The position numbers were made by a program, and so were the translations under genes. Positions 1 through 40,892 of a DNA stretch of 40,892 nucleotides are shown here, piece by piece. The notes beneath the pieces are model-generated. The model saw only the letters and a program-made list of their open reading frames with translations, was not told the origin of the DNA and ran no database searches. Source of the DNA: Thermodesulfobacteriaceae bacterium. GTDB taxonomy: Bacteria > Desulfobacterota > Thermodesulfobacteria > Thermodesulfobacteriales > Thermodesulfatatoraceae. Within the stretch, counting starts at the first letter, position 1; the number at the start of each line of letters is the position of its first letter. The stretch lies in NCBI GenBank assembly GCA_015494065.1, contig WGCA01000002.1:1-40892 (forward strand). The letters are read 5' to 3'.

Positions 1-233
1 CAGCCCTAAAGAGCAACTTACAATATAACACACAAAATCCTACTGTCAAGCCCTATGTCGCCAGAGCTGATAAATTCTACCTTAATAAAGAGCGTTTCCA
101 AAAGGCTTTCACAAAATTACGCCCTCTACCCCCACCTGTCAAGTACCAAAAAACTTGTTTTGTTATTGCTAAGCGATTTTGTCACCCAAACTGCTAAGCA
201 ATCATTGCAAAAACTGAATTTTTGGAATTTGGG
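1..233. other. left-edge non-coding stretch
   Basis: This stretch is more AT-rich than the rest of the window and holds no convincing gene; a 60-codon frame at 55-237 has no ribosome-binding site and no recognisable content. The heptamer GCTAAGC occurs twice (168-174 and 193-199). A weak AT-only inverted repeat, CAAAAA-N5-TTTTTG, lies at 208-224 just past the stop codon of the minus-strand pump gene and could end that transcript, but it is too weak to call a terminator. Confidence 0.4.
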
Positions 234-3200
234 TTAGAACTTACAAGCCTCCCTGGGGGCGAACCAGCGGTAGAGGGCCGGAAGCAGAAAGAGGGTGTTC
301 AGGGTGGAGGTGAAAAGCCCCCCGATGACCACCGCGGCCAGCGGTCGCTGGATCTCGCTTCCGGTGCCGGCGGCGAAAAGAAGCGGAAGGAGCCCCAGGG
401 CGCTGGTGAGGGCGGTCATAAGCACCGGTCGCAACCGGAGAAGGGCCCCCTTGAGGGCCGCTTCCTCCACCGGAAGACCTTTGCCCTGGAACTGACGGAT
501 GCAGGTCACCAGGACCATGCCGTTCTCCAGGGCGATCCCGAAAAGGGCGATGAAGCCCACCGAGGCCGGCACCGAAAGATACTGTCCGGTAAGCCACAGG
601 GCCGCGAGCCCTCCCACCAGGGCGAGCGGGAGATTGGCCATGATCAGGGCCGAAAGGCGCACCGAACCGAAACTCATGAAAAGCATGAAGAACACCAGGG
701 CCAGGGTCACGGGGATCACCACCCGCAGGCGACGGTTGGCCTCCTCCTTGAGTTCGAACTCGCCACCCCAGGTGATGAGATAACCCGGAGGAAGTTTGAG
801 CTCGCGGTCGATCTTATTTCGGGCTTCTTCCACGAAGGAGCCTATATCTCTTCCGGAGACGTTGCACTGGACCGTTATGAAACGCTGGATGTCCTCCCGG
901 GTGATCTGGCGGGGACCTATGATTTCACGGATCTCAGCCACCTCCCGCAGGGGAATGAAGCCCCCGCCCGGGGTCCGCAGCAGGAGGTTTCCTATGCGTT
1001 CCGGATCCATGCGATACTCGGGTTTTAGCCTTACGAAAATGTCGAAACGTTTCAGGCCCTCAAAGATCTCCCCCACGCTTTTTCCGCCCACCCCGATCTC
1101 GATCACCTCCTGGACGTCGGAAAGGGAAAGACCGTAGCGGGCCAGTTTCTCGCGGTCCGGCCGGATGAGAAGCTGCGGAGTCCCCGAAATCTGATCCACC
1201 TGGACGTCTACCGCTCCGGGAACCGTGCGGATGATCTCCGCCACCCGGTCTCCCAGACGTTTCAGCGTGTCCAGATCCTCGCCGAAGATCTTGATGGCGA
1301 TCTCGGCCCGGACGCCTTCCATGAGCTCGTCCACGGTCATTTCGATGGGCTGGGTGAAGTTGGTGAGCACGCCGGGGATCTCGCCAAGCTCGCGCCGGAT
1401 GAGATCCACCAGGGCCTCCTGATCCTTGACCCGCCAGGTCTCGCGGGGATGGAGGAGAATGTACATTTCGGCGCTATTTATGGGATCGGTGTGGGCCCCC
1501 ACCTCACCGCGGCCGATCCGGGAGACCACCCCCCGGATCTCCGGGATCTTCATGAGCCGGCGTTCCACCAGCATGGTCAGGCGTTTGCTTTCGGAAAGCG
1601 AGATGGAGGGGGCCATGGTGAGACGAAGGACGATGGTGCCCTCCTGAAGTTTGGGGACGAACTCCGAGCCCAGGCGACTGCCCACGAATCCCCCGATCCC
1701 TATAAGGATCAGGGCCACCAGGATGGCCACCCGCGCATGGCGCACGAAAAACCGCCCGAATGGACGGTAAAGGCGCTCGAGCCCCCGGATGATCCGCTCG
1801 CCCAGGGAAGGACCGCTCTTTTCACCTTTTTTCATGAGATAGGACGAAAGGGCCGGGGTGATCAGGAAGGCGTAGACCAGCGAGCCCAGAAGAGCCAGGA
1901 TCACGGTGTAGGCCAGGGGCCGAAAAGTCTTCCCCTCCACGCCTTTTAAGGAAAGGATGGGGAGGAAGACCAGGGAGATGATAAAAAGGGCGAAGGCCAC
2001 CGGACGGCCTACCTCCGTGCAGGCCTCGGCCACCACGGAGAGTTTCGAGCGCCCGGGGTTTTCGCGAAGCTTACGGTCTACGTTTTCCACGAAGACGATG
2101 GCCCCGTCCACCAGCATCCCGATGGCGATGGCGAGACCCCCGAGGGACATAAGGTTGGCCGAAAGCCCGAACTTGCGCATGCCCAGGAAGGCCAGGGCGA
2201 TGGAAAAGGGGATGGCCAGGGCCACCACCACGCTGGCCCGAAAACCCCCGGTAAAGAGCATCAGGACCGCGATGACCAGCACCATGCCCTGGCCCAGGGC
2301 CGAGGTTACGGTGGAGATACAGGCCTCAACCAGGCTCTTCTGTTCGTAATAGGGCACGATGCGCACGCCCTCCGGAAGGATGCGGTTGATCTCCCGGATC
2401 TTCTCCTCCACCCGTTTGATGACCGTGGAGGAGTTTTCGCCGTAGAGCTTGATGACCTGCCCGGCCACCACCTCGGTCTTTCCGTCCTTGGTCTGAAGGC
2501 CCCGGCGGATGGCCCCGCCGATCCTGATCTTCGCCACCTGATCCAGGTAAACCGGGGTTCCGTCCACGGATTTCACCACGATGCGCCTGAGATCCGAAAG
2601 TCCCCGGGCCAGGCCCACGGAACGCACGATGAATTCCTCGCCGTGTTTCTCGATGAAACTTCCCCCTACGTTGTAATTGTTGTTCCGGATGGCCTGAACC
2701 ACCTCCGAGAGGGTGAGCCCATAACGTCTCAGGGCCTCGGGGTCTACCTGGACGTGATATTGCTTTTCAAAACCTCCGATCCCGAGGACCTCCGTCACTC
2801 CGGGAACGCTCATGAGATTGGGTTTGATGATCCAGTCCTGAAAGGTCCGGAGATCGGTGAGGGAGTAGCGCCCGGTGGTGTCTTCGAGATAATAGAAGAG
2901 GACCAGTCCCATGGAAGTGGAGATGGGGCCCAGCTGAGGGTCGCCGAAACCCTCGGGGATGGCGTCCCGGGCCTCGGCCAGGCGCTCGCTCACCACCTGG
3001 CGGGCGAAGTAAATGTCGGTGCCGTCCTCGAAATAGAGGTTTACCAGGGAGAGACCGAAGTTGGAGACCGAACGGATCTTCTTGAGCCGGGGAAGCCCGT
3101 TCATGGCGGTCTCGATGGGGTAGGTGACGTATTTTTCCACCTCCTCCGGGGCCAGACCTTCGGTCTCGGTGAAGACCTGGACCAGGACCGGGGTCACGTC

Positions 3201-3320
3201 CGGGAAGGCGTCGATGGGAAGTTCCCGAAAGGTGGCGAATCCGGCCACCATGACTCCCACCGCCAGGACCACCATTAGGAGCCGGTTACAGAGAGAAAAA
3301 TTTATGAGTTTCTCCCACAT
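234..3320 (-). CDS. heavy-metal efflux RND pump, CusA/CzcA type
   Basis: A 1028-residue inner-membrane proton antiporter of the heavy-metal (HME) branch of the RND superfamily. It opens with the usual first helix and the FPDVTPVLVQV stretch, and its fourth-helix motif GMLVDGAIVFVEN (about residues 400-412) carries the conserved Asp and Glu of proton relay in HME pumps. Two long periplasmic loops and twelve predicted membrane segments fit a complete family member. The ATG at 3320 follows a strong AAAGGAGGA ribosome-binding site. It is the last gene of a four-gene minus-strand operon with its adaptor and outer-membrane channel, so it should export a metal cation from periplasm or cytoplasm to the outside. 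The motif does not decide the metal (Cu/Ag against Zn/Co/Cd/Ni), so no symbol is given. Confidence 0.93.
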   Translation of the reverse strand: MWEKLINFSLCNRLLMVVLAVGVMVAGFATFRELPIDAFPDVTPVLVQVFTETEGLAPEEVEKYVTYPIETAMNGLPRLKKIRSVSNFGLSLVNLYFEDGTDIYFARQVVSERLAEARDAIPEGFGDPQLGPISTSMGLVLFYYLEDTTGRYSLTDLRTFQDWIIKPNLMSVPGVTEVLGIGGFEKQYHVQVDPEALRRYGLTLSEVVQAIRNNNYNVGGSFIEKHGEEFIVRSVGLARGLSDLRRIVVKSVDGTPVYLDQVAKIRIGGAIRRGLQTKDGKTEVVAGQVIKLYGENSSTVIKRVEEKIREINRILPEGVRIVPYYEQKSLVEACISTVTSALGQGMVLVIAVLMLFTGGFRASVVVALAIPFSIALAFLGMRKFGLSANLMSLGGLAIAIGMLVDGAIVFVENVDRKLRENPGRSKLSVVAEACTEVGRPVAFALFIISLVFLPILSLKGVEGKTFRPLAYTVILALLGSLVYAFLITPALSSYLMKKGEKSGPSLGERIIRGLERLYRPFGRFFVRHARVAILVALILIGIGGFVGSRLGSEFVPKLQEGTIVLRLTMAPSISLSESKRLTMLVERRLMKIPEIRGVVSRIGRGEVGAHTDPINSAEMYILLHPRETWRVKDQEALVDLIRRELGEIPGVLTNFTQPIEMTVDELMEGVRAEIAIKIFGEDLDTLKRLGDRVAEIIRTVPGAVDVQVDQISGTPQLLIRPDREKLARYGLSLSDVQEVIEIGVGGKSVGEIFEGLKRFDIFVRLKPEYRMDPERIGNLLLRTPGGGFIPLREVAEIREIIGPRQITREDIQRFITVQCNVSGRDIGSFVEEARNKIDRELKLPPGYLITWGGEFELKEEANRRLRVVIPVTLALVFFMLFMSFGSVRLSALIMANLPLALVGGLAALWLTGQYLSVPASVGFIALFGIALENGMVLVTCIRQFQGKGLPVEEAALKGALLRLRPVLMTALTSALGLLPLLFAAGTGSEIQRPLAAVVIGGLFTSTLNTLFLLPALYRWFAPREACKF

Positions 3321-3367
3321 GGGACGTCCTCCTTTTTCCTGAATTTGAGGGCTGATTTTCAGGAAAT

Positions 3368-4513
3368 TCAGTGAGCGTGGCCTTCGCCCCGGCTTTCCTT
3401 TTCCAGTTCCGCCTTGAGCGTGAGCGCCCCTTCGGCCACGTAGATTTCCCCCGGGGAAAGTCCCTCCAGTACCTCCACCCAGCCGTTGTGTTTGCGCCCG
3501 AGTTTCACCTCGTGCGGGACGAAGCCTTCCTCCTTTTTCACGAAGATTACCGGGCGGCCTTCAAGGAGCTGCACGGCGCCTTCCGGTACTATCAGGGCCT
3601 TTTCGGTTCCGGAAAGGTCTACCAGGACTCTCACGAGAAGCCCGGGTTTAAGCACTTCTCCGGGGTTTTTGAGCCGAATGCGGGCCTGGGCCGAGCGGGT
3701 GTCCTCCTGAAGGATGGGGTTTACGTAATCGATACGGGCTTCTCGCGGGGGAAGTTCAGGGCCGAAATCCAGCCGGACCTTCTGGCCCTCTTTTACGTGC
3801 GGGAGCCACTTCCGGTAGACCGAGACCAGGACCCAGACCTCCGAAAGGTCGGCGATCTGAAAGGCCAGCCGATCCGGCCCCACCATTTCACCCCGCACTA
3901 GGTGTTTCTCCACCACCAGCCCGGAGATGGGCGAGCGCAGCTCGTAGCGCCCCAGAGGGCGCTTCCCGGTCTCGAAACTTCGGATCTCTTTCGGCGAAAA
4001 GCCCAGGGTCAGGAGTTTCTGGGCCAGGGTCTTTACCTGGATGCGAGCCAGTTCAAGATCCTGTTTGGCCCGCAGATACGACTCCTCGGCGGTAATCTTT
4101 TTCTCCCAGAGGGCCTTTTCGCGCCGGAAGAGTTCTTCGGCCAGCCGCAGGCGGGTTCGGGCCGAAAGATAGGCCGCCTTGAGATCCGCAAGCTCCGGGC
4201 TGTCGATGATAGCCAGAATTTCTCCGGCGGCTACCCGATCTCCCCAGCGTTTGAAGACCTCCCGCACGAATCCCCGGGCCACCGGCACCACGTGGACCAC
4301 CCGGTCGGGATCGGCCACCACCTCTCCGGGAAGCTCCACCGTGCGCGGCATCTCTCGCAGCCTGGCCTCGGCCAGCCGGATCCCGAATTCCTTGAGGACT
4401 TCGTCTGAAAGTTTCACCACCCGTTCTTCTTCGTGGCTGTGTTTGTCCTGGGCCAGAGCCGGAACCATCATCCCGGCAAGAAGCCAGCAAAGGAGCAGAA
4501 GGTATTTCCGCAT
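3368..4513 (-). CDS. RND periplasmic adaptor, CusB/CzcB family
   Basis: A 381-residue membrane-fusion protein linking the pump encoded downstream to the outer-membrane channel encoded upstream. Residues 1-21 form a cleavable signal peptide ending ALA. A lipoyl-like half-motif (GDRVAAGEILAIIDSPEL, about 90-107), a helical hairpin (about 108-170) and the second lipoyl half plus beta-barrel (LRSPISGLVVEKHLVRGEMV, about 192-211) follow in the normal order. The mature N-terminus (DKHSHEEE) and the C-terminus (GEGHAH) are rich in His and acidic residues, suggesting metal contact and so heavy metals rather than organic drugs. The gene lies 15 bases after the TolC gene and 47 bases before the pump gene. 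Confidence 0.92.
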   Translation of the reverse strand: MRKYLLLLCWLLAGMMVPALAQDKHSHEEERVVKLSDEVLKEFGIRLAEARLREMPRTVELPGEVVADPDRVVHVVPVARGFVREVFKRWGDRVAAGEILAIIDSPELADLKAAYLSARTRLRLAEELFRREKALWEKKITAEESYLRAKQDLELARIQVKTLAQKLLTLGFSPKEIRSFETGKRPLGRYELRSPISGLVVEKHLVRGEMVGPDRLAFQIADLSEVWVLVSVYRKWLPHVKEGQKVRLDFGPELPPREARIDYVNPILQEDTRSAQARIRLKNPGEVLKPGLLVRVLVDLSGTEKALIVPEGAVQLLEGRPVIFVKKEEGFVPHEVKLGRKHNGWVEVLEGLSPGEIYVAEGALTLKAELEKESRGEGHAH

Positions 4514-4528
4514 GACTCAACCTCCTTC

Positions 4529-5758
4529 CTAAAGGAATGTTTTTTCGGCCCGGGCGAGGAGATAGAGGGCCTCGGCCCGCAGCTCCTGATAACGGCGGTA
4601 GGCCTCAAGTCGCGAGAGCCTGAGTTCGAAGAGGGTCCTCTGAGCGTCAAGCACCCTCAGAAATTCCATTTTCCCGAAACGGTAGGCCTCGAGATTGCGC
4701 CGGTAGATCTCCCGGGCCCGGGGAATAAGTTCATTTTCCAGGTTGGAGATCTGGCGAAGGACCTGGGTCAGGGCGCTCTCTATCCGGGTGAACTCCCTTT
4801 TTAAGACGAGCTCTTCGTTCCGGAGATCCAGCTTCACGGCCGTGATCTCCCGTCTGAGGGCGGCTATCCGGTCCTGATTGCGATTCCAGAGGGGAAGGGG
4901 AAGACTCAGGCCGAAAAGATAGGCCTGCTCGTCGCTCTCATTGTACCAGCGCACCCCGGCCGAAACCGTGATGTCCGGAAGGACCTCAACCCGGGAGAGG
5001 GTCACCTCTTTTTCAAGGCGCCGGATCTCCGCCCGAAACCGCTTCGTACGGGGGTGCCGGTCAGGGTCGAACCCGGCGGGGAGAGTCTCCAGACGGAAAA
5101 GGTTACCGGAGACCGCCGCCGGTGGAGGGCCGTTCCAGAGATGGGCCAGCCGCGCCAGGGCGCTTCCAAGCTCCTCCCGGGCGTTTTTCAGCCGGACCTC
5201 GGTCTCCGAGGCCACGATCTCGGCCCGGATCTTTTCCGTCTCCGGGATCTTGCCCGCGGAAAACTTGGCCCCGGTAACCTCCACCAGTTTTCGGGAAAGA
5301 CGGACCAGTTCTTCGTAAAGTTCCACTTTGTGCTGAGCGTAAAGGGCTGCGGCGAAGGCCCTGGCCGTCTCCCGAAAGAGTCTGAGGCGGGCCTTTTCAA
5401 GGGCGGCCCGCAGGACCTCACGGTTCGCGAGCACGGCCTCGCGCCGCCTCTGGCGTTTGCCGAAAAGAGGGAGAGTCTGAGCGAGCTCAAGGGTGGTCTC
5501 GGAAGAACGGGTTCCTCCGAACTCCCCGGAACCGAAAACATCCTCCAGGGAAAAGGTGAGTTCCGGATTCTCCAGCCGGGCGGCCTGCGCGGCGCGGAAG
5601 GTTACGGCCCTCTCGCGTTCTTCAAAGGTTCGAAGCAAAGGATGTTTTTCAAAGACCAGGTTCAGGGCCTCTTCAAAGGAAAGAGGGCCCCCTGCAGCTG
5701 CTACCGAAGTGGCAAGAATGGTTAAAATCATACATAATGAGCCAATTTTTTGGAACAT
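4529..5758 (-). CDS. TolC-family outer-membrane efflux protein (CusC/CzcC-like)
   Basis: A 409-residue outer-membrane factor with a signal peptide (residues 1-22, ending VAAA) and two repeats of long amphipathic helices typical of TolC channels. The first has LSFEEALNLVFEKHP followed by LENPELTFSLED; the second ends in the conserved FGKMEFLRVLDAQRTLFE stretch near residues 365-382. The sequence pattern is that of the heavy-metal CzcC subgroup. The ATG at 5758 is preceded by GGAGAGG. It would form the exit duct for the adaptor and pump encoded next on the same strand. Confidence 0.92.
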   Translation of the reverse strand: MFQKIGSLCMILTILATSVAAAGGPLSFEEALNLVFEKHPLLRTFEERERAVTFRAAQAARLENPELTFSLEDVFGSGEFGGTRSSETTLELAQTLPLFGKRQRRREAVLANREVLRAALEKARLRLFRETARAFAAALYAQHKVELYEELVRLSRKLVEVTGAKFSAGKIPETEKIRAEIVASETEVRLKNAREELGSALARLAHLWNGPPPAAVSGNLFRLETLPAGFDPDRHPRTKRFRAEIRRLEKEVTLSRVEVLPDITVSAGVRWYNESDEQAYLFGLSLPLPLWNRNQDRIAALRREITAVKLDLRNEELVLKREFTRIESALTQVLRQISNLENELIPRAREIYRRNLEAYRFGKMEFLRVLDAQRTLFELRLSRLEAYRRYQELRAEALYLLARAEKTFL

Positions 5759-5844
5759 AAGCCCTCTCCTATCCTAATTTTTCAAAATTCTGGCAGAAAG
5801 CTTACAGAAACAGGAACTAAGCCAGCGCTTACTAATTGAAGGGT

Positions 5845-6177
5845 TTAAAAGAGAAGTTTTACGTAAAGTAGAGGATTGTTCTTCAGGGACGCCAAAAAGG
5901 CTGCCTTAACAAGGAGGGTAAGTTTGGTGAAAGGCTCCTTTCCGGGCCGGGAAGCCCTCGTAATACCTAACAACAGGGGTGGTGAGAATCGTTCCCCGGG
6001 TTTGGTAAAAATGGTGTCTTCTTTGGTTTGTTTACAGGTGGAAGGACACTCACAGCCGGTAAAATGATTCTCAACCTTTACTCCCTTTCCAGGGGAAAAA
6101 CAGTAAACGGGCCCACCCGTCCACCATATTCCGCTCGCAAATAGCAGCAGAAGACATAGTTTAAAATAATTTCTCAT
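5845..6177 (-). CDS. small Cys-containing secreted protein heading the metal-efflux operon
   Basis: A 110-residue protein not recognised as any named family. The start at 6177 gives a signal peptide (RNYFKLCLLLLFASG core, residues 2-16); the frame stays open upstream but would then run through the end of nifE, so the longer version is rejected. After the signal come Cys26 and a cluster Cys42, Cys44 and Cys48 in a GCECPSTC segment that could bind a soft metal. No strong ribosome-binding site is visible. It is 86 bases upstream of the TolC gene on the same strand and behind its own promoter-like element, a place where other metal-efflux operons carry small periplasmic accessory proteins. A periplasmic metal-binding accessory role is inference from position and cysteines only. 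Confidence 0.6.
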   Translation of the reverse strand: MRNYFKLCLLLLFASGIWWTGGPVYCFSPGKGVKVENHFTGCECPSTCKQTKEDTIFTKPGERFSPPLLLGITRASRPGKEPFTKLTLLVKAAFLASLKNNPLLYVKLLF

Positions 6178-6190
6178 AGTTAAAAGGTAA

Positions 6191-6219
6191 AATTTATCGG
6201 AAAAAACCGAATAATTCAA
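6191..6219 (-). promoter_or_regulatory. sigma-70-like promoter with a dyad in its spacer
   Basis: Read on the minus strand, TTGAAT and TAAATT are separated by exactly 17 bases, a plausible housekeeping promoter for the small protein and the efflux genes. The spacer contains the inverted repeat TCGG-N6-CCGA (6197-6210). A dyad inside the spacer is where MerR-type or repressor proteins bind metal-responsive promoters. No regulator gene is adjacent, so the control protein is unknown. Confidence 0.45.
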
Positions 6220-6248
6220 GTTTTTATTATCTTTTTTATTAGCTTTGA

Positions 6249-7508
6249 TCACGGACCAAGAAAGCGCCAGACCGGGGCGGAGAGAACTTTTACGAGATCG
6301 CGGGCCAGATTGAGAAAGCCCTCGTACCCGGTGTAAGGACCCCGGTCTACGGTTTGAGGGAAGGAAAGGGTGGGGAAACCGAGTTTTATAGGGCGCCATT
6401 GATCCCGGGCGTTAGTTAGGACCACGTCCGGCTTAAGAAACTTGAGGAGATACTCCAGTTCGTCCTCAGTAGGGTTGTCGGAGACGAGCTCCGTATAGGC
6501 CCGCAGTTTTTGGTGATCCTCTTCTCGACCGAAGATAGAACCGACGGCTACTACTTCGAGCCCGAGTTCCCGGAGCATGCGGGCAAGGGGGCCCAATTTG
6601 CCCGCCCCAAGGAGAAGGAGTACCCGCCGGCCCGAAAGCAAGTCTTTATAAGACGACAAGGTCTTTTGGAGTTTATCTTCGTCCTTTCTGGTCCGGGCGA
6701 GCACCTTTTTCCCGGGAAAGCCGAAGAAGGATGCTATCTTCTTTAAAGATCGAGCAATGGCCGTCGGCCCGTAAAAGGAAACCCGCTCAAATGGCATCCC
6801 GAAGCGGCTTTTAAGGTCTTTAGCCAAAGCCTCAGCGGTAGAACCGCAGAGGAGGAGATTGAGGTGGGCCCGGGTGAGGGTTTTAATTTCAGACCAGGAG
6901 GTCTCTCCGGTGAGCACGGTATGTACCTTGACTCCAAGGCCTTCAAGGAGGCTTTTGATCACCCGGGCCTCCCCGGCGACGTTGTATTCCCCCAGAAGGT
7001 TCACCGTGGGTTCTTCGGCCAAAGGTCCTGGTTTCACCAGCCCCAGAAGGACTTCGTAGGCCAGGGCGTGCCCACCGGCCTGAGAAAAGGAAGAGAAACC
7101 CGGACAGGCCACCGTCTTTACGGGCAGCCCCTTTTCTTCGAAGAGCCGCGCCAGACCCGCCACGTCCTCCCCGATAAGGCCGGAAACACAGGAAAGGTAA
7201 ACGAAAGCCCCCCGGGCCTCGGGATTTAGGGCAAAGGCCTCCCTGAGGGCCTGGGCCAGGTGATCAAGCCCCCCGAAGACCACTTCTTTCTCGGTCAAGG
7301 CGGTGGTGTAAAGGGGATAAGGGACCATGCGGACCAGGCGACCGTAGTAACCGCAGCCCACAGGGCCATGGACCAGCTGCACTGTCTCTTTTACGGGGCC
7401 GAGGACATAGCGAGCACCGAAGAAGGCACAGGCCCGCTGCCCGAGGCCAGGACGGCTGGGAAGACCACAGGGATTTTGCCAGAAAGGGACAAAGGGTTGA
7501 GCAGACAT
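6249..7508 (-). CDS. nifE: nitrogenase cofactor-scaffold protein NifE (short form)
   Basis: A 419-residue member of the NifD/K/E/N superfamily, best matched to NifE, the scaffold on which the NifB product matures into the nitrogenase cofactor. Three conserved cysteines for a P-cluster-like [4Fe-4S] site are present: Cys27 (RACAFFG), Cys52 (HGPVGCGYY, 25 residues later as in NifE) and Cys107 (LSCVSGLIGEDV). The cofactor-region cysteine is Cys221 (LLCGSTAEAL). The NifE-like tags YTTALTEKEVVFGG and LGEYNVAGE are also present. Where catalytic NifD has HS(Y/W)-GPY near the C-terminus, this protein has SFPQTVDRGPYTGYEGF and lacks that His, supporting NifE rather than NifD. It starts 9 bases after nifK with a GGGGG ribosome-binding site. 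No nifN follows, so it either works alone or its partner is elsewhere. Confidence 0.8.
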   Translation of the reverse strand: MSAQPFVPFWQNPCGLPSRPGLGQRACAFFGARYVLGPVKETVQLVHGPVGCGYYGRLVRMVPYPLYTTALTEKEVVFGGLDHLAQALREAFALNPEARGAFVYLSCVSGLIGEDVAGLARLFEEKGLPVKTVACPGFSSFSQAGGHALAYEVLLGLVKPGPLAEEPTVNLLGEYNVAGEARVIKSLLEGLGVKVHTVLTGETSWSEIKTLTRAHLNLLLCGSTAEALAKDLKSRFGMPFERVSFYGPTAIARSLKKIASFFGFPGKKVLARTRKDEDKLQKTLSSYKDLLSGRRVLLLLGAGKLGPLARMLRELGLEVVAVGSIFGREEDHQKLRAYTELVSDNPTEDELEYLLKFLKPDVVLTNARDQWRPIKLGFPTLSFPQTVDRGPYTGYEGFLNLARDLVKVLSAPVWRFLGP

Positions 7509-7517
7509 GAATACCCC

Positions 7518-8990
7518 CTATTGATGCGTCCGGTCATCTGGATACTGGTGGTCAAGGATGGCGTTTACGATCCGCGCCAGAAACCGCTCCCCACCCCGAT
7601 AGCCGACGATAGGTTCCCGCTGGTAACCCACCCGGTCGTAAACCGGAAAACCAAAACGGACCAGGGGCACCTGGATTTCCCGGGCGATGTTGACACAGCG
7701 GGAATGACCGAGGATAACGTCCGGAATATCGTTTTTCAGGGCGTATTCCCATTCGAACTGATCACCGCCGTTCATGACCACCGGCTGGTGACCATATTCC
7801 TCACAGGCCTGCCGGATGTCCTCCTCGGCCCGGCGACTTTTGGTCCCTACAAGAATGTAGGTGGGGACCATACCCAATTCGCAAACAAACCAGGTGGCTG
7901 CGGCCACAAAATCTGGGTCGCCACACAGGGCCACCTTCTTCATCATGGTGTAATGCAGAGTATCAGCCATGGCGTCAAGGAAAATACCCCTTTCCCAGCG
8001 GAGACGATCAGGAATAGGGCGATCGGTAGCCTCGGCCACATTCCTTAGAAAATGGTCGGTATTTCTCACACCGATGGGCATAGTCATGACGTAAGCTGGT
8101 ACCTTATAACGTCGGTCAAGCCATTGGGCCCCGGCAGAGCCGGCGTCCGGGGAAAGGGCAAAAATGGCCTGGGCATCACCGGCCCTTACGAAGGCCTCAA
8201 CCGGAGTGCCTCCCGGTGGGTAGTAGGGAATGCGGTCAGGCATACCTACCAGGGGGCAGTCCAGGGTCTCACTAATGTCAAAGAGGACCCGGTGGGAGAC
8301 CCCCATAAGTTCCATCATGTGCTTGAGTTCACGGATATCGCCGGGGGTCATCATCCCCGGGATGAGACAAACGTGTTCCCTGGTCTCTCCGCTCTTGCGC
8401 GCCAAGGCCTTAAGGAACTCACGGGAGGCGCGGTTATATCCTTCGACGTGGGAACCTGCAAAACTCGGGGTGTTTACTACCACGAACTTTACCGCCTCCC
8501 GCACTTCCGGACCCAATTCTTCTTCCATAAGATCCAGGGCCTCGTCGAGGAAACTATGAATATCATCTCCAATGACTTCGCTGGAGCAGGTGGTCACAAT
8601 GGCGATAAGCTCCGGCTGGTAACGACAGACAAGGTTGCGTACTCCACGAACGAGATTCTTACGCCCCCCAAAGACCGCCGCGTCTTCGTGAAAACTGGCA
8701 TTAGCGATAGTAGCCGGCTCCCGAAAGATCCGCGAAAAGGTATAACGTACGTAGGTGGTACAACCTTGAGCCCCCTGGACAAAGGGGATAGCCCGGTGCA
8801 CCCCGAGGGTGGCCCACATGGCCCCTAAAGGCATGCAGGTGTGCCCGGGATCAATACAAACCGCTCGGTTGGCTCTGGGAACCAGCTCTGGGGGCGGTGG
8901 GACGTATTCCCGGCTGAGGGGTTTCTTTTCGATCTTTAGATTCTTATAAGTAATTCCCTCGATAGGGATCTCTTTGACCTGGTTAATCAT
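7518..8990 (-). CDS. nifK: nitrogenase beta subunit NifK
   Basis: A 490-residue beta chain of the dinitrogenase component. The three P-cluster cysteines are visible: Cys52 (HTCMPLGA), Cys77 (GAQGCTTY, 25 residues later, as in beta-Cys70/Cys95 of Azotobacter) and Cys135 (TTCSSEVIGDDI). The NTPSFAGSHVEGY segment carries the serine equivalent to beta-Ser188. The C-terminal FPVYDRVGYQREPIVGYRGG is typical NifK. The start was set at the ATG at 8990, behind AAGGAGGAAGG; the frame stays open upstream, but that extension overlaps nifD and has no family content. The N-terminus is of the short type, as in VnfK, AnfK and anaerobe NifK. Confidence 0.92.
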   Translation of the reverse strand: MINQVKEIPIEGITYKNLKIEKKPLSREYVPPPPELVPRANRAVCIDPGHTCMPLGAMWATLGVHRAIPFVQGAQGCTTYVRYTFSRIFREPATIANASFHEDAAVFGGRKNLVRGVRNLVCRYQPELIAIVTTCSSEVIGDDIHSFLDEALDLMEEELGPEVREAVKFVVVNTPSFAGSHVEGYNRASREFLKALARKSGETREHVCLIPGMMTPGDIRELKHMMELMGVSHRVLFDISETLDCPLVGMPDRIPYYPPGGTPVEAFVRAGDAQAIFALSPDAGSAGAQWLDRRYKVPAYVMTMPIGVRNTDHFLRNVAEATDRPIPDRLRWERGIFLDAMADTLHYTMMKKVALCGDPDFVAAATWFVCELGMVPTYILVGTKSRRAEEDIRQACEEYGHQPVVMNGGDQFEWEYALKNDIPDVILGHSRCVNIAREIQVPLVRFGFPVYDRVGYQREPIVGYRGGERFLARIVNAILDHQYPDDRTHQ

Positions 8991-9030
8991 AACCTTCCTC
9001 CTTCTTAGGATTTTGATCAAGCTCCCCTTG

Positions 9031-10461
9031 CTAAAAATCCTGACGGGCCAGCTGCCAAACCGGAGCCGCCACGGCCTGATAGATGTCCCGTGCAAAATTG
9101 ACGAATCCCCGAAAACCCGCGTAGGGTCCCTTTTCGTAGGAGTGGGAATTGAGGGTCGGTACCCCGAATTTGCGGACCAAGTATTTTTCCTTGAGCCCGG
9201 TAAGAAAGAGGTCTGGTTTACAGGTCTCAATCATCTCCTCGATCTCAAATTCGTTAGGGTTATCGATGATCAGGGTCCCGGGTTTTACCCGGTGAATGAT
9301 CTTTTCGTAATCTTCCCGGTGGCCAAAAGTGGTCATACAGGCCACTACCTCCATACCGAGTTCTTCCATGACTTTGGGCCAGTGCCAGACACGCGGGGCC
9401 CCGACGTAAATGGCCACCTTTTTGCCTGAAAGCCTTTCGCGATACCATTCAACGGCGGGTTTGATGGCCGTGATTTCTTCCTCGATGATCTCCTCGGCGC
9501 GGCGTCGCATTTTGTCTTCACCAAACCAGGCCGCAACGTCCCGCAGGGCTTTAGCCGTCTGTTCGATCCCGAAGAGGCTCACCCGCAGATAAGGGACCTT
9601 AAAACCCTGTTTGATGAGTTCGGCGATATAAGTAGCAGACCGCTGACAGTGGACGATACTGAGGCTTGCGTCCGGCAATTTGAAGAGATTTTCAAGACGG
9701 GCATTGCCGGTGAAGACGTTCAGGATCCGCAGCCCGAGCTTTTCAAACAGAGGAACAATGACTACTTCGTCCCAGTCGATGTTATATTCTCCGATAATGT
9801 TTACGTCATAAGGGGTCTTTTCTTCCTCCTTGAGGCAGACCTCCGGGTGTTCCTCACGATATTTGAGGAGCCATTTGTAAAACTGGAAGTTAAACTCGTG
9901 GTGTCCTTTGGATTGGGAAACGCCGCAAAACCCCGGAGAGGCACAGGCGAACACCGGTTTACCCACCTCTTTAGAGACCTCACGGGCCACCTGTTCGATG
10001 TCGTCCCCGATAAGGGCCGTGGAACAGGTATTGTAGATAATGGCTCCCCTGGCCCCGGGATTAATACGAAAGGCTTCAAGGAGGGCCTGTTTAAGCTTTT
10101 CTGTGCCCCCAAAAATAATGTCTTCTTCACTCATCGCGGTGGTGTAACAGTGGCGGCGATGGTTGGCTTCGTTTTCAAGTACCCCAGGGCGGGCCCAATT
10201 GTAGCCGTCCCCGAGGTGGCGTCTGGTGCCCCAGGTGTAGTAGCCACAGCCTACCGGGGCGTGAACCAGGTGAATGGCGTCCACGATCGGTCCGCCCACG
10301 ACCCCGCGGGCCCCGGCAAAGGCTCACCCTCGTTCAGTGAGATCGCCTGGTACCGTAGGGGCGTTGCATTGCGGCAGCGTGGAGCGTTCTTCTTCTACGA
10401 TGACCACGTGCTTGAGTCTTTCGGGGATACAGAGGTTACAGCGTAACTGGTGATACGGCAT
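9031..10461 (-). CDS. nifD: nitrogenase alpha subunit NifD with in-frame TGA at the Cys62 position
   Basis: This gene encodes the catalytic alpha chain, 476 residues if TGA codon 46 (10324-10326) is read through. The start at 10461 follows GAGGAGGTGA. The N-terminus (MPYHQLRCNLCIPERLKHVV) resembles VnfD/AnfD and anaerobe NifD. The family motif PG-x-(L/I)-(T/S)-ERG-C-A(Y/F)-x-GA reads here PGDLTERG-[TGA]-AFAGA, so TGA sits exactly on the P-cluster cysteine (Azotobacter alpha-Cys62). Cys72 lies 26 residues on, as Cys88 does from Cys62. Other ligands remain: Cys146 (NTCSTALIGDD), cofactor Cys272 (VHCQRS), the QSKGHH active-site tag and the cofactor His near 439 (SHSYEKGPYAGF). A shorter start at GTG 10299 would drop 54 conserved residues including the ligand. 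Readings, in order: selenocysteine, base-call error, recent nonsense mutation. The VnfD-like motifs leave Mo, V or Fe-only cofactor open, but no vnfG/anfG is present. Confidence 0.9.
10289..10326 (-). promoter_or_regulatory. TGA codon and candidate SECIS hairpin in nifD
   Basis: The first bases (10326-10324) are the in-frame TGA. Directly 3' on the coding strand two competing hairpins can form. One is a perfect 4-bp stem GGUC/GACC with the 7-base loop GUGGGCG (10303-10289), the loop starting 25 bases after TGA. The other is a GC-rich stem around GGCCC/GGGUC with loop GCG (10312-10300), extendable by C8-G28, C9-G27 and G10-U26 counted from TGA. Both satisfy two known bacterial SECIS features: a G at the start of the apical loop and a UGA-to-loop distance of roughly 16-37 bases. 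GC-rich coding DNA forms hairpins easily, so this is suggestive only. Confidence 0.4.
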
Positions 10462-10485
10462 GAGTTCACCTCCTCAAGAATTTGG

Positions 10486-11307
10486 CTAAAGACAAAGAGC
10501 CCCGGGTATACAATCCCCCTGGCCCGGCACACCAAAGGCATCAGCCCGGCAGCGTTTACAGGAAAGGAACTGGGGCATGAAACGAGCAGCCGTCTGACGG
10601 GCTTTACGTATCTGTTGCCCGTTAGGTGGTTTTTGGCCCCGGAAGTCCCCCAGGGGAATGAGGGGAATAATGTTCATGACACTTGCCCCGGCTTCGGCCA
10701 CTAGGCGGGCGATTTCTTCCATTTCGTGGTCGTTCACCCTGGGGACCAGGACGCTGTTGACCTTCACCCGGATGCCCGCCTTTGCAGCCAAGGCTATCCC
10801 CTCAAGCTGGCGTGCCAGAAGCAGAAAAGCCCCTTCGGACCCCAGTAAGCGCCTTTTTCTATCCTGGACAAACTTGACCAGCTTGGCCCCGGTCTCAGGG
10901 GTGGCAGCGCTTACGGTCACCGAGAGGAACTCCACCCCCAAGGCAAGGAGATTAGGAAGCCTTTCCGGCAGAGCAAGCCCGTTGGTGGCAATACAAACCC
11001 GCAGGTGAGGAAAGTGTTTTCGCACTATCCTTAAAGCTTCGAAGGTCTCCTCATTGGCCAGTGCTTCACCAGGACCAGCTATCCCCACCACCTCGATCCT
11101 CGGTTCAAGTTCAAGGGCCCGGGAGACCACCGCCATGACCTCCGCCGGAGTAATCACCCTGGTAGAAATTCCCGGACGAGACTCGTTAAGGCAACCGATC
11201 TTTCGTTCACAGTAAGCACACCGGATATTGCACTGCGGGGCTACGGGTAGATGGAGCCGGCCTACTAGCCGGTGTGCCTGTTCATCAAAACAAGGATGCC
11301 TAATCAT
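10486..11307 (-). CDS. nifB: nitrogenase cofactor radical-SAM enzyme NifB (compact form)
   Basis: A 273-residue radical-SAM enzyme that makes NifB-co, the 8-iron carbide precursor shared by all nitrogenase cofactors. Diagnostic features are HPCF at residues 4-7, the SAM-cluster cysteines Cys26, Cys30 and Cys33 (CNIRCAYC), Cys39, NESRPGI, GIAGPGEALAN and the C-terminal CKRCRADAFG. It lacks the C-terminal NifX-like domain of proteobacterial NifB, as is usual in archaea and many anaerobes. The ATG at 11307 follows AAAGGAGGT. It sits between nifI2 and nifD, 24 bases before the nifD start, so cofactor synthesis and structural genes share one transcript. Confidence 0.93.
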   Translation of the reverse strand: MIRHPCFDEQAHRLVGRLHLPVAPQCNIRCAYCERKIGCLNESRPGISTRVITPAEVMAVVSRALELEPRIEVVGIAGPGEALANEETFEALRIVRKHFPHLRVCIATNGLALPERLPNLLALGVEFLSVTVSAATPETGAKLVKFVQDRKRRLLGSEGAFLLLARQLEGIALAAKAGIRVKVNSVLVPRVNDHEMEEIARLVAEAGASVMNIIPLIPLGDFRGQKPPNGQQIRKARQTAARFMPQFLSCKRCRADAFGVPGQGDCIPGALCL

Positions 11308-11332
11308 TTATGACCTCCTTTCTGTCTGGGCC

Positions 11333-11713
11333 CTAGAAAAGGGCCTCCAGATCCTTTTCACCGGTGCGCACACGCAAACTTTCTTCCACGGGCAGGACGA
11401 AGATCTTCCCGTCCCCGTGCTGACCGGTTTGATTTACTCGGATGATGGCGGCGACGACCTTTTCCACCATGGTCTGAGGCACCACGGCTATGATGAGACG
11501 TTTGGGAATAAAGGCCATCGGGGCCTCTTCGGCACGTTTGATTATCTCTGCGCTTACCCGGTAGGCCAGTTCCGGAATTCGGCCTCCCTGTTTACCCCGA
11601 CCGTAGACCTTGAGCGCCGTGAACGCGGGAAGCCCCATCTCCGCCAGGGCTTTTTTGGTGGCCAACATCTTGGTCGGACGCACTATGGCCATAATTTCGC
11701 AGAGCTTGCCCAT
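11333..11713 (-). CDS. nifI2: PII-like nitrogenase regulator NifI2
   Basis: A 126-residue PII-superfamily protein. It has the PII core with GRGKQGG before the T-loop and TGQHGDGKIFVLPVEESLRVRTGE at the C-terminal signature. The T-loop carries the long insertion typical of NifI2 (about residues 43-68). In methanogens NifI1 and NifI2 form a complex that blocks the NifDK-NifH interaction when 2-oxoglutarate is low, switching nitrogenase off after ammonia addition. The start ATG at 11713 follows AGGAGGC, 10 bases after nifI1. Placement inside the nif operon directly after nifI1 makes the assignment secure. Confidence 0.92.
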   Translation of the reverse strand: MGKLCEIMAIVRPTKMLATKKALAEMGLPAFTALKVYGRGKQGGRIPELAYRVSAEIIKRAEEAPMAFIPKRLIIAVVPQTMVEKVVAAIIRVNQTGQHGDGKIFVLPVEESLRVRTGEKDLEALF

Positions 11714-11723
11714 GGTCTGCCTC

Positions 11724-12041
11724 CTAAAGTTCGGGTTGTCCGGTACGGATGGTCCAGGCCCCCTTCACCGGCAGCACAAAGATTTTGCCGTCACCGAAAC
11801 GCCCGGTGCGGGCGTTCTCCATAATGGTCTCACAGACCCGGGCCACGGCCTCATCCTCCACTACCAGGAGGAGCATAGTCTTTTGCAGTTCGTCGTAGAC
11901 GATCTCCCCTAGGGTGAGACCGCCTTGTTTGCCGCGGCCCACCACGTCGATTCTGGTAAGGGCCAGAAATCCGGCCTCTTCTAGGGCGTCTATTACCTTC
12001 TGGGTCTTTTCTGGTCTGATAACGGCCTTGATCATCTTCAT
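11724..12041 (-). CDS. nifI1: PII-like nitrogenase regulator NifI1
   Basis: A 105-residue PII-family protein with VIRPEKTQKVIDALEEAG, VVGRGKQGGL and TGRFGDGKIFVLPV signatures, the partner of NifI2 in post-translational switch-off of dinitrogenase. The ATG at 12041 was chosen because GGAGG lies 8 bases upstream; a GTG three codons earlier (12050) would directly abut that site. The gene follows nifH after about 15 bases. The nifH-nifI1-nifI2 order is the arrangement known from methanogens and anaerobic bacteria. Confidence 0.92.
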   Translation of the reverse strand: MKMIKAVIRPEKTQKVIDALEEAGFLALTRIDVVGRGKQGGLTLGEIVYDELQKTMLLLVVEDEAVARVCETIMENARTGRFGDGKIFVLPVKGAWTIRTGQPEL

Positions 12042-12056
12042 CTTTTTCACCTCCGT

Positions 12057-13031
<975 letters not shown>

Positions 13032-13046
13032 CTAAGTTTTCTCAGC

Positions 13047-13062
13047 AGGCACGGCGCTTGCT
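13047..13062 (+). promoter_or_regulatory. sigma-54-like promoter before nifV
   Basis: AGGCACGGCGCTTGCT matches the sigma-54 pattern (T)GGCACG-N4-TTGCT at all key positions except the first base, with GG and GC 12 apart. The predicted start near 13073 is only about 4 bases before the nifV ATG, which would give an almost leaderless mRNA. It points away from the nifH promoter, so one intergenic region of under 200 bases would drive both nif transcripts. Confidence 0.6.
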
Positions 13063-13076
13063 AATTAACCCTTTTG

Positions 13077-14192
13077 ATGGCGGTCTTAGACACTACTCTT
13101 AGAGAGGGGGAACAGCGCTGGGGGATCTATTTCTCAACCAAAGTGCGCCGCGAGATTGTCCGGCGCCTGGTGGCTTTGGGGGTGGAAGAGATCGAGCTCG
13201 GGACCGTGGGCTGTCATCAGGACCTCGTGGCACTTGCGGCCTTCGTGCGGGAAATGTCTCCCGGTCTGCCGGTAAGCGTTTGGTCCCCCTTAAGAACCGA
13301 GGATCTCCGTGCCGCTATGTCCCTGGGGGCGATGCGCCTAAACCTTGGGGTGCCAGTCTCTCCTCTTCAGCGTGAACGGCGCCTGGGGCTTGGTCGGCAA
13401 GAACTTATTAAACGCGTGAAACATGTGGTAAGGCTTGCGGCAGATCTCTTTCCTTACGTAAGCCTGGGGCTTGAGGACGCCTCCCGTACCGAAAAAGATT
13501 TCCTCCTGGAAGTGGGACACGCGGCTTTTAGCGCCGGGGCCAGGCGTTTGCGCCTTTCCGATACCCTGGGGATACTTGAGCCCGTAGAAGTTATGCGCCT
13601 GGTACACTCCTTTAAAGAGAGCCTCCCTGGGGTGGAACTTGCCTTCCACGCTCATAACGACTTCGGTCTGGCTACCGCCAACGCCCTTACCGCCCTCTCA
13701 GCCGGGGCAGACTGGGTGGATGCCAGCGTACTCGGCCTGGGAGAAAGGGCCGGGATCGCACGTCTTGAGGAAATTCTAGCTTATCTTTATTTACGAAAAG
13801 GTAAAATCCACTATCGAATCCAACTCTTGCCGGAACTATGCCATTTTGTGTCCTGGCACGCCGGAGACCCCTGTTCGGAATTTAAACCCATCGTCGGACG
13901 CAAGCTCTTTTATTGCGAAACGGGCCTCCACGTAGAGGCCCTCTATAAGACCCCGGCGCTTTATGAACCCTTTCCGCCAGAATTGTTCGGTCTTGAGCGG
14001 CGTCTGGGGCTGGGGGCCAAAAGTGGCCGGGCGGCCCTTAAACATATGCTGGAACGCCTGGGATTACGCTTGAGACACCAAGAACTTTTAGTACTCCTGG
14101 AAGAAGTACGTCGAAGGTCGAGGGAATGTGGCCGTCCCCTCTCTGAAAAAGAGCTCCGGGAGCTGGCTAACAAGGAAAAAATTGTCTCTTAA
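13077..14192 (+). CDS. nifV: homocitrate synthase NifV
   Basis: A 371-residue member of the DRE-TIM metallolyase family (homocitrate/isopropylmalate synthases). It condenses acetyl-CoA with 2-oxoglutarate to homocitrate, the organic ligand of the Mo (or V) nitrogenase cofactor. The N-terminal DTTLREGEQ (residues 5-13) holds the metal-binding Asp and catalytic Arg. HAHNDFGLATAN provides the metal-binding histidines and GLGERAG completes the active site. The length matches NifV and is shorter than leucine-pathway LeuA. ATG 13077 is preferred over TTG 13074. No clear ribosome-binding site is seen, in keeping with the very close promoter. Context beside nifH and nifA supports NifV over lysine-pathway homocitrate synthase. 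Confidence 0.85.
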   Translation: MAVLDTTLREGEQRWGIYFSTKVRREIVRRLVALGVEEIELGTVGCHQDLVALAAFVREMSPGLPVSVWSPLRTEDLRAAMSLGAMRLNLGVPVSPLQRERRLGLGRQELIKRVKHVVRLAADLFPYVSLGLEDASRTEKDFLLEVGHAAFSAGARRLRLSDTLGILEPVEVMRLVHSFKESLPGVELAFHAHNDFGLATANALTALSAGADWVDASVLGLGERAGIARLEEILAYLYLRKGKIHYRIQLLPELCHFVSWHAGDPCSEFKPIVGRKLFYCETGLHVEALYKTPALYEPFPPELFGLERRLGLGAKSGRAALKHMLERLGLRLRHQELLVLLEEVRRRSRECGRPLSEKELRELANKEKIVS

Positions 14193-14195
14193 TTT

Positions 14196-14211
14196 TTAAC
14201 AAAATTGTTAA
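14196..14211. promoter_or_regulatory. TTAACA-N4-TGTTAA palindrome at the nifA start
   Basis: A perfect inverted repeat with 6-base arms fills the gap between nifV and nifA and overlaps the first base of the nifA start codon. The same half-sites recur upstream of amtB with a wider spacer. It may be an operator for autoregulation of nifA or an RNA element at its translation start. Confidence 0.4.
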
Positions 14212-15728
14212 TGCAAATCGAGGCCCTAAAACTAGAAGTCCTTTACGCCACCCATGGCCTTATTGGTCAGGCCCTGGAACTTGAAGAGGCCCTGCGGGAA
14301 ATTTTACGCATCCTGGCGGAAAAACTCGAGATGGCCCGGGCCGCGGTAGCTCTCTATGACGAGGAAGCAGGTCATCTTCGTATCCGGGCCTCCTTTGGCC
14401 TAAGCCCGCAAGAAGAAAGGCGTGGGATCTACCAGATAGGCGAGGGGGTGACGGGCAAGGTCTTTGAGACCGGTGAAGCAGTTGCGGTGGCGGATATCCG
14501 TCAAGAACCCTTTTTCCTCAACCGCACCCGGGCCCGACCTTCAAAAGAAAGGATCTCCTTTATAGCCGTGCCCATCAGATTCGGGGAGGAGACCCACGGG
14601 GTACTCTGGGTGGACCGGCTCTTCCACCTCGGGGTACCTCTTGAGGAAGACGTCCGCTTCCTTGAGGTCATCGCCTTCTTTGTGGGGCAGCTTGTGGGTC
14701 TGGCCCGCAAGGTAGCGGATCGTGAAAAGGCTCTGCGGGCCGAAAACTTTGCCCTGCGCACGGAGCTTACCACGCGTTTGAGCGATTTTCTTTGGGGTTC
14801 CAAGAGTCCGGCGATGAGGGAAGTCCTCAACCTGGTACGCCAGGTAGCGCCCACCCGGGCCACGGTACTCCTCCTCGGGGAATCCGGTACCGGAAAGACC
14901 CTTACCGCTCGCCTTATTCATGAACTAAGCCCTCGCCGGAAAGGGCCCTTCCTCAAGGTGGATTGCACCGCCCTGCCCGAAAACCTTCTGGAAGCCGAAC
15001 TTTTCGGGTACGAACGGGGGGCCTTTACCGGGGCAGACCGGGCCAAACCCGGACGCTTGGAACTTGCGGAAGGGGGAACGGTCTTCCTGGACGAGATCGG
15101 TGAACTCCCCCTCAGCCTTCAGGGAAAGCTTCTGCGCTTTATCCAGGAACGGGAATTTGAACGTCTGGGAGGGCGACGTACCATCCAGGTGGACGTACGC
15201 CTCATCGCGGCGACCAATAGAGACCTTGAAACCCTGGTAAAGGAGGGGCTCTTTCGCGAAGATCTCTATTTCCGGCTCCAGGTCTTCCCGATAAAGCTTC
15301 CTCCCCTCCGGGAAAGGCAGGAAGACCTTCCTGGACTAATAGAGTTCCTCCTCCGCAAGCTTGAAAAAGATTATCACCGGCGGCTGAGCTTTAGCCCGGA
15401 GGCCCTGGAACTCCTTTGCCAGTACCACTGGCCAGGAAACATCCGGGAACTCGAAAACTTACTGGAAAGACTGCTTATCACCGCCAAGGGACCGGTACGC
15501 CCCGAATTTCTGCGGCGTTTTCTGGCCACCAAACCCGGCCACCAATTACGTCCCCGGAAGGAACCCTCTCCTGAAGAAATCCGTGCGGCCCTGGAAAAAC
15601 ACGATTTTGTGATCGCCAGGGCCGCCAAAGAACTCGGCCTTACCTTTCGTCAGCTCCGTTACCGCCTTCAAAAACTGGGACTAGACCGCGAGATCACCCC
15701 CCGTCGAGGACGCCCCCCGCAAAAGTGA
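14211..15728 (+). CDS. nifA: NifA-type sigma-54 activator (GAF-AAA-Fis)
   Basis: A 505-residue enhancer-binding protein. Residues about 10-165 form a GAF sensor domain. Residues about 195-420 form the sigma-54-interacting AAA+ ATPase, with Walker A GESGTGKT (223-230) and the sigma-54 contact loop GAFTGAD (270-276). A Fis-type helix-turn-helix ends the protein (RAAKELGLTFRQLRYRLQKLG). The GAF-AAA-Fis order and location between nifV and amtB point to NifA, which would activate the sigma-54 promoters of nifH and nifV. It lacks the Cys-rich interdomain linker of oxygen-sensitive rhizobial NifA. ATG 14211 was chosen over TTG 14205. It starts 18 bases after nifV, so it is probably co-transcribed with it. 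Confidence 0.85.
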   Translation: MQIEALKLEVLYATHGLIGQALELEEALREILRILAEKLEMARAAVALYDEEAGHLRIRASFGLSPQEERRGIYQIGEGVTGKVFETGEAVAVADIRQEPFFLNRTRARPSKERISFIAVPIRFGEETHGVLWVDRLFHLGVPLEEDVRFLEVIAFFVGQLVGLARKVADREKALRAENFALRTELTTRLSDFLWGSKSPAMREVLNLVRQVAPTRATVLLLGESGTGKTLTARLIHELSPRRKGPFLKVDCTALPENLLEAELFGYERGAFTGADRAKPGRLELAEGGTVFLDEIGELPLSLQGKLLRFIQEREFERLGGRRTIQVDVRLIAATNRDLETLVKEGLFREDLYFRLQVFPIKLPPLRERQEDLPGLIEFLLRKLEKDYHRRLSFSPEALELLCQYHWPGNIRELENLLERLLITAKGPVRPEFLRRFLATKPGHQLRPRKEPSPEEIRAALEKHDFVIARAAKELGLTFRQLRYRLQKLGLDREITPRRGRPPQK

Positions 15729-15768
15729 TCCTCACCACCAATATTTTGTCATTTTTGTCAAATTAAAA

Positions 15769-15792
15769 CTTAACAAAAATGGCAATGTTAAG
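15769..15792. promoter_or_regulatory. CTTAACA-N10-TGTTAAG palindrome upstream of amtB
   Basis: Perfect 7-base arms with a 10-base spacer, centred about 106 bases upstream of the predicted amtB transcription start, the usual distance for a sigma-54 enhancer site. The half-sites match those of the palindrome at the nifA start. The arrangement is ACA-N10-TGT, the reverse of the classic NifA site TGT-N10-ACA. Confidence 0.5.
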
Positions 15793-15860
15793 ACAAACTC
15801 TTTAAGTCCCTTCAAGAAACATCTCTGCCTATCAACCGTTTCAAGGCTTTCTGACATGAG

Positions 15861-15876
15861 TGGCATTTAAGTTGCT
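15861..15876 (+). promoter_or_regulatory. sigma-54 promoter of amtB-glnK
   Basis: TGGCATTTAAGTTGCT fits the sigma-54 -24/-12 consensus with GG and GC 12 bases apart. Predicted start near 15887, 26 bases before the amtB ATG, with a GAGGAGGT ribosome-binding site between. This places ammonium uptake under nitrogen control independent of nifA read-through. Confidence 0.85.
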
Positions 15877-15912
15877 TTTTACAGGAAGAAAAAATTTTGA
15901 GGAGGTTCAAGG

Positions 15913-17274
15913 ATGAGTAGGCGGTTTTTGGTTGGTTCGTTGTTTCTAGCCACCGTGCTTGCGGGAACGGCCCTGGCCGGTGACCCTACGGGGGCTGAAA
16001 CCCTGAAGGGGGACCCGGGGCTACCCGTAGATTACGTCTGGGTCTTGGTCTGTGGCTTCTTGGTGATGTTCATGCAGGCGGGGTTTGCCTGTGTGGAGGC
16101 CGGTTTCTGCCGGGCCAAAAACACCACCAATCTTCTCACCAAAAATCTCATGGATTTTGCCGTAGGCGCCCTGGCCTTCTGGGCCGTGGGTTTTGCCCTG
16201 ATCACCGGTAATGATTGGAAAGGCCTTTTGGGGACTTCGGGTTTTTTCCTGGCCGGAGACGGCTATGATGTCGGACAGTACCTCTCCTTCTTCTGGCAAA
16301 TGGTCTTTGCGGCTACCGCGGCCACCATTGTTTCCGGAGCCGTGGCGGAAAGGATCAAATTTCAGGCCTACCTCCTCTATTCCCTAGTGATCACCGGTTT
16401 CATCTATCCCGTTTACGCCCATTGGGTCTGGGGTGGGGGTTGGCTCTCCAAAATTCCTTTCGGTTTAGGCCACCTGGACTTTGCCGGCTCCGGGGTGGTA
16501 CACGCCCTGGGAGGCATCGTTGGCCTGGCTGGGGCCATAGTTTTGGGACCGAGGTTTGGGAAGTTCGACAAAAACGGTAAACCACGGGCCATCCCCGGGC
16601 ACAATATTCCTCTGGCGGCCCTGGGGGTCTTTATCCTCTGGTTTGGCTGGTACGGCTTCAACCCGGGTTCCACCTTTTCGGCCCATCATTTACGCATCTC
16701 GGTCATAGCCGTAAACACTACCCTGGCGGCCGCGGCGGCCTGTCTTACGGCTCTCCTCATCGTGTTAGCCAAGACCAAAAAGTTCGACCTGGGTATGGCC
16801 TTAAACGGGGTGCTGGCGGGACTGGTGGCCATTACCGCCCCCTGCGCCTGGGTGGAAAGCTGGGCTTCCGTGGTCATCGGGATAATAGCCGGAATCGTCC
16901 TGGTGGCGGGGGTATATCTCCTTGAGGCCCTAAAGATCGATGATCCCGTTGGGGCCGTTCCGGTACACGGTTTTAACGGTCTGTGGGGTCTTATCGCCGT
17001 AGGAATTTTTGCCGACGGAACTTACGGCAATTACGCTATCGAACCCCCCTTCGTCAAGGGCCTGCTTTATGGAGGCGGCATAGAACAGCTCATCGCCCAG
17101 TTAATCGGAGCAGCGGCCCTCTTCGTCTGGGCGTTTGGTACGGGGTTTGTCCTTTTCAAACTACTTGATTTCTTCCTTGGCATTCGCGTCTCCCCACAAG
17201 AAGAAATCCAGGGACTTGACGTCTTTGAACACGGCACCCCTGCGTATCCCGAATTTTACACCATCAGGAGGTAA
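15913..17274 (+). CDS. amtB: ammonium transporter AmtB
   Basis: A 453-residue Amt/Mep/Rh-family channel for ammonium uptake at the inner membrane. It has a cleavable signal peptide (residues 1-22, ending ALA) as in E. coli AmtB, then eleven predicted membrane helices. The signature DFAGSGVVHALGG contains the conserved Asp and first pore His, and VPVHGFNGLWG the second pore His. The ATG follows GAGGAGGTTCAAGG. A PII gene starts 3 bases downstream, the standard amtB-glnK pair in which PII plugs the channel when ammonium is plentiful. Confidence 0.95.
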   Translation: MSRRFLVGSLFLATVLAGTALAGDPTGAETLKGDPGLPVDYVWVLVCGFLVMFMQAGFACVEAGFCRAKNTTNLLTKNLMDFAVGALAFWAVGFALITGNDWKGLLGTSGFFLAGDGYDVGQYLSFFWQMVFAATAATIVSGAVAERIKFQAYLLYSLVITGFIYPVYAHWVWGGGWLSKIPFGLGHLDFAGSGVVHALGGIVGLAGAIVLGPRFGKFDKNGKPRAIPGHNIPLAALGVFILWFGWYGFNPGSTFSAHHLRISVIAVNTTLAAAAACLTALLIVLAKTKKFDLGMALNGVLAGLVAITAPCAWVESWASVVIGIIAGIVLVAGVYLLEALKIDDPVGAVPVHGFNGLWGLIAVGIFADGTYGNYAIEPPFVKGLLYGGGIEQLIAQLIGAAALFVWAFGTGFVLFKLLDFFLGIRVSPQEEIQGLDVFEHGTPAYPEFYTIRR

Positions 17275-17277
17275 AGA

Positions 17278-17616
17278 ATGAGAGAGATAAGAGCGGTTAT
17301 CAGACCGGAAAAACTGCAGGAAGTACTTAGCGCCCTGGAGAAAGCGGGCTCCCCCGGGGTTACCGTCTATCAGGTGGAGGGCCACGGCCGCCAGGCCGGT
17401 ATCGTAGAACAATTCCGGGGCCGGGAGTTTCGACTGGATCTCCTTCCAAAGGCCGAAATTCGCGTAGTCTGTCGGGAAGAGGAAGTCGAAAACCTCATCC
17501 AAGCCATAGCCTCGGCGGCCCGCACCGGCGAAATAGGTGACGGAAAGATCTTTGTTTACCCGGTGCTTGAGGCCGTAAGGATCCGCTCAGGCGAAAGGGG
17601 CGAAAAGGCTATTTAA
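17278..17616 (+). CDS. glnK: PII signal protein GlnK without the uridylylation tyrosine
   Basis: A 112-residue PII protein with the signatures GHGRQAG (T-loop entry) and TGEIGDGKIFVYPV (C-terminal). It should bind ATP/ADP and 2-oxoglutarate and regulate the adjacent AmtB. Aligned gap-free to E. coli GlnB, position 51 is Phe (RGREF instead of RGAEY) and position 46 is also Phe, so the tyrosine uridylylated by GlnD is missing. Control is therefore probably by ligand binding alone. The start has an AGGAGG site just after the amtB stop. Confidence 0.93.
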   Translation: MREIRAVIRPEKLQEVLSALEKAGSPGVTVYQVEGHGRQAGIVEQFRGREFRLDLLPKAEIRVVCREEEVENLIQAIASAARTGEIGDGKIFVYPVLEAVRIRSGERGEKAI

Positions 17617-17771
17617 GCCAGGGCCTATCCGGACCCGACGACCCCGGAGACGAATTTTCAGATTGGCTTTACATGCAACTTGGGGCCGAGGTGAGTAACC
17701 CGCTTGAAAAGTATTTTAAGGATACCGATGATCTCCTGGAAAATGGCTCCTGGGATAATCAGCACGAGAAT

Positions 17772-17800
17772 GGGAGGCCGAAACATTGGCCTCCCCCTTT
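17772..17800 (+). terminator. hairpin terminator after glnK
   Basis: Perfect 8-bp stem GGGAGGCC/GGCCTCCC with an 8-base loop, followed by CC and a short T run. It ends the amtB-glnK transcript before the two-component genes. The T tract is short, so termination may be partial. Confidence 0.6.
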
Positions 17801-17865
17801 GAATTTCACGTCCAAAAGGTTTAGCTTCGGCGGCAAACCCTCCCAAACGTGCTATCTTTTAAAGC

Positions 17866-19179
17866 ATGGCTTCTCTTAACGTCCTTGTGGTTGAAGACGA
17901 AAAGGTCCACCGTGAACTCCTGAAGATGACCCTTGAGGAAGAAGGGTACCGGGTCTGGAGTGTTCCCAGCGCGGAAAAGGCCTTACCCATCCTGGCCCAG
18001 GAGGAAGTGGAGGTAGCGATACTTGACGTCCGGCTTCCTGGTATGAGCGGGCTTGAGCTGCTCAGGCGGATTAAGCAGGAAAGACCAGAGGTGGAAGTCA
18101 TCGTGATTACGGCCTTTGGCGAGATTGAAGACGCGGTCTCGGCCATCAAGGCCGGGGCCTTCCATTACCTGGTCAAACCTTACGAACCGGAAGTGCTGCT
18201 CAACTTGATCCGGCGGTGCGGGGAGTTGGTACGCCTGAGAAAGGGGCCGGTGGATTCAGGCCCCCTGGTTTACCGTTCCCAGGCCATGAAAGAGGTCCTG
18301 CGTCAGGCCGAGATCTTTGCCCGCAGCGAAGCCCCGGTACTCATCCTGGGAGAATCAGGGGTAGGTAAGGAGCTCCTAGCCCGCCACCTCCACGAGCAGA
18401 GCGGGCGCAAAGGCCCTTTTATAGCGGTAAATTGCGCCGCCATACCAGAAAACATATTCGAGGCCGAGCTTTTCGGCTACGAGCGGGGCGCCTTCACCGG
18501 GGCCGAGGTTGCCAAACCCGGCCTTATCGAGGAGGCCGAAAGGGGCACGCTTTTTCTGGACGAGATCGGAGAGATGCCCCTTCACCTACAGGGTAAACTC
18601 CTGCGATTCCTTCAGGAGGGAGAATTCCGGCGTCTGGGCAGTAACCAGATCAGGAAGAGTCAGGCCCGCATCGTGGCTGCCACCAACGAGGACCTAGAAA
18701 AAGCGGTAGCGGAAAAGAGATTCCGGGAAGACCTTTATTTCCGACTAAACGTACTCACCTTGAAAATACCGCCTCTCAGGGAAAGGCCTGAAGATATTCT
18801 ACCCCTGGCGACCTATTTCCTAGAAAAGTTCAACCGAAAATACGGCAAAAAGGCCACCCTTTCTCCGGAAGCCGCCCGCCGGCTGGCGGAATATCCTTTT
18901 CCGGGTAACGTACGGGAACTGGAAAATTTGCTTCACCGGGCGGTCCTGGTGTGCCCGAAGGAGATCCGGCCGGAGGATCTGGGACTTGAAGAGAAAAAAC
19001 TGGGGCTTACCATAGGTCTTCCTCTAGGGAAGACCCTTCCCGAAATGGTAGCGGAAGTAGAACGCCTCCTCATCCGGGAAGCCCTAGAACGAACCGGCTA
19101 CGTCCAGACCCGGGCCGCCAAGCTCCTTGGCATAGACGAAAAATCTCTGCGTTATAAGCGCAAAAAATATGGCCTCTAG
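17866..19179 (+). CDS. NtrC-family sigma-54 response regulator
   Basis: A 437-residue three-domain activator. The receiver domain (1-120) has acidic residues at 10-12, phospho-acceptor Asp54 (AILDVRLPGMSG) and Lys104. The AAA+ domain has Walker A GESGVGKE (162-169) and sigma-54 loop GAFTGAE (208-214). A Fis-type helix-turn-helix closes the protein (TRAAKLLGIDEKSLRYKRKK). It overlaps the histidine kinase gene by 11 bases, so the two form one unit. The tandem palindromes and sigma-54 promoter immediately downstream of the kinase make the following operon its likely target. It resembles ZraR/AtoC-type regulators more than NtrC itself, so no symbol is given. Confidence 0.92.
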   Translation: MASLNVLVVEDEKVHRELLKMTLEEEGYRVWSVPSAEKALPILAQEEVEVAILDVRLPGMSGLELLRRIKQERPEVEVIVITAFGEIEDAVSAIKAGAFHYLVKPYEPEVLLNLIRRCGELVRLRKGPVDSGPLVYRSQAMKEVLRQAEIFARSEAPVLILGESGVGKELLARHLHEQSGRKGPFIAVNCAAIPENIFEAELFGYERGAFTGAEVAKPGLIEEAERGTLFLDEIGEMPLHLQGKLLRFLQEGEFRRLGSNQIRKSQARIVAATNEDLEKAVAEKRFREDLYFRLNVLTLKIPPLRERPEDILPLATYFLEKFNRKYGKKATLSPEAARRLAEYPFPGNVRELENLLHRAVLVCPKEIRPEDLGLEEKKLGLTIGLPLGKTLPEMVAEVERLLIREALERTGYVQTRAAKLLGIDEKSLRYKRKKYGL

Positions 19180-20314
19180 ACGCTATTTGTTACTCTTGTT
19201 GCTAGCTCTCTGGATCCTTGGTCTAGGGTTTCTTTACAATTTCTACCGGCTGAAAAAAGAATGGGAGGGCTTCTTTTATCTAATCCTGCATGAGGAAAAA
19301 CAGCGGTTATATTCGGCCCTCAAAGCCACCCTCGTGGCCGGGGGAGATCCGGTAGAGACTTTGGCCGAATATATAGAAGGTTCGCGCCTTCTCACCGGGG
19401 CGGCCCTTGTTCTTTCGGGAAGGACTATCATCGTGCCGGGTTCAGCCATCCCGCCCAAGAGTCTGATCTACACCATGGAACTTAAACCCTTCCGGTTTCA
19501 ACTCTATTTTTCCGGCGAAACCTTTTACGAGATTAAACGCCATCTTTATATCGAACTGGCCCTGTGGTGTCTTCTAAACCTGGCAGGCCTGGGGGTTACC
19601 CTGTGGCTCCTCAGGGGTTATTACGAAAGTCGGCTGAGCCTGACCCGGGAAAGGGCTGAAGCCGAACGCCTAAAAAGCGTATCTCTGGCCGTTTCCTCCG
19701 TACTCCATGAAGTCAAAAATGCCTTAAACAACCTCAATTTCGCGCTCTTCCGCCTTAAAAAGAAGGAGACTTTTGAAGAAACCCGTATCCTTGAAGAAGA
19801 AATAAGGCGCCTGACCCTTTATCTGGAAGAGGTCTCGGACCTTAGAAAACCTCTCACCTTAAAACTCGGCGGGCTAAGGATCGATACGCTGGTCCAGGAA
19901 GTGCTCGGGGAATTTTCCGAAAGGATCGCGGACCTCGGGGTAGAAGTCGAAACCCAGCTGGCCCCCGCCGAAATTCCAGCGGATAAAGAAAGGATGCGCG
20001 TGGTGCTACGCAACCTCCTGCGAAATGCCCTTGAAGCTTTAGCCGAAGTTCCGCCTCCCCGAAAACTCAAACTCTGCGGGGAAATAGAAGGGTCTTTTTA
20101 CCGCCTGGAAGTGGCGGATTCGGCGCAGCTCCTTCCCGAGGACGCCAAACTCTTTAAGCCCTACCACAGCCGTAAACCCCGGGGCTTTGGCCTGGGCCTT
20201 TTCAACGTCAAACGTATCCTTGAGGCCCATGGCGGAAAGGTGGAAGCGGAAATACGTTCCGGATTTACTGTTTTTACCCTGAGACTCCCCCTCGGAAAAC
20301 CTTCCGAAAAATGA
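19169..20314 (+). CDS. membrane sensor histidine kinase
   Basis: A 381-residue kinase with two membrane helices (about 6-26 and 127-149) enclosing a roughly 100-residue periplasmic sensor of no family I can name. The phosphorylation box SSVLHEVKNALNNLNF has His180. The ATPase domain has RNLLRNALEAL (N box) and GFGLGLFNVKRILEAHGG (G2 box). It overlaps the response regulator, so the pair should work together. The last codons run into the first of two palindromic sites that probably serve the regulator. Confidence 0.9.
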   Translation: MASRRYLLLLLLALWILGLGFLYNFYRLKKEWEGFFYLILHEEKQRLYSALKATLVAGGDPVETLAEYIEGSRLLTGAALVLSGRTIIVPGSAIPPKSLIYTMELKPFRFQLYFSGETFYEIKRHLYIELALWCLLNLAGLGVTLWLLRGYYESRLSLTRERAEAERLKSVSLAVSSVLHEVKNALNNLNFALFRLKKKETFEETRILEEEIRRLTLYLEEVSDLRKPLTLKLGGLRIDTLVQEVLGEFSERIADLGVEVETQLAPAEIPADKERMRVVLRNLLRNALEALAEVPPPRKLKLCGEIEGSFYRLEVADSAQLLPEDAKLFKPYHSRKPRGFGLGLFNVKRILEAHGGKVEAEIRSGFTVFTLRLPLGKPSEK

Positions 20315-20339
20315 GGGCTTCCCTCGGAAAAATTTCCGA
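20292..20339. promoter_or_regulatory. two tandem palindromes TCGGAA-N4-TTCCGA (enhancer)
   Basis: Two 16-base inverted repeats at 20292-20307 (inside the kinase 3' end) and 20324-20339 share TCGGAA-N4-TTCCGA; the second is extended to TCGGAAA-N2-TTTCCGA. They are 32 bases apart, about three helical turns, so both face the same side of DNA. They lie roughly 115-160 bases upstream of the predicted sigma-54 start, ideal for a hexamer-forming NtrC-type activator encoded just before. Confidence 0.75.
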
Positions 20340-20425
20340 AAGATAAAAACCGGACATCATTCCACCATCCCCCTTCCAACCGCGAATCCCAAAGATTTCG
20401 GGCTGTGAGCGAACAGGGGAAATCA

Positions 20426-20441
20426 TGGCACACTGCTTGCT
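20426..20441 (+). promoter_or_regulatory. sigma-54 promoter of the 20477-28143 operon
   Basis: TGGCACACTGCTTGCT is a near-consensus -24/-12 element with GG and GC 12 bases apart. Predicted start is near 20452, 25 bases before the first ATG, with AAGGAG between. With the tandem palindromes above, this marks a tightly regulated operon. Confidence 0.88.
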
Positions 20442-20476
20442 TTTTAAATAACGCAAATTTCAAGGAGTTTTAAACC

Positions 20477-21169
20477 ATGAAGAAATTTAAGGTACTGGGG
20501 CTGATGCTTCTTGTTTTTTGGGCAGGAACGGCTTTGGGAAAAGACCCACTTCCCCTGAAGGAGGTTGAAGGTACCGTAAAAAAAATCCGCCTGGAGAAGG
20601 CCTCCCCCAAGGCCAAATTCGGTTTTGTGACCGCAATACTTTCTACTGGGGAGGGAAAGGTTAGGGTACGGCTCTATCCTGAATGGTGGAAGATTGAACC
20701 CCCTTTTACCGTGGGGCAACGCGTGCAGGTTAAAGGCTGGGTTCCGCCCCGGGCGGCCTTTCAGGGACAACCGGTGCTGGTGGCGGCGGAGATCAAAAAC
20801 CTGGACACTGGTGAGATTCTGGTTCTCCGGAAAGGGCCGGGTAAACCTCGCTGGCGCCAGGGCGTAAAACGATATACGTTTTCCGGAAAAATCGTGGCCC
20901 GTACGGTTAGCCCCGGTCTTGGACGCCCCCAGGTCAAATGGCTGGTGCTCAAAGTTAAGACCGAAGAGGGAAAAATCCATACCGTAAGGATTTCTCCCCT
21001 CTGGCTGAACGCTTATCCTGAACTAACCCCCGGGAAGCAGGTGAAGATCACGGCCTGGCAACCCCCTTTCTGGAAAGCGCGCCATATTGGCGAATATCTG
21101 GCCTGTCAGGTGGTGCTCCCTGAAACCGGGAAGACCCTGAATCTCCGGAAATGTCCGGCCACCAGGTAG
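20477..21169 (+). CDS. secreted protein with two tandem beta-rich repeats
   Basis: A 230-residue protein of no family I recognise. Residues 1-21 are a signal peptide ending ALG. The mature part is an internal duplication: repeat 1 (about 29-120) and repeat 2 (about 134-226) share the order of GTV/GKI start, a KVRVRLYPEWW or HTVRISPLWL strand, TVGQRVQVKGW or TPGKQVKITAW, and a final TGE/TGK with L-x-LRK. Beta-strand pattern and length suggest two OB-like folds, as in small periplasmic stress proteins, but this is inference. It is the first gene after the sigma-54 promoter, hence likely abundant when the operon is on. Start has AAGGAG. Confidence 0.75.
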   Translation: MKKFKVLGLMLLVFWAGTALGKDPLPLKEVEGTVKKIRLEKASPKAKFGFVTAILSTGEGKVRVRLYPEWWKIEPPFTVGQRVQVKGWVPPRAAFQGQPVLVAAEIKNLDTGEILVLRKGPGKPRWRQGVKRYTFSGKIVARTVSPGLGRPQVKWLVLKVKTEEGKIHTVRISPLWLNAYPELTPGKQVKITAWQPPFWKARHIGEYLACQVVLPETGKTLNLRKCPATR

Positions 21170-21179
21170 GAGAAGCCGC

Positions 21180-21983
21180 ATGCGCCACTGGATCAGCCTC
21201 TTTCTCTTTAATGCCACGGCACTAGTAATCCTCACCGGCTTGGTACTTTACTTCATGCCTCCGGGGCGTGTAGCTTACTGGACTGACTGGCGCTTTCTGG
21301 GATGGGATAAGGACCAGTGGGAAAGTATCCATATCCTCTTCGGCTTCCTGATGATAGTTCTTGAGGGCTGGCACCTTTACCTGAACTGGAAACCTTTTAA
21401 ACGCTATCTGGGTTCGCTCAAGTCCCCCAGGGGAGCCTTTGTTTCTGTGACCCTGGCCACCGTATTGCTCCTTACCCTTTCTGTAAAAGACCTTCCTCCG
21501 GCAAGCTGGCTCATGGCCTTAAGGGCCCATTTAAAGGCCTCCTGGGGGCAGCCTCTTGTACCTCCGCCCATACCCCATGCGGAATTACTGAGCCTTGAGG
21601 CCCTTTTAAAAAGGGAAAAAATACCTGCGGAAAAAGCTCTTCCCTTTCTTAAGAAACACGGGATAAAAGTCCCTTCTATTCAAATGAGTCTTAAAGAGCT
21701 GGCCCGTATAAATCGTACCACTCCGGCTGATCTCTACCTTTTGCTCTTAAAATCCAAAAAGAACGCAGTTTCTTCTTACTCCATTTTTCAACCTGGTCGG
21801 AAGACCCTAGCAGAAGTTTGCCGGCTCCTGGAACTGCCCCGCGAAACTTGTCAGCAAGTCCTTGAGAACCACGGCATACAACCGGATTGGGAAGTTCCTC
21901 TTCGGGAGCTGGCCTTTGCCCACGGGGCAACCCCTCGTCAGATAATAGAATGGCTCAAAAAGGCCAAGGAGGCCCGAAAATGA
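21180..21983 (+). CDS. DUF4405-like haem-b membrane protein with duplicated C-terminal domain
   Basis: A 267-residue protein. Three membrane helices lie at about 5-27, 48-70 and 86-103; His51 and His65 sit 14 apart on the second helix, compatible with haem b binding as in DUF4405/cytochrome-b-like proteins. The C-terminal half is a duplication of a roughly 53-residue unit: about 138-192 (SLEALLKREKIPAEKALPF) and about 209-263 (TLAEVCRLLELPRETCQQVL), each with a KHGI or NHGI centre and a TPA/TPR-(D/Q) end. It could couple membrane redox state to the operon's function. AGGAG precedes the ATG. Confidence 0.7.
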   Translation: MRHWISLFLFNATALVILTGLVLYFMPPGRVAYWTDWRFLGWDKDQWESIHILFGFLMIVLEGWHLYLNWKPFKRYLGSLKSPRGAFVSVTLATVLLLTLSVKDLPPASWLMALRAHLKASWGQPLVPPPIPHAELLSLEALLKREKIPAEKALPFLKKHGIKVPSIQMSLKELARINRTTPADLYLLLLKSKKNAVSSYSIFQPGRKTLAEVCRLLELPRETCQQVLENHGIQPDWEVPLRELAFAHGATPRQIIEWLKKAKEARK

Positions 21984-22228
21984 AGCTCAAACGTCTGGCC
22001 ATCAGTGAAGAAGGATTCGTCTTCGATCCGGAGACCGGAAACAGTTACACCGTAAATGAAACCGGGCTCCTGATCCTGAAAAAGCTGCGGGAAGGTCTCA
22101 GCCTGGAAGAAATCGCCGAGATAATGAACGAAGAATATGGCATTTCCCGGGAGGAGGCCCTGCGGGACATCCAGGATTTCCTGGAGGCCATGGCGAGATT
22201 TGGTCTTTGGGAGGAAAAATATGGTTAA
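21980..22228 (+). CDS. PqqD-like protein (RiPP recognition-element fold)
   Basis: An 82-residue protein with the PqqD family pattern: an N-terminal strand pair (SEEGFVFDPETGNSYTVNETG), then helices with GLSLEEIAEIMNEEYGIS and a helical end. PqqD-like domains bind leader peptides and present them to modifying enzymes. ATG 21980 overlaps the previous stop codon (ATGA), and the next gene overlaps its end by 8 bases, so three proteins are translationally coupled. No radical-SAM enzyme or short precursor peptide is seen nearby; the neighbouring ATP-grasp and PLP enzymes are the likely clients. Confidence 0.8.
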   Translation: MKLKRLAISEEGFVFDPETGNSYTVNETGLLILKKLREGLSLEEIAEIMNEEYGISREEALRDIQDFLEAMARFGLWEEKYG

Positions 22229-23249
22229 AGTCGCGGTCTCAGGCATTAACGCCGTGGATAACCCGGGCCCGGGGCTGGGCATCATCAAGGGGCTTCGGGA
22301 AGGGGAGACCCCGGTATCGGTGGTAGGGCTGGCTTACGACGCCATGGAACCAGGGATTTACCTTACGGATCTCATCGAACGGGCCTACCTCCTGCCCTAT
22401 CCTTCCGAAGGAGAGGCCCCTTTCCTGAACCGCCTCCTCTACATTAAGGAAAAGGAAGGGCTTGAAGTAATTATTCCGGCCCTTGACGCCGAACTTCCGC
22501 TTTTCATAGACCTTGAGGCACGGCTTTCTTCGTATGGTCTAAAGACTTTTTTGCCCACGCAAAAACAGTTCAAATTACGGGCCAAAGATCACCTGCCCGA
22601 GGTGGCCGAAGCCATAGGCATCAAGACACCGCATACCCTGGTACTCGCCTCTTATGAGGAATTTATGAAGGCCCTCTCCCGGCTCAAGTTTCCTATAATG
22701 GTCAAGGGTCTCTTTTATAAGGCCTTCAGGGCTTACACCCAGGCCGAGGCCCAGCAGTACTTTCACGCCATCGTGGCGGAATGGGGGTATCCCGTGATCG
22801 TGCAGGAGGTGGTGAAAGGGGAAGAGATGAACGTGGTGGGGGTGGGAGACGGAGAAGGTGGCCACTTCGGCCTGGTAGCCATCAAGAAGCTCTGGATCAC
22901 CTCTCTGGGCAAGATCTGGACAGGGGTGACGGTGACTCATTCGGGACTCCTTACCGCGGCGGAAAGTTTCGTTAAACATTTTCGCTGGCGGGGAGCTTTT
23001 GAATTAGAAACCATTGTCTCAGGCGACGACATCTATCTCATAGAGATCAACCCCCGCTTCCCGGCCTGGATCTATTTCGCGGTAGGGGTGGGGATCAATC
23101 TTCCCGCAAGGCTCCTCAAAGCCGCCCTGGGCGGGGAGCCCGAGAGAGCATGGGACTATCCAGCAGGGAAACTTTACATCCGTTTTACCGACGACCTGGT
23201 AACGGATCTTGAAGTCTTTCAGCGTATGGTTACAAGGGGGGAAAGATGA
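22221..23249 (+). CDS. ATP-grasp ligase, substrate unknown
   Basis: A 342-residue ATP-grasp enzyme, the superfamily that activates a carboxylate as acyl-phosphate and joins it to an amine or thiol. The ATP-binding lysine is in FPIMVKG, the hinge in PVIVQEVVKGEEMNVVG and the Mg2+ ligands in GAFELET and IYLIEINPRFPAW, as in carbamoyl-phosphate-synthase-like ligases. The N-terminal 100 residues resemble a pre-ATP-grasp domain (VSGINAVDNPGPG). ATG 22221 follows GGGAGG and overlaps the PqqD-like gene by 8 bases. Context suggests it ligates an amino acid or peptide recognised through the PqqD-like protein. Substrate cannot be read from sequence. Confidence 0.85.
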   Translation: MVKVAVSGINAVDNPGPGLGIIKGLREGETPVSVVGLAYDAMEPGIYLTDLIERAYLLPYPSEGEAPFLNRLLYIKEKEGLEVIIPALDAELPLFIDLEARLSSYGLKTFLPTQKQFKLRAKDHLPEVAEAIGIKTPHTLVLASYEEFMKALSRLKFPIMVKGLFYKAFRAYTQAEAQQYFHAIVAEWGYPVIVQEVVKGEEMNVVGVGDGEGGHFGLVAIKKLWITSLGKIWTGVTVTHSGLLTAAESFVKHFRWRGAFELETIVSGDDIYLIEINPRFPAWIYFAVGVGINLPARLLKAALGGEPERAWDYPAGKLYIRFTDDLVTDLEVFQRMVTRGER

Positions 23250-24586
23250 AAAGGCCATACCAAAAACCCACGATCCTGAAACTCCAAGTGGGTTTTCTCC
23301 GGGAGAAGAAAAGCAGTCTTTCGCGTATGGTGCGCCAGGAAATAGACGGCGTGCCGGTAGCGGAACTGGCAGAAAAGTTCGGTTCACCCCTTTTTGTTTT
23401 TTCCGAAAAGAGACTCCGGGAACAATTCCGCTATTTAAAGAGGCTCTTTGAGGGGCATTACCCCCGGGTAGAATTCAGCTGGTCCTATAAGACCAACTAC
23501 CTGGACGCCATCTGCCGCATTTTCCACCAGGAAGGGGCCACGGCCGAGGTGGTCTCCAATTTCGAATACGAAAAGGCCCGAAGACTGGGTGTTCCCGGAG
23601 ATCAGATCGTTTTCAACGGTCCTTACAAGCCGAAGGAGATCCTGCGCCAGGCCGTGCTTGAAGGGGCGCGTATAAACGTGGATTCCCTGGACGAAATCCT
23701 GGACCTTGAAGAAATCGCCCGGGAGACCGGAGAGAAGCTGCGGATAGGGCTCCGGGTAAACATGGACACCGGTATCTACCCCCGCTGGGACCGTTTTGGT
23801 TTCAATCTCGAAAGCGGGGAAGTCCTGAACGTGGCCCGAAGAATCGCCGCCGGGGGAAGGCTTGAGGTGGTGGGACTACATTGTCACCAGGGCACCTTTA
23901 TCCTTGAGCCCGAGGCATACGGACGGGCCGCAGAAAAACTGGTGGATCTTTCGCAAAAGCTCGAAAATGACTTCGGCTGGACCATAGAATATCTGGATCT
24001 CGGAGGAGGCTTTCCCTCGCGCAACCGGCTAAAGGGTTTGTACCTCCCTCCGGAGGTGGCGGTTCCTCCCCTCTCCGAATACGCCGAAAAGATCGCCCGG
24101 GCGCTTCTTACAAGACTGCCTGCCGGGGATTATCCTCTCTTGATCCTTGAGACCGGCCGGGCCCTAGTGGACGAGGCTGGCTTTTTGATTACCACCGTAA
24201 GAGCGCTAAAACGTCTTCCTGACGGCCGCCGGGCTTACATCCTTGACGCCGGCGTAAACCTGCTTTTCACCGCCTTCTGGTACCATTTCCGGGTGGAGGT
24301 AGAAAGGGAAATACCCGGTCCACCGGAACCCTGCGTCCTTTACGGCCCCCTCTGCATGAATATTGACGTGGTGGAGGAATCGGCGCTCCTTCCCCCGCTT
24401 GCACGTGGCACCCGCCTTGTTCTCTCTCCGGTGGGCGCTTATAACGTCACCCAGTGGATGCAGTTCATTACTTATCGGCCCCGGGTGGTCCTTGTGACGG
24501 AAAATGGAAACGCGGAGGTCATACGTGAGGCCGAAACCCTTGAAGACATAGTACGGCGCGAAAAAATTCCCGAACACCTGAAATGA
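23246..24586 (+). CDS. fold-III PLP decarboxylase with leader-like N-terminus
   Basis: A 446-residue alanine-racemase-fold PLP enzyme of the ornithine/diaminopimelate decarboxylase family. PLP Lys82 is in SWSYKTNY; HCHQG (212-216), DLGGGFPSRN (GGGF 253-256), ETGR (302-305) and GPLCMNID (Cys370) are the remaining active-site landmarks. Two depart from the norm: ETGR replaces EPGR, and CMNID replaces the usual C-(D/E)-(S/G)-x-D. A GAYNVTQWMQF segment replaces the GAY-Y-N region of LysA. Hence neither lysine nor ornithine decarboxylation can be assumed. The first 20 residues, outside the fold, contain PYQKPTILKLQVG, similar to Y-x-x-P-x-L leader motifs bound by PqqD-like domains. It overlaps the ATP-grasp gene by 4 bases. 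Confidence 0.85.
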   Translation: MKRPYQKPTILKLQVGFLREKKSSLSRMVRQEIDGVPVAELAEKFGSPLFVFSEKRLREQFRYLKRLFEGHYPRVEFSWSYKTNYLDAICRIFHQEGATAEVVSNFEYEKARRLGVPGDQIVFNGPYKPKEILRQAVLEGARINVDSLDEILDLEEIARETGEKLRIGLRVNMDTGIYPRWDRFGFNLESGEVLNVARRIAAGGRLEVVGLHCHQGTFILEPEAYGRAAEKLVDLSQKLENDFGWTIEYLDLGGGFPSRNRLKGLYLPPEVAVPPLSEYAEKIARALLTRLPAGDYPLLILETGRALVDEAGFLITTVRALKRLPDGRRAYILDAGVNLLFTAFWYHFRVEVEREIPGPPEPCVLYGPLCMNIDVVEESALLPPLARGTRLVLSPVGAYNVTQWMQFITYRPRVVLVTENGNAEVIREAETLEDIVRREKIPEHLK

Positions 24587-26682
24587 AAGAGCTCCAGCCG
24601 ATAATAAATTCGGTCCTAAACAGCTATGCGGGCATCCTCTTCCTGGCCAGACCGGCAGCGGGGCTGGCCATCCTCCTGTTTACGGTCCTTATAAGCCCGA
24701 ATCTGGGCCTATCAGCCCTGGTTTGCGTCTCTTCGGCCTACGTATTTGCCCGAATTTTGGGGCTTAAAGAAGACTTCCTCCGCCTGGACTTTTATATCTA
24801 CAATCCCCTGCTGGTAGGGCTCTCTATCGGCTATTTTTTCAAAATCGATTCTTTGAGCCTGCTTTTCCTAGTGCTGATGGGGATTTTTACCTTCCTTCTC
24901 ACTTACGGACTCTCTTCGGCCTTCTGGTATTACTTTCGGCTTCCGGTCTTGAGTCTCCCCTTCGTGGTAGGAAGCCTCATCGCTGCTTTGGCCTCCTACC
25001 ACTACTCCAACCTCTTCGTAAAAAGTCTCTATAAGTTCCCGAGCTTTTCTTATTTTTCCCTTCCTCTTTGGCTTGAGGGCTTTTTGCGTTCCCTGGGGGC
25101 CATCTTCTTCATGCCGCAGGTCATGGTGGGCTTGGGACTTTTCCTGGTCATCCTTCTTTCTTCAAGAATCATGGCCCTGCTCTCCGTTTTGGGCTACGCC
25201 ACGGGGACCATGATCGCCTATTTTTTTACGGGCTCTTTACAGGAAGCATTTTCCAACCTTAACTATTTTAATTTCATTCTCATTGCTCTGGCCCTGGGAG
25301 GAGTCTTTCTTATTCCCTCCCCCAAAAGCTATCTCATGGCCTTGGTGGCTTCGGCTATAGCGGTCCCTCTGACCGAGGCCTCTCAAGTCTTTTGGGAAAA
25401 ATTCGGCCTCCCGGCCTTTGCCCTACCTTTTAATGTTACTACCATGCTCATCCTCTACGCTCTCGGGCTTTCCGGCTACCGAAAACTCACCCTCTACTAC
25501 CGGGGCACCCCCGAAAAGACCCTTGACCATTATTTGACCCTAGAAAAGAGGTTCCCGGCCCGAACCTGGGAGGTGGATCTTCCCGTTAGCGGCAGGTGGC
25601 TCGTCTGGCAGGGGCCCGACGGCAAGTTTACCCACAAAGGACCCTGGCGTTACGCCATAGATTTTGTGGTCGCTGACGAATCCGGCCGCACTTATGCCGG
25701 AGAGGGTTTAAAGCTTGAGGATTACTACGCCTACCACAAACCCGTATTTTCTCCGGTCACCGGAAGGGTAGTAGAGGTGGTAGACAGTCTTCCAGACGAA
25801 CCCCCGGGCTCGGCCAATAAGGATTACCCCTGGGGCAACCACGTGATCATCTATGACCCGCGTGGTTTCTACGCCGTACTGGCCCACTTAAGCCCCGGTA
25901 CCCTCAAGGTGAAAAAGGGAGATTGGGTGGTCAAAGGGGCCCTGATCGGCCTTTGCGGCAGTTCTGGCTATTCCCCCGAGCCCCATCTTCACCTCCACCT
26001 CCAGTCCGGCCCGGAGATCGGCTCTCCCACCTTGCCCTTTGTCTTTAGTGCTTACCTCAAGAACGGAGAATTTCACGACTTCTCCCTCCCCGCTGAAGGT
26101 GAAACCATAGAACCTGCTCCTCCTGAAAGGAGACTCAAGCAGACTTTAAACTTCCTCCTGGGTCAGGAGTTCGAATATGACTTCTTTAAAAACGAAGAAT
26201 TTAATGAAAGATTTACCCTCTGGGTGGAAATGGCCCCGGACGGGACTTTTTATTTTACCGAAGGGAAGGGAAAACTTTATTTTGCTCAGAGGGGCTCGGC
26301 CTTTTATTTTCTCAATTTTGAGGGTCCGAGAACTTCTCCTCTGCGCTATTTCTTCCTGGCCGCCCCCAAGATTCCCCTCCTTCTGAAAGAGGGACTCTCC
26401 TGGGAAGATTATCTACCGCTGGAAGTCTCCCTGGGCCCCCTTAAAAAAGGCTTATATCTCTTCATCCTTTCCTTCTGGCCCTCGTTTCTAAAATTCAAAG
26501 CCCGCTATCAGGCATTAAATAGATTTGACTTTAAGGGCGAAATTACTTTTAATGACGAAAATATTAAAACAACAGTAAGACTAGCCCCTGGCAAAGGTTT
26601 TACGGAAATAAAAATCGAAAAAGAAAACGAAAACCTCACATTCAGAAGGAGGACAAATCATGAACAAGAAAGTAGTCTTTAA
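24583..26682 (+). CDS. urea-transporter-like domain fused to M23 peptidase
   Basis: A 699-residue fusion. Residues 1-305 are a multi-helix membrane region with the urea-transporter (UT) tag YIYNPLLVGLSIGYFF. Residues about 335-505 form an M23 (LytM-like) metallopeptidase domain with THKGPWRYAIDF supplying the first His and Asp, and PEPHLHLHLQ the HxH zinc motif. A C-terminal beta-rich region of about 180 residues is unassigned. UT channels pass urea or small amides; M23 enzymes cut peptidoglycan cross-links, which would place this domain in the periplasm. No signal peptide is needed because the UT part anchors it. It overlaps both neighbours (4 and 23 bases). Confidence 0.8.
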   Translation: MKELQPIINSVLNSYAGILFLARPAAGLAILLFTVLISPNLGLSALVCVSSAYVFARILGLKEDFLRLDFYIYNPLLVGLSIGYFFKIDSLSLLFLVLMGIFTFLLTYGLSSAFWYYFRLPVLSLPFVVGSLIAALASYHYSNLFVKSLYKFPSFSYFSLPLWLEGFLRSLGAIFFMPQVMVGLGLFLVILLSSRIMALLSVLGYATGTMIAYFFTGSLQEAFSNLNYFNFILIALALGGVFLIPSPKSYLMALVASAIAVPLTEASQVFWEKFGLPAFALPFNVTTMLILYALGLSGYRKLTLYYRGTPEKTLDHYLTLEKRFPARTWEVDLPVSGRWLVWQGPDGKFTHKGPWRYAIDFVVADESGRTYAGEGLKLEDYYAYHKPVFSPVTGRVVEVVDSLPDEPPGSANKDYPWGNHVIIYDPRGFYAVLAHLSPGTLKVKKGDWVVKGALIGLCGSSGYSPEPHLHLHLQSGPEIGSPTLPFVFSAYLKNGEFHDFSLPAEGETIEPAPPERRLKQTLNFLLGQEFEYDFFKNEEFNERFTLWVEMAPDGTFYFTEGKGKLYFAQRGSAFYFLNFEGPRTSPLRYFFLAAPKIPLLLKEGLSWEDYLPLEVSLGPLKKGLYLFILSFWPSFLKFKARYQALNRFDFKGEITFNDENIKTTVRLAPGKGFTEIKIEKENENLTFRRRTNHEQESSL

Positions 26683-27532
26683 ATGTCTTCTGATGGTTTT
26701 GGTGTTGGGCCTTTTGAACCCAAGTTGGGGCCGGGCGGCAGATCTTAAGAAATATTTTGCCGTTTACGGGACCTACCTGAATTACGGCAACTCTGAAATC
26801 AAAGAAGACGGCTACGCCTTCACCGCCTACGGCAGCCTCGGAGACGGGCTGCATCACGGCCTGGAGGCCGCCGTCTCCCAGCTCCACTTAAATTACGAAT
26901 CGGGTTATTCCGACCTGGACCAGACCGATATTACCCTGGCCTATACCAATACCGGCAGCCTCCACCCCAACCTCTCCCTGCGTCTTGGGGGACATTACAT
27001 TTCCACCGACGACGATCTTACCGATGACGGCTGGATCCTTTTTGGAGACCTCACTTACTTCGTGCCTTACCGCTGGAACGTGGGGCTTGAAACAGCTTAT
27101 TCCAACTATGACGAAGTGATAGACCTTGATATTTTCCAGCTCTCTCCCCACGCCGGATATTTTTTAAAACTTAAGGACTATTCCCTTTATCTGGAAGCCC
27201 GGGGTTATTACATCCACATAGACGAAGAACCGGCGGGGGTTTCCATGAAAAACTATTACTCCTTTGAGCTTGCAGCCACCTGTACCCGGGGGGCCTTAAG
27301 CGGCAAACTCTCCGGCTGGGTAGGACAGCAGATTTTTGCGGTTAAAAAGGGTGGCTTTGTGGTTTACAACCTCACCGAAAAGTACCTAGGGGGGATAAGT
27401 GGTGAGCTTACTTACCGGATAAAAAACTACCTCCTCGGGATCACGGCCAGCTGGAATACTTATAAAGAAGTGGAATCTTCAAAGGTGGTCAATCAGACGG
27501 TGGTCACCGCCTTTATTGGATTTAACTTTTAG
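26660..27532 (+). CDS. outer-membrane beta-barrel protein, unknown function
   Basis: A 290-residue protein with a signal peptide (1-27, ending GRAA) followed by alternating aromatic/polar strands through the whole length and a C-terminal Phe (AFIGFNF), the usual signal for BAM-mediated outer-membrane insertion. No named porin family is recognised. Its length suggests a 12-14-strand barrel. An AGGAGG site precedes the ATG, which overlaps the end of the fusion gene. It may provide the outer-membrane exit or entry for whatever this operon moves or makes. Confidence 0.7.
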   Translation: MNKKVVFKCLLMVLVLGLLNPSWGRAADLKKYFAVYGTYLNYGNSEIKEDGYAFTAYGSLGDGLHHGLEAAVSQLHLNYESGYSDLDQTDITLAYTNTGSLHPNLSLRLGGHYISTDDDLTDDGWILFGDLTYFVPYRWNVGLETAYSNYDEVIDLDIFQLSPHAGYFLKLKDYSLYLEARGYYIHIDEEPAGVSMKNYYSFELAATCTRGALSGKLSGWVGQQIFAVKKGGFVVYNLTEKYLGGISGELTYRIKNYLLGITASWNTYKEVESSKVVNQTVVTAFIGFNF

Positions 27533-27534
27533 AT

Positions 27535-28143
27535 ATGCAGCGTGCGGGTCTCCTTCTTTTAGTTCTGCTGTGGGCGGTCCCGGGTTATTCTCTGGATTAT
27601 AAGGAAATAAAAAGGGCCTATTACACCTCCTACCAATTCGAAAGGCGGGGCGAATACGCCAAGGCCCGGGAGGCCCTCCTTCCAGTTTATGAAAAATTTC
27701 CCCAGGGCTACACCGTAAATCTACGCCTGGGCTGGCTCTTTTACTTAGAAGGGCGCTATCGGAACGCCATCAAGCATTATGAGAAAGCGGTAGAGGCTGC
27801 ACCGGGGGCCGTGGAGCCCCTTCTGGGCCTCAGTCTCCCTTACCTGGCCCAGAAAAACTGGAAAAAAGTAGAAGAGCTGATGTACCGGGTCTTAAAGATC
27901 GACTTTTATAACTATTACGGCAACCTGCGCCTGGCCCTGGCCCTTAGAGAACAGAAAAAATACTGGCAGGCCGAGGCCGTCTGCCGTAAAATGCTGACTC
28001 TCTACCCCACGGATGTCTCTTTTCTCACGGAACTTGCCCTTGATCTTTACCTTTCAGGACATAAGAAGGAAGCCCAGGCCCTTTTCGGAGACATCCTCAT
28101 TCTGGACCCCGAAAACACCGTTGCCCTCAAGTACTCCCCTTAG
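27535..28143 (+). CDS. periplasmic TPR-repeat protein
   Basis: A 202-residue protein with a signal peptide (1-19, ending GYS) and about five 34-residue tetratricopeptide repeats (for example GRYRNAIKHYEKAVEAAPGAVEPLLG and GHKKEAQALFGDILILDPENTVALKY). TPR proteins scaffold complexes. It begins 2 bases after the beta-barrel gene with no separate ribosome-binding site, so is probably translationally coupled, and is the last gene of the operon. Confidence 0.8.
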   Translation: MQRAGLLLLVLLWAVPGYSLDYKEIKRAYYTSYQFERRGEYAKAREALLPVYEKFPQGYTVNLRLGWLFYLEGRYRNAIKHYEKAVEAAPGAVEPLLGLSLPYLAQKNWKKVEELMYRVLKIDFYNYYGNLRLALALREQKKYWQAEAVCRKMLTLYPTDVSFLTELALDLYLSGHKKEAQALFGDILILDPENTVALKYSP

Positions 28144-28189
28144 CTCAGTCCGTCCCGCACACGGCCCTACCTTTATTTAGTTTACACAA

Positions 28190-28218
28190 TTGACTTATTA
28201 GCTATTTGGCTATATAGT
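28190..28218 (+). promoter_or_regulatory. sigma-70 promoter and probable ArsR operator
   Basis: TTGACT and TATAGT are separated by exactly 17 bases, a strong housekeeping promoter. The spacer holds the dyad TAGC-N6-GCTA (28199-28212), well placed for repression by the ArsR protein encoded next. The predicted start falls within 1-3 bases of the arsR ATG, giving a near-leaderless mRNA. Confidence 0.75.
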
Positions 28219-28226
28219 CATAAATT

Positions 28227-28571
28227 ATGAAAGTTCTTGAAAAAAGGCTTAAGGCGCTGGCAGACGCAACGAGACTCAAGCTCCTTTCCTTACTCGCGCA
28301 TAGGCCCTGTTGTGTGTGTGAGCTTGCCGAGGTGATCGGGTTTTCTCAGCCCACCATCTCTCGCCACCTAAAGCTCCTGGTGGACGCAGGTTTTGTAGAA
28401 GTTAAGAGGCGGGGGTCCTTCCAAATCTACCGCCTTTCCCCGGAAGACGATGAGGCCGCGGCCCTGCTTGAGCTGGTTCTTTCTCGCCTCAGGCTTGCGC
28501 CCGAGTTTGCCCTGCTCAAGGAGGCGCTTTCCCGAGCAGACAAACGGGAACTTTGGGAGGGGAAGAAGTGA
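28227..28571 (+). CDS. arsR: ArsR-family arsenic-responsive repressor
   Basis: A 114-residue winged-helix repressor. Cys28, Cys29 and Cys31 (RPCCVCELAEV) lie at the start of the recognition helix region where classical ArsR binds As(III); FSQPTISRHLKLLVDAGFV is the DNA-reading helix-turn-helix. Binding of arsenite should release it from the overlapping promoter. It begins the arsenic operon and overlaps the ArsP gene by 4 bases (GTGA). Confidence 0.9.
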   Translation: MKVLEKRLKALADATRLKLLSLLAHRPCCVCELAEVIGFSQPTISRHLKLLVDAGFVEVKRRGSFQIYRLSPEDDEAAALLELVLSRLRLAPEFALLKEALSRADKRELWEGKK

Positions 28572-29857
28572 ACTGGCGCAAGGAAATCCCTAAGATCCTC
28601 CTCGGTCTTCTGGTCTTCCTCGTTCTCTATTTTCTGCCGGCAAAAGACCGTTTCCTGAAAGGCGTTACCGAAGGAGTGCTACTTGCCCACTGGTACGCCA
28701 AAGAACACGTCATCTTTTGTCTGCTTCCTGCCTTTTTCATCGCCGGGGCCATAAGCGTTTTCGTCTCAAAAGAATCGGTCATGCGCTATTTGGGCCCCAA
28801 GGCCCCGAAGCCCTTAGCCTACGGGGTGGCCTCGGTCTCGGGAACCATCCTTGCGGTCTGCTCCTGTACGGTACTTCCGCTTTTTGCCGGGATCTACCTT
28901 AACGGAGCGGGGCTCGGGCCGGCCACCACTTTTCTCTACTCGGGGCCGGCCATAAACGTGCTTGCCATCGTGCTCACGGCCCGGATCCTTGGTTTTGGCC
29001 TGGGACTTGCCCGGGCCCTTGGGGCCATTCTGGCAAGCATCGTGATAGGGCTTATCATGGCCTGGCTCTTCCGCAAGGAAGAAAGGGTAAGGCTTGCCGA
29101 TTTTGAGAGTGCGCCAGCCCCACCTGCGGGGCGCCCCCTCTGGCAGACGGTGGTCTTCATGGCCACGCTGGTGGCCATCCTGATCTTCGGCACCTGGGGG
29201 CACGGCACCGGCCTCTGGGAAAGGATCTATCATTTCAAGTGGCAGCTCCTTGCCCTGTCCACCCTTCTCCTAGCCCTTGAACTCTGGCACTTTTTCAAAG
29301 TGTCTCCCGTGGGGCTTATCCTGGTGGCCCTGGTAGTGACGCTTGCCGAATTCATCTTTCCCGGGCACGAGATCCCATATCTTGTCGGAATAGTGCTCCT
29401 TTCTTTTCTCCTTTACCGCACCGGGGGCGAGGCCCGGGAATGGCTTGAGTCCTCCTACTGGCTGGGGAAACAGATCCTTCCCCTCCTTTTTATAGGGGTG
29501 CTCGCGGCAGGCTTCTTTCTGGGGCGGCCTGGGCATGAGGCCTTTATACCCTCCCGCTTCGTGGCGGAGCTTGTGGGTGGAAACGGACTTTTGGCCAACT
29601 TTTTCGCCGCCATCTCCGGGGCTTTCATGTATTTCGCCACGCTGACGGAGGTCCCCATCCTTCAGGGGCTTCTCGGAGCCGGCATGGGCAAGGGCCCGGC
29701 CCTTGCCCTTCTCCTTTCCGGGCCGGCGGTGTCTCTGCCGAGCATGCTCGTCATCCGCTCGGTTTTAGGGACCAAAAAGACCGCGGCCTACGTGTTTCTC
29801 GTAGTGATCATCTCCACCCTCTGCGGGTGGGGTTACGGGGCCTTTTTCGGGGGTTAG
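28568..29857 (+). CDS. arsP: ArsP-family permease (organoarsenical/metalloid efflux)
   Basis: A 429-residue permease of the ArsP/DUF318 family with ten or so membrane helices. The family signature AVCSCTVLPLFAGIYLNGAGLGPATTFLYSGPAINVLA has the CSC cysteines near residues 99-101, and a second half shows the related ISGAFMYFATLTEVPI and LLSGPAVSLPSML. Characterised ArsP proteins export trivalent organoarsenicals; others in the family are less certain. GTG 28568 is chosen because it overlaps the arsR stop and follows GGAGGGG. Its stop codon overlaps that of the opposite-strand ATPase gene. Confidence 0.82.
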   Translation: MNWRKEIPKILLGLLVFLVLYFLPAKDRFLKGVTEGVLLAHWYAKEHVIFCLLPAFFIAGAISVFVSKESVMRYLGPKAPKPLAYGVASVSGTILAVCSCTVLPLFAGIYLNGAGLGPATTFLYSGPAINVLAIVLTARILGFGLGLARALGAILASIVIGLIMAWLFRKEERVRLADFESAPAPPAGRPLWQTVVFMATLVAILIFGTWGHGTGLWERIYHFKWQLLALSTLLLALELWHFFKVSPVGLILVALVVTLAEFIFPGHEIPYLVGIVLLSFLLYRTGGEAREWLESSYWLGKQILPLLFIGVLAAGFFLGRPGHEAFIPSRFVAELVGGNGLLANFFAAISGAFMYFATLTEVPILQGLLGAGMGKGPALALLLSGPAVSLPSMLVIRSVLGTKKTAAYVFLVVIISTLCGWGYGAFFGG

Positions 29858-31068
29858 AGAAGATGCCAGGGGAAAAGCCTTATTCCTCCGGGAAGCGTGC
29901 CGGTCTCCTCCCCGGCATGGATCAGATAGAGCTTTGGAGAAGAAGGAAATTCTTCTTTAAGAGAAAGGAGCCCTTCTGCTTCCCTAAGGCCGGGATGCGA
30001 GGTGAGTTTGACTTCAAAGGCATAAAAATGTTTCCCCCGGCGCAAGAGGAAGTCTACTTCCTTTTCCCGTCCACCATATTTGCGAAAGAAATAGAGTTCA
30101 CCGGAAAGGAGCACGGAGGCAGCGTGGAGGTGCTGGAAGACAAAATTTTCAAAAAGGCGCCCCAGGAAGTTTTCGGGTATTTCCCGTGGGTGGAGATAGC
30201 CAGCCAGATTACAGGCCAGACCGGAATCAAAGAAGTAGAGTTTGGGGCGTTTAGTGAGCCGTTTGGTGAGACTGGTGTAGTAAGGCCGCAACCGAGAAAC
30301 CAAGCCAGAGGTCTCAAGAAGGTTGAGATAGCGCGAAGCAGTGGGCTGAGAGAGCCCAGCGTCCCTTGCCGCCTCGCTTATATTAAGGGGAGCAGCGATC
30401 CGGGTGGCAAGGACCTCAAGAAAACGGTGAAAATCGGCAAGATCTGCCACCTGGGAAAGGTCACGCAGGTCTCTTTCCAGATAGGTAGCTACATATCCCC
30501 GCCACCAGAGACGGGCTTCCTCCGGGGAAGAGATAAAGGCCACCGGAGGGGTAAGGCCTTTAAAGAGGATTTCCTCCAGAGAGAAAGGGGGTTTTTCAGC
30601 CTTCGGGAGAAGGCCCTTTTCAAGGAGCGAAAGGAGGCCAGATGGGCGCCTAAGAAATTCCGAAAGACTGAAAGGACCAAGTTCCAAATACACCGCACGG
30701 CCCGCCAGGGACTCCGCCACTCCTTTCATAAGCAGGAGATTGGCCGAACCGGAAAGGACTATGCGGCGGGAACGGTCCCTATCCACGGCCTGCTTTACGT
30801 AAAGGAGAAGTTCCGGGGCCCGTTGAACCTCATCCAAGATCATTTGTTTCTCTTCGAAAAGGATTTCCCGGGCCCGCCGGCGAAGGAGGACCAAAATTTC
30901 CGGATCATCCAAGGAAAAATAGGGCCACTCACGAAACGGGGTCTCTTCCCGGAGAAGGGTACTCTTCCCTACCTGGCGGGGCCCGGTAAGGACCACCACC
31001 GGCGAGAAAGAAAGCGCCTGACGCAAAAGTCGGGCAAGTTCCCGGGGGTGGTATGTAAATTTATTCAT
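29854..31068 (-). CDS. AAA ATPase with DUF4143 domain, inserted in the ars operon
   Basis: A 404-residue protein with Walker A TGPRQVGKST (28-37), Walker B KQMILDEVQ (Asp79, Glu80), a central winged-helix-like stretch (NISEAARDAGLSQPTASRYL) and a C-terminal segment KEVDFLLRRGKHFYAFEVK, the E-VD...EVK pattern of PD-(D/E)XK-like nucleases. Such AAA/DUF4143 proteins are common in accessory DNA of prokaryotes, and their function is not settled. It lies on the opposite strand between arsP and the thioredoxin-like gene, its stop codon overlapping the arsP stop, and splits an otherwise co-directional arsenic operon. Start set at 31068; the 21-codon extension upstream runs into the next gene's leader. 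Confidence 0.85.
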   Translation of the reverse strand: MNKFTYHPRELARLLRQALSFSPVVVLTGPRQVGKSTLLREETPFREWPYFSLDDPEILVLLRRRAREILFEEKQMILDEVQRAPELLLYVKQAVDRDRSRRIVLSGSANLLLMKGVAESLAGRAVYLELGPFSLSEFLRRPSGLLSLLEKGLLPKAEKPPFSLEEILFKGLTPPVAFISSPEEARLWWRGYVATYLERDLRDLSQVADLADFHRFLEVLATRIAAPLNISEAARDAGLSQPTASRYLNLLETSGLVSRLRPYYTSLTKRLTKRPKLYFFDSGLACNLAGYLHPREIPENFLGRLFENFVFQHLHAASVLLSGELYFFRKYGGREKEVDFLLRRGKHFYAFEVKLTSHPGLREAEGLLSLKEEFPSSPKLYLIHAGEETGTLPGGIRLFPWHLL

Positions 31069-31120
31069 GGTTTGAATAAATTTTAACCACAAGATGAAAA
31101 AATTGTAAAGGAGGGAGATT

Positions 31121-31360
31121 ATGGAGATCAAAGTTTTGGGACCAGGGTGTCCAAGGTGTATGAGCCTTTATGACAACGTCATCCTGGCCCTTGAGGATTT
31201 AGGCCTTGAGGCGCAGGTGGAAAAGGTGACGGATCTCGGCCGGATCGCGGCCCACGGGGTAGTCCAGACCCCGGGCCTGGTGGTGAACGGAAAGGTCGTC
31301 TCCCAGGGCAAGGTCCTCTCCGTGGAAGAGGTCAAAGAAATTCTCAAGAAAGAGGCCTGA
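31121..31360 (+). CDS. small thioredoxin-like redox protein
   Basis: A 79-residue thioredoxin-fold protein of the 'redox-active disulfide protein 2' type (TM0996/MTH895 family) with the active-site pair Cys10-Pro-Arg-Cys13 and cis-Pro region VVQTPGLVVNGKVV. Genes of this family often accompany ArsP permeases. In selenium-using relatives the first active cysteine can be selenocysteine, but here both are ordinary Cys. It may reduce ArsC or a bound metalloid. AAGGAGGGAG precedes the ATG. Confidence 0.85.
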   Translation: MEIKVLGPGCPRCMSLYDNVILALEDLGLEAQVEKVTDLGRIAAHGVVQTPGLVVNGKVVSQGKVLSVEEVKEILKKEA

Positions 31361-31362
31361 TA

Positions 31363-31794
31363 GTGGAAGAAAAGCCGCGCCTGAAAACTCCTTTAAAGGT
31401 CCTTTTCCTCTGCACGGAGAACGCCTGCCGCTCACAGCTGGCTGAGGCCCTTGCCAACCACTTTTTTGGGGACCGGGTCCGGGCTTTCTCCGCCGGGGTG
31501 CGCCCCAAAGTGGTGCATCCCCTGGCCCTTCAAGTCCTTTCCGAGCTCGGGATAGAGACTTCCGGTTTGAGAAGCAAACACATTGATGAATTTAAGGGGC
31601 AGGATTTTGACCTGGTGGTCTCCCTCTGTGATTCGGCCGCAGCCGAGTGCCCCGTCTTTCCCGGGGCCAAGAGGAGGCTCCATCTTCCTTTTCCTGATCC
31701 AGCAAAGTCTGGAAATGTAGAATCCTTCCGGGAGGTTCGGGATCAGATACTTCAGAAGTTAAAAGATCTTTTTGATGAGGAGAAGAAAAGATGA
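31363..31794 (+). CDS. arsC: arsenate reductase, thioredoxin-coupled ArsC
   Basis: A 143-residue low-molecular-weight-phosphatase-fold reductase converting arsenate to arsenite in the cytoplasm. The P-loop Cys17-x5-Arg23 (LCTENACRS) is the nucleophile site; Cys89 and Cys96 ([14 protein letters not shown]) are the relay cysteines, seven apart as in S. aureus ArsC Cys82/Cys89. The relay pair implies thioredoxin as electron donor, matching the thioredoxin-like gene immediately upstream. GTG start at 31363, 2 bases after that gene's stop. Confidence 0.92.
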
Positions 31795-32834
31795 AGCGTT
31801 CGAGACTCGGGTTTTTCGAACGCTACCTCACCCTCTGGATATTCCTAGCCATGGTCTTCGGGGTGCTCCTTGGAAAATTTGTCCCCCAGACGGCCCAGTT
31901 TCTGGAGCGTTTTCAGGTAGGAACCACCTCCATCCCCATCGCCATCGGCCTCATCCTGATGATGTATCCGCCGCTGGCCAAAGTGCGCTACGAAGAACTT
32001 CCCATCGTCTTCTCCAACAAGCGGATGCTGGCCCTCTCCCTCATCCAGAATTGGGTGGTGGGACCGCTCGTCATGTTTGTACTGGCAGTACTCCTTCTTC
32101 CGGATCACCCGGATTACATGATGGGAGTCATTCTGGTAGGCCTTGCCCGATGCATCGCCATGGTCCTGGTATGGAATGATCTTGCCGATGGTGACCGGGA
32201 TCTAGCCGCCGGCCTAGTGGCCTTTAATGCCATCTTTCAGGTCTTAACCTATTCTTTATATGCCTATTTCTTTCTTTATGTCATTCCTTCCTTCTTGGGT
32301 CTTAAAGGGGTAATCATAAAAGTTTCCATGGCCGAGGTGGCTAAATCGGTCTTCATATATCTGGGAATTCCCTTTCTAGCCGGCCTGATTACCAACCAGA
32401 TCCTGCGCCGCACAAAGGACGACTCTTGGTACTTTTCTCGATTTGTCCCCCGGGTCTCCTGGCTTACCCCCCTCGCCCTCCTCTTCACCATTGTGGTCAT
32501 GTTCTCCCTCAAGGGACAGTTTATTGTGGACCTTCCGGTGCACGTTCTTCGGGTGGCCCTTCCATATGTGGGTTACTTCTTCTTCATGTGGTTTGTGACT
32601 TTTTTTATTGCCTACCGGATGGGGATTTCTTACCCTAAAACCGTGGCCGTCTCCTTTACAGCGGCCAGTAACGACTTTGAGCTGGCCATAGCCGTGGCGG
32701 TAGCGGTCTTTGGGCTCCAGTCCGGTCAGGCCTTTGCCACGGTAATTGGTCCTTTAGTGGAGGTCCCCATCCTTATCTCCCTGGTAAACGTTGCCTGGTA
32801 TTTCCGAAGGAGGCTTTACGGTGAAAATTCTTAA
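31791..32834 (+). CDS. acr3: arsenite efflux permease, ACR3 family
   Basis: A 347-residue ten-helix transporter of the BART superfamily. The ACR3 signature [16 protein letters not shown] contains the conserved Cys needed for arsenite transport. It exports the arsenite produced by ArsC across the inner membrane. ATGA overlap with arsC indicates coupling. The next gene starts within its final codons. Confidence 0.93.
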
Positions 32835-34188
32835 GGGGCTAATACCCTTTTTGTTGATCTTCCTTCTGGCCCTTTTGGCAAAGTCCGCCCCGGCCCTGAC
32901 CCTGAAGGATGCCCTGCGCGAGGCCCTGGCACAAAACCCGGCGATTCTCGCCCGGGGCCACGAGGTTAAGGCCTCTCAGAGTGGGGTACGGGCCGCCCGG
33001 GGAAGACTCCTTCCCCAGGTCAATTTCCTAGCTCAGGCGAGCCGTCTAAGCGACCCGCAGGCGGTAGTCCCCATCAAAGGTCCGGGTAAGTTCCCTACCT
33101 TCAGCCGGGACCTTTACCTGGCCGAGTTTGACCTGGTCTTTCCTATTTACGCCGGTGGGCGCCTTCGGAAGTTGGTCAAAATCGCCGAAATAGAGATGGC
33201 GCTTCGGGAAAGCCTAAAAAACCAGACGGCCTTAGACCTTCTAGCCAACGTGAAGGATACCTTCTATCTGGGCCTTTACCTCAAAGAACTTGTCTCGGCC
33301 AGAGAAAAGACCCTTTCGGCCCTCAAGCGTGAAGAAAAAGAAGCGGAACTCAGGCTTAAGGTGGGACGCATCCCGCCCCTTGACCTCATGCGTATCAAGA
33401 CCCAGGTGCGGGCTGAAGAGGCGGCCCTGGCCGCGGCCCGAGAGGGGCTCCGGCGGGCCAAGGAGGCCCTTTCCGTGCTGCTCGGAAGGCCTCCTGAAAG
33501 CGAATTTCCCCTGGAAGGTGAGCTTCAGGCTGCTAAAAGGCCCGAAGCGGTAAACCCTGATTCGGCCCTTTCCTGCCGGCCGGACATCCTGGCCCAGAGG
33601 GAGGCGGTGAAAAAGGCCGAAGAGCTGGCTGAGCTTGCCTTCCGGGAACACTTCCCCGGGGTTGACCTCTATTCAAGCTACGGCCGACGGGCTGGTTCCG
33701 GGCTCAACGATTCCGAAGAGGTCTGGGAGGCCGGGGTGCGGCTTCGGCTCAATATCTTTAGCGGGGGGACCATTTCGGCCCGGGTGGCCGAGGCCCGCTC
33801 CCGGGCCCTGGCCGAAAGGGAACGTTTAAGGCTCCTTGAACTTTCGGCCCGGAGGGAGATCGCCGACGCCCTCTCCCTCATCGCCCAGGCCGAAGAGGAA
33901 GTGGCCCATTTTGAGGCTGCCAAAGCCACCGCCAAAGAGGCCTTTCGCGTAGAGAGCCTTAAATACCGCACCGGGGCCGGTACGGTAACCGACATGCTTC
34001 TGGCACAGGCGGCCTGGGCCCAGGCCGAGGCCGACTACCTCGGGGCCCGCTACCGCCTGGCCAAGGCCTACGTGGCCTACGAGCGGGCCACCGCCCTCAT
34101 CGCCCGCGGCTGGCTGAAGCTTGGATGTTGGAATATCATAAATTTCGAAAGTAAGAACAAGGAGGCTCCAAAATGTCTAAAGAAATAG
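32821..34188 (+). CDS. TolC-family outer-membrane efflux protein with foreign C-terminal tail
   Basis: A 455-residue outer-membrane factor with a signal peptide (1-25 or so, ending APA) and two long helical-hairpin repeats ([17 protein letters not shown] at the first; [28 protein letters not shown] at the second). Family homology appears to end at [17 protein letters not shown]; the last two dozen residues (from WLKLG on) read through AT-rich DNA leading into an AbrB antitoxin gene and look acquired with that insertion. GTG 32821 has GGAGG 8 bases upstream and overlaps acr3 by 14. It is the outer channel of the RND system whose adaptor and pump follow. Confidence 0.88.
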
Positions 34189-34421
34189 TAATTCTTGGAG
34201 AAAAGGGTCAGATAACCATTCCCAAAAGATTGCGCCAAAAATACGGCTTTGAAGTTCGGTCTCCCGTTATCCTCGAAGAAACCCCCCAAGGTATTCTACT
34301 CAAACCCTCTTTGGCGGTAGAGGTGAGGATATTTTCTGATGAGGAAGTAAAAGAGTGGATTAAAGAGGATCGCCTAAAAGGAGAAAAAGAACGAGAGGAG
34401 ATTCTTAAAAAGTGGCGTTAA
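34173..34421 (+). CDS. AbrB/MazE-type antitoxin (TA module 1)
   Basis: An 82-residue protein with an N-terminal swapped-hairpin AbrB DNA-binding domain (ILGEKGQITIPKRLRQKYGF) and an acidic/basic helical tail that would clasp the toxin. It overlaps the PIN toxin gene by 10 bases and the TolC gene by 16. AAGGAGG precedes the ATG. The local DNA is visibly more AT-rich than the flanking efflux genes, a sign of acquisition. It should repress its own pair and neutralise the toxin. Confidence 0.85.
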   Translation: MSKEIVILGEKGQITIPKRLRQKYGFEVRSPVILEETPQGILLKPSLAVEVRIFSDEEVKEWIKEDRLKGEKEREEILKKWR

Positions 34422-34849
34422 AAATCTTCTTGGATAGCAATGTGCTTTTCTCCATCGTTTATTCAGGACCGAAACATTCAAGGAGTTATCTCCTTTTTGA
34501 GTTGGCCAAAGAGGGTAAATTTGAACTTTATATTTCTGAGCTCGTTTACCGAGAAACTCTAATAAATATACGCCTTAAAAAACCCGGTCAAGAACCTTTT
34601 CTTAGCCAAATTCTTGCACACTTAAAAATACTTCCGGATCGGCCACTTACACTATCTCAACTTGAATTCCTCCATCTTCAGGACCGCCTTATCTTAGAAA
34701 CAGCCATCTTCTACGGCATGGATTTTTTCCTTACCGGCAATCACCGCCATTTTGGTCCTCTTTATGGCCAGAAAATAAAACAAACACGAATTCTACCCCC
34801 GGCAGAATTTCTTCACCAAAGATGCGGAGGAAAACATGAAAAAACTTAA
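34412..34849 (+). CDS. PIN-domain toxin (TA module 1)
   Basis: A 145-residue PIN-fold ribonuclease candidate. The acidic residues of the active site are seen at Asp8 (FLDSNVLF), Glu in ISELVYRETL and Asp in LHLQDRLILETA; at the fourth position, FFLTGNHRHF has Asn where many PIN proteins have Asp. Start GTG at 34412 inside the antitoxin gene. The gene overlaps the adaptor gene by 14 bases, so the module is wedged without spacer into the efflux operon. Confidence 0.85.
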   Translation: MALKIFLDSNVLFSIVYSGPKHSRSYLLFELAKEGKFELYISELVYRETLINIRLKKPGQEPFLSQILAHLKILPDRPLTLSQLEFLHLQDRLILETAIFYGMDFFLTGNHRHFGPLYGQKIKQTRILPPAEFLHQRCGGKHEKT

Positions 34850-35969
34850 GATCCTTTTGGTCTTGCTTATTTTGATCATAGTGGTGGCCCTGGCCGTCCA
34901 CCTAGTGAAAAAGAAAAAGGAGGCCCTGGCCAAGCTCCCGCCCCCGAAAGTAGTTCCTCTCCCGGTGGAGGTAGCCAAAGTAAAGTGGGGGAAATTGGCT
35001 GTTACTGAACATTACCTGGGTGAGATAAGACCTGTACTCGGGGCCAAGATCAGCTCCCGCATCTCGGGCTACCTCCTTGCGGTGACCAAATATGAAGGAG
35101 ACCGGGTAAAAAAAGGAGAACTCCTGGCAAGGATCGACGACAAACCCATCAGGGCCCGGATCTCGGCCCTTAAGGCCCAGATAGAAGCCGCTCGAACGAG
35201 CTTCCTTACCAAAAAGCGCATCTTTGAGCGTGACCGCATCCTTTACGAGAATAAGGCCATCTCCAAGGAAGCCTTTGAAATCTCAGAGGCCGCCTTCAAG
35301 GAAGCCAAGGCCCGGCTCAAGACCTTGGAGGCTGAACTTTCCGCCGCCGAAAACGACCTTTCCTACACCGTGATCAAGGCCCCTTTTAGCGGGGTGGTAA
35401 CGGCCCGGCTCAAGGAACCTGGAGAGCTGGCCCTCCCCGGAGTCCCCATCCTGGCCCTGGAGGAACCGACCTCGGGTTACCGGGTGTTCGTCCGTGTGCC
35501 CCAGGCCAAGGCGGCCTCTTTCAGGCCCGGGGCCAGGGCCCTGCTCACCGAAGGGGAAAAGCGGCTTTCGGCAAAGATCTTTCGGGTACACCCGGCGGTG
35601 GGGCCCGGGGAACTGGCCACGGTAGAAATCAGGCTTCCCAGCCGCCCCTTTGAGCTCCCTTCCGGGGCCAGGGTAGGGGTAGATCTCACCCTCAAGGAAG
35701 TGGAAGGGGCCATCGTCCCTTTAAAGGCCCTTCTTGAAAACGTAAACGAGACTTACGTCTTCCGGGTAAAACCAGAAAAAGCCGGCCTGGGAGAAGTTGA
35801 AGCCGTAAAAGTCGGGCTCCTTGGCCGTTCGGGAGAGGAGGTCGCCCTCTCCGGCCCCCTCTCCGAGGGTGATCTCGTGGTGGTAGCCGAGGAATCCACC
35901 CTCCTCAGACTCCACCAGGGGGAGAAAGTGCGGCTGGAAAATCAGCATAGTAAAATTTTCGGAAAATAA
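34836..35969 (+). CDS. RND periplasmic adaptor
   Basis: A 377-residue membrane-fusion protein anchored by an N-terminal helix (5-25). A lipoyl half-motif (YEGDRVKKGELLARIDDKPI), a coiled-coil hairpin (about 105-170), the second lipoyl half (IKAPFSGVVTARLKEPGELA) and barrel and proximal domains follow in order. It pairs with the pump at 36623 and the channel at 32821. TA modules separate it from both partners. The last residues (NQHSKIFGK) may also derive from the second insertion. Confidence 0.9.
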   Translation: MKKLKILLVLLILIIVVALAVHLVKKKKEALAKLPPPKVVPLPVEVAKVKWGKLAVTEHYLGEIRPVLGAKISSRISGYLLAVTKYEGDRVKKGELLARIDDKPIRARISALKAQIEAARTSFLTKKRIFERDRILYENKAISKEAFEISEAAFKEAKARLKTLEAELSAAENDLSYTVIKAPFSGVVTARLKEPGELALPGVPILALEEPTSGYRVFVRVPQAKAASFRPGARALLTEGEKRLSAKIFRVHPAVGPGELATVEIRLPSRPFELPSGARVGVDLTLKEVEGAIVPLKALLENVNETYVFRVKPEKAGLGEVEAVKVGLLGRSGEEVALSGPLSEGDLVVVAEESTLLRLHQGEKVRLENQHSKIFGK

Positions 35970-35985
35970 AGCAGGAGGAAATTTT

Positions 35986-36213
35986 ATGCTGGCTAAACTT
36001 TCGGCCAAAAACCAGATCACCATTCCCAAAAAGATTTTGGAGAAGCTCCCCCCGGTCAAATACTTTGAAATATCCCTGGAAGACGGGGCCATCGTTTTGC
36101 GCCCTATCCCGGAAGATTCTCTGAGTCTTACTGAAATCCGGAAAAAAATGAGAAAACTCGGAATCACCGAAGAGACGGTGGCTGAGGCCATAAAATGGGC
36201 CAGAAAAAGATAA
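35986..36213 (+). CDS. AbrB-type antitoxin (TA module 2)
   Basis: A 75-residue protein with an AbrB fold N-terminus (AKLSAKNQITIPKKILEKL) followed by a helical toxin-binding tail (SLTEIRKKMRKLGITEETVAEAIKWARKR). AGGAGG precedes the ATG. It overlaps the PIN gene by 19 bases. The sequence is clearly different from the first antitoxin, so the two modules are not copies of each other. Confidence 0.85.
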   Translation: MLAKLSAKNQITIPKKILEKLPPVKYFEISLEDGAIVLRPIPEDSLSLTEIRKKMRKLGITEETVAEAIKWARKR

Positions 36214-36626
36214 TCCGCGTGGTGCTCGACACCAACGTTGTAGTCTCGGCCCTTCTTTTTGGGGGGAGGCCGGGAGAGCTGGTTTTTTGGTGGAAAAAGA
36301 GGCGCATAATCCCCCTTCTTTCAAAGGAGATATTGGACGAATACCTAAGGGTGCTTGCCTACCCCAAGTTTGAGCTTACCAAAGAAGAGATCCTCTTTCT
36401 CCTTACCCGGGAGATCCTTCCCTGGTTTGAAGTCGTGGAGAATATCACGGATAAAACCTCCTACGTCCCCGAAGACCCTGAAGACGACAAGTTTTTGCGT
36501 TGTGCCGTTTCTGGAAAGGCCGATTATCTGGTGAGCGGGGACCAGCATCTTTTGGGGCTCTCGGCCCCTCCGGTGCCCGTCCTTTCAGTGCAGGAATTTT
36601 TAAGGCGACTCAAGGAGAAGCCATGA
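36195..36626 (+). CDS. PIN-domain toxin (TA module 2)
   Basis: A 143-residue PIN protein of the COG1569-like 'PIN-family TA toxin' group. Active-site acids: Asp12 (VVLDTNVVVSALLFGG), Glu in LLSKEILDEYLRVL, Asp in DPEDDKFLRCAV and Asp in YLVSGDQHLLGL, so all four are present. Its stop codon overlaps the start of the RND pump gene (ATGA), meaning pump translation may now be coupled to the toxin. Confidence 0.88.
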   Translation: MGQKKIIRVVLDTNVVVSALLFGGRPGELVFWWKKRRIIPLLSKEILDEYLRVLAYPKFELTKEEILFLLTREILPWFEVVENITDKTSYVPEDPEDDKFLRCAVSGKADYLVSGDQHLLGLSAPPVPVLSVQEFLRRLKEKP

Positions 36627-39600
36627 GTTTTGTAGAGCGTTATTTAAAAAATCCGTATCTCATTACTTCGCTTATCATCCTGGGCGTGGTCCTGGGATTC
36701 CTTTCCTTCCGGGAGATGCCCTTAAACCTCTTTCCCGACGCCAACTACCCGAAGATTGCCGTGGTCCTGGTCTGGCCCGGGGCCTCGGCCGAAGACGTGG
36801 AAGACAAGGTGGCCCGTCGGGTAGAAAAGGAGCTCGCCACCCTCGACCTGGTACGCAAAGTCCAGTCCTCCTCGCGGGACGAAGTGGCGGCGGTCTCCGT
36901 GGAGTTTGAATACGAAAAGGGCCTTGATTCGGCAGAAGTTGACGTCTCCGCCGCTTTAAACCGCATCTGGGCCTCCCTCCCCAAGGGGCTTTTACCCCCG
37001 CGCATCTTCCGGGTAAGTGACGCCACGGCCCCGGTGTGTACCCTTGCGGTCTATCCCAAACCCGGGGCGCCCCTTGATCTGGCCAAGGTACGCCAGCTCG
37101 CTGACAACGAGCTCCGGGAGGCCCTCCTCCGCATCCCGGAGGTGGCCCAGGTGGAAGTCTTCGGGGGGTATTTCCCGGAAGTACGCCTTGAGGTGGACCG
37201 GGATAAGCTTGCCCGCTACGGTCTTAACCTCTCCCAGATCATCTCGGCCATCTACGCCGAGAATCTCAACATTCCAGGAGGCCTCCTTATCCGGAATCAC
37301 GACCAGATCCTCATCAAGGTGGCCGGCGAAAGGCTTGAAAAACAAAAGCTCCTTGACCTGGTAGTGGCCCGCACCAAAAGCGGCGAGATCCACCTGCGGG
37401 ATATCGCACGCCTTAAGACCCTTTACGCCGAAAGGGAAAGCCTCTTTCACGGAAACGGGAGGCCGGCCATCGGCATCAACATCCTGCGCCCGGAAAAGGG
37501 CCACGTGACGGTGACCCTGGCCGGTCTTAACCGGGATCTTCCCAAGATCAAAAAGATGTTCCCTGAGCTCTCCTTTGAGGTGGCGGACACTCAGGAAAAC
37601 CTCATCCGCACCTCCATCTCCAACATGATCGACGCCTTAAGAGACGCGGTGGTGCTTACGGTGGCGGTAATTTTCATCATCCTTGCCCGCTGGCGGATGA
37701 CGCTTCTTGCCGCCATCTCTATCCCCTTCACCTATTTCATGACCTTTTTCGGGATGAGGCTCCTTGGCTTTGAGCTCAACATCGTGACCTTGACCGCCGT
37801 GATCGTGGCCGTGGGGCTTCTCCTTGACGACGCCATCGTGGTCATCGAAAACATCGACCGCCACCATCACCTGGGTAAACCCCCTTTTCAGGCCGCCGTG
37901 GACGGGACGAAGGAGATCTGGCTTGCGGATTTCGCCGGCACCATCACCACCGTGGCCGTGCTGGTGCCCATTCTTTTCATCGGGGGCTACGTGGAAAAGA
38001 TCTTAAGGCAGTTCGCCGCCGTCCTCATCCTGGCCCTTCTTTCTTCTTACGCCGTCTCGATTACCGTGATCCCCCTTCTCTCGCCCAAGATCCTCAGAGG
38101 AGATGCCCGCCGGAACGCCTTAGAACGCCTACTCTATCGCGTAAGCGAAGGAATCCTTGAGCCCTTGAGAAACTTCTTCGTGGCCCTCTTTGACTTTGCG
38201 GTGACCAAAAGGCTTCTTTTCATCGGGCCTCTGGGGATAGGTCTTCTGGTCTTGAGCCTCAAGCAGATGCCTCTGGTGGGCAAGGACCTCATGCCCCCCA
38301 TGGACACAGGGATCATCAAGATCTCTTTTGAGACCGAGGCCAACACCTCCCTTGCCCAGACAGAAAAGATCGTGAACCAGATGGAGAAGATCATACGCGA
38401 GACCCCGGGCTTCATCCGTATGGCCACCATGGTGGGAAGTGAGCCCGGGGTGATCAGTTTCGGGGCGGAGAGGACCCCTCAGCAGGGGCTCATCACTGTC
38501 CATTTCATAGACCGCTTCCACCGCAAGGAGACCATCTGGCAGATCGAAGAAGAGCTCAGGGAAAAGTTCCTGCGCATCCCGGGGCTCAAGTACGTGCACG
38601 TCTATGACTTTGGCGCCACCCCGCTTTCTTCCATCGCCGCTCCGATTGACGTCATGATCAGCGGGCCGGACCCGAAGGTGCTTGACCAGCTGGCCGAAGA
38701 GGTAAAGGCAAGACTTTATAAAGTCCGGGGGCTGGTCTCCGTCTCCCGCAACTGGACCCTGGAGAAGAGGGAAATTGAGCTCGTGCTCAACCTGGAAAAG
38801 CTTGCCCGTTACAAGGTCTCTCCCCTTGAACTTGCCAGCACCATCCGGGCGGCCTTCAGCGGCGCGGCGGCCTCGGTGCTAAGGGTGCCGGGGGAAGATG
38901 GCTACGTAATAAGGGTGCGCTTTCCAGAAGGAGAAAGGCGGAGCCTTTCCGATCTTAAGACCTTAAAGGTCCCCACCTATGAGGGTCCTGTTCCTTTAAA
39001 CGAACTGGCTACCTTCCAGGAGGTAAGGACCCTTACCGTCTATAAGCGCCAGGGCCTCTCCCCGGTGGTGGATGTCCTGGGTTACCGCTACACTACGGCC
39101 ATCACCCACCTCCAGGGCCAGGTTAACCGGCTCCTGGCCGACCTTCCCCTCCCTCCGGGCTACCGCATAAGCCAGGAAGGGGAGATCAAGCACATGAAAG
39201 AGTCTTTTGGCCGCCTCAAAAAGGCCCTGATCTTTGCCCTGGTGCTCCTTTACTTCTCCCTTATGCCTACTTTCAAATCGTTCTTAGATCCCTTGACCAT
39301 TATGGTCGCCATACCCCTATCTCTCATCGGGGCGGTCTGGGGGCTTTTGATCGTGGGGCGGCACTTCTGTATGCCGGCGGCCATGGGGATGATTCTTCTG
39401 GCAGGGATCGTCGTCAACAACTCCATCCTGCTTATCGACTTTATCAAAAAGGCCCGGGCCGAGGGCAAGGGCCGGCGGGAGGCCATCGAGGGGGCCATCA
39501 GGATCAGGACCCGCCCCATTATCATGACCGCTACGGGAACCATTACCGGCATGCTCCCCATCGCTGCCGAAAGGGCCCTGGGGCTTGAAAGGCTCTCACC

Positions 39601-39718
39601 GCTTGCGGTAGTGGCCATCGGCGGGCTCTTTGTCTCCACCCTCCTCACTTTGCTTTACGTGCCGCTCTTTTACACGCTTTTTGAGGATTTAAAAAAGAAA
39701 ATAAGGAGGGCCAAATGA
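36623..39718 (+). CDS. RND efflux pump, AcrB/MdtB-like
   Basis: A 1031-residue inner-membrane pump. The fourth-helix motif VGLLLDDAIVVIENIDRH carries the double Asp typical of hydrophobe/amphiphile (HAE) pumps, unlike the Gly-Asp-Gly pattern of the metal pump at 234-3320. Two periplasmic halves and twelve helices are present. ATG 36623 follows AAGGAG; a longer frame from 36500 lies inside the toxin gene. Its position behind arsenic genes suggests co-regulated export, but the substrate is unknown. Confidence 0.92.
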   Translation: MSFVERYLKNPYLITSLIILGVVLGFLSFREMPLNLFPDANYPKIAVVLVWPGASAEDVEDKVARRVEKELATLDLVRKVQSSSRDEVAAVSVEFEYEKGLDSAEVDVSAALNRIWASLPKGLLPPRIFRVSDATAPVCTLAVYPKPGAPLDLAKVRQLADNELREALLRIPEVAQVEVFGGYFPEVRLEVDRDKLARYGLNLSQIISAIYAENLNIPGGLLIRNHDQILIKVAGERLEKQKLLDLVVARTKSGEIHLRDIARLKTLYAERESLFHGNGRPAIGINILRPEKGHVTVTLAGLNRDLPKIKKMFPELSFEVADTQENLIRTSISNMIDALRDAVVLTVAVIFIILARWRMTLLAAISIPFTYFMTFFGMRLLGFELNIVTLTAVIVAVGLLLDDAIVVIENIDRHHHLGKPPFQAAVDGTKEIWLADFAGTITTVAVLVPILFIGGYVEKILRQFAAVLILALLSSYAVSITVIPLLSPKILRGDARRNALERLLYRVSEGILEPLRNFFVALFDFAVTKRLLFIGPLGIGLLVLSLKQMPLVGKDLMPPMDTGIIKISFETEANTSLAQTEKIVNQMEKIIRETPGFIRMATMVGSEPGVISFGAERTPQQGLITVHFIDRFHRKETIWQIEEELREKFLRIPGLKYVHVYDFGATPLSSIAAPIDVMISGPDPKVLDQLAEEVKARLYKVRGLVSVSRNWTLEKREIELVLNLEKLARYKVSPLELASTIRAAFSGAAASVLRVPGEDGYVIRVRFPEGERRSLSDLKTLKVPTYEGPVPLNELATFQEVRTLTVYKRQGLSPVVDVLGYRYTTAITHLQGQVNRLLADLPLPPGYRISQEGEIKHMKESFGRLKKALIFALVLLYFSLMPTFKSFLDPLTIMVAIPLSLIGAVWGLLIVGRHFCMPAAMGMILLAGIVVNNSILLIDFIKKARAEGKGRREAIEGAIRIRTRPIIMTATGTITGMLPIAAERALGLERLSPLAVVAIGGLFVSTLLTLLYVPLFYTLFEDLKKKIRRAK

Positions 39719-40461
39719 CCAAGTCTCTCACCATCATGACGGCTGGACTTTTCGGTCTGGCCTTTATCTCCGGGATGCTGGGGTTGGGGGTGGCCTTTGC
39801 CGCGGTACCCTTTCTTTCCTTCTTTCTTCCGGACCTGGTCAACCAGGTCCAGCCCCTGACCCTCCTTCTAAACGGGCTCACGGCCCTCTTTGCCACCTTC
39901 GGGTTTGCCAAAAGCGGCTACGTGGAATGGAAAAAGGCCATCCCTCTTGCCGTGGTCACCACCGCCGCGGCGCCAGTGGGGGCCTTTCTCACCCGGTTTA
40001 TCCCGGTAATGGTCATCTGGGTGGCCTACCTCCTTTCGGTAAGCTATCTGGCCTACCGGCTCTTTAAGCCCGTAAAAGGCGAGGAGGGCCGCAAAGAAAA
40101 TTTTAAACTGGCCCTTATTTTGGCGGTTCCCATCTCGGTGCTCGCCGGTTTTCTGGGCATCGGCCCGGGGTTCCTCCTTATGCCCACCCTCATCCTTTTG
40201 GGGTTTGAACCCAAGAAGGCCGCGGGAATCAACGCCTTTGCCGTAACGCCGCCTTCTTTTTCGGCCCTGATCCCCCACCTCAGCACCGCTAAGTGGGACC
40301 CGGTCTTAACGGCCTCTTTGATTGGTGCAGGGGTGGTGGGAGCCTTTCTCGGGGCGCGTTTCACCAGCCTTTACGTCCCCAGCAACCGCCTGAAACAGCT
40401 TTTCGGCCTGCTTATCGTGGTGATGACGGCTTACAAGATTTACACCCTTTTAGGAGGTTAG
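39715..40461 (+). CDS. TauE/SafE-family permease
   Basis: A 248-residue protein with eight predicted helices in two related halves (LAFISGMLGLGVAFAAVPFLSFFLP and SVLAGFLGIGPGFLLMPTLILLGF), the hallmark repeat of TauE/SafE transporters, which move sulfite, sulfoacetate or other anions. ATGA overlap with the pump gene shows it belongs to the same transcript. Confidence 0.88.
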   Translation: MTKSLTIMTAGLFGLAFISGMLGLGVAFAAVPFLSFFLPDLVNQVQPLTLLLNGLTALFATFGFAKSGYVEWKKAIPLAVVTTAAAPVGAFLTRFIPVMVIWVAYLLSVSYLAYRLFKPVKGEEGRKENFKLALILAVPISVLAGFLGIGPGFLLMPTLILLGFEPKKAAGINAFAVTPPSFSALIPHLSTAKWDPVLTASLIGAGVVGAFLGARFTSLYVPSNRLKQLFGLLIVVMTAYKIYTLLGG

Positions 40462-40463
40462 GC

Positions 40464-40892
40464 ATGAAGCACGTCTGGGCCATATTTTTTATCGCTTTCT
40501 TTATGGCAACCCTGGCCCTGGCCGGGGAGGGGGCTACGGACAATTCTCCGGACTGGTTCTTTCCCAAATGGGCGGCCGAAGCCCCTAATAATAAGCCCAT
40601 TAAGGTTCTTGATACCGAGGCTCCGCTTGGGCGTTACGCCTTGAAGACCAAGGAGATCGGGCTTAAGGACCTGGCCCGCATCCACGGCCACCTCTGCGAC
40701 GGGCTGGCCTTTGCCTTTGTGGCCATAAGAGAGGCCCTCCTAAAGCTCTTTCCCGACGGAGAGGTGGACCGGACGGACATAAGGGTGGTCACCAGAAATA
40801 GCCCCTGCTTTGTGGACGCCGCTACCCTTATGACCGGGGCCCGGATCAACTTCATGACCGTGAGGGTGGATAACTCCCTGGGCTGGGAATTC
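40464..40892 (+). CDS. FmdE-like periplasmic protein (truncated by window edge)
   Basis: The first 143 residues of a protein with a signal peptide (1-20, ending ALA) and the start of an FmdE (formylmethanofuran dehydrogenase subunit E-like) domain: HGHLCDGLAFAFVA and RNSPCFVDAATLMTGA hold the conserved His and Cys that bind metal in this family. Secretion separates it from cytoplasmic FmdE. AGGAGG precedes the ATG 2 bases after the permease gene. The frame is open to the end of the window; the remainder lies outside. Confidence 0.8.
   Translation, partial: MKHVWAIFFIAFFMATLALAGEGATDNSPDWFFPKWAAEAPNNKPIKVLDTEAPLGRYALKTKEIGLKDLARIHGHLCDGLAFAFVAIREALLKLFPDGEVDRTDIRVVTRNSPCFVDAATLMTGARINFMTVRVDNSLGWEF

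Follow-up and report, generated by a model that had tools for sequence, protein, structure and literature searches.

How does a nitrogenase gene yield its protein when the codon for a metal ligand reads as a stop? The question is raised by nifD in a 40,892-nucleotide stretch of DNA from a Thermodesulfobacteriaceae bacterium (contig WGCA01000002.1, positions 1 to 40,892), referred to here as the window. The gene (9031..10461, minus strand) runs from ATG 10461, downstream of the ribosome-binding site GAGGAGGTGA, to TAG 9031, and its frame is open except for one TGA at codon 46 (10324..10326, minus strand). Read through this codon, it gives a nitrogenase alpha subunit of 476 residues that scores over the cut-off in a profile search (TIGR01862, 547.7 bits) and whose best solved homologue is 9spz_A (650.9 bits), a structure for which no describing paper was found. 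The TGA stands in the context TERG-U-AFAGARGVV, 26 residues from the next P-cluster ligand, Cys72, and corresponds to alpha-Cys62 of Azotobacter vinelandii, a terminal P-cluster ligand (the alpha-62 numbering is taken from PMC3760896). The broken frame, the ribosome-binding site, the flanking residues and the spacing are all as first reported in a preliminary description of this DNA. Very probably its product is a NifD of full length: UGA 46 would be decoded as selenocysteine (Sec) with the help of SelB, tRNA-Sec and a SECIS element, and Sec would replace the ligand alpha-Cys62.

Earlier predictions of selenocysteine in NifD

Howard et al. (2013) predicted Sec at alpha-62 of NifD in three species, Candidatus Desulforudis audaxviator, Thermodesulfatator indicus and Desulfotomaculum kuznetsovii, together with a SECIS element and sel genes, and proposed that Sec62 covaries with beta-Ala92; N2 reduction had at that time been proven in no species of the Sec type (PMC3760896). 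The preliminary description had been aware of no described selenocysteine nitrogenase, and the novelty implied there falls with this earlier prediction. Sec-NifD is already known in kind, and the gene in the window adds a member. The two have in common Sec46 (alpha-62), the nitrogenase group, a bSECIS, the genes selA, selB and selD, and the lack of nifN, but the present gene comes from another genome, and the Sec codon is named as amber TAG in the text of PMC3760896 whereas it is TGA (opal) in the window and in all relatives read. From its length and its identity to Thermodesulfatator relatives, the gene would belong to the clade of their Group III. A 2026 review likewise lists the nitrogenase component I subunit alpha as a selenoprotein family (TIGR01862, WP_153802866.1, GenBank annotated); it is the same protein family with Sec, given in the passages seen as a table entry, with no distribution or SECIS analysis (PMC13188914).

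No work showing that a Sec-NifD species fixes N2 came up in the literature, nor any protein-level evidence for Sec in NifD. As far as found, the wider distribution, the repeated Sec/Cys switches (at least eight), the relict SECIS elements and the status of beta-Ala92 as a clade marker appear to be new, and at the level of sequence the comparison made here strengthens and extends the 2013 prediction (PMC3760896).

The TGA codon among related genes

A close nifD was present in 12 of the 60 genomes searched (the window's own included), with a single in-frame TGA in 11 of the 12 and an uninterrupted frame in one. Once the Desulfofundulus, Moorella and Carboxydothermus classes were added, the set comprised 44 distinct nifD genes of the clade, and the codon-46 site is TGA in 23 of these and TGT or TGC in 21. 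The TGA genes come from two phyla, Thermodesulfobacteriota and Bacillota; the codon occupies precisely this position in Thermodesulfatator, Thermosulfurimonas, Desulfovirgula, Desulforadius, Carboxydothermus islandicus and Desulfofundulus thermosubterraneus; TGT or TGC is found in Moorella and others. One TGA relative encodes a protein 97% identical to the NifD of the window in an independently assembled genome, and the TGA assemblies include isolates. Among culturable species, Thermosulfurimonas dismutans, Thermodesulfatator autotrophicus and C. islandicus have the TGA form. A base-call error and a recent nonsense mutation had both been considered as competing explanations. That 22 further distinct genes, drawn from many assemblies, share the TGA rules out an error as well as a private nonsense mutation, and the probability that sequencing or assembly has turned TGC or TGT into TGA is practically nil.

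A nonsense mutation that left nifD as a pseudogene would match a suggestion in the literature. NifD was called fragmented in some Desulfofundulus strains, and their weak fixation was tentatively put down to this, nitrogenase activity being very low in D. salinus 435 and absent in D. kuznetsovii (2024 paper, PMC11206085), and annotation pipelines would split a nifD of this kind. However, a single TGA site common to two phyla is not what decay would leave, and further disruptions are seen in none of the 23 TGA genes. The median pairwise dN/dS of the Sec genes is 0.165 upstream of the TGA and 0.084 downstream of it, and the latter value implies that the downstream part of NifD is a selected protein. 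The ligands are likewise kept, as the preliminary description had held: in 44/44 NifD, Cys occupies alpha positions 88, 154 and 275, His position 442, and Cys or Sec position 62, and the NifK cysteines are present. A pseudogene is thus extremely unlikely, and the earlier view that the gene is not decayed stands. Because the nifD of D. thermosubterraneus has the conserved TGA and an intact SECIS, at least some of the 'fragmented' NifD of Desulfofundulus are, by analogy, probably Sec genes, and records of 'fragmented' nifD may need correction.

Readthrough of the TGA by a suppressor or by the ribosome, with insertion of a standard amino acid (Trp or Cys), would also give a full-length protein, as any readthrough does. 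It is nevertheless very unlikely: TGA is a normal stop in the window, an intact hairpin goes with the TGA, the Sec machinery is encoded in the genome, and among the 44 genes Sec at residue 46 alternates with Cys and never with Trp. A general reassignment of TGA was rejected, as the window follows the standard code and other genes in it, for example nifE, end in TGA.

The SECIS hairpin

The Sec nifD genes have GCCCGCGGGGTCGTGGGC in common right 3' of the TGA. It folds as a 7-bp hairpin of the bSECIS type (10294..10311, minus strand; 5' arm GCCCGCG, 4-nt loop GGGU, 3' arm CGUGGGC), recognised from folding and conservation. The loop begins 19 nt past the UGA. In bSECIS elements a G opens the apical loop, and GGGU begins with this G. 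The fdhA and selD genes of the same genome have similar 7-bp hairpins at UGA-to-loop distances of 18 and 19 nt.

The 18-nt hairpin is identical in 21/23 Sec genes and intact in 0/21 Cys genes, and its identity spans the two phyla though the proteins fall to ~60% identity with the NifD of the window. The Sec genes that depart from it are L069 (two changes) and L070 (five; Desulfovirgula). The hairpin together with an adjoining GGACC (10289..10311, minus strand) forms a stretch whose synonymous sites hardly vary among Sec genes. Synonymous diversity over codons +5 to +11 is 0.038 in these genes, the minimum over 368 seven-codon windows in a ranking that requires at least 100 pairs per column (without this requirement a sparsely covered C-terminal window scored lower), and 0.559 in Cys genes, rank 296 of 368. 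Such conservation at synonymous sites in the TGA genes only argues further against a pseudogene. The stability of the hairpin showed no excess over same-composition shuffles (z of 0.55 for the window's own), and no Rfam family matched in the window at the gathering threshold; since the folding energy is unexceptional, the argument for a SECIS rests on conservation and not on energy.

The Cys-type NifD of the clade (e.g., Moorella, ~62% identical) and 9spz_A share the family and the ligands with the protein of the window but have Cys for Sec, and the clade's Cys genes have the SECIS absent or broken. Six of them (L058, L079, L085, L089, L090, and L092) are one base off the hairpin, the mismatch always lying in the loop or in the 3' arm, and we read these as relict SECIS elements after reversion from Sec to Cys. 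Together the six offer a naturally occurring set of broken SECIS elements.

Selenocysteine machinery of the genome

The genome from which the window derives (2.03 Mb, 99.9% complete) contains selA, selB, selC and selD, all four of which the preliminary description had proposed to look for. SelA scores 638.5 bits, SelB 383 bits, SelD 388.6 bits and tRNA-Sec, with a TCA anticodon, 82.9 bits. Two formate dehydrogenases have an in-frame TGA, and so does selD itself (L105), in the context AAGUAAKIPP. SelB was also found in 17/17 further genomes tested, with Sec-NifD and Cys-NifD alike; hence, the Cys forms are not explained by loss of the machinery. For the same reason, the presence of SelB does not tell whether a genome has the Sec or the Cys type of NifD.

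Sec insertion at NifD residue 46 is strongly indicated by the genes compared. The hairpin just 3' of the UGA would direct SelB and tRNA-Sec to insert Sec, and Sec46 would stand in for the terminal P-cluster ligand alpha-Cys62. The proposal that nifD encodes a selenoprotein is supported by the conservation across two phyla, the hairpin intact with TGA only, the relict SECIS elements, the purifying selection and the four sel genes. Likewise, the assignment of the TGA to the P-cluster cysteine proved correct, the alpha-62 column being Cys or Sec throughout, and the relatives show TGA alongside TGT/TGC with no decay. As Sec occupies the place of alpha-Cys62, the protein probably holds one P-cluster Fe by way of selenium, a ligation that would follow from homology. 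No Cys-type NifD was found as a backup in the genome, where PF00148 matches NifD, NifK and NifE only. From Sec insertion, P-cluster ligation and this lack of a Cys-NifD together, we infer that nitrogen fixation in the source organism depends on selenium.

Switching between selenocysteine and cysteine

A tree of 44 NifD proteins, with the Sec site and the SECIS codons left out, requires by parsimony at least eight Sec/Cys changes, of which seven are forced by well-supported branches. Parsimony itself gives no direction, and it is the relict hairpins that point to several losses from Sec to Cys. The nifD of Desulfovirgula thermocuniculi (L046/L070) is a TGA gene with a hairpin unlike all other Sec genes. 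In the tree it lies between Cys genes on a weakly supported branch (84/63), and it may have an alternative hairpin read from the sequence (CCGCGA, loop UGUGG, UCG-g-CGG), which is not the predicted optimum. This gene may have regained Sec independently, by way of a newly formed SECIS, or its TGA may be a nonsense mutation of recent date.

The NifK sequences bear on the proposed partner of Sec62. Among 43 of them, beta-Ala92 accompanies 23/23 Sec forms and 19/20 Cys forms. The covariation proposed in PMC3760896 therefore fails in the larger set, and beta-Ala92 was rejected as a Sec62-specific partner; it marks the clade, not Sec. When the NifD columns were screened for residues associated with Sec, uncorrected for relatedness, no ligand position stood out, and the top columns seem to reflect the clade or the C-terminus.

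Switching this frequent suggests that sulfur and selenium are interchangeable enough to evolve in both directions, which keeps room for an explanation driven mainly by regulation or supply. Under a regulatory explanation Sec is inserted, but its value would lie in making NifD translation selenium- or rate-dependent, as considered in PMC3760896, and not in a tuned P-cluster; what it contests is the function of Sec only, not its insertion. The early position of the codon (46 of 476), the tolerated exchange that frequent switching suggests and the lack of a Sec-specific partner residue all favour it. The location of Sec exactly on a metal ligand speaks against it, though weakly, as Cys codons are also where a TGA most easily arises and is tolerated as Sec. 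A purely regulatory value seems rather unlikely. It is conceivable, and put forward here only tentatively, that selenium matters to P-cluster function (for redox potential, heat stability or reactivity), that fixation is obligately selenium-dependent, and that the switches are adaptations to selenium supply or temperature.

Alpha-Cys62 is a near-universal P-cluster ligand of nitrogenases, and a natural exchange of selenium for sulfur there would be a built-in spectroscopic probe. The Sec/Cys sister pairs found here are natural test pairs. Selenium at a NifD ligand would tie the selenium cycle to the nitrogen cycle, and genomes with Sec-NifD alone, that of the window included, should require selenium for N2 fixation.

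The nif neighbourhood

The gene lies among other nif genes on the minus strand. nifK (7518..8990), encoding the beta subunit, was assigned by profile and alignment, with the P-cluster Cys present by alignment position and Ala74 corresponding to beta-92. nifE (6249..7508), found by profile search, encodes the third and last nitrogenase-superfamily protein of the genome. No nifN was found in the 99.9% complete genome by PF00148, so that cofactor assembly must do without the usual NifEN partner. On the other side of nifD are a short-form nifB-type radical SAM protein (10486..11307; TIGR01290, 254.8 bits, under the curated cut-off), two P-II family proteins found by profile search (11333..11713 and 11724..12050), both of NifI type as judged from position, and nifH for the nitrogenase iron protein (12057..12992; TIGR01287, 459.9 bits, above the cut-off). 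The nifH profile begins at residue 40 of the listed open reading frame (12057-12992, minus strand), and the true start is therefore probably downstream of GTG 12992. On the plus strand follow a probable homocitrate synthase of nifV type (13074..14192; TIGR02660, 333 bits, under the cut-off, with HMGL-like and HCS_D2 matches) and a protein in which a domain search finds a GAF domain, a sigma-54 activator domain and a Fis-type HTH, an architecture like that of NifA (14205..15728). An open reading frame of 184 residues (5845-6399, minus strand), with no Pfam or NCBIfam match, overlaps the end of nifE. Elsewhere in the window, a 699-residue protein (24583-26682, plus strand) has a urea transporter domain fused to an M23 peptidase domain.
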